Assembly: GCA_025558095.1 (NCBI GenBank) | Contig: JAIVFI010000015.1 | Location: 434,001-498,000 of the forward strand | Length of the DNA stretch: 64,000 nucleotides | Reading direction: 5' to 3' | Source: Hyaloraphidium curvatum | Taxonomy: Eukaryota > Monoblepharomycota > Hyaloraphidiomycetes > Hyaloraphidiales > Hyaloraphidiaceae | Notes under the pieces: model-generated | Seen by the model: only the letters and a program-made list of their open reading frames with translations | Database searches by the model: none | Told to the model about the DNA's origin: nothing | Position numbers and translations under genes: made by a program | Shown here: piece after piece, positions 1 to 64,000 of the stretch | Position numbering within the stretch: the first letter of the stretch is position 1 | Layout: each line of letters begins with the position of its first letter

Positions 1-1
1 C

Positions 2-739
2 CTTGCAGTTCATGACCACGAGTCGGCACTCAAGTTCCTCATGCGCATCAAAACAGCGGATCCTGCGCTGTACCTACTTTACAAAGAGCTCAAGATCGAG
101 GCACTGAAGGGGTCCTGGAACTGGGCTGCCTTCCTGAGGGAACTACTTGTATACTATGGCGGCGAAGATGGGAGGGAGATGTGGGAGAAGGACACTTTCT
201 CATGGCCCAAGGAGACTGTGGAGAATCTTGTGGAGGGCAAGTTCAGGGAGATCAATGCCCAGAGGCTCAAGGACAACGACAAACTGCACTTTTGGAGGAT
301 GTGTGACATGACCTTTGGCCACATCGGACCGTCCCTGATCCGGGTGGAGAAGCACCGGAGGGATGTCCAAAAGTTGCTGTGCTCTACCCACGACCTGGAG
401 GTGGAGATAGGCAGGCACCAAGGACTTGAGGTGCAGCAGAGAACGTGCAAGCATGACCCTGAGCACATTGGAGACGAACAACACTTTCTGTTTCACTGTT
501 CAGCAAATGCGGAGCGGCGCCAGAAGCTGCAGACTAGATTGGAAGCACTAGGCCGCGAGTGGAACATGGAGACCTGCCTCTGGGCTCTTAGCATCAAGGA
601 GTTCGAGCCCACGATCAAAGCGAGGCGGCAGAAGGAGAAGGCCCTCAACTCCATTGCCAGCTTCATCTCAAAGTCCATGAAGGACAGGAAAACTGGGAAA
701 ATGAAAAAGACACACGACGACGATGAACTTTGCAATTAG
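2..739 (+). mobile_element. 3' end of a LINE-type (non-LTR) retrotransposon ORF2, truncated by the window edge
   Basis: The frame is open from the first bases of the window (first in-frame ATG at 41) to the stop at 737-739, so the protein continues upstream. Residues around 110-150 show the conserved tail seen downstream of reverse transcriptase in many LINEs: an 'LEVEIGRHQGL' block, then C-K-H and 'DEQHFLFHC', a degenerate Cys/His zinc-binding cluster. The second Cys of the usual CxxC is replaced by His. The protein ends in a basic Lys-rich stretch. No RT catalytic box lies inside the window. About 220 nt of AC-rich, gene-free sequence follows (740 to about 960) and may be the element's 3' UTR. 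Base composition is less GC-rich than the neighbouring genes. The family (L1-, CR1- or other-like) cannot be decided from this fragment. Confidence 0.75.
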
Positions 740-997
740 CAGCAAACTGATGGTGTAACAGCGGCCAAGCCAGGGGCAGGTCCGGGTCACCAATACTATT
801 CTTTTCCTCAACCCATGACTAGGCCATCTCCCAAGGCCCATCCTACACCACCACCACCAAGGAGCTGCAAAGATTCCGAAGAAGACTACCAGCATTCAGC
901 GGAGCCGTGCAGTTTTGGTGGCCTTGACGAAGCAAGGGACAAAGCATATGGTGTTCCATGACTGAGCTACAAACATTCAAGTGGCTATGTGAGTCCC

Positions 998-2019
998 TCA
1001 CTCCTTGGGGTCACGTGCTATCCTCTTCACGGCAGTCTTGCTTATGTCATGGATGACGAATTTGTGCTTTGTCTTGATTGTCGGGGAGCCTTCATAAGTG
1101 AGCTTCTCCAAATCGCTGACATCCTTCCCCGAGCCCGCTCTTGAAGAGGCAAAAACCTACAAGGGAGGCGAGCACTCAACCTCATAGACAAAGGAGCGCA
1201 ATCAAAGTGTCTCTCGTACCTCTGGCAAAGTTGGATCATAGTCGTCCACACTCAGGAAGACCGGCGTCGATCGGAACGACACGCGGGTGCGTGGTGCCTC
1301 CTGGTACTCCTCCGACCGAACGCTCTCGGCCTCGAGCAGTTTTTCCATACGTTTCGTGAGCTGCGTCTGCATTACGGCACCCTGCGCTGAACGTCAGCCG
1401 AGCAGAGGGGAGTCCTACGGCTCAAGGCACCTGTTCCGCCAGTTTGCGCTCCAACACTTTGAGCTTCAGGATGGCCTGCACGCGAAGCATGGACAGCCCG
1501 TGCTCTTCGGCAAGCTTCCGCGGGGTCCATTCCTCAGGATCCTCCGAGAACTGGGCGAAAATGCGCTCCCTCAGGGCATCCGACACCGGCGGTACCACCC
1601 TGAAGTACGGATTCATGGGGAAGGGCTTCGCGGTGCCTGGCGTGAGACACCCAGTCGAACGCCATCGCAATTCAGCATGCTACCTGCACGTTGTTTCCAG
1701 TAACGAACCTACGAAACAGCGCCCGGTTAGTGTACCCTCCACAGTCTGCCCGCAGCACCGTTTACCGATTCGAAGGCTCCACCTTACGGAACCTTTCCAC
1801 CTTTTCCAGAGCAGTAGGTAGGTCCACCTTTCCCCCGCCATCGGCAGCTGCCGACCCGGAGCGTCGTTGCCGAACCACGCGTCCGGCGTGGAAGGTCCTT
1901 TGGAAGGTCCTCACGGCTCCGGATCCGCCGTCAACGCGGGCGCCGGGCACTCCAGCAGGACTGGAGATGAAGCTCGTACAGCATCGCGCGCAGACCGCGC
2001 GTCGGGCGCCCGTTGCCAT
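998..2019 (-). CDS. Mitochondrial ribosomal small-subunit protein mS35 / Bot1p family
   Basis: Spliced model: exons 2019-1788, 1636-1431, 1381-1220, 1156-998, encoding about 252 aa. All junctions are in frame, and the first donor is GTAAGG. The N-terminus is Arg/Ala-rich with few acids, as expected of a mitochondrial targeting peptide. The second exon carries the Bot1p-family core (PFPMNPYFRVVPP, then VSDALRE and EHGLSMLRVQAILKLK), and the third starts with GAVMQTQLTKRMEKLL, also typical of the fungal family. The protein belongs to the mitoribosome small subunit in the matrix. An upstream in-frame start at 2088 exists, but the ATG at 2019 gives the better presequence. It lies 72 bp downstream of, and in tandem with, the mL45-like gene. 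Confidence 0.85.
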
Positions 2020-2091
2020 GTTGTTGTCGCGGACGCGTCGATCGACCTCTGACAGAGACTGACGACAGCGGAGTGGGCAACATTTCATTTA

Positions 2092-3021
2092 TCAAGCTGG
2101 CAGTTTGCCGCATATCTTCCACTCCGTCTCTGCCCCCTTCAGGATAGCGGAGATCACAATGTACTCTCGCACCCGATCGATCTGCGCCACCACCTTGTCG
2201 GATCCCTCGACCTTCACGGTCTTGGCGCGCATCCATGTCAGCAGCTCAATCGCATATTCGCCCGTGTCACCCACTTGCTTTGACGTCAACCTGTAAGTTA
2301 GTTGAGCATACTGCGAGTCGAACGATCAGTGCGTGAGATCACCCAGGCATCTGCTGCCACACCTTGGCGTCCCCCTGAGCCTGCGCTAGCCGCACTTGAA
2401 CAAGATGCGTACGATCGAAGATACCACGCGACCATTCGTTCGACCAGATCTGCTTTGGCCGGGGTTTCCGTAGCTCCTTCACCAATTCCTGGACAGATGC
2501 ACATCACGCACGGCGAGCGGAACAGAAACGGTGGGGCCTACTCCGTAGAATCCATCCGTCACCACCGCTTTGAGGGCTTTTTCGTCCTTCCTGTGTTGCC
2601 GCCGTCGATAAAGCGCGAGACGGGTTCGCAACCGATCATTGAGTGATCAATCCCAAGAACTACCCCAAACGCCATATCCGCACCTAGCGAATGCTTCGTT
2701 CATTTGCACGTAAAGGGTATGGACGGTTTCCCTTAGAGTCCGTTTGGATTTCGTCGAGTTCCTCCAAACCATGAACCCTTGAGACATATTTCGAAGGTTG
2801 GCTTTCACGAACGACAAAAGTCCCGAAGAGAACCGCGCTTTGGGATCGTAGGGCTCAATGATTGGAATGTCCGCGACGTGCGCGTGCCGCATCGGCCTTC
2901 CGCTCTGCCATCGGCGGGGGCCGAACGAAGCCGACCAAAGAGCATGGCTAGAAAGCGGTGCTCTGATGCCAATGCCAATCGTCCGAGTCCAGGCGGCTCT
3001 GCAACCCGCTATGGGAACCAT
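2092..3021 (-). CDS. Mitochondrial Tim44-like domain protein, mL45/Mba1 family
   Basis: Exons 3021-2684, 2590-2542, 2488-2343, 2290-2092, about 243 aa. The first ~45 residues form a basic, acid-free presequence starting MVPIAGCRAAWTR. The mature part has the layout of mL45/Tim44-like proteins: an N-terminal block with FSSGLLSFVKANLRNMSQG, an NEAFARKDEKALKAVVTDGF helix, and a C-terminal sheet ending with REYIVIS and EWKICGKLPA. mL45 is a large-subunit mitoribosomal protein near the exit tunnel, and yeast Mba1 is its membrane-receptor counterpart. Fold assignment is fairly secure; mL45 versus Mba1-like is not decided. It is divergently transcribed from bL32m. Confidence 0.6.
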
Positions 3022-3144
3022 TGCGAGCGAACCGGAAGAGTTGATTGAAGGTCTTCCGTTGTTTGATGCTCGCGGTCGGCATCGCGCATCAGCATCCACA
3101 TCGCCACGGCCCTCGAACACGGTCTACCGCGTGTTTCTGTCGTC
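3022..3144. promoter_or_regulatory. Divergent promoter between mL45-like and bL32m genes
   Basis: Only 123 bp separate the two start codons (3021 minus, 3145 plus), so both 5' UTRs and any shared regulatory elements must sit here. No TATA box is visible. Sharing would couple two mitoribosomal genes; this is inferred from spacing only. Confidence 0.5.
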
Positions 3145-3543
3145 ATGGCATTTCGTGCAGCCTCGACATTGGAGAGGGCGGCCGTACTCGCCGCTGCCGG
3201 GCCGGTTGGGCTCCATCACGGAACGCCTACCCGTTCGCTCGCGTGCGCCCTGTGGCTCGGATCGCACGGACTATCTGCCGCCGTGGGCGCGCTCTCGTGG
3301 ATCCCATCATTGATCACGGACATTTGGGGAGCCATTCTCCTGGCAGCCCCGAAGAGGAGGACCACGCACCGCACGAAGCGGACGAGGCAGAACGCGCCCG
3401 AGAACAAACTGGAGAACCGGCGAGACATCACACAGTGTCCGTTTTGCGGGGAGCCGAAGCTGTTGCGCCATCTCTGCATGCGATGCTACGAGACGGTGAA
3501 GGAGAAGTACAAGGACGTGCTTGGGGGGGTAACTCGGCGATGA
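3145..3543 (+). CDS. Mitochondrial ribosomal protein bL32m
   Basis: Single exon, 132 aa. The N-terminal ~65 residues look like a long mitochondrial presequence. The mature start 'LAAPKRRTTHRTKR' matches the AVPKKK...RKR opening of bL32. A zinc ribbon follows: CPFC, ten residues, then CMRC (residues ~97-113). In yeast, MrpL32 maturation by the m-AAA protease depends on this zinc fold, which is a known property of the family and not shown here. The next gene, NAP1, starts 215 bp downstream on the same strand. Confidence 0.88.
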   Translation: MAFRAASTLERAAVLAAAGPVGLHHGTPTRSLACALWLGSHGLSAAVGALSWIPSLITDIWGAILLAAPKRRTTHRTKRTRQNAPENKLENRRDITQCPFCGEPKLLRHLCMRCYETVKEKYKDVLGGVTRR

Positions 3544-3758
3544 ACCGATCGTTGGGGCTCGTTGGGTGGAAGAGGCCCAAGCGTTGCTTTAGGATGTAGC
3601 TGACTGACCTATGACTCTAATCACGACGAGGTGCACCCAACTGATTGATAAGATTGGTGCGGGGGGCCGGACCGTTTGTCGCGGGCGACGCTACGACGCT
3701 TGTTGAGTGTCGCACAACTCTGAACCTTCCCAGCTACACCGTTTTCTCCGGAGTGGCG

Positions 3759-5552
3759 ATGGATTTCACCAACAATCCCGCGCTGCTGTCGGCCATTCAG
3801 TCCAAGCTGCAGGAGCTCGTCGGTCGTGATTCGGGCTATATCAAGTCCCTGCCTCCCGTGCGTCCGCGTGCGGATCTTCGCCTGGAGAACACCAACTCGC
3901 AGACCTCCCCAGGATGTGAAAAGGAGGATCAACGCGCTCAAAAACCTCCAGGTGCTCGCGCTTTGGTGACGAGCTTTGGCAAAAGGGCTCATCGCCTCCT
4001 TTTCCTTCAGAATCAGCAGGCCGAGCTGGAGAGCAAGCTGCAGGAGGAGATCCTGGCGTTGGAGCGGAAGTACCACGTGGGTCTTTCGCTTGCCGAGCGT
4101 TGTCGAGGTCCAATGCCACTTTTTGCGCCACAGGCCCTGTACGAACCTCTGTATGACAAGGTGCTTTGGCGGTCGATTGCGACACTCCAACCGCAGCTTA
4201 CACCGCGCTCTTTTGCTCGATTGTAGCGGTTGAGCTTTGTTTCTGGCGAGGCAGAGCCTACCGACGAGGAAGCTACGCTGGAGGAGGACAACGACGACGA
4301 TGAGGCTGCGGAGGAAGCCCCGAAAGAGGACGAGGGATCTTCGCAGGACAAAACCAAAGGGATACCCCAGTTCTGGTTGGTTCCTCTGGAACAGGTTTTG
4401 GCGGGGGCTGAGCCACTCCTCAGGCTCACCGCGATGAGAACCCACCCGGTGTTGATGGATCTGATCACGGAGCGTGACGAGGACGCGCTGAAGCACCTTA
4501 CCGACATTCGGGCCAGAGATCTGGAAGACAACCCCGTACGACGGCCGAAGCTCGCTTGCGATCGACGCTCACGGCTTTGCCTACACTAGGGCTTCAAGCT
4601 GGAGTTCTTCTTCCAGCCGAATGAATACTTCTCCGACAGCGTTCTGACCAAGGTTGTGGTATCTAGTCGCTCCCACGGACATGTTCTGACCCTGTTACAC
4701 CCTCAGACCTACTACCTCTCCAACGACGGTTATGGTGGTACCTATCTGGCGTCTCTGGCGTAGATTGCCCCCTAACCGCTTGCTTCAGATCGGGGCATCG
4801 TGTACGACCATGCCGAGGGGTCAGTGACGTTCGTGACCCATTTCTTGACAAAGCTGACGACGTTTGGGAGTGCAGCACAAAGATTCAGTGGAAGGAAGGC
4901 AAGGATCTCTCCGTCATTGTGGAGACCAAGAAACAGCGGCACAAGGGTGGGAGATTGCCGAGCGGTCGGCCTTCGGCGCTCATCGGTCACCACCGGCAGG
5001 CACCAACAAGACCCGAATCGTGAAAAAGACGACCCCCACGGACACTTTCTTCAACTTCTTTACGCCCCCTGTGGTTCCGGACGAGGACGAGGAGGAGGAC
5101 GCAGACGTGGGAACCTTGATTCGCTAGGGCCTCGGGCAATGATCTCATTCAATGGGTAGATGGACGAGCTGCAGGAGAAACTCGAGGCGGATTACGAGAT
5201 CGGCGAGGTGGCTTCGGTTCTCGCATCACCCCCACCAGACAATCTCACGCGGCCCCCTGCAGCTGTTTAAGCTCAAGATCATTCCGCACGCGGTTGACTG
5301 GTGCGTGAAGCGCCGCCATCACTCACGGGGATGCTAATGCGAGGGGACAGGTTCACCGGGGAAGCACTCTCTTACGACATGGACTCGGACCTCGGCGATG
5401 AGGAGGGTTACTCCGATGAGGACGAGGAAGGCGGCAGTGACGATGGCAGTGAGGACGAGGACGAATCCGACGATGACGTTCCGCCGCCGCCGAAAGCTGG
5501 CAAGTCGAAGTCGCCGAAGGGGGCCAAGGGCGGGGACCCCGGTAAGAAGTGA
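3759..5552 (+). CDS. NAP1: Nucleosome assembly protein NAP1
   Basis: Thirteen exons: 3759-3857, 3913-3951, 4011-4076, 4134-4160, 4227-4535, 4590-4652, 4707-4737, 4789-4819, 4876-4946, 5000-5106, 5160-5207, 5263-5300, 5351-5552; about 376 aa. The NAP signature is intact: 'LVGRDSGYIKSLPPDVKRR', 'LESKLQEEILALERKYH', 'YEPLYDK', 'GEAEPTDEEA', 'KGIPQFWL', 'FKLEFFFQPNEYFSDSVLTK', 'TDTFFNFF', 'DWFTGEALSYD'. An acidic tail (~residues 325-360) follows, as usual for this H2A-H2B/H1 chaperone. Exon 4 is only 27 nt. About 15 residues between 'FWL' and 'TAMRTHPVL' have no counterpart in the family (see findings). The first in-frame ATG is 3759. It converges on BRE1, with 77 bp between stops. Confidence 0.93.
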
Positions 5553-5629
5553 CTTGCCGCGAGCAGACAATTTGCTGGAGACGCGATTGCCGCTGCAGAG
5601 TGCAAGCAACAATAGCTGGTTTTGTACCG

Positions 5630-8600
5630 TCACAGATACACTGCCCTGACATCTGATTGCCCGAAGGGTATACCGCATGTGGGGCATTTTCTGAGGATTC
5701 ATGAGAATTTCGATAGCGTTCCGTCAGCAGAGCGAGTGCGAACGGCGTCAACTGTACAAACCTCTGGCGGGAATCGTAGACCGTGTCGATGCACTGCATG
5801 GGAGGTCAGGGCTGTTCGGGTCAATGAAAGGTCACCAAACCTACCTGCTTGCAGAAGGTATGCATGCACTTCAATAGCACGTGCGACTTGAATCTCGTGT
5901 TGCACGTGGTGCACTTCAGCAAAGACTTCCGTAGACGTTAGAGATTCGCGCGACGATCCGACACCACTCCGCACCTTGTACTCGTCCAATTGGCGAACCA
6001 GCTCGCTGTCCCCCGACGGATCTGCCTTCATCGCCTCTATCTTCTTGTTCAGCTTGGCAAGCTCCTCCTGCAAAGGACAACTCAGCAAACTCACGACGAA
6101 TTCGCGATCAATCGACACGCACCTCCATCTCCCGCTTCGTCCGTGCCTCGCCCTCCAGCGTGGAGGTCTTCTCCTTCAGGTTTGAGACCAGCTTTTGCCA
6201 GAAAGGTTACCAAGGGTGGCAAACGCCTACGAGCACGGACCCACCTCAGAAAGTTTTTGGTTCAGCCGTTCGGTTTTCTCGCGGCCTTCGTTCGCCTGCA
6301 ATGCCAGCTCAGCATTCTTGCGCTTGTGACCGTCGATTAGACCCTGGCGACCCGCAATCTCTCGTTCCAAATGCGCCTTGACGTCGCCGTGAGATTAATC
6401 AACACGAAAGGACCTCGGCAACTCACAATTTGCTGGGACAGTGTCTTCTCCAGCTCCTCCAACCGACGGATCTGCTCCAGTTGCTTGTCGGACTGCTTCT
6501 TGAGCGCCATCGCCATGTTGTTTATGGTGCTGTTCTGCTTGGCCATCGTGTTCAGCTTGGCCTCCAGCTTCGCTTTCTGGTTCGAAACCCCGCGATCAGA
6601 GATGGGATGCTGACGAAGCCAAAGGCTGCCACTCACTTCCGCGAGGTACTTGACGATCTGGTCCTCCTTCTCAGTCAAGTCGAGCACCTTTCGCGAGTTC
6701 TGTTCCTCAAGCTGAGTCCACGCAGTCCCAATGGTCTCGATCTCGGCGAGGAGCTTCGCCTCGGTCTGCACATAACATGTAAACGAAATCAAAGCGCCGA
6801 AGGCTCCCCATGAACGTACCTTTTGGTACTGCTCGCAGCGAAGCTCCAGCTGTTGTAGCTGGGCATCGGACTCCGTGGCAGGTCGCCCGGCCGATGCAGC
6901 GCCACCATTTTGAGCCCCGATCCGGCTGCGAAGATCATCCTTTGCAACCTTCAACGACGAACGACAATTAGCGAAGCTACCAATCCCTAGCGCCGCGATC
7001 TCACCTCATCCAGCTGCTGTTCGCTTGCACCAAGCGAGGCGGCTAATCGAGCGAGCTTCTCGACATGGTTCTGCGACAGGCTGAACCGACTGGATGAGCA
7101 TGGACCCCATACCGAACGGATTCTGCCTACCGATAGCGGTGCTGGAGCTCGCTGACTGCGTCTTCCTCTGACATTTGGTCGAAGAGGTCGAACATTTCGC
7201 GACTGCCGCTCAAGGAAGCCAGCTTCATCCGGAGGCGCTGATTCTCGGTCTCCAACGCCACGATGCGATCCTTGCGAGTGTTGGCGATGACTCTGATCTC
7301 ATGATTCTGGATGATCTCGGCCTGATCTTTGGAGATCCGAGCGTCCAGATCACGAAGTGCTTGATCCCGTCCGGCGCGCAACCTGTTGACATCGGCCTCC
7401 ATCCGACGTATCTCACCCTCCAACACTTTACGACGAGCAGCCTCTTCCCCCTGCAGATGCCACGTTCTAAGTGGAAACTTTACAGGTCGCTCATAAGAGC
7501 TTACCTCGATCTGCTTCCGAAGCTTCGCGCCCCCAGCACGCAGCTCATCCAGTTCCTTGTTCTGCTTGTCCATGTTGGCCTTTGCGGCATCAAGCTCCGC
7601 CTTAATGAACAGGAAATGGGCGTAGAGTTCTCGATAGGCGGGATTCTCCGTCGGCTTTTCGTCTCCAGCAAACCCCTGCGGGCGGCGAGTTGGCTATGCG
7701 TCGCCCAACGGTCGACGCCTGCCCTAACCTTATATCGAGCCTCGTCCAGCTCTTGTTGGAGCTTGGTTCTTTCGCTTTCCAGCCGCTGTATCTCCTTCAA
7801 CCTCCTCTGCGCCACCTCGGACTGCACGGCCAAATCCTCCTTGAGACGGGATACACCCAACGGATCCTCTTCGACCTGAGGAAAAAAAGTTGGGTCGGGC
7901 AGATAGGCAGATAGACGTCGGTAGCAACGACATACTTTCACTTCCGCAACCGTGATTTCCGTCTTCGGCGCGGGTTCCTTGACGGCCGGAGCCACAGCAG
8001 TCGTCGCGCAGCTGAGGCGATCGAGTTTGCGTTCCAGCAGCTCCACGGTGTGGCGTGCCGTCGCCAAATCACGCTGCAGCTCCTCAGCGGTTCGCCGTCC
8101 TTTGGCAAGCTCTAGTTTCGCGGTTTTCGCCTGAGAAAAGGCCGGTTGACCGAAAGACGAGTCGACAGACGTCATTGGCCTACCTCGTTCGCGGCGACTC
8201 GAAGCTGCTCCTGCAGTTCATCCAGATTCTCCCGGTTCGCGTCCCGCTCGGCCTGCAGACGCCCAACCTCCCGTTCGTAGACTTTGACGATCTCGTTCTG
8301 CTTGTCCTCCGCGGACGCTATGGCGTTCACATGAGAGCTCCAAGAGTCCCACGTAGACAGGCTTTGCTGCACGGCATTCCGCAAATCGGCAAGCATCGTT
8401 TGAGTTTCCCGAAACGTGGCAGTCACGGGGGCCTCCAGATCCGCCGACTGCAAACCCTCCAAGAGCGTCTCGAACGACCCCTTTCCTCGCACTTTGGACC
8501 ACGCGTCAGGCCATGAAGCAAACTACCGCGTTCGGGCCGCTCACTGCCGTCTCTTCCCTTGGCAGGCCTGTCCCCAGCCGGCACGGCCGACACAAGAGAG

Positions 8601-9020
8601 CGGATCTCGTCGTGCAGCTGCAGAGAACCTTCAGAAACATGTCCCACTGCCCACCATTGTCCGCACACCTGTGCCAGCGCCTTCATCAGCAGACCGGTCT
8701 GCTGTTCACTCCGGTCGCGTTGGGCCTGCATTTGCTTCGCGTTCCCAGCCGCTGACTGGCTCTCCCGCTTGTACGCCTGGAGCTGTCTCCACATCGCCTC
8801 CTTCTGAAACAGCTGGAGGAACTCCTATGGGCCCAAGGATGAGTGCATCACGGTCATTGGTCCGGGTCTCATTGCTCGCGAAGTGACGTGCCTCGGGGGA
8901 TCTCTCGACGTCCGGCGAGCCGGCGCCCGAGGGGTGTCCTTCCGCCGAGCCACCATGGTCGATTCTCGGGACCTTTCTGGCCCCATCGCCGTGATCCTCG
9001 AGCTTCCGCTTCTCGGCCAT
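5630..9020 (-). CDS. BRE1: E3 ubiquitin ligase BRE1 (histone H2B ubiquitination)
   Basis: About 17 exons and ~824 aa. Exon 1 is 9020-~8910 (donor uncertain), followed by 8824-8594, 8522-8184, 8130-7936, 7875-7729, 7675-7505, 7450-7131, 7089-7005, 6948-6820, 6765-6637, 6576-6427, 6376-6245, 6191-6123, 6067-5975, 5925-5845, 5793-5762, 5690-5630. The N-terminus is basic (MAEKRKLE), then 'FQKEAMWRQLQAYKRE' as in BRE1, and long coiled coil through most exons. The C-terminal RING is complete: CTTC, 'LLKCMHTFCKQC', 'SRQRKCPTC', ending FGQSDVRAVYL. BRE1 acts with Rad6 to monoubiquitinate H2B in the nucleus. It is divergent from NRDE2 (91 bp between ATGs). Confidence 0.92.
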
Positions 9021-9111
9021 TTCGCCGCGGGTCGTTGTTGATCTTGACAGACGCGCGCCCGTGCCCGTGCACGAGGGTCGATCACTCAACAACCTTCCGG
9101 CGGGCCCGCCG
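9021..9111. promoter_or_regulatory. Divergent BRE1/NRDE2 promoter
   Basis: The two start codons are 91 bp apart, leaving room only for overlapping or very short 5' UTRs. No TATA box is visible. Shared control of BRE1 and NRDE2 is inferred from spacing only. Confidence 0.4.
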
Positions 9112-12100
9112 ATGTGCTCGTTCCCTACATTCGGCTTTGACATAGAAGATAGTGGCTACGAACGCGACAGAAACGCGTCTGCGGGCTCCCGGGTCCACGA
9201 TGAGCGCCGGCAACCTGTTCGGAGCCACGACGCCGGGACCGTCGTTGCGACCAGCAGAGACTCGCGGAGGGACTCGGACCGCAGGGAGCGACATCGCAGA
9301 TCGGACGATGGATCCGTACAGCATGGTGATCGTGGCCGGAAGAGGCGGAGGGAGAGGTCACGTTCCCCGGGGCCCCTCGTACCGGCGAGGGAATCGACGA
9401 ACGCGAAGGACTTCCGTTTCGACAAGCGACGCGACTACTCGAACTTGGCAATGGAGACCCCAAACAGGAGCTCGGTGCCCCGTTTCTTTCGCGCCGGCGG
9501 CCCGTTCGTCCTCGGCGCCCCGGAGTTCCTTTCCTTTGCTTTCGACGGTGGAGCCTCTGCCGGCCCGGTGCGGGCCGCAAAGGACGTCAATCGGCAGGCC
9601 ACAAGGCGCCGATTCGTTGCTTTGAGGGAAGCGTTGCGCGGGCCGTCCTCGAGGCTGCGCAAGGTCCCCGATACCTCCGACGGGCATGCCGAGTTTGTCC
9701 CGCTGGACTTGGGCCCAGACGTGGACGTGAGCATGGAAGAGCTGAATGAACAGCAGCAGGCTGCTTTCAGAAAGGAGTCCGAATCTCTGGGAAAGAGGCT
9801 GATCGAGGACAGCAAGGACTACCGCACGTGGAAGGCTTTGCTGGATCTCCAAGATCGCCTGGCAGGGACGTCCACCAGGGGCTCGTCGTACCGACTTGTG
9901 ATCGCGGAAAAGAAGCTTGCAATTTGCGAGAGGGCTTTCGTGAGCCTTCCGGATCATGACGGCCTCTGGCTCGAGTACCTGAAGATCGGCACCGCCGTGT
10001 GGGATACTCAGACGGTGCTCACGAACTGGGACCGGGCTCTCGCCGCCGCTCCGAATTCCTATCTGCTCGTGCTGGAATACCTTGCTTTCCGGCAGACGAA
10101 TGCGGCGACATTTAATTGCAGCGAGTGCGTCGAGGCATTTGGGGAGTTCCTCCAACGACAATTGCCGAAGGAAAGTGCGGCGGCGCGGAAGCTCACGAGG
10201 GCAAAGATATATGCTTTCGCTCGGGTCTGCTACCTCCTCCGCGAATCCGGTAAGGTTACACACTCAGTCCAGTCTTGCGGGCCTTCCCGTCTCACGGTCT
10301 CTCGCGTAGGTTACGTCGAGCGCGCGATCGCCGCGATTCAGGCGATGTTGGAGGTGACGTTCAGGCGCCCGCCAAGCCTCGGAAGCAGTGGTTGGCAGGG
10401 CGTGATGGACGCCTTCGAGGACTTTTTCGAAAGCTCCAGTCCGCGGTTCGGCGACCATTCGTCCGCTGGATGGGCATCGTTCGCTGCGACCACAGGTTCC
10501 ACTCCGGACGATGCGGATGACGACTTACCTTCGGCCTCGGAAGGCCCAAGCGACGATGAGGATGACTGGTGGGAGGCTGAGCAAAGGGCGGACTCGGGGC
10601 GCTGGGTGCCGAAACGAGCGGCCACGAACGTACGCGACCCGAACGCCATTGTCGTCATGGAAGATGTCCGGCCGCTTCTGTTTCCCGTGCACGGCCCGGC
10701 TTTGCAGGCCGAGCTTCTCACCGCCTGTTTGCGTTTCTTGGGGTTACCTGTCACCGTCGGGTGGGATTCCACCTCGGATCTTGAGCATGACGATCCGTTC
10801 CTCTGCAATTCGATTGCGGACGAGTTGATAAGCGCTGATCTGGATTCGATCGCGCCGAATCTTGCTTTTGTCGCGTCGTATCCGCAGACCGAGGACTATG
10901 CCGCGTACAGGGATCCGCCGTTTGCCTGGACGGCCGAGGCAATACGCAATTCGAGGATGCTGCAACGGCCTGGCACTCTGGCTTTTGCGAGGTTGGTTGC
11001 TCGGGCGGCACCTCTTGTGCGCTGACGTCAGCTCCACGACCAGTAACCTGTTGCAGCAGGTGCTCGCCGTTTCCGACGCCCTTCGTATCTCTCTCTGCGC
11101 TATTCTCCTGGCCTTCGAGTTTGCATTGTCTCCGAAACGTGGCAGCAAGCTGGCCAAACAGATGCTGAAAGTTCACCGGGATGATATCTCGCTCTGGGCC
11201 GCGTATGCCGGGGCGGAGAAAGCGTTTGGGCGGCCAGACGATGCTCGCAACGTGCTCATTGCCGCGATACAACTGGGTCAAAGCATGGGTACCGCTGCGG
11301 ACCGCGATTTGGCGCGTTTGGTCTTCAGCCTCGCGGACCTTGAACTCACGGCAAGGCGAAAGGAGGCTGCTCTTAGCGCCATCGTCCATCTCGCTCTAGG
11401 AAAGCACCTGTCCGGGCCGGAAGCACTGGAGAGCGTGCCGTCCCCACCGCAGGTTCTAAAGGCTCGCAAGATTTTCGCGCAAAGGCATGCGGACGTCATG
11501 GGGCGCGGCTCCCTGGAAGGATCGGACGCATCTCATGCAGCCAGGCTCGTCGCAATCCGCGGATGGCTGGAGTACCTTGCCGAAGGACTGGACGATGCTT
11601 GCGCAGTGTTTTCCGGGGCGCTGCAGGCATTGCGATCATCGGGTCGCTCGACTTCATTCCTGTCAGAACTGCTGTTCCAGGAATACCTGCGCCTTTTGTT
11701 GTTTCACGAAAGGGCCGCCTCAAGCGGAAGGTTGGGAGAAAGCCAAAAGGTCCTGCAGGAGGCACTTGCACTCTTTCCAAAGAACACGGCATTCCTCGGC
11801 TTGTACTTTGAGGGGAGCTCCGCCGTATTGGCCAGCAGATCGCGATGGTCCTTCGACATTGAGCTGAAGAGGTTGGTTGCCGCTTCGAAGGGATCTTAGT
11901 TGGAACTTGACCACACCTTTGTCCTAGGGAGATGTCTTCCTTCTTCGTAACTGCATACCCCGTGGTCGCGGAGCTGCAAAGCCAATCAAGGAACGCCAAC
12001 CTGGTGCGCACCTTGCTGGGGAATTGCATTGAAAGACAAAGGTCTGCATCGTTGCGCAGCGCCATCAGATGCGGACTGACATGCTCCAGCAATCGCCCGT

Positions 12101-12442
12101 CGAGTGCCCTCTGGATGGTATTCATCCGCTTCGAGCTGTCTCAGGGGAGGTTCTCGGACGCCAAGCAACTGTTCTGGCGAGCTGTCCGCGAGTGCCCTTG
12201 GTCAAAAGGTGAGGCGGCGTTGGTCTTCAGCTCGTCAACGGACACTGATCGGTTCCCCTCTGCGAGACCTCTACATGATGCCTTTCAACAAGAAGCTCGA
12301 CATGAAGTTCACGACCGCCGAGCTGGAGGAAGTTTGGACGCTGATGTCCGAGGAGAAGGAGATCCGCGTCCGGGTGCTGTGGCGGCCCGAGGATGGCGAA
12401 TCGGACGACGAAGCGATCTCCAGCGACCAATCCACCAGCTGA
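9112..12442 (+). CDS. NRDE2-family nuclear RNA-surveillance protein
   Basis: Exons 9112-10249, 10310-10991, 11044-11871, 11928-12208, 12267-12442; about 1034 aa, near the usual family length. It opens MCSFPTFGF, the short 'FPSF' entry typical of NRDE2, followed by an Arg/Ser/Asp-rich charged region (residues ~30-110). The HAT/TPR-like helical array begins near residue 205 with 'RKESESLGKRLIEDSKDYRTW' split across helices, and continues with 'EKKLAICERAF', 'LWLEYLK' and 'WDRALAAAPNSYLL'. The C-terminus ('CPWSKDLYMM', then a helix ending 'IRVRVLW') also fits. Animal and fission-yeast NRDE2 proteins work with MTR4 in nuclear RNA turnover and splicing. Its stop is 13 bp from the stop of the opposite-strand NDUFA3-like gene. 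Confidence 0.88.
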
Positions 12443-12455
12443 TGTTGTATTGAGT

Positions 12456-12771
12456 TCATTGCGGGTCGTCATATAGCGTCGTCGAAAGTGCGCCCCGTTG
12501 CCGGTCCGGCACTGTGGGGTTGTGTCAGCTCGGCTGCGTCGGGAAGGGATGCCTCCACCCACGAGGGTACGATTTCGGAGGCTCCTCGGCCTTTACGGCG
12601 CCCCGTGATCGTCGGTACGGAAAGACGGTGACGGGAATGACGAAAGCTGCAGGCCGAAGGTTGGTCCCGCGGCGACGTGGGGACGGCAACGTGCCAACCA
12701 GCGATTCCCATTGCGTAAGAAACTACCATGACAGGGTTCTGGACCAGCTGTTTCCTCAGAAATGCCGCCAT
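12456..12771 (-). CDS. Small complex I accessory subunit, NDUFA3/B9-like
   Basis: Three exons, 12771-12699, 12646-12563, 12511-12456, give a 70-aa protein; each exon alone is too short to stand out. It starts MAAFLRKQLVQNP and continues VMVVSYAMGIAAFVIPVTVF, a single membrane helix. This parallels human NDUFA3 ('FLKNAWDKEPVLVVSFVVG') in length, helix position and the following 'PY...YPLP' segment. NDUFA3 is a one-helix supernumerary subunit in the membrane arm of complex I. All introns are GT-AG (52 and 51 nt). Orthology rests on weak but collinear similarity. Confidence 0.65.
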
Positions 12772-13014
12772 CGAGGAGCGGAGGCCGCGCCAGAGGGCGG
12801 CGGCGATGGGCGCGACACAACTGGACGAGTCGTGATGGTCGCGACCGACCATCACTCGTCATTCTTCTTCTCGAGATCTTCATCAAAGGTATAAATGACA
12901 TCGGGAATGAATTCTATGGCTCTTCCTTGCTTCTTCAGCCTTCGTCGAAGAGGAAGTGCCCGAGCATGGCATCCAGGCGCCAGAATCCTCACATCACGTA
13001 TCCTGTTCACTCGT

Positions 13015-16000
13015 TCACTCGTAGTCGCTCAGGGGCGGGCAAACGCAGATCAAGTGCCTGTCCCCGTAAGCGTCATCTTTTGTACGTGGGGGGTAAGTAG
13101 GTGCGGTGAACGCAAGGACGAGGCTTTGCAACCCACCGACGCGGGAAACAGTGGGCCAGAACTTGCGCTTGCGCAGGCTCGCAACGGGGTACGCGGCCTT
13201 CTCCCTCGTGTACGGACGGTCCCACTTGCTGGACAGAAGCACCTCCTGCGTGTGCGGCGCGTGCTTGAGGACGTTGTTCTCCCGATCGGCCTTGCCCTCC
13301 TCGATCTCGCGGATTTCCTCACGGATCGCGATCATTGCATCACAGAAGCGGTCAAGCTCGCTGAGGGGCTCAGACTCGGTGGGCTCAACCATGAGAGTGT
13401 TGCCGACCGGCCAGGACATGGTAGGGCTGTGGAAGCTGTAGTCCTGAGGAAATCGCGTCAGCTGCGATCTCAAGTGCCACAGCGGTGCCGAACGAACATG
13501 CAGCCGCTTCGCAATGTCCACCGCTTCGATCCCGGCCGAAGCACCGAAAGGCCTTGCGTCGATGATGAACTCGTGGGCGCACATGCCGTTGCTGTTCGTG
13601 AAGAGGATGGAGTAGTACGGGGCAAGGCGCTTCGCCATGTAGTTGGCGTTCAGGATGGCGAGCTGGGTGGACTTCTTGAGCCCCTCGTCGCCTGCCACGG
13701 ACGCGGTCAGACCCGGTTTCCAAGCTCCCAAGGACCGGACACCCACCCATCATCTTGATGTACGCCCAGGAAATGGGAAGGATGCTTGCGGAACCCCAAG
13801 GAGCCGCGGAGATGGGCCCGATGGCATGCTCGCCGCCCGTCTTGACCACCGGGTGGCCCGGGAGGTACGGCGCCAGATGCGCCTTGCTGTAGGAGAGCGT
13901 ATCGTCAGGGAATGACAATGGCGGCGTACGGGGAAACCAACACTCCGATCGGTCCCACGCCCGGCCCGCCTCCGCCGTGGGGTATGCAGAAGGTCTTGTG
14001 GAGGTTGAGGTGGCACACGTCGGCGCCAATGTCGCCGGGGCTGCACAGCCCGACCTGCGCGTTCATGTTCGCGCCGTCCATGTAGACCTGGCCGCCAAAG
14101 CCGTGGATGATGTTGCACGCCTCCTTGGCCGTGTCCTCAAACACGCCGTACGTCGACGGGTAAGTGATCATGAGGCAGGCGAGCCGGTCCTTGAACTTTT
14201 CGGCCTTGGCCCGCAGGTCCGCCAGGTCCAGGTTGCCGTTGGGCTCGCACTTGGTGACCACGACCTCCATGCCGCACATGGCTAGCGCAGATCGTAGTCA
14301 ATCAGAGGCCGTCGACAGTCAACCCCGGCGAAACAGCTCACCGGCCGAGGCGGGGTTCGTGCCGTGCGCAGAAACCGGGATAAGACACACGTCCCTCTGG
14401 CGTTCCCCCTTGGAATCGAGGTAGGCGCGGATGACACGGAGCCCCGCGTACTCGCCCTGGGCACCGCTGTTGGGCTGCAGCGACACGGCGTCGAAGCCGG
14501 TGATCTGCGACAGCGACATCTCGAGCTCCTGCGCACCGTGATCGCGTCAGCTAAAACTACACGGAGCCACGAGGTGCTGCGAAAGGCACCTTGAAGAGGA
14601 TCTGGTAGCCTTTGGCCTGCTCCAGCGGCACGAAGGGGTGGAGGGCACCAAACTCGGGCCACGTGACGGGGATCATCTCCGTCGTGGCGTTGAGCTTCAT
14701 GGTGCAGGAACCGAGCGGGATCATGGCGTCCGCGAGCGACAGGTCCTTGGACTGCAGGTGCGAGATGTACCGCAGCATGTCCGTCTCGCTGTGGTACGAG
14801 TTGAAGACGGGGTGGGTGAGGAAGGGGGAGGTGCGGGCGAGCTTGGCGGGGAAGCGGGATGCTCCGGCCTCGACCGAGATGCCGGCCTTGCCGGCGAGGG
14901 CATCCAGGTCGGGCAGTGTGCGGCGCGTCGACTGCGCCGAGAAGCGGTCCTCGACGGTGCCCATGGCAAAGACGGACAGCAGGTCCTCCAGGTCCGTCCG
15001 GCGGATGGTCTCGTCCAGCGACAGCGACACGTGGTTCCGGTCCACCACGCGGAGGTTGATCGACTTGCTCTCCGCCGCATCCACGAGATCCGCCGCGGGA
15101 CCACGGGTCTCGACGAGCAGGGTGTCGAAGAAGCTCGACTCGTTCTTGACCTTGTACCCCATCTCGGTCAGGCCGCCCGCGAGCACGGCCGTCAGGTTGT
15201 GCACCCGCTGGGCGATGGCGCGGATCCCCTGCGGCGGCAAAGTCAGAGACGTCGAGCGCCGCTGAAGCGTAACCACCGACCTCGGGACCGTGGTAGACGG
15301 CGTACATGGCGGCCATGTTGGCGAGGAGGGCCTGGGCGGTGCAGATGTTGCTGGTGGCCTTTTCGCGGCGGATGTGCTGCTCGCGCGTCTGCAGCGCGAG
15401 ACGGTAGGCCATCTTGCCGTTGGCATCCTTGGTCACGCCGATCAGGCGGCCGGGCATGCGGCGCTTGTGCTCGTCGCGGCACGCAAAGAAGGCGGCGTGC
15501 GGCCCGCCGTAGCCCATGGGCACGCCGAAGCGCTGGGCGTTGCCGACGGCGATGTCGACGCCGAACTCGCCCGGGGGCTTGAGCATGGTGAGGGCGAGGA
15601 GGTCCGTCGCGCAGACCACCAGGGCGCCGGCCTCGTGGGCACGCGCCGTCAGGGCCTCAAAGTCCGTCACGGTCCCGTAGGTGTCGGGGTACTGCGGGGA
15701 ACGACGTCATTGCGGCAACCGATCCGAATTCTCCGCGGACGCCGCGGACCCACCTGGATCAGCACGCCCATGAGGTCGCCCTTGGCGGCGGCAAAGTCGA
15801 AGCTCGCGTGCGGGGCGACGACGACGTCGATCCCGAAGCCCTCTGCGCGCGTCTGCACGCAGGCGATGGTCTGCGGGTGGCAGGCGGCGTCGACGAAGAA
15901 GGTGCGCTTCTTGCGGGCGGCGTGCGAGAAGCACACGAGCATGGCCTCGCCCGCGGCGGTGCCCTCGTCGAGCAGCGACGCGTTGGACACGGGCAGGCCG

Positions 16001-16515
16001 GTGAGGTCCGACACCATGGTCTGGTAGTTGATGAGCGACTCGAGCCTGCCCTGTGCGATCTCTGCCTGGTACGGCGTGTACTGCGTGTACCAGCCGGGGT
16101 TCTCCAAGATGTTGCGCAGGATCACGGGCGGCGTGACTGTGCCGTAGTAGCCCATGCCGATGTACGAGCGGAACACCCTGTTCCGTGCGGCGATCTCGCG
16201 CAGCTGGCCCAGCAGCTCGTGCTCGGCCAGGGGCGCGCCCAGCGACGTCGCGCCGGGGCGCAGCACGGCGGCGGGCACCGTGCGGACGGTCAGCTCGTCG
16301 AGCGAGCCGACGCCCAGCGAGCCCAGCATGCGCGGCACGTCGGCGTCGCGCGGGCCGATGTGGCGGCGCGCGAACGAGTCGAGCGGCGCGAACACCGACG
16401 GCGCCGCCGTGGCCAGCCCGCGGGCAGCCGCCGGCGCACGCCGCGAGCACGCCGGCGCAGAGAGCACGCAGCGCCGCGCGCCGAGCCGCCCGAGCAGCGC
16501 CGCCGCGGAATGCAT
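13015..16515 (-). CDS. GCV2: Glycine dehydrogenase (decarboxylating), P-protein of the glycine cleavage system
   Basis: Nine exons: 16515-15754, 15691-15281, 15228-14590, 14528-14342, 14281-13930, 13886-13747, 13691-13498, 13443-13137, 13076-13015; about 1017 aa. A mitochondrial presequence rich in Arg/Ala/Ser precedes '[13 protein letters not shown]'. Diagnostic blocks: '[19 protein letters not shown]', '[13 protein letters not shown]', '[12 protein letters not shown]', '[13 protein letters not shown]', and the PLP site '[16 protein letters not shown]' (Lys at about residue 762). The C-terminus '[16 protein letters not shown]' is canonical. The enzyme decarboxylates glycine in the mitochondrial matrix and passes the aminomethyl group to H-protein. 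No break is seen. A 418-bp gap separates it from Wee1. Confidence 0.96.
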
Positions 16516-16933
16516 TCGGTCGGTGTGTTTGGGGTCTGCGTCCCGGTGAGGATGGACCGCCTGACTTGGCCGGGGCAAAATAACGAACTTGCGCCTCCGG
16601 AAGGGGCAAATCGCCGCGACCTTGCCCGCCAAGCGGCGCGAAAGAGGAAGGCACAGAATCTGTTACTGGATTTATCATGCGACGATCTGTTGTTGGATCT
16701 CGGGCCCCGGCTCCATAGTTGGAACAACGCTCCGCCGGTCCGCAGATTCAAGGACGAGCCTGGTGGCCTAGCATGCAGAGAGACATTGGTTCTTCAGACT
16801 AATAGCCAAGCTGACCTGCCGATCCTCGACCTCGAAACCGTAAGAATCGGCAGGTGATCGTTCCGTCGGCTTGTGATCATCAGACTAGTAGACCCCGCAA
16901 TACTGGTTACCACGAATTCGGGGCCTCGCTGGC
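16516..16933. other. Intergenic divergent promoter region, GLDC/WEE1
   Basis: 418 bp between the GLDC and WEE1 start codons. No additional exon or RNA gene is apparent. The middle part (about 16640-16720) is more AT-rich than its surroundings, consistent with a promoter. Confidence 0.35.
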
Positions 16934-19349
16934 ATGCTCACGACCATCGTGCCCCCGTCTGCCGCTTCGCCGGCGGCAGACGACAAGCGGGCGTGGCTGC
17001 CGCGGCCGGCCGACCCCGGGGGCAACGGAGATTCGGACGAGGACGAAGCGTACCCCCCACCGACGCCCGCGCGGTCCGGACGCGCCCCGCCGGCATGCGG
17101 CCCCCACGATGACGCGTCCGTGCCCTCCGTGCACGGCCTGTCTTTGTCGCCTTCGCCGCTGGGCTCGGCGTCGCCGCAGGCCCGGCTGCCAGTGCCGGCA
17201 GACTTTGAGCGCTCAGCACACCGTCCCGCCGGCGGCTCTGCCAAGCGGCGGTCTCCCATGACGCTGTCGCCGGAACCTCCGCCAAAGGTGCGTGCATCGT
17301 GCTGCAGGCTGATCCCGCGCTGACCGAGTCGCCTTGTCCGGTTGCGGCGAATGCCTCCCATCCATGCGCTGATCACCCGTGCGTGCAGCCGGGCCCATTC
17401 CTCAAGCCCAAGGCGCTGTCCCTCTCGCAGGACCGGATTCGCCTCACCGTGCAGCGCAGCATGCCGGAGTTTGGGGACGCGGACCTGGCCGGCCTGCCCG
17501 GGATCACGCCGGACGGGGCAAAGGTCGCCAAGCCGACCCCGCGGGCCTTCCACTCGACCGGACTGCTGACGAAGCGCAACAACAAGCGCCTGTCGACGGT
17601 GTCGCTGCCCGACACGCCGTCCAAGAAGCCCGGGGCGGCGGCTTCGCTCGAGGTCGGCGGCACGGGCGCGTGGGGCTTCCCGTCCAGCGACTCGGCGTTC
17701 GGCTCTGGCGTGACCTCGGGGATGCACTCGGAGAACGAATCGCCCCTGAGCTCCACAAAGTCGGTCCGGGACCGCACGCCCTTTTCCGGCTCCCCGCTCT
17801 TTTCCGGCGGCAGGTTCCAGAGCCTGGTGCCCTCGGCAAACGGCGAGATTTCGCCCGTCTCGCCGCCGCACCCCGTTTCCTTTGCCCGGCACCCCTTCTT
17901 TGCCGGGCAGCGATCGACGCTGCCCGTGCCTTCGGCGCCCACCCGCACGGAGGGGTCGGACACGGACATGAACTCTGGCGGGGCCGAGGACGCCGACGAG
18001 ACCTCGTCCAACGAGGACCGCGACTGGTTCTCGGTGCCCAACTCGGACGATCACATGGGGCCGTACACGGCCAGCCGACCGCATTCGGAAGCCTCGTTTA
18101 ACACGTCGCTTTCCGAGATGAGCGACGTCGCACAGGCTCCGGATGACGTGGACGGAGCCGCCGGGGGATGGAGGAGGTCGTCGCTGGACCGACGGAGCGA
18201 AAACCTGCCAAAGCTACCCGCACCGGAGCTCATCTACACGCCGTACCCGCGGTTTCTGAGGCCGGATTGCTACGACTTTGAGGCGAACGCGGAGAAGATC
18301 GGTGGGGATCTCCAGCCGCGCTGGGACCTGCGGGCACTCACACTCATGGCTTCCAGACCCCGACGCCCCGCGTCCTTCGGAGAACGACTACTTCGAAACC
18401 AGCTTCGTCATCATCCGGCCCCTCGGCAAGGGTTCCTTTGCCGACGCCTTCAAGGTCCAGAGCCGGATCGACCGCAAGCCGTACGCCATCAAACGGACGC
18501 GGCATCCGTACAACGGGCATCGGGACCGTTCCAAGCGGCTAACCGAGGTGGACATCATGTGGAAGGTCGGCATACATCCGAACTGCGTGCAGCTGCTGGA
18601 CGCCTGGGAGCAACGGGGGCACCTATACCTGCAAATGGAACTTTGCGCCGGCGGGAGGTGGGATCGCGGGCCGTGGTGCTCCCGGACCAACCTGCTGACT
18701 GCTCTGGTCCGGCAGCCTGCAGGCATACCTGGAAGAAAACGCAGGCCGGAGCGACTTTACCGAGACGCGCATCTGGCGCACGCTGGGCGAGATCGCGCAG
18801 GGCCTGGCCCACATCCACAGCAAGGACATCATCCACCTGGACATCAAGCCCGCCAACATCTTCATCGTGCCCTCCTGGAAGCTGAAGATCGGCGACTTTG
18901 GCCTCGCGACAACGCTGCCCGTGGTTCGTCTGCCTCCGAGACTTGAAAGCGACGACCTGACGCCTCCCTCCACAACAGACGAAAAACGTGGAACGGGAGG
19001 GCGATCGCATCTACATCGCTAAGGAGATCCTTTCGGCCAACTACGGCAAGCCCGCGGACGTTTTCAGGTGCGGCGATTGCACGTGCAGCGCAAACTTGTC
19101 CGATCTCACGCCTCGCCGATCAGCCTGGGCCTCGTCATGCTCGAGGTTGCAGCCGGCGTCATCCTGCCCGACTACGGCGACGATTGGCACAAGCTCCGCA
19201 ACGGCGACTTTTCCGGCGTCGCCTCCTTCGGCCCGGCCTCCTCGGTGCTGCAGAAGCTGATCAAGAGCATGATGCACCCGGACCCGGCCCAGCGGCCCAC
19301 GGCCGCCGAGATAGCCAGCCATCCTTTGATTGGAATATGGTTCTTTTAA
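16934..19349 (+). CDS. WEE1: Wee1-family mitotic inhibitor kinase
   Basis: Six exons: 16934-17287, 17389-18301, 18357-18657, 18716-18920, 18979-19067, 19124-19349; about 695 aa. The first ~420 residues are Ser/Pro-rich with many SP/TP sites and the motif 'RAFHSTGLLTKRNNK', typical of fungal Wee1/Swe1 N-termini. The kinase domain has 'LGKGSFADAFK', 'YAIKRTR', 'HPNCVQLLDAWE', 'HLDIKPANIF', 'GDFGLAT' and 'EREGDRIYIAKEIL'. The HLD and EGD signatures are those of Wee1 rather than generic Ser/Thr kinases. Wee1 phosphorylates Cdk1 on its inhibitory tyrosine. The reading ends soon after the kinase domain ('SHPLIG'), so an undetected small 3' exon is possible. Confidence 0.9.
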
Positions 19350-19460
19350 TCAATGGTCGTCTCGGTCGTCACAACGAACGAAAGAGTCACTGAGTTCGCG
19401 GACGAGTCCGATGACCCGCCGCCCAAGACAACATCAACAAGCCGGTTCTGTTCCACTGCC

Positions 19461-19797
19461 ATGTTCTGTACGCGTTTTTCGCGCGTGTAGCCTACATGGA
19501 TCGGCACTAAAGGGCCTAATCTCGACGCAGTCGGCGGGCCCCCGCAGGTCTCCGAGGCAGAGTTCTGGGAGAAACGCCAGGAAGTGCGGACGGTGAGGCC
19601 CCTCGTGCCCGGCTTTCCGGGCCTGGTCTGACCCTGGGACGTCCTGTCTGCAGTCCCTGATCACCTTCGTGTGCTACGCGGCCATCCTCCGCTTCGGTAG
19701 GCCTCGTCCTCGGCGCGTTTTTGGAAGCGACGCTCACCCGAACGGCGCCACGCTAGCTCCCATCGCGTGGGAGCTCTTCACCGAGGTTCTGGAATAG
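19461..19797 (+). CDS. TOM5-like small subunit of the mitochondrial outer-membrane translocase (four micro-exons)
   Basis: Exons 19461-19467 (7 nt), 19531-19592, 19654-19696, 19757-19797 give a 50-aa protein. It begins MFFGGPPQVSEAEFWEKRQE and then has one membrane helix, 'LITFVCYAAILRFAPIAW'. This matches TOM5 in length, acidic cytosolic head and tail-anchor; the core resembles human TOM5 ('RNFLIYVALLRVTPFIL'). TOM5 is a small tail-anchored subunit of the TOM complex. All introns are GT-AG with in-frame joins. The last exon lies entirely inside the coding sequence of the opposite-strand gene. Confidence 0.75.
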
Positions 19798-20384
19798 AGT
19801 CTTCGTGTCGTGCAGTATCTCGCGGAGGTCATGCTGGAGCGCGTGCAGCTGGTCGCGCTTTTGGTCGCGGATCTGGGAGGGGCGGAACACGTCGGGAGCC
19901 GCGCCGGAGAGGGATGGTCGGTGCAACCCACCGATGCCAGCTCGTCCCGCTTGCGAACGAGCTCTCGAAGCTCCGGAGACTTGAGGCGAGAGGACACGAC
20001 GTTCCATGCGGAGTAAATCGCGGATTCCGGGAGGCTCGTCCACCGCGTGCCCACCTCCAAGTCCACTATCCCCGCCTCCCGGACCGATGCGTCACGGGCA
20101 TGCTTCTTCACGTCTTCCAGCACACTGGAGAGCGCAGCCGAGTCCAATTGAGGCACAGCGTCGACCGCAGTCCCATCCCCGGCGCCTCCGCCCGATTTTC
20201 CCGAAGGAGCCCGCCCCTTCTCCCTAGAGTCCCAGAATCCTTCCGTGTGCTTCTCAACAGTGTCGAGCAGGTTTTGCAGCGAGTCCAACGCGCTCATGAC
20301 GTGCGTGTAACGTTCCTCCATGTTGGTGTTCGTGGCCGGGGCGAGGTCGACCGGTTGGAAATAATCATTTGGGCCCCGCCCCAT
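19753..20384 (-). CDS. Coiled-coil protein of uncertain function, possibly a small Mediator-type subunit
   Basis: Exons 20384-19932 and 19872-19753, 190 aa (170 aa if the ATG at 20321 is used). It has an N-terminal amphipathic helix ('[20 protein letters not shown]'), a Gly/Ser linker, a middle helix '[17 protein letters not shown]' and a C-terminal coiled coil ('[19 protein letters not shown]', ending '[11 protein letters not shown]'). The helical architecture recalls small Mediator subunits such as MED30, but I do not recognise a diagnostic motif. The start at 20384 is 11 bp from the opposite cis-prenyltransferase ATG. The stop codon's complement forms part of the TOM5 last-intron acceptor. 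Confidence 0.6.
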
Positions 20385-20395
20385 TCCCGACGGAA

Positions 20396-21417
20396 ATGGC
20401 CTCTGAAGCGCCGCGGAGCATTGTCCCCGCGGAGATGTTGCTCTATGCTACGAGCTGGTTGTATCGGACGGCCTCCGGTCTCGCCAGCTCCGCGGCCGGA
20501 GCGGCGTCGGACCTGGCCCGCAGCGTTTGCTTCCACACGCTGCGGCAGGGCTCAGTCCCCCGGCATGTGGCCTTCATCATGGACGGCAATCGCCGCTACG
20601 CCAAGAAGATGAAGGTCAAGACCATCGAAGGCCACTCGCGGGGCTTCAAGAAGCTGGAGGAGGTCTGGCACGTGGTTGTGGCCTCTTCTTTCGGGCTCAT
20701 CCGCTGGCGCCCGCAGACGTTGGACTGGTGCTTGGACCTCGGCGTGGAAGTGGTCACCATCTACGCCTTCAGTATCGAGAACTTCAAGCGGCCCCCGCAG
20801 GAAGTGGAGCCCCTGATGGACTTGGCGAGGAGCAAGTTTGAGGAGTTCTGCATCGAAGGGTGAGCTTCCAGCGGCCGGTTTCTGAAGCGAATGATAACCG
20901 AGAAATCGTTCAGCGAGTTCATTCAAAGGCATGGCATCAGCGTTCGGATCCTCGGGGACCTCTCGCTTCTGCCGTCGGACGTGCGCAGCGCCGCTGTGAA
21001 GGCAATGAAGATGACCGAGAGCAACAGCAAGTGAGTGTCTCCTCGTCAAGGATGGAACCTGCCTTTTCATTGAGGACGCCATGTTCCAGGTCGCTGCTGA
21101 ACATCTGCTTTCCGTACACGTCGCGTCAGGAGCTGGCGAACGCCGCGGCCGAAGCCCTTGCCGACGGAGACACAGGGCCAAACGCCATCGATGAGCGACT
21201 GTACACCGCCAACTGTCCGCCCGTGGACCTCCTCATCCGTACATCCGGGGAGGTCAGGCTCAGCGACTTCCTGCTTTGGCAGTGCAACGAGGACACGCAG
21301 ATCCATTTCGTGCCCGTTTTCTGGCCCGAGTTCGGGTTCATGGACATGGTGCGGACCCTCATGGACTATAACCTGGGCTTGTCACGCCGGAGATCCTCAT
21401 CGCTGGCACCGCCGTGA
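20396..21417 (+). CDS. cis-Prenyltransferase (dehydrodolichyl diphosphate synthase catalytic subunit)
   Basis: Exons 20396-20662, 20717-20859, 20914-21030, 21090-21417; 284 aa. The UPP-synthase fold motifs are clear: '[15 protein letters not shown]' (catalytic Asp and phosphate-binding Asn-Arg, residues ~58-70), '[11 protein letters not shown]', '[14 protein letters not shown]', '[11 protein letters not shown]' and '[21 protein letters not shown]'. The enzyme elongates FPP with IPP for dolichol synthesis at the ER, working with a Nus1/NgBR partner in eukaryotes. It matches the DHDDS/Rer2 type and not the non-catalytic partner, since the N-terminal motif is intact. It converges on RAD23 with 51 bp between stops. 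Confidence 0.93.
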
Positions 21418-21468
21418 CTCTAGTTTGGTGCGCGAACGTGATTCGCCGATTGCGGGAATTCGATACAC

Positions 21469-23201
21469 TCAATCGTCGCCCTGATTCATGCTTTCGAAGA
21501 GGTAGTTTGCCGCCAGTTCCTCGTTTTTGTCGCAGGCAAGATACGCCTCGATGGCGGTTTGCCGGTCGAACCCGAGCGCTTCGAGCTGGGGCGTGAACGA
21601 CGTTAGGCCGGGTCGATGTGTCGCACCATTCCAAACGAACCCTCTGGATGACCTCCATCTCCTGCTGCGTCACGGTCACGTACTGCGCACCGGGGCCCCC
21701 ACCCTCGTCCCCTTCCTCGTCGCCCTCTGCCAGCATCTGGAGGAACTGCTCCTGGTTCTGCTGGATGAGCTGGAGGAGCTGCGGGTTGGTCGCGCCGAGC
21801 TGCTGCAGGACGGGCTGGAGGAGGTTGGGGTTCTGCTGGACCAGCTGGCGGAGCTGCTGGAACTGCGGGGAGTTGCGCAGGAAGGCGAGCTGCTCGGCTC
21901 CGCCCTGGCCAGCCGCGGCGGGCTGCGCGGCGGCGGGGGTGGCACCGGCCTGATTTTGCTGGGCGGCGGCGGCAGCAGCCTCGAAGAGGTTGACGTAGCC
22001 GGCCCCAGCACCGGCCCCAGCACCGGCACCGGCACCCGTGCCGGCAGCGGCCGGGGTGGTGGCGGCAGGGGTAGCGGGAGTCCCGGTTCCAGCAGCGGCA
22101 GCGGGGCGCGGAGCAGCAGCGGGAGCGGGAGCGCTCTCGCGCAGCAGGTTTTCCGGGATACCCTGATGTAGAGCATGAGTGCCGCCGGCAGAACAACAGC
22201 CGAATGCTCCAACCGTCAGAAGGTACTCCGCGGCCCGATCCGGGTTGTTAAACGCCGCACGCATCGCCTTGACGACCTGCTCCCGCTCGAATCCCATGGA
22301 GACCAGGTTGGTGACCGCTTCGTTGTAGGCATTGCCCGTCGCAAGCATCGAGCCCGAGTCGGCGGGGGCTGTTCTCACGAGATCAGCGCGCGGAAGTGGA
22401 GCCAGCACAAGAATACAAACCAGCAGCAGCAGGCTCCGCGGCGGCGGGTGCAGCAGCCGGCGTTGCAGGAGCAGCGGCGGGCTCGGGAGCTTTCACAGGA
22501 ACCTGATTAGCGGCGATCGCTCGAGCTCACGAGAAAGACCGACCGGGTGCCGGAGCGGCAGGGGTGGCGGGCGCAGCGGCAGGTTCGGGAGCAGCGGCGG
22601 CCGGAGCGGCGGGTTTCTCGGCCTCCGGAGCCGCGGCCGAGGACGAGGCAGCAGGGGCAGCCTTGGGCTTTGAACACGTCAGGCCCCGTCCTGCGAAGGC
22701 CGACAGCTCCTCACCTTGGTCACCATCACGACCAGAAAGTCCTTCTCAGCGATGTTGTAGCTCGCGACCGTGTTGTCATCGAGGAGGATCTTGCCTGGGG
22801 GCCCGGGAGATCCTTCAGCACGGGATCGCGTGAGGCCGCCGGCGGCGCCGTACCCGAATGAATTAGCTTCTGGTGCTCCACCGGGAACCCCTGGGACTCT
22901 GCGATCTTGGCCTTGACGGCGGAGACCTGGGGTGCGCGATGGGCGCGACGCGTAAGCTGCCGTGCGAACGGGAGGGGCGCATCGGGCCGTCGCTTGCGGC
23001 CTTTTCCTGCGCGGCACCAGATCTGCGCTGCCCAAGCTCGTTTCAAACGCCGACCTTTTCCTCCGGTTCGACCTCGACGTGGAACACTTTCTGGGAGGGC
23101 CGAGGGAGGTAAGGAAGGTGTCGCGCGCGACGCGTCGATGCGCCGCCGGGGCCTGGGCGCGCAGTGCGGACCTGCTGCAGCGTCTTGACGGTGAGCTTCA
23201 T
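21469..23201 (-). CDS. RAD23: RAD23, ubiquitin-receptor and DNA-repair protein
   Basis: Nine exons: 23201-23172, 23090-23055, 22926-22854, 22794-22715, 22667-22544, 22489-22421, 22368-22214, 22162-21641, 21585-21469; 401 aa. The order is N-terminal ubiquitin-like domain ([10 protein letters not shown], '[12 protein letters not shown]', '[17 protein letters not shown]'), an Ala/Pro-rich linker, UBA1 ('[15 protein letters not shown]'), an Ala/Gly linker, the XPC/Rad4-binding domain ('[20 protein letters not shown]') and UBA2 ('[21 protein letters not shown]'). RAD23 shuttles ubiquitinated clients to the proteasome and stabilises Rad4/XPC. The acceptor at 22490 was chosen over a nearer AG to keep frame. 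Confidence 0.94.
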
Positions 23202-23330
23202 CGCGCCGGTTGCTTGGGAGTGAGCGGTGCAACAGCGGAGTTCGGCCCAGCGCGGGCGAGTCCGAGGTGCCGGCAATCATCAGCAGTCACACTGGCCCGG
23301 ATGGGACATGTCTCCGATCGACCTCCGTCT

Positions 23331-25417
23331 CTATTCGCGTTGCGATATGCACTTATTGAGCAGCGCCTCGTAGCAGAAAGCCAGCTGCGCATAGGTCTGC
23401 ACCATGAGCAGACGCTGTGTCCTCAAATGCATCACCGTGTCAAACACCAGGTCGGTGCCCGGATCCCGGCGGCAGGGCCCGCAGGCGGCAGACACGGCCT
23501 CGGCCGTGGAGCGTACGAGCTCGCCCAGGTCCAATGCATCGTACCACGGGGTCGCAGTGTCTGCCGAGGGCGGTAGGGGCTGGCGCCGCGACTCCGGGAA
23601 AAGTTCGTCGAAAACGTGATCGATGGTGCAGAACGTTCCCGTTCGGCCGCAACCGGCGCTGGTGGGGAAGGAAACGTCAGATCGGATCACGTGAGAAGCG
23701 CCAATGGGGCCCACCTGCAGTGCACAACCATCGGCACGCTCTCGCCCACCTCCCCGTTCGCCCTCGCTCGGAGGACGTCCACGAGCTCCCGGAACTCGAT
23801 CACCTTCCGGGCATCCTCCGGGACCCCGTGATCCGGCCATGCCAGGTACTGCAGCTGCAGCACGTGCCTCTTCTCCACCTCGGGAGGATCCCCCCTGCAC
23901 GTCAGCACGAGCTTCCTCGCCACGAGGTGCGGCGCGATCTGCTCCTCCGACGCAATGTGGACCGACAGCTGCGGTCCGAGGTCCATGACGCTCTCCGCGG
24001 CCGAGGGCCAGTAGCGGTGGCACTGCCGCCGCCCGTGGTCCTCCTCCTTTGTGAGCATCAGCACGATGCGCGAATTCGACTCGTAGACCATGAGCCAAAA
24101 GTCTGCGAACGTGGAGGGTATGGGGCCTTGCGTGCAGATGTAGGCGTGAGGCTGCTTCGGGAGCTGCGGGCGGCGACTGTTTAGCACAGGTCCCGAGCCG
24201 CAACCGTGGCGGGAAACGAACGTCGATGTAGCTGGCGTTGATGTAGTCGCAGCCGACCTGGCCCCAACCCTTGAGCACGAACCGGTTCGCGTTGTAGGGC
24301 CAGATGTTGGAATAGCGGTTCTTGTAGCCCTTTTCGATCCCGACCGAGATGCTGAAGGGGTCGCCGGGGCTCGTCGCCCGCCACGAGCTCTGGAACCGCT
24401 GCTGCTCCTCGCTCTCGATGACCTGGGGCGCCAAAAATGGCGATGAGCTTGCGAGAAGGCGACCCGGGCGTCCGCGGAGCCCCACCTTGAATATTTCGCG
24501 CAGCCGGGCGCCGACGTCCCCGCTCGCCACCAGCTCCCTCAGGAACCCCGGCAGCCCGTCCGCGGCCACGTCGCCGCCGAATATCCGCATTCTCCGCAGC
24601 TCCTCCGGCGCGCTGTCCACGTGTGTCTGGTACTCGGACGATGCGCCGCCCGCGTGCGGGGGGAAGAAGCCCGCGGGGGCCGTGAGGATGGGCTTGATCC
24701 GCGAGGGCGTGCCGGGCCCGGGGGTGCCGGCGGCCGATGCGGGGCCGCGGACGACGGAGATGGCGCCGGCGCCGGCGACGGAGGGGAGGTGCGAGGGGCG
24801 GTTGCAGGCGGCGCCGTCGGGGGGTTCCTCGCTGGTCGAGACGAGGTCGGGGAACTGCGAATCGCGTCAGCGGGCAATCGATGGCGGCGGAGCACGGGCA
24901 GGAAAGTCACCTCCTTGGCAAAGGCCGCGAAGCCGCCCTGCAGGAAGCCCAGCTTCGCCTTGCCGGCGTCCTTGGCCAGCTTCTGCAGCAGCAGCGCGCC
25001 CGGGCTGTCCGGCAGCAGCCTGTCGGAGGCGCCGTCGACGAGCACGACGAGCGTCTTGCCCGCCAGGCCGGCAAAGGCGCGGCGGTCGGCGTCCGACGTG
25101 AGCGTCAGCAGCAGCTTGTCCAGGCCGAACGACGTCCGCCGCAGCAGCGTCGACGGGAGGCACACGTTGACGGCCGACGCGACGTGGCCGCGGGCAAACA
25201 CGTCGGCGGCGCGCACGTCGACGACGAGCAGCGCCGCCTCGTCGGGCAGCGCACGCAGCGCAACGGCGAGCTCGGCTGGCGCGACCGCAGAGAAGCGCGG
25301 TGCAGCTGGCCGCGGGGGCCCGCGCGCCACCATCGGCGCCGCGGCGGACGGCGGCTCGGCGGCCCCGGCGGCCGCAGGCGAGCCCGGCAGCGCGATGGCT
25401 CGCCCGTTCATGTTCAT
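23331..25417 (-). CDS. Rhodanese-like domain plus protein tyrosine phosphatase (Pyp1/Ptp2-type)
   Basis: Exons 25417-24911, 24854-24486, 24422-24222, 24163-23715, 23658-23331; about 617 aa. An N-terminal rhodanese/CDC25-like module (residues ~50-165, 'ALLVVDVRAADVFARGHV', 'LQGGFAAF') precedes a Pro-rich linker and a classical PTP domain: 'NRYSNIWPYNANRF', 'CDYINASYID', 'AYICTQGP', 'WPDHGVP' and the P-loop HCSAGCGRTG (catalytic Cys near residue 508). This architecture is that of fungal MAPK-directed PTPs such as Ptp2/3 and Pyp1/2. The intron at 24485-24423 is 63 nt, in frame and stop-free, so it may also be retained. The start is the first of two nearby ATGs. Confidence 0.9.
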
Positions 25418-25991
25418 GGCCGAGTGGGAAATGATGACGTCGTAGCGACGACCCCAATCGGCAAACCCTGACCTGCACCGGCACGGCCCGACGACCAAGC
25501 GACCAAAAGCGAACCGACGAGAGAAGGTGAGGGTGGCATCAATCGTTCTTTCTTCTTCAGAATGCAGGGTCGATTCTACGAAACAAGCTTCGGCGCCGCC
25601 ACGTCAGCACAACCACACGGCCCGGGATGGCTGGCACCATAGGCCGTGTATGAGTGTGAAAAGCCCCACAAGAGAAGGGTACGACCAAGCTGGACCTACT
25701 GGGAGCGTTTGGCGAATTTTGCTGCCCTGCTGGGTGACAGATCTGCGGGCCAGTCTCCGGTTGGCCAGATCGGCAGCGTCCTCCGTGGCACCCGCGAATG
25801 GCCCCAGGAATGACGAGTACCACGAAATTGAATGCATAGCGTGGTCCTTGGCGGGATTCGCTCTGCCGTGGGTCGAAAGCGGCGAGAGGGGAGAGGAGAA
25901 TCGAAGTCTGTTGTGGGCGCGCCTTGAAAGCGCGACTCCGCCCCTCCCTCTCGCTGCCCGAGCACTTTCCCGTCTGCGCCCCGGAGCGGCC
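25418..25991. other. 574-bp intergenic region between the PTP and CTDSPL2-like genes
   Basis: Divergent promoter region. Long frames run through it on both strands, but none shows recognisable protein features. No RNA gene is visible. Confidence 0.3.
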
Positions 25992-28076
25992 ATGAAGCCG
26001 CGACCGCGTTCGCAGTCCCCGCGTCGGCGGGAGCAGGCGGGTGCGCGGCCGGCCACTCCCCCGCCGCACGAACCGCTGCCCGCGACCCGCAAGTCGCCGG
26101 GGCGGAAGGGCGCGCGCGTGTCGCCGGTCGCGTCGCCGGCCACGTCACCGCCCGCCGCCTTGCCCGTCGGGTCGCCGCCGCCGAAGGCCGCGCCCAAGGC
26201 CGCCGCGAAGCCCAAGCCCCGTCCGGCCGTCGCTCCCCGCCCGGCTTCCGCCGCCGCCCCCGCACCGCACTCGGCCTTCATCGCCTCGTCGCCGCGGCCG
26301 CTGAAGGTCAAGCGGGACGACAGGCCTCGGGCCGCACACGCAGCAGAGGCCGCTCGGGACGACGTCGACAGCGGGGCGAGCGACTCGGGTGGGCCCGGGC
26401 ACCCCGTTCCCCTGCAATACTCCTGACAGCATTTTATGCCGGTTCGCAGGCACGACGTTCGGCCAGCCGCCCAAGAAGCGCACGAGCCCCGCCTCGACGC
26501 CCCGCGTCAAGGCCTCGCCCGGCAAGCGCCCCCCCCGCTCGAGCCTCGGTCCGGGCCGCTCCACGCCCGGCGACTCGGAATCGGACTCGGAGAATGTGTC
26601 GATCGACCTGGCGTCGATGCAGGACTCGCTGCGGGAGATGGAGTCGGCCGCGCAGGCCCAGCCGGCCCGCCCACCGCCCAAGCGCGTGCACGTGCCCCGC
26701 GTCAGCGCCGTCGAGCCCGCAAAGGTCTCGCCGACATCCTCGCCCGCTGCTCCGTCGCCGTCCGCCCCGGCCGCAGCCCCCGGGTCGGCACGCGTCACGC
26801 GGTCGCAGGCAAAGACCCAGCAGACCGAGCTCTTCTCCCCCACCTACCACCTGACGGCCGACGCGCCGCATCCGCATCCTCACGCCCGTTGGTGTCGCCC
26901 TTGCACGGACGGGCAGGAACGCGTTCGCTGACCCCGCCTTCGGCAGGCGGTTCCACCCCTTCGTCCTCCCCGCGGTCCTCCCGTCACCCTTCCCCGACCC
27001 GCGAGCCCCCGTCGTCGGACGACGAGGACAATGCGACCGAGAACGACGAGAACCGCTCGCCGGACGACATGGCCCCCAACTCGGCGACGTCCTCGGCGTC
27101 CGCCCTCGTCGCCCGGCCGTCCCTGGCCGTCGCCGCCTCTGCGCCGTCCGATCCGGAGCCGGCCCAGCAGGAGCACGCGGAACACCACCACGGCCACCAT
27201 TCGCACATGGAGGTCGACGACACGGTGGAGGACCCGGAAGCGGAGGACGACGACGATTCGGAGGAGTTTGATCCGTGGGTGTTGTTTGGGCGGTACCGCC
27301 GTCCCGAGAAGCCCCCCTGACACCTGCACCGTTCACCCAGGTTCTGGTTCATCCGCAACCTCCCGCCCTACATCCAGAAGCCGCGACCCGCGGCACTTCC
27401 GCGCAAGACGCGCTCCTCCCCGCCGATAACCCTCGTCCTCGACCTGGACGAGACCCTCGTGCACTGTTCCACCTCGCCCCTCGATCACGCCGACATCACC
27501 TTCCCGATCGACTTCAACGGCCAGACCTACGAAGTCTCGGGCCGCCTGCGGCCCCACTGGCTGCCGTTCCTGGAGCGCGCGTCGCAGATATTCGAGGTCG
27601 TCGTGTTCACGGCCTCGCAGCGCGTCTACGCGGACCGGCTGCTCAACATGCTGGACCCGAAGCGGCAGTACATCAAGTGGGTTCCGCCTTTGCCCGATCG
27701 GGGTCGCAGGCCTGACCGCTGCCGTTCCAGGTACCGCCTCTTCCGCGAGCACTGCCTCTTCCTGGCCGGCAACTACCTCAAGGACCTCAACATCCTCGGC
27801 CGGGACCTCGGCAAGATCGTCATCGTGGACAACAGTCCGCAGGCGTTCGGATACCAGCTGACCAACGGCATCCCCATCACCTCGTGGTACGAAGACACCG
27901 TGGGTTCCCCTTCCGATCTGCCCCCCGCCCCGCGCTGACCCCCGGCAAAGAACGACCGCGAGCTCCTCAACGTCCTCGACTTCCTCGAAACCATCCAGAA
28001 CGAGGATGACGTGCGCCCGCTCCTGGACAGGCAGTACCGCATGCGCCAGCGGGTGTACGGCGCCTCCGCCGCTTAG
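25992..28076 (+). CDS. CTD small phosphatase-like protein (CTDSPL2/SCP4 type)
   Basis: Exons 25992-26388, 26450-26887, 26947-27274, 27341-27676, 27731-27899, 27951-28076; about 597 aa. The N-terminal ~390 residues are low-complexity Pro/Ala/Ser/Lys-rich and then acidic, probably disordered. The FCP1-homology catalytic domain begins '[12 protein letters not shown]' and contains '[12 protein letters not shown]' (DxDx(T) nucleophile), '[18 protein letters not shown]', '[19 protein letters not shown]' and '[19 protein letters not shown]'. The C-terminal '[15 protein letters not shown]' matches CTDSPL2. It is a Mg-dependent Ser/Thr phosphatase; substrates cannot be read from sequence. Confidence 0.92.
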
Positions 28077-28258
28077 AGCACGGTTGTTTGCTGGGCCGCT
28101 TTCTACTTCCTCATTGCATGTACACATGGGCCTTGGGTAATCGATGTTGGGAATAAAGAAGACCGAGATCGAGCTGCCTGATCCGAGAGTCCAAACACGC
28201 GCGTGCTATTGCTGGGACGGGTCGACTGCCTCGGCCTGGTGTGACCACGGCACGGTTA

Positions 28259-29066
28259 TCAGCTGCCGAACGAACCGGTCGCCTCTTCTGGACCCACGTG
28301 GGTGATGACAACGTCCACCTTTGGCCTGACAACGTGCTGCATGAGACGCTGCTGCCAGACAGGAACCGCAGCTCGACCCACCGGTCCGTCTTGTCCGTCG
28401 GCACGTGCCCCAGCTTGGACACCACCTTGATCCCCGAAAACACCCGCCCAAAGATGGAGTGCTTCCCGTCCAGCCACGGCGTCGGCGCCAGCCTGTTCCA
28501 AGGGCGACGGTCAGCACCCGCCGGCCTCCGCACCGGGGAACCGACGTGATGAAGAACTGGCTCCCGTTGGTGTTCTTCCCCGCGTTGGCCATCGACAGGA
28601 TCCCGGCGCCCGTGTGCTTGAGGTCCGGGTGGATCTCGTCCTCGAATTTGTCCCTTTGGGAGGGTTCAGCGGCGCTCCGGGGCGGAAGAAGGGGGAACGG
28701 GTACCCGTAGATGGAGGATCCGCCTTTGCCGGTGCCCGTAGGGTCGCCCGTTTGGAGCATAAAGTCCGGTATCACGCGGTGGAACTGTTCGGCGTCGGTT
28801 GCCATCCGGATAGGTGTGCTGCGTGAGTTGCCGCCCGGAGAAGGGAAGCACGGGGCCGCAGACCTTGCAGCCATCGTAGTATCTGCCGGTCGGAGGCGCA
28901 TCATCAGCATGAGGTGGGAAATGGGGCCGCTGGGGACCAACCCGCGCTTGGCGAGCTCGTAGAAGTTGCGGCACGTCTTGGGCGCGTGGTCCCAGTACAG
29001 CTCGCAGCCGATGTCCCCGGCAGAGGTCTGGATCACCACATAAGGGTCTGACGGCGTGGTAGACAT
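28259..29066 (-). CDS. Spliceosomal cyclophilin, peptidyl-prolyl isomerase PPIL1
   Basis: Exons 29066-28942, 28882-28864 (19 nt), 28784-28705, 28653-28546, 28492-28382, 28325-28259; 169 aa, the usual PPIL1 size. Key segments: '[20 protein letters not shown]', '[15 protein letters not shown]' (the FHR active site), '[12 protein letters not shown]', '[16 protein letters not shown]', '[12 protein letters not shown]'. The single-domain form with the '[11 protein letters not shown]' start is PPIL1, a cyclophilin of the activated spliceosome. It shares a 112-bp divergent promoter with ARV1. The micro-exon 2 reading is supported by restoring YYDG in frame. Confidence 0.93.
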
Positions 29067-29178
29067 TGCGAGGCGGAGAAAGCGTGGACCGTCGGGATCG
29101 ATGTCGATGTTTGTCCTCCAGCTGCCCTCGAGCGAGTCGTCGCTCCACCGATCGTGCCAACGCGGGAATCACGGCCGC

Positions 29179-30236
29179 ATGTCGGTATGCGCCGAATGTG
29201 GGAATGAAATTGCCACGTTGTACACCGACTATGGCTCGGGCAACATCCGGCTCACGCAATGCGTGAGGACGCGTGCACGGGAGCGGGATTCGCACCGGAC
29301 CGACGCGGACCCGTTGCCAGGGCTCCTGCCACAAGTTTGCGGACAGATACGTCGAGTGCGATGCCGTCATCATCTTCATCGACATGGTGCTGCACCGGCC
29401 GCAGGTGTACCGGCATCTCCTGTTCAATCGGAACGTGCTGAAGGTCGGACAGCCGTACTTGGTGTCTCTGCAGGGCCGTTGAGCTCCTAACCTGCCGCGC
29501 AGGCCGACGTGTGGAGATTCGGGTTCCTCCTCTTGCTTTTCGACGTCTGTGGGTACCTTTGGGAGGGATTCAAGGCTCGTGGCCTAGACACTCCGCTGCC
29601 GGCAGACATCAAGTGGTACCGGCTCGAGAAGGACCCAGGAGCCAAGCATGAGGCATTCCTGGCCAAAGATTACAGCCTCTACCGGCAGTACCTGTCCGTT
29701 TTTGCCTGTTGTCTCGTAGGCGAGTCGAGCCTGCAGCGCTCCTGAAGCCGGTTCTGGCTGCTCACGGTCGCAACACAGAGACGGTCGTGTACCATGCAGT
29801 CGTGCAGGCTGTGTTTGCTCCATTAAGCAACGGATGGGACTGGAACAGGTCAGTTGTCTCGCGGAACTCCAGTTGTCTCTGCCGGATGTCAACTCGGACC
29901 TAAAGGGCCGGCACGATCAGCACAGCCTTGGTCTTGTCGGGGTTCCCGAAGCTGCTCTCTATCCTCATGGTCATATGGGACTACAGCCAGCTCGACACCA
30001 GCTGGCTCATCACTGCCATGGTTCTCACATCCAACGCCGAGGCTCTCGGAGGTTCGCCCTTCCTCCGCCGTTTGCCACCTAGCTAACCTGCCGAACTAGC
30101 CATTCCACCTCTGCGTTGCATGTCGCGCATCAAGGAAGGTTTCCTGCGCTGGCTTCTTGCTTTCGTGGCCGTTGCATTGGCCAAAGCGGCGTCGGAAGTT
30201 GCGGGTGGCATGGCTTTGTCCTCTCTGTACCGTTGA
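29179..30236 (+). CDS. ARV1: ARV1, ER lipid-homeostasis / GPI-assembly membrane protein
   Basis: Exons 29179-29262, 29321-29443, 29503-29715, 29808-29848, 29906-30051, 30100-30236; about 247 aa. The N-terminal ARV1-homology zinc region is clear: 'CAECGNEIATLYTDYGSGNI', then QC and 'GSCHKFADRYVECD', followed by 'IIFIDMVLHRPQVYRHLLFN'. Later membrane segments include 'FGFLLLLFDVCGYLW', 'LSGFPKLLSILMVIWDYSQL' and 'FLRWLLAFVAVALAKAA'. The family affects sterol distribution and early GPI-anchor synthesis in the ER. The small fourth exon (29808-29848) is uncertain, since other in-frame joins are possible; the rest is firm. Confidence 0.87.
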
Positions 30237-31031
30237 TCCACGATACCCAATGATGTCCAAAATGTAAACAACAATGTTGGTTCTATTAACATTGAAGAAT
30301 TGCATGCCGAAAGGTCTTGGGCTTGGGGCCATGGTGCCGCTGGGGATTGATGGGTTGGCGTTGGGAGGGCCTGCAGCATCTTCCGCTAACAACACCGGCC
30401 GAGTCCACCTCGCCGTCAACCACTTCGGCTCCGGGCTACGTCCTAGAGGTGAAGCGCCGTCCCCGCGCATCGCTTCTCCGCCAGGGCGGCGGCCCTGACG
30501 TTCCCGCCCGCGTTGTTTGGCTTCCACGGCAACTGCGCGGCACCGCACAACAGTGCCGTTTCCCACTCGCATCGCGGCTTTCTGACGGAGTTCCGGACGC
30601 ACAAAGATGGTATGTAATGTCCTTCAACCGATCGGCGGCCCTTCGGGCCGTCTGCGGTGTGGGGAGCGGGCGAACCGCGTGTTTGGACTTCCCTCGCTGA
30701 CCGGGACTCCTCTCCCAAACCACCGCGTTGGCCGCCTTCGTCTCGACCTGCGCTGGCATCGACGCACTTTCTTTGTGGCGGACATCTTCGTTCCGTCCTT
30801 CGCTCTGGTCTTTACTCGATGGGCGACCAATGACACGCGGAACCTGCTGGACGTTGAACCCCGACTCCCGCACCCAACCGTGGCTCCTCGCTGATTCTGT
30901 TTCGTGAAGACGACGCGCGGTGCGTAGAGGATCGGGCTTTGGGTCGGGACCGTGTCTCATCTTGTTATTTGCCCCTCTTCCGCCGCCCGTCCCGCTTGGA
31001 ACCTTGCCTTCTCGTGACCTCCGACATCCAG
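30237..31031 (+). other. About 795 bp between ARV1 and the first recognised septin exon; probably holds the septin 5' end
   Basis: The septin exon at 31032 opens with a splice acceptor and has no start codon, so an upstream coding exon must lie here or further 5'. A strong donor-like GTATGT occurs at about 30608 on the plus strand, and GTGCGT at about 30931, but no exon before them gave a convincing septin-like reading. The first ~70 bp are AT-rich and probably the ARV1 3' UTR. Long minus-strand frames here look non-coding. Confidence 0.4.
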
Positions 31032-32503
31032 CCAAGCGGAACCGCTCGAAGCAGATTAACTTCACCCTCATGGCCGTCGGTCAGTGTGCCACCGGGTCCG
31101 CCGTTGGAACGATCGCTCACCTCTGCTCCGCATTCAGGCTCCTCCGGCCTGGGCAAGTCCACCCTCCTCAACACCCTCTGCGACCAGATGCTGTTTCCCA
31201 CGAAGCAGTACCCGCCGCAGGGCACTCCGGTGAATGAGCGCAAGCTTGACATCCAGACCACCTACACGGAGCTCAAGCTGGAGGGCGGCACAATCGTCAA
31301 CGTCACCATCGTTGATTGCCCCGGCTTCGCCGAGTCGATCAACAACGAGGCGCAGTGAGTAGCGTCGAGGCGCTGGCGGTCTTCGCCCTTGACGTCGTGT
31401 TTTCCCCTCCAGCTTCTCGATGATCCTCCACTACATCGAGAGCCAGTTCGACGATGTCCTGGCCCAGGAGTCCATGATCAAGCGTAACCCCAAGTTCCAG
31501 GACAACCGTGTTCACGCTTGCCTGTACTTCATTCCTCCTACCGGGCACTCGTGGGTCTCTCCGAGAGCGGTGTCGGGTGGTGGAGGGTATTGATCGAGCT
31601 CTCCAGGCTGCGCGAGATGGACATTGAGTTCATGCGCCGCCTCGGACCGCGGGTCAACATCGTGCCCGTGATCGCCAAGTCGGACACGCTCACCCCCGAG
31701 GAGCTCGCCGGCTTCAAGGCCCGCATCATGGAGGACATTGCGCACTACCAGATCCCGATCTTCAACTTCCCTTACGATGTCGAGGAGGACGACGACGAGA
31801 CCATTGAGCAGAACAAGAAGCTGCAGGTTGGTCGCTTTTCTGGATTTGATTGATTTGGTTTGACTCATTCTCCGCTTCAGCGTCTTCTGCCGTTCGCCGT
31901 TGTGGGTGGTGACGAGATCATCAACGTCAACGGCAACGAGATCCGCTGCAGGCGGTACCCGTGGGGTCGCGTTGAGAGTGTGTTACGTCACGTGCCGCTT
32001 GCCGGGCTTTTTCTAAGCTTCGCACCCGCCAGTCGACAACCCTGCGCACTGCGATGTCGTGGAGCTCGAGAACGCCATCTGGGTCACCCACCTCAAGGAG
32101 CTGCGCGACTCCACGAACGACATCCTGTACGAGAACTACCGTACCGCGAAGCTTGCGATCCTCGCTCGCGAGAGCGCTGCTGGGTAAGGGCTGCCGTAAA
32201 GTTCCCCTCGCCACGGCTCACAGGCGTTTCTTTCGCAGCACTCCCGAGTCCATTTCCGTCGTGCACACCCGTCCCGGCACCCCTTCGCAGATTGGCGAGG
32301 CCGAGGACGTCATTCTCCGCGAGGAGGCCCTGCGTCGCGACCAGGAGAAGCTGAAGGAGGCGCAGAGGCAGTTGGAGGAGGAGCTCCGCAAGAAGAAGGA
32401 GGAACTCGACGCACGCGAGCAGGAGCTCAAGCGGCTGGCCGCCAAGCTTTCCTCGTCGTCGATCAACAGCGTGGACGAGGGCCCGGCAGCCGTTCAGCCG
32501 TGA
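31032..32503 (+). CDS. Septin GTPase with C-terminal coiled coil (5' exon not identified)
   Basis: Recognised exons: 31032-31079, 31138-31354, 31413-31550, 31607-31826, 31881-31977, 32033-32183, 32239-32503. GTPase motifs: P-loop 'GSSGLGKST' (G1), 'DCPGF' (G3, Cys where Thr is usual) and 'AKSD' (G4, Ser for Ala). Septin-unique parts include 'DNRVHACLYFIPPTGHSL' and 'PWGRVEIDNPAHCD'. The C-terminal ~85 residues form a charged coiled coil ('EEALRRDQEKLKEAQRQLEE'), placing it with CDC3/CDC12/SEPT7-like rather than tail-less septins. Septins polymerise into filaments at the cortex and division site. The start codon is missing from this model. Confidence 0.88.
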
Positions 32504-32732
32504 GTGGACTCTATTTCTCGATCCCGGACGGTCGGCGAGGTTCTGGCGATCTGATTCGATAATTGGTGTGGGTTATGAACCTTATTCGTCCGCAAAATTG
32601 TACTGCTTCGATCGTAATGGAGATGACGATACCCTTCTTTTCGAAGTGTGGGGAAGGAAGAAGAGGAGGCCTGAAGGCCTGTCACAGCACGGTGCTCGGG
32701 TTTCGAGTTTCGACCCCTGCGTAGACGCGTCA

Positions 32733-33452
32733 ATGCAGGCTCCCGACGCGTTTGCCGCGGCGATGGGTCTTGCGATGCAACCGAGCAAGGAGAATCTGGC
32801 TGCTCTGCTGGAGAATCTCGAACACGCCGAGGTCGATGGGGTGGAACGAGAGGTGTTCCTCCACATGCGTCTCGCGTCGCTCTCGCATCCGGAAGCAAAC
32901 GGAGCCCCAACGGGACTCGCAGAAGAGCTCCAGCAGACGCACATGAGCCTGTACTCGATCTACTGCGCGCTCATCGTGGCCTACTGCGCCGATGGGGATC
33001 TGGACAATGCGCGCTTCGCGATGAAGCGGATGCCCGACGCGATGAAGACCGCACCCGAAGCCGCAAGCGTGATTCGGATCCTGAAGCTTCTCTGGAACCG
33101 CGAGCACGAGCAGTTCTACGCGACCGTGGCGCAGGCGACGTGGCCGGACCAGATCAAGCCTCTCGTGGGACTGTGCGTTGAGCTGACGCGCGAGAGGATG
33201 CTCGCTTTGCTCGCCAAGGCCTACTCAAACATACGGGCCAGTTCCGCGGGGAAGCTTCTCGGCATGGCCGACGAATCGGAGGTCGTCTCCACTCTCGAAG
33301 CGCTCGGATGGAAGAACCAGGACGGTTTCCTAGCACCTCCGCCGGCCGACAAGGTTGCGATCGGTGCCGCGTCCGGCAAGTCAGTGGACGCCGCGGCGTC
33401 GTGGCAGCGGGTGCAGGAGCTGGCGAAGATCGTCGTGAATCTGGAGCTGTGA
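32733..33452 (+). CDS. COP9 signalosome subunit CSN8 (CSN8/PSMD8/eIF3k family)
   Basis: Single exon, 239 aa from the first in-frame ATG (the frame is open further upstream without an ATG). The PCI-like helical repeat reads 'YSIYCALIVAYCADGDLDNA', 'RFAMKRMP', 'IRILKLLWNREHEQFYATV', 'RERMLALLAKAYSNI', 'AGKLLGMADESEV', then 'GWKNQDGFL'. 'AYSNI' followed by 'LLGM' is the CSN8-type ending rather than that of Rpn12, which is also longer. CSN removes Nedd8 from cullins. It converges on PRP16, with 95 bp between stops. Confidence 0.75.
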   Translation: MQAPDAFAAAMGLAMQPSKENLAALLENLEHAEVDGVEREVFLHMRLASLSHPEANGAPTGLAEELQQTHMSLYSIYCALIVAYCADGDLDNARFAMKRMPDAMKTAPEAASVIRILKLLWNREHEQFYATVAQATWPDQIKPLVGLCVELTRERMLALLAKAYSNIRASSAGKLLGMADESEVVSTLEALGWKNQDGFLAPPPADKVAIGAASGKSVDAAASWQRVQELAKIVVNLEL

Positions 33453-33547
33453 ATGCCTGGAACTGGAACGGCCCTGGACTGAGCGGACTACTGTGTCGCC
33501 AATTACGTGTTGACAAAGGCAAAATACCATGGTATACCAGCGACGCT

Positions 33548-37372
<3,825 letters not shown>

Positions 37373-37809
37373 TGCACCGGAGTCCCGAGCCTCGTCGGCT
37401 GCACAGGAAGGCTGCGCAGGATGGGACTCACCGAGTGATGAATTCACATCTGGAGGCACTCTTTGAGCAGCTCTTGCAGGCCGCCCTCCCTTTCTTGATC
37501 TAATATCCTTTTCATCCATCATTTCTAAAGCGTTACGGATCTTCTTTGAATCCTTCTTCCGCCTGGGGCTGCGAGTTTCTTCTCGTTCGAGCGGTTCTTC
37601 CAAGGTCGACTGGAAGAGAAGCCTTCGAAACGCACCGGATCACTATCCATCCAAAAGGAGCGATTTGAAGTCAAAAAGATCTCTTTCGGATGATCGCGTC
37701 CTGCGTGATGATCTTGGGTTGGTCTCCACAGGAGAGGTGAGGCCGCTTCCCGCCCGTCACAACCACACCTGTCGTCGCGGCATTCGCCCGGCCGAACCCG
37801 CCGACCACG
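37373..37809. other. 437-bp divergent intergenic region PRP16/RPN2
   Basis: It contains the possible PRP16 N-terminal extension (in-frame ATG codons at 37522 and 37519 on the minus strand) and both promoters. Nothing else is supported. Confidence 0.3.
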
Positions 37810-40800
37810 ATGGCGGCCGGGGCATTGACCTCTGCCGGTGCGATTCGCTCCATCGCACACGCGCTTTAGGGCCAATGCTGACCTGCGGGGTGATCTGCCT
37901 CAGCCGGCATCATCTCGCTCCTGGACGAGCCCGAGGACGAGCTGAAGGTCTACGCCCTCCAGAAGCTGAACGCGGTCGTCGACCAGTTTTGGGCGGAAAT
38001 CGCGGACGCCGTCTCCAAGATGTGGGTGCTCGCCGATGCCGAGACGCGTCGCGGCGCGCTGAACAGAGCTCACTTTGGCTCGGACGCGTACCCGTCGGAT
38101 CTCTGACCTTCCAGCGAGGCTCTGTACGAGGATGAGAAGTTCGAGGCGCGCGAGCTGGCGGCGCTGGTGGCGTCCAAGGTTCGCGGACCGCCTGCGGGTT
38201 GCACGGTCCCGGCTCCATTGACGCCGCGTTGGGACAGGTCTTCTATCATCTGGGAGAGTTCGAGGATTCTTTGACATTTGCTCTCGGTGCGGGGAGGCTG
38301 TTTGACGCCTCGGACCGGAGCGAGTTCGTGGAGACCATCACCTGTTGGTTCCCTCGCCTTCGTCCTGCCGGGATGCTTAGACGTCCTGCCCGCCAGCGAA
38401 ATGCATCGACAAGTACATTACGCTGAGCACTCCGCAGGGTGACGAGGCTCCCAAGCCCATCGACCCGCGCCTCACGGACGTTGTCGAGCGGATGTTCCAG
38501 CGCTGTTTCGACGACGGCGAGTACCGGCAGGTGGGCTCAACACCGCAGCACTGCGAGGCATTCGGATTTAACGGTCGGATCTGCTGTCAAAAGGCGATTG
38601 GAATCGCGCTGGAGTCGCGCAGGCTGGATGTAATCAGCAAAGCGGTGAAGCAGGGCAGCTTCAAGGAGCTTCTCCCTTATGTGCTCGAGTCTAGCATGAC
38701 TCTTGTGCAGAACCTGGAGTTCAGGAACAAGGCGGGTCACGGCGACAGTCGTCTTGGTTGTGTCTGACTTCTCCCATCCGACAGGTTCTCGGACTGCTGG
38801 TCAAGCTCTACCAGGAGCTGCCGGAACCGGACTACATTGCCATCGCTCAGTGCCTCGTTTACTTGAACGACCCAGCGGCGTGTGCGGACATGCTGGTGTC
38901 CCTTGTGCGCGAGAACACCCAGGTCTCGCTGCTCACGGCGTACCAGATCGCTTTCGATCTGGAAGACACCGCCACCCAGGACTTTCTGCAGAAGGTCCTC
39001 GGAGGGCTCCCGGCTGGGCCTGCGGAGGCTCTCCCTGCGGCAGCCGCCAGCTCCTCGGCTGCCGCTGCCGGTGATGCTATGGAGACGGACGAGAAGCCGG
39101 CGGCCTCGGCGTCCGCCGGTGCCGAAGGCGACGGATTTGCCGACCAGTTCGGCAAGATTCGCACCATTCTCTCTGGCGATCTTTCCATCAAGCTCTACCT
39201 GGAGTTCCTTTTCCGCAAGAACAAGACCGACATGCTGATTCTCAAGACGACCAAGGTTCGTTCTCGCTTGCGACCCTCCTAGTTCGGTGCTCACGTCCGC
39301 CCTAGAACGCTCTCGAGTCCCGCAGCTCGATGTACCACTCGGCCGTCACTTTCGCCAACGCTTTCATGAATGCCGGCACTACCAGCGACGAGTTTCTCCG
39401 CCAGAACCTCGAGTGGCTGTCGCGCGCAACGAACTGGTCCAAGTTCAGCGCGACCGCCGCCCTCGGTGTCCTCCACAAGGGCCACATTTCTCAAGGCCAG
39501 GCGCTCCTTGCGCCGTACCTTCCCCAGGACGGCGTGTCGAGCAGCCAGTACTCGGAGGGTGGCGCTCTTTTCGCCCTTGGGCTCATCTTTGCCAACCACG
39601 GGGCGGGAATCGTTGGATACCTCAGCAACGCCTTGAAGAACACGCAAAGCGAGGTTATCCAGCACGGAGCCTGCCTTGGAATCGGTGTCGCAGGGATGGC
39701 AACGGCCAACGACGGTCGGTTTCGAGCAATGGCTCGCCCTCGCTGCCACTCATTTTCCCTGCAGACCTCTACGAACAGCTCAAGACCGTGCTCTTCAGCG
39801 ACAGTGCCGTCGCCGGCGAAGCGGCTGGTTACGCTCTCGGCCTCGTGATGCTCGGCACCGCGTCCCAGAAAGCCCTGGACGAGATGCTGCAGTACGCCCA
39901 CGAGACGCAGCACGAAAAGATCATCCGCGGTCTCGCGGTCGGCATGTCCCTCATCATGTACGGCAAGGAGGAGGAGGCCGATACGCTGATTGAGCAGCTT
40001 TGCACGGACAAGGTGGGCCACGCGCTCCACAGGCGGTTCGAGTGCTTATCCGGCTTGCGCAGGATCATATCCTTCGCTACGGTGGGATCTTCACCGTCGC
40101 CATGGCGTACGCGGGGACAGGAAACAACAAGGCCATCCGTCGCCTGCTCCACGTCGCCGTCAGCGACGTCAACGACGATGTCAGGAGGGCGGCCGTCATG
40201 TCTCTTGGTTTCGTGCTGTTCCGGACGCCGAAGCAGGTTCCGCGCGTCGTGCAGCTTCTTGCGGAGTCGTACAACCCGCACGTCCGCTACGGCGCCACCA
40301 TGGCGCTCGCGTTCTCGTGCGCCGGCAGCGGCTCTCCCGTGGGTTGGATTGTGCCACATCTTGGCGACCTTTCTGACCCTGCTCCCGGAAACAGGAGGCG
40401 CTGGAGCTCATCGAGCCCATGATCAAGGACCCCGTCGACTACGTGCGGCAGGGCGCCCTGATTGCCATGGGCATGGTGCTCATGCAGCACAACGAGTCCA
40501 TGAGCTCCAAGGTGGCGTCTACCCGGAAGCTGTACGAGAAGATCATCGGGGACAAGCACGAGGACTCGATGTCCAAGTTCGGCGCCACGCTCGGCCAGGG
40601 AATCATCGACGCGGGCGGGCGGAACGTGACCGTGTCGCTCGCGACCCGCTCGGGCCTGCCGAACATGAGCGCCATCGTCGGCGCCGTCATGTTCTCCCAG
40701 TTCTGGTACTGGTTCCCCCTCAGCCTCTTCCTCAGCCTTTCCTTCACCCCCACGGCGTTCATCGGGCTGAACGTCGACCTCAAGATCCCGCAAATGGAGA

Positions 40801-41518
40801 TCGTGTCCAACACCAAGCCGTCGATGTACGCGTACCCGAGCCCGACCAAGCCGCCGACGGTGGAGAAGGTGGAGAAGATCGCCACCGCGGTGCTCTCGAC
40901 CACCGCCAAGGCGAAGCAGCGTGCAAAGAAGTCGGAGAAGGAGAAGGAGGACAAGGGCGACGCGATGGACACGGACGAGAAGAAGCCCGACGTCGACATG
41001 GACGAAAAGAAGCCCGAGGGTGCCGGGGACAAAGCCGACGAGGGGAAGGACGAGGGGAAGGAGGAAGGCAAGGACGAAAAGGAGGAGGGCGAGGCGTCCG
41101 AGGGCAAGAAGAAGGAGAAGGAGCCCAACTTCGAGATCATCCCCAACGTGTCGCGGTTACTTCGGCAGCAGCTGGAGCACGTCACCTTCAAGGAGGACTC
41201 GCGATACGTGCCGGTGAAGAAGGTGGTATGCGTTGCCGGACGTGCAGGCATGCTCTGACCCGGTCCTGTTGCAGCCCTTTGCTGGTGGGATCACCATGCT
41301 GCTGGATCGGCAGAAGGGCGAGCCGGAGGACTTGATGGAGTTCTCGACCCTTGGTAGGTCACTTAGCGCCGACGTGGGCCGTCTGTGCTTGACAAATCCC
41401 TCCAGCACAACCGGTCCCTGCTGCGGCAGCTGCGGCGACGGAAGAAAAGAAGGAGGAGGAGGAAGATCTGCCGGAACCCGCACCCCCGGAGCCTTTCGAG
41501 TACCCCTTCACTGACTGA
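37810..41518 (+). CDS. RPN2: 26S proteasome regulatory subunit RPN2/PSMD1
   Basis: Exons 37810-37837, 37904-38021, 38115-38178, 38238-38343, 38397-38530, 38594-38731, 38785-39255, 39306-39714, 39765-40012, 40063-40338, 40395-41222, 41275-41353, 41406-41518; about 1003 aa. N-terminal rod: '[18 protein letters not shown]', '[19 protein letters not shown]'. The toroid of PC repeats includes 'ALGVLHKGH', '[14 protein letters not shown]', '[10 protein letters not shown]' and '[15 protein letters not shown]'. Then '[20 protein letters not shown]', a Lys/Glu-rich insert, and the C-terminal tail '[11 protein letters not shown]', which in RPN2 docks the ubiquitin receptor Rpn13. Intron 6 appears to be GC-AG (donor at 38732). 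Confidence 0.96.
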
Positions 41519-41666
41519 TGTAGATCGGCCCATATACCCGCCTCTGCTTCTTCGATTTCGCGTGCACGAGGTACAGCCAATTGATCGGTCACTTCGTCGT
41601 CAGCCTCTGCTTCTCCTAGAGCGAGGTCCAATTGGGACGGTTGCGATCACTTCGTCTTCCGAAGAC

Positions 41667-42839
41667 ATGGATCCCCTCTTTCATCCGACCCGCGAGGGTT
41701 CCCGCGGCGGCCGCGACCAGTTCAACTGGGACGCGGTCAAGGACGACAAATACCGCGAGAACTACCTCGGCCACTCGCTCCTGGCCCCCGTCGGACGATG
41801 GCAGAAGAACCGCGACCTGACGTGGTACGCCAAGGACGGCGCGGCCGCGGGCGGCAAGACCGCCGCGGAACTGGAGGCGGAGGAGCTGGAGCGGATAAAG
41901 CTGCAGGAGGCGGAGCTGCTGGCCGAGGCGCTGTGGGTTGCGCCGTTGCTGCGCGGGGACGCGTCCTGACGGTGCGGGACAGGGGGTACAAGGGGCCAAA
42001 GAAGCACCTGGCGCCTCCGTCGGTGTCGACGGCGGAGCTCAAGCATGCGATCAAGAAGGAGCAGGAGGGTAACGAGGAGACGGCGTCGCCGCTGACGGCC
42101 GAGGACGCCAAGGGGCTGGGGTTCGGAAAGTGGGTCTCGGCACTCCGCGGGAACCGGGACCGCGTGAATTGAAGTGTTCGGCTTTTGCAGGAGGGGAAGC
42201 ATGATGGAAGCGCCGACCGCCGAGCGCCTGGAAGGCACGGGCAACCTGGACGCGTTCACGGCGCAGGCGCTAGTCAGAAGCACGGCGGCTGCCGCCCCTG
42301 CCGCCGCGATGCCGGCCTCCGTCCGGCAAGCAGACGGCAAAGGTGCCGCGGACGAGGCCGAGAGGAAGCGTTTGAAGCGCCTGGAGAAGGAGGAGCGGAG
42401 GCGACGGAAGAAGGAGAAGAAGGAGGCGAGAAGGCGGGCAAAGGAGGTTTCGCGGAGGGACGGGGGCGACAGCAGGGACCGCAGACGGCCCTCGCCTTCC
42501 GACTCGTCGTCTTCCGAGGACGACGGCGGGCGGCGGCGGAGATCGCCGAGCCGGGAGCGGGACGGCCGCGGCGATCGGCCCAGACACGACGGGGACAAGA
42601 GGCCGGCGCGCTCGCCGAGCCCGCCGCGGAGGACGCACGGAGATGGCAGGCGGAGGGACGATAGCCGCGACAGGCGGCCGTCGCCCAGGAGGCCTTCCCC
42701 CAGGCGGGCGAGGTCTCGTTCCCGCTCCCCGCCGAGGCAGGCTCCCCGCCGGCGGAGCTATTCCCGGGACAGGGATCGATACCGCGGCGACGAGGGACGA
42801 TACCGGGACCACGGCGATCGCGATCGCGAGAGGCGGTAG
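41667..42839 (+). CDS. MMTAG2-like (multiple myeloma tumour-associated protein 2) nuclear protein with RS-rich tail
   Basis: Exons 41667-41932, 41983-42129, 42191-42839; 353 aa. The N-terminal conserved box ('[19 protein letters not shown]', '[18 protein letters not shown]', 'LTWYAK', then 'ALGYKGPKK') defines the MMtag family. The second half is a Lys/Arg/Glu helix and then a long Arg/Ser/Asp-rich tail with many SP, RS and RD repeats, resembling splicing regulators. The biochemical role of the family is poorly known; nuclear RNA-related function is inferred from the RS tail. Its stop lies 14 bp from the IWR1 stop on the opposite strand. Confidence 0.85.
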
Positions 42840-42853
42840 GGCGCATGTAGTGG

Positions 42854-44068
42854 TCAATACTCGTCGCCCGAATCCGTCCGCGTGCTGTACGCGTCCGACG
42901 ACCCGCTTCCGCTCTGCCACGGGTCCCTGTACCCTCCCGCCGCATTCTCCTCGTCCCCTTCGTCCTCGTCCGGGTAGTCGTGGGTATAGTACTCCTCCGC
43001 TGCCGGATCTCAAATGAGGATCACGACCCGTGGGTGCGGGAGTCCACCCACCGTTCGAGTCCTCCTCGTCCACGGAATCGTCGTCCTCCTCCTCCGCGAT
43101 GAGCTTGTCCAGCTCGTCCTCGTCCATCATCACCAGCTCCCCCGCCGAGAGGTCCTGCCGCAAGCGGGTGAGGAACCCGGCCGGCTCGGGCGAGTCCGCC
43201 GCGCCGTCGCCTTCCGGGCCCTCTACCGCGTCATGCGCGGGCATGTCCCCGTCGGCGACCATGTACAGGTCGTAGACAAAGTCATCGTCCGGGTTGGCAA
43301 CCCGCGGCAACCAGGGCGCTGGCGATGCCGGGGTTGAAGCGGGTTCCGGGTCGGGTCCCAGGTCGCCGCCGGTCATCCTCAGGTACTCCCTGAGCATGGG
43401 CATCAGCGCCGCCATCCGCGCCTCGGCCTCGGCGTCGTCTGACGCTGCTGCTGTCCGGGCTTTAAGTGGGGGCGGCGCCCCCGGCCTGTTCCGTGTCCGC
43501 CTGGTCCGCCTCGAGGCCGATACTCGGATCGCCTCCTCCTCCGCGAGCGCTTCGTAGAGCTCGTAGTCCGCAGCCGACGCCGGGCCGTCCCCGGTGCCCT
43601 GCGATCGGTTGACCGACACGACGCGGAAGCGGGTCGAGCGCGAGCGCCGCTCGTAGCCCCGCACGCGCTCCTCGCGGGCCTCGGCGAACTTGCTGATGTT
43701 GCCGGGCACCCCGTCGTCCTCCGGGCCGGCGAAAAAGTCGGCGACGGCGGGCGTGCCGGCGGCGATGCGTGCGCGGATCAGTCGTTCGAGGTCGGCTGCC
43801 GCGTGGCGCGCGGGCAGCGCCGCGTGGGCGAGCGCAAACACGAGCGACGCGGGGGCGGCGGCGGGCGTGGCATTGGACGCGTTGGAGTCGTCCAGCGGCG
43901 CGTCGTCGGCGCCCTTTGTGCGCTTGCGATCGACGACTGCGGGACGCGTCAGGGCGGTCTCGCCAGTCGGAGGGGCGCAATCCCACTGAGCACGTCGAGC
44001 GGCTCGTCATCGCGCTTCCGCTTGACGCGCAGGAACGTCGCCGAGGCGGACGACGACGCGTTGGCCAT
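42854..44068 (-). CDS. IWR1: IWR1, RNA polymerase II nuclear-import factor (SLC7A6OS family)
   Basis: Exons 44068-43987, 43936-43052, 42999-42854; 370 aa. The N-terminus 'FLRVKRKRDDEPLDVLIV' is the family NLS-like entry. The middle holds 'NISKFAEAREERVRGYERRS', 'RFRVVSVNRS' and 'YELYEALAEEEA'. The C-terminus is the Iwr1 acidic core: 'DLYMVADGDM', 'EEDDDSVDEEDSNAEEYY' then 'THDYPDEDEGDEEN'. In yeast, Iwr1 binds assembled Pol II and uses importin alpha. A stop-free ~64-nt GT...AG stretch (about 43518-43455) could not be removed in frame, so it is kept as coding. Confidence 0.88.
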
Positions 44069-44137
44069 CCCGCTCCTCTCTTGAGTTGTTTGTTTGGGCA
44101 GCCATCCATCACTCGCCACGGAGCCAACGTACAGACT

Positions 44138-44235
44138 GTCTCCCGCAAGGCACTTTGGCTCGACGGCGTACGTCGTCGCCAAGTGAACGTCTACTGAAGT
44201 GTCTCCCGCGGCCAATCTACTTTGGCTGGACGGCG
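44138..44235. repeat. Imperfect ~33-bp direct repeat, 62 bp apart, in the IWR1/CoA-transferase promoter
   Basis: 44138-44169 and 44200-44235 both begin GTCTCCCGC and end with ACTTTGGCT-(C/G)GACGGCGT; the second copy carries a 4-bp insertion and a GGCCAAT box. Both copies lie within the 182 bp separating the two divergent start codons. Confidence 0.7.
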
Positions 44236-44250
44236 TCCCGAGCAATCGCG

Positions 44251-46380
44251 ATGGACACGCACAAAGGCACGCGCGACGCCGCGCTCCGCATCCTGGGCGA
44301 GCTCGGCTTCGGCAGGTTCACGGGCGGCCCGACACCCGAGCAGACCCGGGAGCTCGTCGACTCGGCGACCCTCACGGGATCAACGGCGCCGTTCATGCCG
44401 TCGCCGTGGAAGTGCTCCGAGATCCATGCGGGGGGCCAGCTGGCGCTCGCCGTCGTGTGCGCGTGGCTGGAAGGTCTGCGCGGCCGGGAATGCAAGGTCG
44501 AGCTGGACGTAATCCACGCTGGGTGGGTCGCATGGGGCCAGCTCGCGATCGAGTGGGAGGTGGAAGGAGGCGGCATGTGGCTCGAGAACTCGGCGCTGTT
44601 CAACAAGAAGGCTGCCGAGCAGACGGCAAAGGGGGAGGCCGTGGACGCCGCTGCAACGACGCCTCCCACTACCCCCGGGGATGCCGCCGACCCTCCCCTC
44701 GCGGACCCGCCTGCGGACACCCTTCCCGGCTCGCCCATCTACGCCAACGCTCGTGCCCTCCTCTCGGACGTGTTCCTGACCCGCGACTCGCGCCACATCT
44801 TCTTCTTCGTCATGTCGTGGGATCCGCCGCAGAAGCTGCTCACCGCCATCGGCTGTCCCCCGGACGAGATCCGCCGCCTCGTACGCCTGTCGCTGGCGTC
44901 CGCCGACACGCACCCGAAAACCTGGGAAGCGTACCACAAGGAGTTTTCCGACACCGTCACCGCCCGCCTCAAGGAGAACGCCGCCTTCGACCTCGAGCGG
45001 CGCTCCCTCAACTCGGGCATCATCGCCATCGTCATGCGCACCCGGGAAGAGTTCTCGCGCGACCCGCACGGCATGGTGCTGGAGCAGCTCCCGCGGTACA
45101 TGTGCGAGCGCCACGCCGCCGTCCGCGGACCGCGCACGCTCGACGAGTGGGCCGCGTTCCGGTCCGGCAGGCTTGACGAGGACGCCCCGTCGGAGCTCTG
45201 GCCGGCCTCGGGGTGGCCCTCCTTCGCGCCGTCGCCCCGCCGCGGCACCCTGTACGGAGTCAAGGTGCTCGCCTTTACCCGCATCGTCGCCGGACCGATC
45301 GCGGGTTTGCAGCTCGCGCAGCTCGGCGCCGACGTGCTGCGCGTCTCGGCCCCGGGGTGGTTCGACTTTCCGCACCACGAGCTTGGGATCAACTTTGGCA
45401 TGCGCAGCACGACGCTGGACGTCAAGTCCCCCGCTGGTCGGGCACAGGTAATCAAGCTGGTCATGGAAGCCGACGTGATCCTGTGCAACCTCCTCCCCGG
45501 GACGCTCGACAAGATGGGCCTCGGGTTCCGGGACGTCCTCGGGATGGTCAAGAACAGGGGCAAGGGCATCGTCTACGTGGAATCATCCACCTTTGGCCCA
45601 CTCGGGCCCATGTCGCATTTCCAGGGGATGGAAACCATCGGACAGCTCTTTTCCGGGCTCGCGCACGAGCATACCAAGTTTCAGCCGTTCAAGGGCCCGC
45701 CCCAACCCACCGGACCGCCGCTGATGCTATGCGATGTCGGCACAGGAATAGGAATAGCCGCGGGCGCAATGGTCGGGCTCGCGAGGAGGGCGGTGCAGGG
45801 TGGCAGCTACCTCGTCCGCGGCTCGCTGGTGCAGACGGGCCTGATGGTCCAGGACCTTGGCAAGTACCCCGACGATGCGGCGGTGCGCAGGCTGTGGGAC
45901 GGGTACCCGCCGATCGAGGAGGTGCCGTGGCTCGTGGTCGAGATACCGCGGTACGCGAGGGAGATTGGGGCGCCGGGGTCGCGGTGGGAGAGCGGGAACT
46001 GGATGCGGACGGTGGACAATCCCCATGGTGAGTTGCGCTATGCGACGCCACGTGGACGTGCTGACGGCTCCGGCCTTTGCCTTGCGCCTCCAGGCGGCTC
46101 TGTCGTCCACCTGATCCCGCCGATTAAGCTCTCCGTGCACTCGGGCATCAACCACATCCGCTTCGTCTCGCGGCCGCTGCACTACGACGCCCACGCCGGG
46201 TTCCTCTTCGACCACAGTGACGGAGAGGGCGTCGGCGAGGAGGTGTTTGATCTGGTCGCAGTGGAGGGGGCCGAGCGGACGTGGAGGTGCCTCGGAAGGG
46301 AGGAGGTGGAGGCGAAGATCGCGAGGCGGGCGAGGGAGCGCGAAATGGGGGAGGGGAGGACCCAACGTTCGAGTTTGTAG
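44251..46380 (+). CDS. Class III CoA-transferase (CaiB/BaiF family), two-part protein
   Basis: Exons 44251-46027 and 46094-46380; 687 aa. Residues ~330-600 are the recognisable CaiB/BaiF domain: 'GVKVLAFTRIVAGPIAGLQL', 'AQLGADVLRV', 'LDVKSPAGRA', 'ADVILCNLLPGTLDKMGLG', 'GIVYVESSTFGP'. The family catalytic Asp is probably Asp-495 in 'CDVGTGIG', aligning with the GDSNTG motif of formyl-CoA transferase. The N-terminal ~320 residues look like a degenerate second copy of the fold ('LALAVVCAWLEGLRG'), as seen in long fungal members. CoA donor and acceptor cannot be inferred. Expression may involve the direct repeats upstream. Confidence 0.85.
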   Translation: MDTHKGTRDAALRILGELGFGRFTGGPTPEQTRELVDSATLTGSTAPFMPSPWKCSEIHAGGQLALAVVCAWLEGLRGRECKVELDVIHAGWVAWGQLAIEWEVEGGGMWLENSALFNKKAAEQTAKGEAVDAAATTPPTTPGDAADPPLADPPADTLPGSPIYANARALLSDVFLTRDSRHIFFFVMSWDPPQKLLTAIGCPPDEIRRLVRLSLASADTHPKTWEAYHKEFSDTVTARLKENAAFDLERRSLNSGIIAIVMRTREEFSRDPHGMVLEQLPRYMCERHAAVRGPRTLDEWAAFRSGRLDEDAPSELWPASGWPSFAPSPRRGTLYGVKVLAFTRIVAGPIAGLQLAQLGADVLRVSAPGWFDFPHHELGINFGMRSTTLDVKSPAGRAQVIKLVMEADVILCNLLPGTLDKMGLGFRDVLGMVKNRGKGIVYVESSTFGPLGPMSHFQGMETIGQLFSGLAHEHTKFQPFKGPPQPTGPPLMLCDVGTGIGIAAGAMVGLARRAVQGGSYLVRGSLVQTGLMVQDLGKYPDDAAVRRLWDGYPPIEEVPWLVVEIPRYAREIGAPGSRWESGNWMRTVDNPHGELRYATPRGRADGSGLCLAPPGGSVVHLIPPIKLSVHSGINHIRFVSRPLHYDAHAGFLFDHSDGEGVGEEVFDLVAVEGAERTWRCLGREEVEAKIARRAREREMGEGRTQRSSL

Positions 46381-46537
46381 GATGCGGTTCGAGCTTTCCC
46401 TCCATTTGGGGTCCTCAATTCATTTCAACGAAAGCACATTCCCGTCCACGCATCCGATCAATACAGGGCTTCAACCCGCCCGGATGCGCATCGACCTTGC
46501 CGTAAGAATGCTCGCTAACCCGTGCGCATTGCACAAG

Positions 46538-48270
46538 CTAGTCGAGGTCGTCCCAATTCTCCTCGTCAGGAGACGTCTCCACCCTTCGCTTGTTCCTCGC
46601 CGACGCGTCGGGCTTGCGGTCGAACGGCTCCACCGTCTTGCCCAAGAGCGTGGCAAAGGTGCCGAGGGCCTGCGCTAACTTGGCCTTAACATGCGGGTCC
46701 TCTGCTGAGGCGCGGCCGTCTTGGTCTGTCGAGGAGGCGCCGACCGTGTCACTTGCTGCTCCCAACTTTAGTGCGGCAGCGCCTTCGGCTATGCACTTGA
46801 GGCAATCTGCAGGGTCGTGCACCCAGTCAAAAGTCCGATGGAGATGCTGAAGAAGGCGCAAGCCTCACAGTCAATTTTCAGTGCAAGAAGCGTCCACGCC
46901 TTCTTTCCGCACTTCTTGCAAATGAAATAGGACCTCAAGTTGCTCGGGATCATGTTTCCGATCTCCTCCATCTGCTCCACGCTGTACATGGAGCCCGGTG
47001 CCGACAGCACAGCTTCCGCCGCGAAATCCGTGATGTCGACGGGCTTCTCGCGCGTGATGAGTCCGCCACTGGTCAGGAGGAGGCCCTCAAAGGTCGTTTC
47101 GATCGCCTTGCCGACAGGCGTGTCGACCACGCCGCATGGATCTTCCAGCACCATTGTGGTCAGCCTCTTGAGGACTTCTGCTTCCCGCTGAATGATCTGT
47201 TCCGATGTAGGCTGGGGAAGCGAGACCACGTTCCTCGCCTCGCAATACTCCGGCGTCGAGGAAACGTACGACGACGACGCAGGAAACATTGGAGTAGACC
47301 CCTGGCTTCCGGGTTCGGCCCAGGCGTCGAGGTCATCCGTGGGTCGGCCACCGGATCCAAAGCCGCCGAAAGCGGTGGAAACTGCCTGATCGGGAACGAC
47401 CACGTCGTTCTCGTCGCCTGCGGAATGATGCAGCAAAGGCTCCTCTGTCTGCTTGCCCTTCACGGAGCGTTGAGGCTTCGCCCGCTTCTTGCCCGGTTTG
47501 CCGACCTGCTGCCCGCTCTTGTCCATGGCAGGCGGCGGCACCTGTTGGAGACTCCCCTGCTCCTTGTGGAAATCCGTGATGTGCCCCAGGTACGTTTTGT
47601 TCGTCACCAGGTGATCCTTCAGTTCAAACTCAACGTTTTCGTCGCACTCCAAGCAGGCCCATCGCTGCACTCCTTCTTCATCGCGGAAGCCAACGATCCG
47701 AGGATCTTTATTGTAGTGCAGATGGTCCGTGGGGATGGTTACCCGGATCGGAGACGCAGCGACGACGCGCCTGAGCTCCTCCAAATTTGATCGCTCCCAG
47801 TCCTTTCGCGCAGAGGTTTGCAGCCCCTTCAGGCTCTTAAACGAGTCCTTCCCCTTGCCTTTGATGAACTTTGTGGGTGCTTCCACGCACGTGCATCCCA
47901 GCAGCGGTACCCAAGGCCGCGAGGCCTCGGTTACCGGTTCCGGGGCGCCGGAGGAGGAGCTGGAGCCCGCGTTTTTGCCGGGGCCGGCCGCATCGGGATC
48001 GGGATAGTCCTGCCGTTGCATGCCGAGAAACACGTCACCGGAGGATGGGTGGACCAGTACCGCAAAGGCCGGCACGTCGTCGGGGGATTTCCCGCGCTTC
48101 CTAAGCTCTTCACGCATGAATGCCTCCGTATCAAACGGCTCGTCGGCTCCGGGTTCCTCGTAGGAATAGCCGGCGTCGTCTCCACAGTCGATCCGGTCTG
48201 GGTCCTCGCGGCCGTCCTCGTCCGCTGAAGCATCGTCCGAACCAAAATCCCCTGCAAAGTATTGGGACAT
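46538..48270 (-). CDS. Unrecognised protein with two Cys-pair (probable zinc) sites
   Basis: Exons 48270-46869 and 46806-46538; 556 aa. I do not recognise a family. Visible parts: an acidic N-terminus (MSQYFAGDFGSDD, residues 1-50), a helix 'FMREELRKRGKSPDDVP', a β-rich region ('WVPLLGCTCVEAPTKF'), a C2H2-like finger near residues 195-230 ('WACLECDENVEFEL', then two His), a Lys-rich and Ser-rich linker, a helical region ('EAEVLKRLTTMVLED'), and a C-terminal CxxC pair ('FICKKCGKKAW', then 'YCLKC') ending in acidic 'ENWDDLD'. The 62-nt intron is needed to rebuild the second Cys pair. Chromatin or RNA binding is plausible but unproven. Confidence 0.7.
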
Positions 48271-48507
48271 CCCTCGGTGAGCCCGTAGGAAGCGGTGGCG
48301 GCTTGGCGTTCGAGTTGAGCGGAACGATGGGCGGGCGGCCGGTGGGCGGCTGCCGGCCGGTGCCAGCAGCGAGCACCTCCAAAGCGTCTCCGAGTCTGGC
48401 CCGCAGGCGGCCCCAGCCGACCCTCCAAAATCCCTCGGACGCCTTTCCATTATGAAGACCTGCGAGATCGTCGGGATTCCGGGGCCCTTTCGCGCGATGG
48501 AGCTGTG

Positions 48508-48542
48508 GACCACCCCGGACCACCCCAGCGGGGATATATAAG
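48508..48542 (+). promoter_or_regulatory. TATA-box promoter with a duplicated GACCACCCC element
   Basis: TATATAAG sits at 48535-48542, preceded by two copies of GACCACCCC at 48508-48516 and 48518-48526, exactly 10 bp apart (one helical turn). It is the clearest TATA promoter in the window and points to the microprotein ATG at 48689. Confidence 0.7.
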
Positions 48543-48688
48543 CTCGGGCCCCGCCGGTACCCTCCCACACTTCCAGCACCAGCATCTTTGCCTCGGCATC
48601 TCTGCACTCTCTTCCGCCACTCGTAAGCCACGCCGCCACGCCCGGCTCGGTCTGCACCACTGATCTGGTTCCCAGACTCCTCATCAAG

Positions 48689-48868
48689 ATGGGCAACGTC
48701 GTCTCTGGCGTCGTCGACGTGACCGAAGTCGTCAGCAAGATCGTGCCCCTCCCTTGCACGGCTTGCGGCCACCCCACCACCCAGCACACCCGCGTGGGGA
48801 ACGACGGTCCCCACCGCGTCTACCGCTGCTCGTGCGGGTCGCACTGCAAGCTGCTCGTGCCCACTTGA
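48689..48868 (+). CDS. 59-residue zinc-ribbon microprotein, candidate N-myristoylated
   Basis: An uninterrupted 60-codon ORF begins MGNVVSGVVDVTEVV and carries Cys-23 and Cys-26 (CTAC), then Cys-47, Cys-49 and Cys-53 (CSCGSHC), with Gly-His and Arg between: a compact zinc-ribbon-like layout. Gly-2 followed by Asn and Ser-6 (MGNVVS) fits the N-myristoylation consensus. It lies 147 bp downstream of a strong TATA box. I recognise no family. Very short length is the main reason for doubt; regular Cys spacing, promoter and codon use typical of its neighbours support a real gene. Confidence 0.6.
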   Translation: MGNVVSGVVDVTEVVSKIVPLPCTACGHPTTQHTRVGNDGPHRVYRCSCGSHCKLLVPT

Positions 48869-49310
48869 GGCGAGTTCGCCGGCCGCGTTCCGCATGCTCG
48901 AAGCTGACACCGTTGCGCCTCCCCAGCAGCGCGAGGAAGCGTCGAGGACGGGATCTCGCTCGGGGTTGCAGCAGTTTGGGTTGGGGGTGGGTGTGACGGC
49001 CGGACGAGGGGGGGACTTGGCCGCACGCTAGGGCATTCTTTCTGTACTGGCGACGATCGGTAACACAAGCCCGTCCCGAACCTGCCCGCGCTGTGCCAGA
49101 TCGCATGCCGCCTACATCCGGGATCCGCCCTTGCACCGGGACCTTCACTCGCATGACCCGTCCCGTCCGCTCACCGTACGAAAAGCTTGCGGGGTTGCGA
49201 GACCGTGTAGTGAGCGGTCGACCCGCGGACCGCGCCCCAAGACAAAGAGCCAGCGATCGGGCCCGCCACTCCCTTCCCCCGATCGGCACTTCAGCCGGCG
49301 CCGATCCTGC
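48869..49310. other. 442-bp intergenic stretch between the microprotein and PTPA
   Basis: It holds the 3' UTRs of two convergent genes. I see no conserved coding or RNA feature; frames present are short or low-complexity. Confidence 0.3.
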
Positions 49311-50786
49311 TCAACCCGACGCCGAGCCGCCTCCCCCCTCCCCCCCGACTGCATCCCCGCCCCCCACCCCCTCCATCTGCCCCCACGGCACCGCCGCCCC
49401 CATCCCCAGGTGCTGCACCACCACCCTCTTGCCCAGCACCTCCCCGCCCCACATCCTCAGCAGCCCCGCGTTGACCCTCTCCCACCCCGGCAGCCCGGAA
49501 ATGTCGTACAGCAGGGGCGAGTGCTCGTGGAAGGGGCCGCGCTTGGCCGAATGGAGGTGCGCGAGGGACGAGAAGAGGAGGTACGATGCGCGGTGCTTGG
49601 CGGCGAGGTCGGGATTGGGTATGGAGCGGGGGGGCAGGCCGCGGGAGCCTGGGATAGCGCTGTCAGGAGTCGCACCGGTGGGAAGCGGGGCGGGACCAAC
49701 CGATCAGCTGGGACGAGCCGAAGTAGTAGGGCAGGAACTGGTGGTCGTCGAGGCCCCACACGCCGTGGCTCCCCGCGGGCTCGAGGAAGTAGCGCTGCTG
49801 GAACCGCCTGCACACGTTCAGGTAGCTCTCGAGCACGTACAGCACGGCGGCGCGGTCGTCTTCGGGGGCGAGGAAGCGCAGCAGCGAGAGGGTCAGGAGG
49901 AAGGCGAGGAAGGAGAGCTCGTGGCCCGTGCCGTAGTCCAGGCGCTGCGCGGACCCGAAGGCGTCGAGGAGGTAGCCGCGGAGTTCGGGGACCGCGGGGT
50001 GCAGTTCCGGGGGGAGCATGTCACGGAGGAGGTCGGGGGAGCCGGCGGGGCCGGGGTGCTCGGGGAGCAGGGCCTCGAGCTGCGCGTGCCATTGGCGGAA
50101 GGCCGGGTCGCCGAAGCGGGCCTTGGAGCGGGATTCGCTGGGCTGGACGGCGTCGGTGAGGGCGTCGATGCGGGCCAGCATCGCGAGCAGGCTCTTCAAG
50201 TTCTAGAAAGGGAGGGTGCGACACCGGATCAACATGAGCGGGCATTTGAGAACGTGACGCGCCCCACCTCCGAGCGGTAGACGATCTGCGGCCGCTGACC
50301 CGGGTTCTCGTCCTCCCACTTTGCCAGCGCCGCGTCGTACTCCTCGCGGCTATCGCAAACGGTCCCGCCCTCTTCCCCCGGCACCCGCACGCCCTGCACG
50401 GCCTCGTTCAGGTCCTGGGCATAGTCCATGAGCCGCGCGAAGCCCTCTGATCGCAGCCACGCGCGCATCGCGGCCTCGTCGCCGTCTCTTGCCGAGGCGT
50501 CGACGATCTCGCGCTTCAGCGGCCGGCAGTCCTCCGCCTTGACGAGCGGCCGGCCCGCGCGGCGGCGGTACGGCGTGTCGAGACTGCCCGCAGCGCCGAG
50601 GCGGCGGTCGGGCGCGTACGCCGACGGCGGCGGCTTGGCGGGGGCGGCCGGCCGCGCGAACCCGTCGCGGGGAGCACCGAGCTGCTCGCGCACGAACCGC
50701 GACCCCATGAGCCCGGGCGCGGACGCCGCCGCGTTGTACACCGAGGACCCCGAGGGGACGGGCGGGTTCCGCGACGACGAGGCCAT
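49311..50786 (-). CDS. PP2A phosphatase activator PTPA (Rrd family peptidyl-prolyl isomerase)
   Basis: Exons 50786-50268, 50202-49701, 49648-49311; about 452 aa, with an N-terminal extension of ~85 residues before the domain. Family blocks: 'LKREIVD', 'LMDYAQDLNEAVQGV', 'RFGDPAFRQWHAQLE', 'LDYGTGHELSFLAFL', 'GVWGLDDHQFLPYYFGSSQL' and 'AKRGPFHEHSPLLYDIS'. PTPA/Rrd proteins activate PP2A catalytic subunits in an ATP-dependent manner. The C-terminus is Gly-rich. It is divergent from RAT1 (166 bp between ATGs). Confidence 0.94.
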
Positions 50787-50952
50787 GTCGGGCAGGCGAG
50801 ATTGGTTTTGGGGCGGCCCCTTCGTGCTTCTGAGACGGGTTCAAACCAACCGCCCTACCACCTCTTCTCGGCTTTTCCCCCTCACGGCTCAAGCCGTGTG
50901 CGGAATCGGACCCTGCTAGGCAGCCCGGCCGGCGGCGGTCACTGTCTTCGCC

Positions 50953-53900
50953 ATGGGGTGGGCGCCCGTCTCCCTCCACCGGCGCCCAATCTGACGTTTT
51001 CTTCCCTCTCCCAGCGTCCCCGCCCTCTTCCGCTGGCTCAGCCAGAAGTACCCAAAGATCACCGCGCCCGTGGTCGAGGACCTGCCCGACAAGGCCGACG
51101 ACGACCCGCGCCCCGCGGACTGGTCCGGCCCCAACCCCAACGGCTGGGAGCTCGACAACCTGTACCTGGACATGAACGGCATCATCCACCCATGCACGCA
51201 CCCCGAGGACAAGCCGGCGCCCGAGACGGAGGACGCCATGTTCGTCGAGGTGTGCCTTTACATCGACAGGCTGATGGCCATGGCTCGGCCGCGGAAGCTG
51301 GTCTACATGGCCATCGACGGCGTGGCGCCCAGGGCAAAGATGAACCAGCAGCGCTCGCGCCGGTTCCGCGCCGCGCAGGAGGCGCAGGACAAGGCGGACG
51401 ACGAGGAGCGGATTCGGAGCGAGTGGGAGGCCGACGGCGGGAAGCTGCCGCCGGTCGAGGGCGACCTGGAGGGGTCCAAGAAGAAGCCCTTCGACTCCAA
51501 CTGCATCACCCCGGGCACGCCCTTCATGGCCAACCTCGCCATCTGCCTCCGCTACTACATCACGGACCGGCTACAGAACAACCCGGCGTGGAAGAACGTG
51601 AGCGGCTTGCCCCCGAACCGCGGCCAACCAATCTCACCCACTGCCGCTCGCCAGCTTAAAATCATCCTCTCGGACGCCTCGGCACCCGGCGAGGGCGAGC
51701 ACAAGATCATGCACTTTGTCCGCCGCCAGCGCCTGAGCCCCGGCTACGACGCCAACACCACGCACTGCCTGTACGGCCTGGACGCGGACCTGATCATGCT
51801 GGCCCTGGCCACGCACGAGCCGCACTTTTCCATCCTGCGCGAGGACGTGTTCGCCAAGGAGGGCGGCGGCAAGTGCTTCGTGTGCGGACGGCCGGGGCAC
51901 CAGGCCGCAAACTGCCCCGGCAAGCTGCCGCCGGGCCAGGGCGAGGAGAAGGACAAGGATCCGGACGCGGGGTACAAGCCGTTCGTGTTCCTGCACGTGC
52001 CGGTGCTGCGCGAGTACCTCGAGGCCGAGCTGCGCGTGTCGTCGCCGCTGCCCAAGTGGGACCTGGAGCGGGCCATCGACGACTGGGTGTTCCTCGTCTT
52101 TTTCGTCGGCAACGACTTCCTCCCGCACCTGCCCTCGCTCGAGATCCGCGAGGGCGCCATCGACGCGCTCGTGGGCATCTGGAAGAACGTCGTGCCCCGG
52201 CTGGGCCGCTACCTCACCGACTCAGGCGAGGTGGACCTCGAGGCCGCCGAGCAGGTGCTTTCGGAGCTCGGCCGCCGCGAGGACGGCATCTTCCGGGAGC
52301 GCAGGCGCAAGGAGGAGCAGAAGCGCGAGGCGGCCAAGCGGCGCGCGGAGGAGGCCAGGGACAGGAAGGAGCGCGGGGGGCGGCGGCACGTGCGGTTCGA
52401 CGAGGTGCCCGAGGGGGCCAGGCAGGCCGGGGTGTCGGCAGAGGCGATGGCGGTGCCGGTGCAGAGGCGCGACCCGAGGGCGCTCGGGCTGCCGGGGGCG
52501 GATGCGCCGCCGCCGATGGTGCCGCTGCAGACGAGGGAGCAGAGGGACAAGGCGAATGCCGAGGCGGCGAGGAAGCTGAGGGAGAAGCTGATGGTCAAGA
52601 GGGCTTCGGCGTCGCCGGACGTGGCCGCAGCCGCCGCGGCCGCCAAGCCCGAGCCGGTATCGGCCGATCTGGCGGCATCAACTGATGCTGAACCGATGGA
52701 CACGGACGCGGACGAGGCCAAGCGTGGGGTGAAGCGCAAGGCCGAGGAGATCGAGGAGGCCGCGGAGGGAAAGAAGGAGCCCAACGGGATCGGCCTGGGC
52801 ATCGACGCCGTGGCCGCCGAGACGACGCAGACGGACTCGGAGCTCCCCGACTCGGTGCCCGCCGAGGACTCGGCGCCCTTGAACGGCGACGACTCGGTCG
52901 CCACGGACGCCGAGGTCAAGGAGGAGCCGATACCGGACGAGATCGAGCTGGAGCTGGAGGAGGACGAGGCCGAGGAGGCACTGGGGGTCGAGGACACGCT
53001 CACGGTCGCGGACGTGCCGATTCCGCACCAGGTGCGCAAGGAGTCGATCAAGGGCGCCGTCGAGGGGGAGGAGGAGCCGTACGACGACGTGAGGCTGTGG
53101 GAGGACGGGTGGAAGTCGAGGTACTACCGCAACAAGTTCGGGGTGGCCGAGGACGACGCGTCGTTCAAGAGGAGGTGCGTCTCTGCGGTTCGTGTTCCTC
53201 GTTCTGGTTCGCTGACAGTTTGTGCAGCCTCGTCAAGGCCTACGTCGAGGGCTTCTCCTGGGTCCTCAAGTACTACTACCAGGGCGTCCGCTCGTGGAAG
53301 TGGTTCTACCCGTACCACTACTCGCCCTTTGCCTCGGACTTTGTCGAGCTCGCCTCGCTCGACATCAACTTCGAGCTCGGCACGCCCTTCCGCCCCATCG
53401 AACAGCTCATGGGCGTGCTCCCCGCGGCCAGCCGCGCCCACATCCCCGCCCCTTTCCACCCGCTCATGACCGAGCCCGACAGCGAGATCTACGACTTTTA
53501 CCCGGAAAAGTTCCAGATCGACCTCAACGGCAAGAAGTACGCCTGGCAGGGCGTCGCGCTGCTCCCCTTCATCGACGAGAAGCGGCTGCTGGATGCCATC
53601 GAGCCGCGCTACGAGTTCATCACCGACGACGAGCGGAAGCGCAACACCCAGGGACCGGAGCTCATCTTTGTCGGGGCAGGGAGCCCGCTCTACGATGTCC
53701 TGTGCGCCGCGTACGGGGGCGAAGACGCCCCGCTTCCCATCGGGGACGTCGGCGGGACCTTTGGCACCGTGGCCAGGGATGCCGACTTTTGCCCGCCTGG
53801 ATCCAAGTTCGTCTCGCCCCTCAAGTTGCAGGGGCTGCCGGACCTGGAAAAGACCTCGGCCATTTCGGCCGTCTTTGAGCACCCCGAGTTTCCCGAGGGC

Positions 53901-54887
53901 CGTTTCCACCGGGCAGAGCTGCTCCCGACCGTCAAGCTCCCGCCGCGCGTGCTCAGCAACGACGACATCATGTGGATCAGGATGGGCAGGCCCGGTCGAC
54001 CGCGCATGGATGGCGGAGCGGCTGCCCGCTTTGCCAACCACGGAATGGGCCGTGGCGGAAGCCCGCGCTTCAACGGCGATCGCCGGGACAACCGTGGCAA
54101 CGGAGACAGGCACGGGAACGACGGGTACGATCCCAGGCGTGAGAGCTATCCGCCGCGAGGCGGCCGGGGGAACGACTATTCGGATCCGCCGCGGCGCGGG
54201 TCGCCGGGTGGAGGATGGAGGCCTTCCAGTTCGTACAACGATTCTTACCGGTCGCAAGGCGGACAGTACGGCTCGAGGGAACCGGACCGGTACCCGTCGC
54301 CCGGGCAAGGGGGGCAGGGCGGCTCCTACTACGGTGGCCAGCCGTCGCAGGACTCGCAGCCGGGAAGGATCACCGCCTACGGTTCCAGCGCGGGCAAGAT
54401 CACCGCGTACGGATCCGCTGCAGGAGTTCAGCAGCCTTACGGCGGCCAGCCTGCGCCACAGGCTGGCTACGGCTACGGGCAGCAGCAGCTCAACCCGAAC
54501 GCGGCGGCTTTCGTGCCCGGTTCGGCGTACCCTTCGCCGGCGAACCAGGCCTACCCTCAGACGGGCTATAACCAGCAGCAGGCGTACGGGCAGCAACCCG
54601 CCTACGGACAGCCGCCTGCTCAGACGGCTACGTACCCCCCGTACCCGCAGACCGGGGCCACCTACACCGGGATGTACCCGAGCGCCGGTACCGCTTACCC
54701 CAGCGCAGGCTCGGGCGCTATGTATCCCAGCACCGGTTCGTACGGTGCGGCACCTCCGCCGCCGCTGCAGCCCGCCAGGCCGCCGTACACGAACCTGGCG
54801 TGGAACCGGAACATTGCCACGACGTCCGAGGCGAGCCGTGGGAGGGGTGGATATGCGGGAGGGGGTGGGTACAGGCCGCCGCGGTGA
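50953..54887 (+). CDS. RAT1: Nuclear 5'-3' exoribonuclease RAT1/XRN2
   Basis: Exons 50953-50957 (ATGGG only), 51015-51597, 51655-53174, 53228-54887; about 1255 aa. The micro-exon restores the obligatory [16 protein letters not shown] start. Active-site blocks: '[12 protein letters not shown]', '[19 protein letters not shown]', '[15 protein letters not shown]', '[10 protein letters not shown]', '[17 protein letters not shown]'. A CCHC knuckle ([14 protein letters not shown], near residue 270) marks XRN2/Rat1 rather than Xrn1. A variable acidic region and the second conserved block ('[20 protein letters not shown]') follow. The last ~300 residues are Gly/Arg/Tyr/Gln/Pro-rich repeats. Nuclear RNA decay, rRNA processing and Pol II termination are its known roles. 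Confidence 0.96.
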
Positions 54888-55004
54888 TGGACTAGTGGGA
54901 TGGCGTCTCACAGGACGGGAAGGACTTGGGGTTGAATATGTCTTCAGTGCTCTGCCTCGTGGAACTGGCGGAAAATGTACATTGGTATTTTCGATGGAGA
55001 GCCA

Positions 55005-57401
55005 TTACACTGACATCCGAGCCATCTCTCGTTCCAACTCTGGCGACTCTACGCCCTCTGGAATCGTTGGCGGTCTTGGCGGTCCGACTTTCGCGACTTC
55101 CTCGACGCTCTTCCCAAAAGTAGACTTGATGGCATTTGTCTTCGGATCCGCCAAAGCCGCCAGCTTCACGGTTTCAAACTCGTCCCATATCGGATGCGCA
55201 ATCTCGTCCATGTACTTTGTCGACGGGCCCGGATAATGGGAAGTGAGCTTCCCGGAGGCATGCTTGTACCTGTCACGCACGCCCCGTCAATCCGAGTAGC
55301 AGCGGCGTTCAACAGAGAAACGTGCCATCCACCGCAATCCACGTTCCAAATCGTGCTCTTGAGCCCGTCCTGCATCCTCTCGAACCATGCCTGCTCGATT
55401 TCCGGGAACGGATCCACCGAAGCCGTGCCCGTGGTCTGTAAATGGCGGATGACCTGCACAGCGTATTGGATTTGCTGTGCGGGACGATGTGAGGCACGCC
55501 TCGGCGTAGGCAATGCAGCACCTACCTGTTCTTCGAACATGTGGATGCTGTTCGAGGCGACGGGGGCGTTGGGACCCATGATATGGACTGCAAGATCTGG
55601 CAGTCAGTGACGAACGAGCACGGAAGCAACGGAAACGCACAGAAATTGGGGAATCCACTGCTCATCACGCTCCGGAAGCTGAAAGGGTAGCCGGCCTCTC
55701 CCCACACGTCCGCCAAGCTGCGTCCGTTCTTGCCGAGCACCGGAAACGCAGGCAAATAGCTCACATCGAAGCCAGTTGCCTGAGCATGGAAATCAGTGGT
55801 GACACATGTGGCCCCACTGCAGCACGGCCAAACCTTGATCACCACATCGCATGCTCTCTCAACGCCACCCGCAACAATGCCCTTGGCGGTGAAGCGTTCG
55901 ATCGGATCCTTGATGATCGTGGTGGTCGGAAGCTGGAGCATTTCGAAGTAGTGCTCGTGCGGGGTGTTCCGTCTGCACCCGACCTGCGACAGCCAGATCA
56001 GTCAGCTCGATCCGAAGCTCGCAGTAGAGAAAACGCACAGGGTAAGTCGGCTTCAACAACTCCCTGAGCTTCGGATCCCGGATCAACTTCTCGAGATTCT
56101 TCTGGGCGGCCGCCAGACTCGCCGCCTGTTCCGGGCTCCCCAGGATGAAGCGGGCGTAACCCATGTCTGCCATTGTCCACGATCGGCGGAAAAAGTCGTA
56201 CGCGTTCTTGCGGGAACGGTAGTGCTCGCGTTCTTGTGGCGTAAAGACGTGCGCATCGAGTTGGTCGAGCGTGCCGAGCTGATTCGTGATCCACGTGTTG
56301 CTGCGTTGATGCGCTAGTAGTTCCTTGACTTTGTTGCCAATAGTGCCGATCGTTTGGATGCCTGTGAGGGGGACGTAACGTGAGCGTTCAAGCAAGCAGT
56401 TTGAACCGGGCAGCCGCTCACCCGAGCTCCCGTTCCCAATCACCGCAACAACCTTGCCCTCGAGCGGCACGTCTCTCCGGAACCTTGCCGTGTGCATGAT
56501 TATGCCCCCGTTCTTTTCAAACTCCTCCTCTCCTCCGAACACGGCCACTTTGGGCCGATTCAAGACACCGTGTCCATTGACGAGCACATGCGTCCGATCC
56601 TCCACGATTTCGCCGCTCGGCGTGCGGATTTTGAGGAGCCACGTCTGCGACGCATTGTCCCAGGTGGCAGAAAGGAGCTCGTGGGAATAGTGTGCAAACA
56701 TCGACACGTTGTACTTCTCGGCAATCCTGGACGAGTGAGTGTGATGTCAGATATGCCGAGCAGATATCTGCTTCCGACGCTCACCGCGTGAAGTACTCTT
56801 GGATTTCGTCCGTCTCCACGTAATCCTGACTCCAGTCGTTGGGCTCCCATCTCCACACATAGAAGTGCCTGATTCCGACGAGCCGTCAGCATGCTTTGGG
56901 AGAGCTGTCACTCACGAGGACACTCACGCGGCAAGATCGCATCTGCAACCCGGGTACTTGTTCTCGTGCCACGTACTGCGCCTGAATTAGATAAATGGAA
57001 CAGGTACTTCAGGGATACTCACCCAGACGGCTTCGGGTTCTTCTCGAAGACCTTGAAATTGACGTTCTTCAAGCGCCCTAGTTTGAACCTCAATGTCTCC
57101 AGATTGCGCAAGAGCGGCGGCGAGAATACCCACATTGGAAGAGCTGAGCACAGGTGATTCCTGCCATACCCGTGCCGATGCAGGTCACATCGAGGTCCCG
57201 GATCTCGGCACCTTCGGGATAAGGCTCCACGGGCGCCAGGTGAAACGTCTTGACGTCGTCCTCCGATGGCGCTGCAATGTCGAGGAGGGGTCTCCGGGTG
57301 TCGTTGGGGTCGTAGAAGAACTTGCGGTCGGGGCCCGGGTAGCCTCCTGTCGGGGCAGGAGGAAGTGGGGCGAGGTCCGGAGCGGAGGACGCGTCCGGCA
57401 T
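55005..57401 (-). CDS. Flavin-dependent monooxygenase, Baeyer-Villiger / 4-hydroxyacetophenone type
   Basis: Ten exons: 57401-57130, 57088-57023, 56975-56928, 56868-56785, 56726-56422, 56361-56039, 55983-55641, 55587-55526, 55474-55322, 55262-55005; about 637 aa. The FAD Rossmann motif is 'CIGTGMAGITCAQ', followed by 'NVNFKVFEKN', 'TWHENKYPGCRCDLAA' and 'WSQDYVETDEIQEYF'. The NADPH site is 'VAVIGNGSSG', preceded by a BVMO-like 'GGIIMHTARF'. Further blocks are 'TYPVGCRRNTPHEHYFEML' and 'GFPNFFHIMGPNAPVAS'. Such enzymes insert oxygen next to ketones or oxidise xenobiotics; the substrate is unknown. It is divergent from the MFS gene. Confidence 0.9.
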
Positions 57402-57824
57402 CCTTCTGAGTGCGGACTCGGCTTTGAACGACGGCTTGTCACTCTTCTACAGGCGGGGACGATGCCCGGAGTGAGCAGGCTGCTTGTGGGGTCTCGCACG
57501 TTTCCCCGTCTCACCAGGGCGACGACGACCCGCGAAAGCTCCCACGCCGGTCTAGGACAATATTTCCGGCGATTTCCGCGACCGGGCGGGGTTCTCGTTG
57601 GAGAGCGGGCGATGCGGAGTTTTGGGAGACGCTGCGCGGTGGCAAGGCCGGCCGAGATTGATCGAGGTGACTCCGTGGACGTTTCACGGCGATCCGACCC
57701 ATCCATATCCTTCGAAATCTATTTTAGAATGTCTTTATTCCGGCGAGCTACTAGTCGGCGGATCCTGAGCCTGTGCGCAGCGTGACTCGGTCCGCAACCG
57801 CGACCTTCTGACAAAGCTGACTCG
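57402..57824. other. 423-bp divergent region between the monooxygenase and the MFS transporter
   Basis: Probable shared regulatory region for the enzyme-transporter pair. An AT-rich patch lies near 57710-57740. No gene is visible. Confidence 0.35.
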
Positions 57825-59363
57825 ATGCCTGCCCGAGGAGTTTCGGAGGAGGCGAGGGACGACGAAGCAGGCGATGGAGTTGCCGCAGACACTAACATCG
57901 ATGGGAATGGAGAGGAGAGACTGGCCGAGGCACCGAAGCCCGAGATTGCGTACGCCGCCCCCCGGAACTCCGCTGGCATCCGCCACTCGCCGCTCCTGGC
58001 TCTCGCGGTCGCCGTCATCGGCACCTCGACCGATGCCTTTGCCTACTCGGCTTTCGCTCCTTCCCTGCCGGTCTCGCTCTCGGCGATGGGCGTCACCGAT
58101 CCCGCTCTGGTCTTCGGGATCATGTTTGCCTTATTCGGAGTAGGAACGCTCGTCGCATCGTTCGTCGTTGGCGCGGTTTCGGACAAGTACCGTGCTCGCA
58201 GGCCGTTTCTGCTTCTTGGGGTGCCCCTGCAGGTTGCGGGAGCCCTGCTGATGGGCCTTGCTCCTGCGGTTTGGGCGCTGTATCTCTCCCGCCTCCTGCA
58301 AGGCTTTGCCTCGGCATGCGTCTGGACTGCCGGCCTCGCCCTCGTCGGGGACACTTTTCCCGGTTCCGAAATGGGGACAGCGACCTCCGCGGTCCTGCTC
58401 GGGCCCAACGTGGGCAACGTCCTGGGCCCCGTGGTCGGCGGGCAGCTTTACGAGAAGCTGGGCACGTGGGCGCCGATGGCGTGCGTGTTGGCCGCCTGTG
58501 CGGTGGATCTGGCGTTGAGACTGGCCGTTCAGGAGCCGGAACACTCGCCCATGGCCCTGAAGCTCGGTTTCGGCGCTCTTCCGTGGAGGAAGCGCACGCA
58601 GCCGAGAGATGATGTTGGCCCAAATCCCGTTCAGCCCCCTGCTGATCCGACTCGGACACCGACGCCTTCGCCGCCTCGGCCTCCGAGGTTCTCGTGGCCG
58701 CTCCTCCACGACCCCGACCCCCGCCCTCTCCGAGTCTTTTCCGATCCCTGCGTTCTTCTAATCTCGCTTCTCAACCTCGCCGCTGGCGCTTTCCTAGGAG
58801 TGATTTGGCAGGCCGTCCCGCTGCGACTCTCCTCACCGCCCTTCTCTCTGGATCCGGCACCGCTGTCTTCGATACTGGCCGTATTCCCCCTGGCCCACAT
58901 CCCGGGCCTGCTCCTCGCCGGCTGGCTGCTCGACCACCTCGGCGCCGCCTGGGTGCTCGTACCGGGCCTGGTCCTTTCCTCGATCCTCGCCCCGCTCCTC
59001 GCGATCCCCTCGACTTTGGCGCCGTTCGCGGTGACCCTGGCCTTGTTCTCGATCGCCTCGGCACTTCCTCAGGCCGCGCCCGCCTCGGAGCTCCCCACGC
59101 TCCTCCCCCCCCTCGCACACGCCCGAGCGTCGGCCCTGTTTGCCGCCACCTTCACCCTGGGCACGGTCATCGGGCCCCTGCTCGCCGGTGCGGTGTGGGG
59201 GCTACCGCCCGGTGGGATGATGCCGGCGATGCTCGTGGTGTGCGGTATCGGCGGGGCCGGGGTGCTAGCTTCGGCGGCCTACTTCTGGCTCAAGCAGGAT
59301 AGGAAGAGGGCGGAGCTGGCGTACGGTAGCGGAGCTGAGGGTACGGCTCCTGCGGGCATGTAA
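57825..59363 (+). CDS. Major facilitator superfamily transporter, 12 TM (drug/vesicular-amine antiporter-like)
   Basis: Intronless, 512 aa, unlike most neighbours. A charged N-terminal ~55 residues precedes TM1 ('LLALAVAVIGTSTDAFAY'). The MFS motif between TM2 and TM3 reads 'GAVSDKYRARRPF', and TM5 has a motif-C-like 'LLGPNVGNVLGPVVGGQLY' as in H+-antiporters of the DHA1/VMAT type. A Pro-rich cytoplasmic loop (residues ~265-300) divides the halves, and six more helices follow. It probably exports small molecules by proton exchange; substrate unknown. Lack of introns may hint at transfer or retroposition. Confidence 0.85.
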   Translation: MPARGVSEEARDDEAGDGVAADTNIDGNGEERLAEAPKPEIAYAAPRNSAGIRHSPLLALAVAVIGTSTDAFAYSAFAPSLPVSLSAMGVTDPALVFGIMFALFGVGTLVASFVVGAVSDKYRARRPFLLLGVPLQVAGALLMGLAPAVWALYLSRLLQGFASACVWTAGLALVGDTFPGSEMGTATSAVLLGPNVGNVLGPVVGGQLYEKLGTWAPMACVLAACAVDLALRLAVQEPEHSPMALKLGFGALPWRKRTQPRDDVGPNPVQPPADPTRTPTPSPPRPPRFSWPLLHDPDPRPLRVFSDPCVLLISLLNLAAGAFLGVIWQAVPLRLSSPPFSLDPAPLSSILAVFPLAHIPGLLLAGWLLDHLGAAWVLVPGLVLSSILAPLLAIPSTLAPFAVTLALFSIASALPQAAPASELPTLLPPLAHARASALFAATFTLGTVIGPLLAGAVWGLPPGGMMPAMLVVCGIGGAGVLASAAYFWLKQDRKRAELAYGSGAEGTAPAGM

Positions 59364-59542
59364 TCGCACCTTACTCGGTCAATGATCGATGACGGGTGTC
59401 CGGCGATCGATGTCGTCCGATTTGGCAAAGGAATTGAAAGTCGGGCCGCAATCTCGCAGATGAAGCCCACAAGGATCACAGCCACGTCACCGCGTTTGAA
59501 CACCCACCGATTCGAACCCCACCCCAGCGCCGCAGAACGACC

Positions 59543-60002
59543 ATGTCGCAGGCTCAGTCTGCCCGCCGCGTCCTTGCCACCGACCCCGAGGTATGCCGCC
59601 GTCAGCTGGGCTGGGCCGCGGCGGAGCAACGGAGCCCGCCGCCGTCCTCCCACCGGGCAACACCGCTCACGCCCACGCCACGCCCGACAGACCTTCGGCC
59701 TCACGGCCCTCGTGGGATTGTTCTTTGGCTTTTTCGGTTGGCAAATGGGCCGCAAGACCGCGCTCTCCAACTCGCCGAACAAGAACCTCGTCTCGGTCCG
59801 CCTTGCCTTTCGTACCCCGCGGACTCCCCACTCACCATCTCACCGACCGCAGCCCTCCCGCGCGGGCCAGACCATCTCCAACCCGTCGCTGTCCGCGCCT
59901 TCCCCCGCGACGACCGGCAAGCGGCCCGACGAGGTCGTGAGCACGCAGCTTTCGGACGAGCTTTCCAAGATGGCGGACGAGGGCACGCTGGGCAAGAAGT
60001 GA
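59543..60002 (+). CDS. Small single-pass membrane protein of unknown function (94 aa)
   Basis: Exons 59543-59590, 59691-59795, 59871-60002; all joins are phase 0 with GT-AG borders. The protein starts MSQAQSARRVLATDPE, then has one glycine-rich helix 'TFGLTALVGLFFGFFGWQMG' followed by a basic residue pair and a polar Ser/Thr/Lys tail. I do not recognise it. A GxxxFFGFFG-type helix and small size would suit a mitochondrial or ER accessory subunit. Confidence 0.55.
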
Positions 60003-60222
60003 TCGGGCGGGGCGGACAGCCAGGGATTCTTGGTGTTTGCGTGCGGTGCTGCAATGGGAATGCTACGATCTCTTCTTCGTGCTTGCTCTGGTGCCAAGTC
60101 CTGCGACCACCGATCGCGCGTTCAAAGTGCATGGTGACCAGCATCAGTCAATTCCATCGAGCATTACATAGAGGTATAGTCGGACCGAGGCCTTCCGGGT
60201 GCCCCGACCGGTGCTCATCAGC

Positions 60223-61733
60223 TCATGCCCTCAGCGCGGCGTGGCGCACGTCCAGATCGCCGCTGCCCGCGCTCCCGTAGCCACTGTCGTTGCTCACGGA
60301 GCGGAACACGGGGTAGCCCGCGACGGGCGCGCAGCCCCACGGGGCAATGTCCGCCGGCGCGGCCGCCGGCGACGGGTACGCTGCGGCTGCGAAGCACGCC
60401 TCGGCGTTGCGCGCGCGGCTGCGCTCGACGACGGCGGTCATGAATGCCGCCAGCGCCTCGGCCGTGCGCCGCAGCAGGCACGCCTGGATGCGCTTCATGC
60501 TCTCGACCGCCGCCGAGCTGCGCGTGGCGCGGCGCGACGAGGTCGATGCGGAGAGCAGCAGCCCGACGGCGTACCACTCGTCGTCGACGGCGTCGGCCGG
60601 CACCGGCACGGCGGACGCCTCCAGCGGCGCCAGCGCGCGGCGGTTGAGCAGCGGGTACGCCGCGGCGACCTTGTCCAGCGGCGCGAGCCACTCGTGGCGC
60701 AGCATGGCCTCGGCAGTCATCGGGTGCGCGGGGTCCAGCCCGGCCTCGATGAAGCCGCGCGCGGCGTGCGAGATCGCGGCGGGGTATGTGAGGCGGGTGC
60801 CCAGCGGGCGCACCGGCCCGCAGGTGTTGCGGATCTCGGCCTCGAGCGACTGGATGGAGGTGCTCCGGAACGGGAAGTAGCCTTGCAGCATCCTGGGGAA
60901 GGGGAGCGAGGTCAGGGGTGTTCTTCGCAGGGCGCTGCGGTTCGTGCTCACCCAAAGACCGAGACGCAGAGCGCCCAGACGTCGTTGGCCTGCGCGATGT
61001 CGGCGCTCATGCCGGGCAGCCGCGACGGCGAGCCGTTGGGGAGGATGGTGCCGACGGTGGTGCCGTACCGCTCGGCGAGGATGGCGGCGTTGCACACCCA
61101 GCTCGACGAGTAGTGCACGCAGCCGACGGTCTCGCGCATCTCCGAGGCCGATGCGACGAGCGCGCTCAGGTTGAAGTCGATGAGCTTGACGAGCGGGAAC
61201 GGGAGCGGGTTGCCTGGCGTGCGCGGGGCGACGACCATGATGTTGTCGAGCTTGACGTCGCGGTGCACGACGCCGCGGGCGTGCAGGTGCTGCAGCGCGC
61301 GCAGGCACTGCACGGCGACCACGCGCGCCTCGTCCTCGGGCAGGCGGCCGCCGCGGCCGTGCTGGCCCAGGTAGTCGAACAGCTCGACGCCGTCGACGGC
61401 CTCCTCGAACACGTGCACGGCGGCGTCGTCGAACACGGCGTCGTACAGCTTGACGACGTTCGGGTGGTCGGCGACCGCGAGCACGGCGAGCTCGCGCAGC
61501 ACGTAGAGCTTCTGCTTCTCGCGCGCCGCGCCGCTGTGCGCAGAGAGGTCCGTGGTCTTGCACACCGCGCGGCGGCCGCTGGCGGCGTGCACCGCGCGGC
61601 GCACCGTCGAGAAGGAGCCCTTGCCGAGCGTCTCGCCGACGATCCACTGGCCGATGACTCGGCCGGCGGGCGGCGCCGGGGCGAACGCCGTGTCGCGGGG
61701 ACTCAGTGGTGGCGATGGGTAGCCGGAGGGCAT
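60223..61733 (-). CDS. Protein kinase with atypical DFN motif and rearranged activation segment
   Basis: Exons 61733-60952 and 60892-60223; 483 aa. Kinase motifs: 'LGKGSFSTVRRAV' (residues 36-48), catalytic Lys-59 ('AVCK'), αC Glu-81, 'HRDVKLDN' (157-164) and 'IDFNLSA' (185-191), where DFG is replaced by DFN. The normal 'GTxxYxAPE' is absent: after 'GCVHYSS' comes a ~35-residue Ser/Gly/Pro-containing segment before 'DVWALCVSVFGMLQGYFPF' (subdomain IX). The C-terminal ~170 residues are Ala/Arg-rich with low-complexity runs. Lys, both Asp and Glu are kept, so catalysis is possible. No subfamily is recognised. Confidence 0.8.
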
Positions 61734-62591
61734 TGTGGTGAATCGTGGGTTGGCGGCCAGTTGTTGAAAGGACCTTGGCGAGACGCGAGGGACGCTGAGG
61801 ACTATAAGGGCGCAGAGGGGCGCGATTCCCTGGCCTCATTTTTTTCGTACCCTCTATCCCTTGGAGGGGGCGCAGTTGAGAAATGACCGACCGAACCAGC
61901 CGCGACACGTCACCAAGCTACGCGGAGTGAGCGCAGACGCAACATTACAAGTCGCTGGCCAGTGATATCGCAGCCCAGCAGGGGCGTCCCTGCTCTAGCA
62001 AGGGACGAAAATGCCATCCCTTGGATGGTACGTCACTGTCCCTCAAAAGGGATTGAAGGGATGACGATCCCAGGATTTTCACGAGTGAATGACTCAAGTC
62101 TGTTCTATTGCTGACGAATTGCCACAGCGTCCCAGGGATTACTGTGCGCCTTCCGCGGACGTCCGCGGGACTGGCGAAGGAGCCGATGTTTTGTTCACGC
62201 GACCATACCAGCACCGCCAAGGCTATCCCGAAAATCTCGGGTCCTTTGTTCCGCGGAACTTCCAAACAAGCTGACTTCGAATCTGAAGTGCAGTTCCGGC
62301 AACTTCGAAACTCTATCGATATTGAGCCATTTTGGTCCATTAGGGAGATGGCCAGCAAGGGCAGGGACGGAAGTGGACGGAACCGAAAATGCCAGACGTC
62401 CGTTGGGTCCATCACCATCGTGCTTCGCAGCCCACCGCATCATCGAGCAATAGGTCCGATTGTATTCCAAAGCTTTGGTCTCGTTTTGCTGTCACTTCCG
62501 AGCGCAAGGGCGGGGCGGGGTCAGGGCACTGGGTCGGGCCCGCGGGCCGCAGATCAAACTGTCCGCCCGACTGCCCCCCATCGCCACGAAA
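61734..62591. other. 858-bp intergenic region between the kinase and MAPEG genes
   Basis: Largest gap in the window. No coding exon is supported. The part 61977-62060 is rich in inverted repeats, and an AT-richer, non-GC-biased stretch spans about 62230-62360. Confidence 0.4.
61977..62028. repeat. Two short perfect inverted repeats in tandem
   Basis: AGCAGGG/CCCTGCT arms (7 bp, 4-nt spacer) occupy 61977-61994, and CCATCC/GGATGG arms (6 bp, 3-nt spacer) occupy 62014-62028. Nearby half-sites AAGGGAC and AAGGGAT recur. They could be dimeric transcription-factor sites upstream of the kinase or MAPEG gene. Confidence 0.5.
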
Positions 62592-63178
62592 ATGGCCCTC
62601 CCCCGCTCGGAAATCATCAAGCCCCTCTGCGGCCTCGTCGGCGTGACCGCCGTCGTCTGGGTGAAGCTGTTCAGGGACCGCTTCGCCGAAATCGCCGAGC
62701 GCAAGATCACCCCCGAGTCGGTTGGACGTGCCGCCGTGCGCCTCGCGGGCTGACCCCCCTGGGACGGATCAGGGAGTTTTCGGCAGAGCCTGCCAAGCGC
62801 GTTGTGCTCAGGGACGTGAACGCCAGCGACAACTTGAAGAATCTCTTCGAGGTGAACTTGGACCGCTCCTGCCCTTGCGGACGTCGTTCACCCGTCGACA
62901 AAAAGGTCCCGACCCTCTTCACGACCCTCTGCCTGTCCCTCGCCGCCACCGACCGCGTTACCACCACCTTCTACCGCGGGGCTTGGTTGTACGTTGCCCT
63001 CAGGGCCGTCCACTCGACGATTCACTCGACCTATAACTACGCGAGTTTTCCGTGCCTTGAGCTGGGTCGGGGCTGACCCGATCTGCAGGTTCCGCACAGG
63101 TTCGGCGTGTACATCTTGAGCTCCCTCGTATTGTGGGGGATGTGGGGCAAGCTGGCGTGGGAGCTCTTCCGATCGTGA
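62592..63178 (+). CDS. MAPEG-family membrane protein
   Basis: Exons 62592-62720, 62789-62851, 62906-63040, 63089-63178; 138 aa with about four membrane helices, the MAPEG size. Telling segments: 'LCGLVGVTAVVWVKLFRDR', 'DVNASDNLKNLFEVPVLFTT', and 'ALRAVHSTIHSTYNYVPHRF' (the R-HS-YN signature). MAPEG proteins include glutathione transferases and peroxidases, but many microbial members are uncharacterised. The third intron begins GC (GCGAGT at 63041) rather than GT; removing it restores 'TYNYVPHRF' exactly. Confidence 0.85.
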
Positions 63179-63387
63179 ACCGTTCCCTGTTTCGATTCCC
63201 CTTTCCCTTGGAGTTGGACAGTAGCTGTCGCTGTATGCCCTTCCGTAATCGTACTTCTATTGCGCACCGAGCCGAGCAGATTCTTTCCCTCGTAGTCGTC
63301 CAAATGATCGATTGCAAGGCGTCCGTCAACAACCAACATTGGAACCGGGACGCGCCTCAACGCGCTGCTCCTGCCGACGTTGCCGCG

Positions 63388-64000
63388 ATGTTCGGCCGCA
63401 AATCGGGCCCGAACTTCGGCAGCCCGTTCGACCCCGCCCGCGCGCCGCCCCCGCCGGGCGCGAAGCGCGAGCCGCCGCCGCTCCTCGGCCGCCGCGTTGG
63501 CCGCATCGCGGGCGCCACCCTCGCCGCCGGCGCCTTCCTGCTGGGGACGTACACGGTGTTCGAGGTGCAGCGCGTGCGCAACCTGCCGCCGCCCGGGCCC
63601 GACGCGACCGACTTGGCGCGGCAGCGCGACCATTCGGGCGTGTTCAACGCGATCGCGCGAGACTACGACGGGGACGTCGACGGCACCGAGCTGTGGTCGC
63701 TGATGCGGCTGATGCGCCGCCGGCTGGTCTCGCAAGCCAAGGGGGACGTGCTCGAGGTGGCCGCGGGCACGGCCAGGAACTTCCGATACTACCGCCCCAA
63801 GGACATCAAGTCCATCACCCTGACGGACACGAGCCAGGGCATGCTGGACGTGGCGAAGGAAAAGTGGCGCGCCCACGTGCGCTCGGATCCGGGCACGCTG
63901 CGCGCGCTGCCGGCCTACTTCTACGCCGTGGACGCGCACAGGCTGCCCGCCCCGGACGCGACCTTCGACACGGTGGTCTCCACCTTTGGCGTGTGCTCGT
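63388..64000 (+). CDS. OMS1-like mitochondrial membrane-anchored SAM-dependent methyltransferase (3' truncated by window)
   Basis: Starts at 63388 and runs open to the window end (~204 codons seen). A Pro/Arg-rich N-terminus precedes a membrane helix ('VGRIAGATLAAGAFLLGTYT', residues ~36-56), then a class I methyltransferase: motif I 'GDVLEVAAGTARNFRYY', 'ITLTDTSQGMLDVAKEKW' and 'YFYAVDAHRLPAPDATFDTV'. The helix-plus-methyltransferase layout matches OMS1/METTL7-type proteins. Yeast Oms1 is a mitochondrial inner-membrane protein; its methyl acceptor is not certain. Confidence 0.8.
   Translation, partial: MFGRKSGPNFGSPFDPARAPPPPGAKREPPPLLGRRVGRIAGATLAAGAFLLGTYTVFEVQRVRNLPPPGPDATDLARQRDHSGVFNAIARDYDGDVDGTELWSLMRLMRRRLVSQAKGDVLEVAAGTARNFRYYRPKDIKSITLTDTSQGMLDVAKEKWRAHVRSDPGTLRALPAYFYAVDAHRLPAPDATFDTVVSTFGVCS

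Follow-up and report, generated by a model that had tools for sequence, protein, structure and literature searches.

Whether a reading frame of only 59 codons, situated between two larger genes of a fungal genome, represents a real gene, and what kind of protein it would then encode, are the questions raised by this locus. The locus was analysed within a window of 64 kb (the whole stretch of DNA under study, 64,000 nucleotides, with a GC content of 63%), which belongs to an assembly of 31.9 Mb in 55 contigs, and the genome displays fungal traits, including chitin synthases of the Chitin_synth_2 type, a septin and short introns. The small ORF that the initial annotation had described, with cysteines at residues 23, 26, 47, 49 and 53 and an MGNVVS start, is present on the + strand, running from the ATG at 48689 to the TGA at 48868 and specifying the 59-aa product MGNVVSGVVDVTEVVSKIVPLPCTACGHPTTQHTRVGNDGPHRVYRCSCGSHCKLLVPT. 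It probably constitutes a real and spliced fungal gene with a TATA promoter, encoding a cysteine-rich protein, although its transcription and splicing are what we infer from the DNA sequence. The features of the locus are as follows.

48507..48526, + strand: the 10-mer GGACCACCCC, repeated perfectly head to tail in two copies, just 5' of the TATA box (repeat search)
48535..48541, + strand: TATA box TATATAA (TATAWAW matches at one other place in the window)
48566..48622, + strand: putative first exon (5'-UTR), CT-rich and free of ATG (sequence; start site presumed about 25-35 bp 3' of the TATA box)
48623-48675, + strand: probable 53-nt 5'-UTR intron, GTAAGC ... CTGAT (48660) ... CCCAG (pattern search)
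48689..48868, + strand: 59-aa ORF with MGNVVS start and Cys 23/26/47/49/53 (sequence, GC3 0.90, codon score within the true-gene range)
49039..49046, + strand: TTTCTGTA, a possible, weak 3'-end signal (suggested by the sequence)

Genomic surroundings of the small ORF

The small ORF sits in a gap of 1.04 kb, flanked by a zinc-finger-like gene in divergent orientation and a PTPA gene in convergent orientation, and it is the sole good candidate within this intergenic gap. The PTPA gene, the downstream neighbour, was assigned by Pfam, and its last exon appears from the sequence to stop at 49311; farther away lie genes for a family III CoA-transferase and for an XRN nuclease, also assigned by Pfam. 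The upstream divergent gene (- strand, 46789-48270) has a likely product of 493 aa, in which a stretch resembling C2H2 and, at the C-terminus, a CKKCG...CEAC pair (CxxC...CxxC) were observed, with sub-threshold Pfam matches and no family above the cut-off, and its reading frame remains open for 414 bp 5' of the likely start. The leaders of the small ORF and of this divergent gene also share an imperfect inverted repeat of 21 nt (86%), at 48295-48315 and 48619-48639. An Rfam search of the 64-kb window returned no match, and a bacterial promoter scan, a method ill-suited to a fungus, found nothing.

Coding potential

The GC3 of the small ORF amounts to 53/59 (0.90), a value matched by none of 100,000 shuffles. 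Its GC contents at the three codon positions, stop codon included, are 0.62/0.52/0.88, as compared with 0.67/0.50/0.86 for the CoA-transferase and 0.66/0.50/0.89 for XRN, which are conserved genes nearby, and its codon phase resembles that of known genes in the genome with respect to GC3, codon score and codon adaptation. In its own frame the ORF has a codon score of 0.112, as against -0.32 and -0.53 for the two alternative forward frames; of true 60-codon windows, 27% lie at or below the score of the ORF. By phase contrast the ORF ranks only 20th among the 132 small ORFs of the window, those ranked higher including exons of a septin and several ORFs lying antisense to other genes. The coding tests were selected after the ORF had been seen, and the probability that 48689-48868 is a real small protein-coding gene, as predicted from its sequence, is therefore held near 0.8 and not above.

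A chance ORF would imply a non-coding RNA driven by the TATA box, with the ORF itself either free of selection or a very young de novo gene. Shuffled sequence yields about two ORFs of 45-80 aa per 1,040 bp, and no relatives were found in the same genome or in IMG/VR and GTDB contigs, both of which favour this explanation, whereas the strong GC3 phase, the good codon score, the cysteine pattern and the position of the TATA box, all combined, render it unlikely. Equally, the + strand ORF might be the shadow of a true gene on the opposite strand, represented by a - strand ORF of 631 aa (46789-48684) or of 254 aa (48131-48895); both of these frames are open over the region, and the - strand extension at 48271-48684 has a GC3 of 0.72 versus 0.71 for the adjoining gene body. 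Against this, the reverse frames across the small ORF have codon scores of -0.04, 0.02 and -0.68 versus 0.11, the 631-aa ORF stops short of the + strand ORF, and the gap stays free if the gene begins at a plausible internal start (MSQYFAGDFGSDD..., with its ATG at 48270), leaving an opposite-strand gene improbable.

Promoter

The TATA box had been put forward as outstanding, and it is: TATAWAW occurs at two places in the 64-kb window (12890; 48534/48535) versus 0.64 expected, and only one of them precedes a small ORF. Of the 132 ORFs in the window that start with ATG and span 45-80 aa, a single one, the 59-aa ORF, carries TATAWAW at 40-250 bp 5' on its own strand. The distance from TATATAA to the ATG is 147 bp, and this ATG, with the context CATCAAGATGG, is the first after the TATA box, with none between the two.

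Duplicated elements upstream had been claimed as well. Two copies of GACCACCCC do occur, at 48508 and 48518, and they are the only ones in the window, but this pair is found nowhere else in the genome and no recurrent element emerged. The 20-mer formed by the tandem GGACCACCCC pair has a single occurrence in the 31.9-Mb genome, so a shared promoter element is not indicated. When up to 3 mismatches are allowed, the GACCACCCC pair is found at 17 places genome-wide versus 5 in a backward control; with one exact pair and no clear recurrence at this tolerance, GACCACCCC was rejected as a genome-wide promoter element. A tandem duplication of 10 bp is a commonplace product of slippage and does not by itself make a regulatory element.

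Leader and putative 5'-UTR intron

A 5'-UTR intron of fungal type is predicted as probable at 48623-48675. The pattern GTAAGC...CTGAT...CCCAG is present in 0.55% of shuffled leaders, and the GAPDH and histone H3 genes of the same genome contain short introns whose branch sites read CTGAC, CTAAC or CTGAT. Across the whole window, intron-type patterns number 34 versus 18-40 in shuffled DNA and are thus not commoner, for which reason the intron is considered probable and not proven.

Splicing also bears on whether the small ORF could be one exon of a larger gene, with its TGA spliced out and further exons downstream. Such an arrangement would have space in the 440-bp gap before the convergent PTPA gene, and introns are frequent in this genome; yet no convincing coding ORF lies downstream, where the ORF at 48894-49031 encodes 45 aa without cysteine, and no good donor site was noticed inside the 59-aa ORF on reading the sequence, which makes this arrangement very improbable.

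Codon bias and expression level

The initial annotation had envisaged a highly expressed protein, a view that the codon usage does not bear out. Codon adaptation of the small ORF is 0.57 versus 0.68-0.86 for the pieces of GAPDH, EF-1alpha and H3 that served as reference set, and the whole genes of the window span 0.26-0.66, a range that contains the small ORF. Its codon bias is intermediate and, judged from the sequence, does not support strong expression.

Two observations were made on the reference genes themselves. The sole GAPDH found in the genome (G000 C26:75118-75669; L031, L032) has a C-terminal part that looks nearer to the trypanosomatid type than to the usual fungal form, possibly reflecting horizontal replacement or an unusual lineage. 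Histone H3 is represented by several copies and one divergent variant (L038-L042, on C10, C11 and C3), and in most of these an intron directly precedes KSTELL or KSIELL.

Cysteine module

The cysteines form a first knuckle, C23-x2-C26, and a second, C47-x-C49-x3-C53. The pattern C-x2-C-x10-30-C-x1-3-C is found in 0.2% of random ORFs of such size, and the corresponding DNA pattern occurs once in 32 Mb, in the 59-aa ORF itself, and not at all in the backward control. The pattern is most naturally read as a putative small metal-binding module, a reading to which its sequence lends about even odds, while a real gene and the cysteine module, taken jointly, are rated somewhat better than even.

The more specific proposal of a zinc ribbon comes from the spacing of the cysteines and remains putative. 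The Pfam TFIIS ribbon (PF01096) matches the protein with 13.5 bits (E 0.065), short of the cut-off of 21 bits, and the second knuckle departs from the two C-x2-C pairs by which PF01096 is recognized. Similarity to the TFIIS-type zinc ribbons of this family (TFIIS, RPB9, RPA12, RPC11) is seen in the C-x2-C-G-H start, the Y-x-C-x-C-G end and a short beta hairpin predicted between the cysteine knuckles, but the protein has C-x-C in place of C-x2-C and no Asp-Glu catalytic loop; clear members of the TFIIS-ribbon family are located elsewhere in the genome (contigs C2, C7 and C37). Structure prediction had been suggested as a check on the ribbon, and AlphaFold2, run on the single sequence without an alignment, gave three strands (33-39, 42-47 and 52-56) at a mean pLDDT of 66.7; the value was about 80 across residues 31-50, and the N-terminus was poorly predicted. 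No ribbon accompanied these strands among the fold matches listed, either in Foldseek against the PDB (best E 0.83) or in VIA-align (best Z 2.4), and neither comparison gave a meaningful match. Matches to SH3 and ribosomal L2 folds (Z about 2) were dismissed as small beta-barrel background.

In the preferred reading, the protein consists of a hydrophobic, Val-rich N-terminal tail (residues 1-22) followed by a small Cys-rich beta module (residues 23-56), in which Cys 23 and 26 together with two of Cys 47, 49 and 53 would bind one zinc in a ribbon-like knuckle, and this knuckle might contact protein or nucleic acid.

N-terminus and putative myristoylation

Myristoylation had been suggested as a possibility, and it stays one on the strength of motif evidence. 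The MGNVVSG start fits the N-myristoylation motif PROSITE PS00008, which also fits the start of 2.2% of random ORFs. A genome search for the start pattern MGxVV gave 16 matches, with two further MGNVVS besides the 59-aa ORF. One of these (L010) was rejected as a protein start, being internal to a longer reading frame. The other (L016; C37:265658 region, - strand) is an upstream ATG reading MGNVVSS, MGNVVSSANIAAAVGIDSYVSE / MGNVVSSANIAAAVGIDSYVSELTDVQYERR, directly 5' of VPS15 exons whose kinase part matches PI3-kinase regulatory subunit 4/VPS15 (E 3e-34); its 31-residue start alone had no match among PDB sequences, and we take it to be the VPS15 N-terminus from its position and from the general features of the family. 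Yeast Vps15 is N-myristoylated, and with MGNVVS at the VPS15 locus this start is plausibly an accepted NMT substrate in the genome, which raises the putative myristoylation of the 59-aa protein to slightly under an even chance.

Like the myristoylated proteins with MGNxxS starts (e.g. VPS15), the 59-aa protein has Gly2, Asn3 and Ser6 and no Pro at position 7, but it contains neither a kinase nor another known domain, and no basic cluster beside the Gly. If the motif is used, N-myristoyltransferase would acylate Gly2 of MGNVVS, and the acylated tail would tether the cysteine module to membranes, producing a small membrane-bound adaptor. That a real coding gene, a metal-binding module and myristoylation are all three combined here is doubtful.

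Relatives and comparison with known proteins

No matching family had been recognized initially, and the searches agree: no match beyond chance was obtained in NCBIfam, PHROGs or PDB sequences, and none above threshold in Pfam. A PDB match to TAL effector repeats (E 0.057) was rejected, many tiny scores having been summed over the repeats. Within its own genome, a protein search at E up to 10 and the degenerate DNA pattern of the cysteine module recovered only the ORF itself and no paralogue, and a search of the genome for a flagellar radial-spoke family gave no match. No homologue was confirmed in IMG/VR viral and GTDB prokaryotic contigs, as expected for a fungal gene, and the literature search retrieved no paper containing MGNVVS and no fitting small fungal protein.

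In its size, five cysteines, lack of a family match and simple gene, the protein resembles the small Cys-rich orphan proteins that are restricted to particular fungal lineages. Many described members of this kind are secreted, whereas the 59-aa protein has no start resembling a secretion signal and would thus probably reside in the cytosol or on the cytosolic face of a membrane.

Implications

That the locus exemplifies an undescribed fungal family of small myristoylated, membrane-tethered zinc-knuckle proteins, with a dedicated TATA promoter and a 5'-UTR intron, is unlikely. By itself the gene answers no open question. If real, it adds another small gene to those that standard annotation is prone to overlook, and a 59-residue zinc knuckle tethered by a lipid, if true, would be a neat minimal adaptor.
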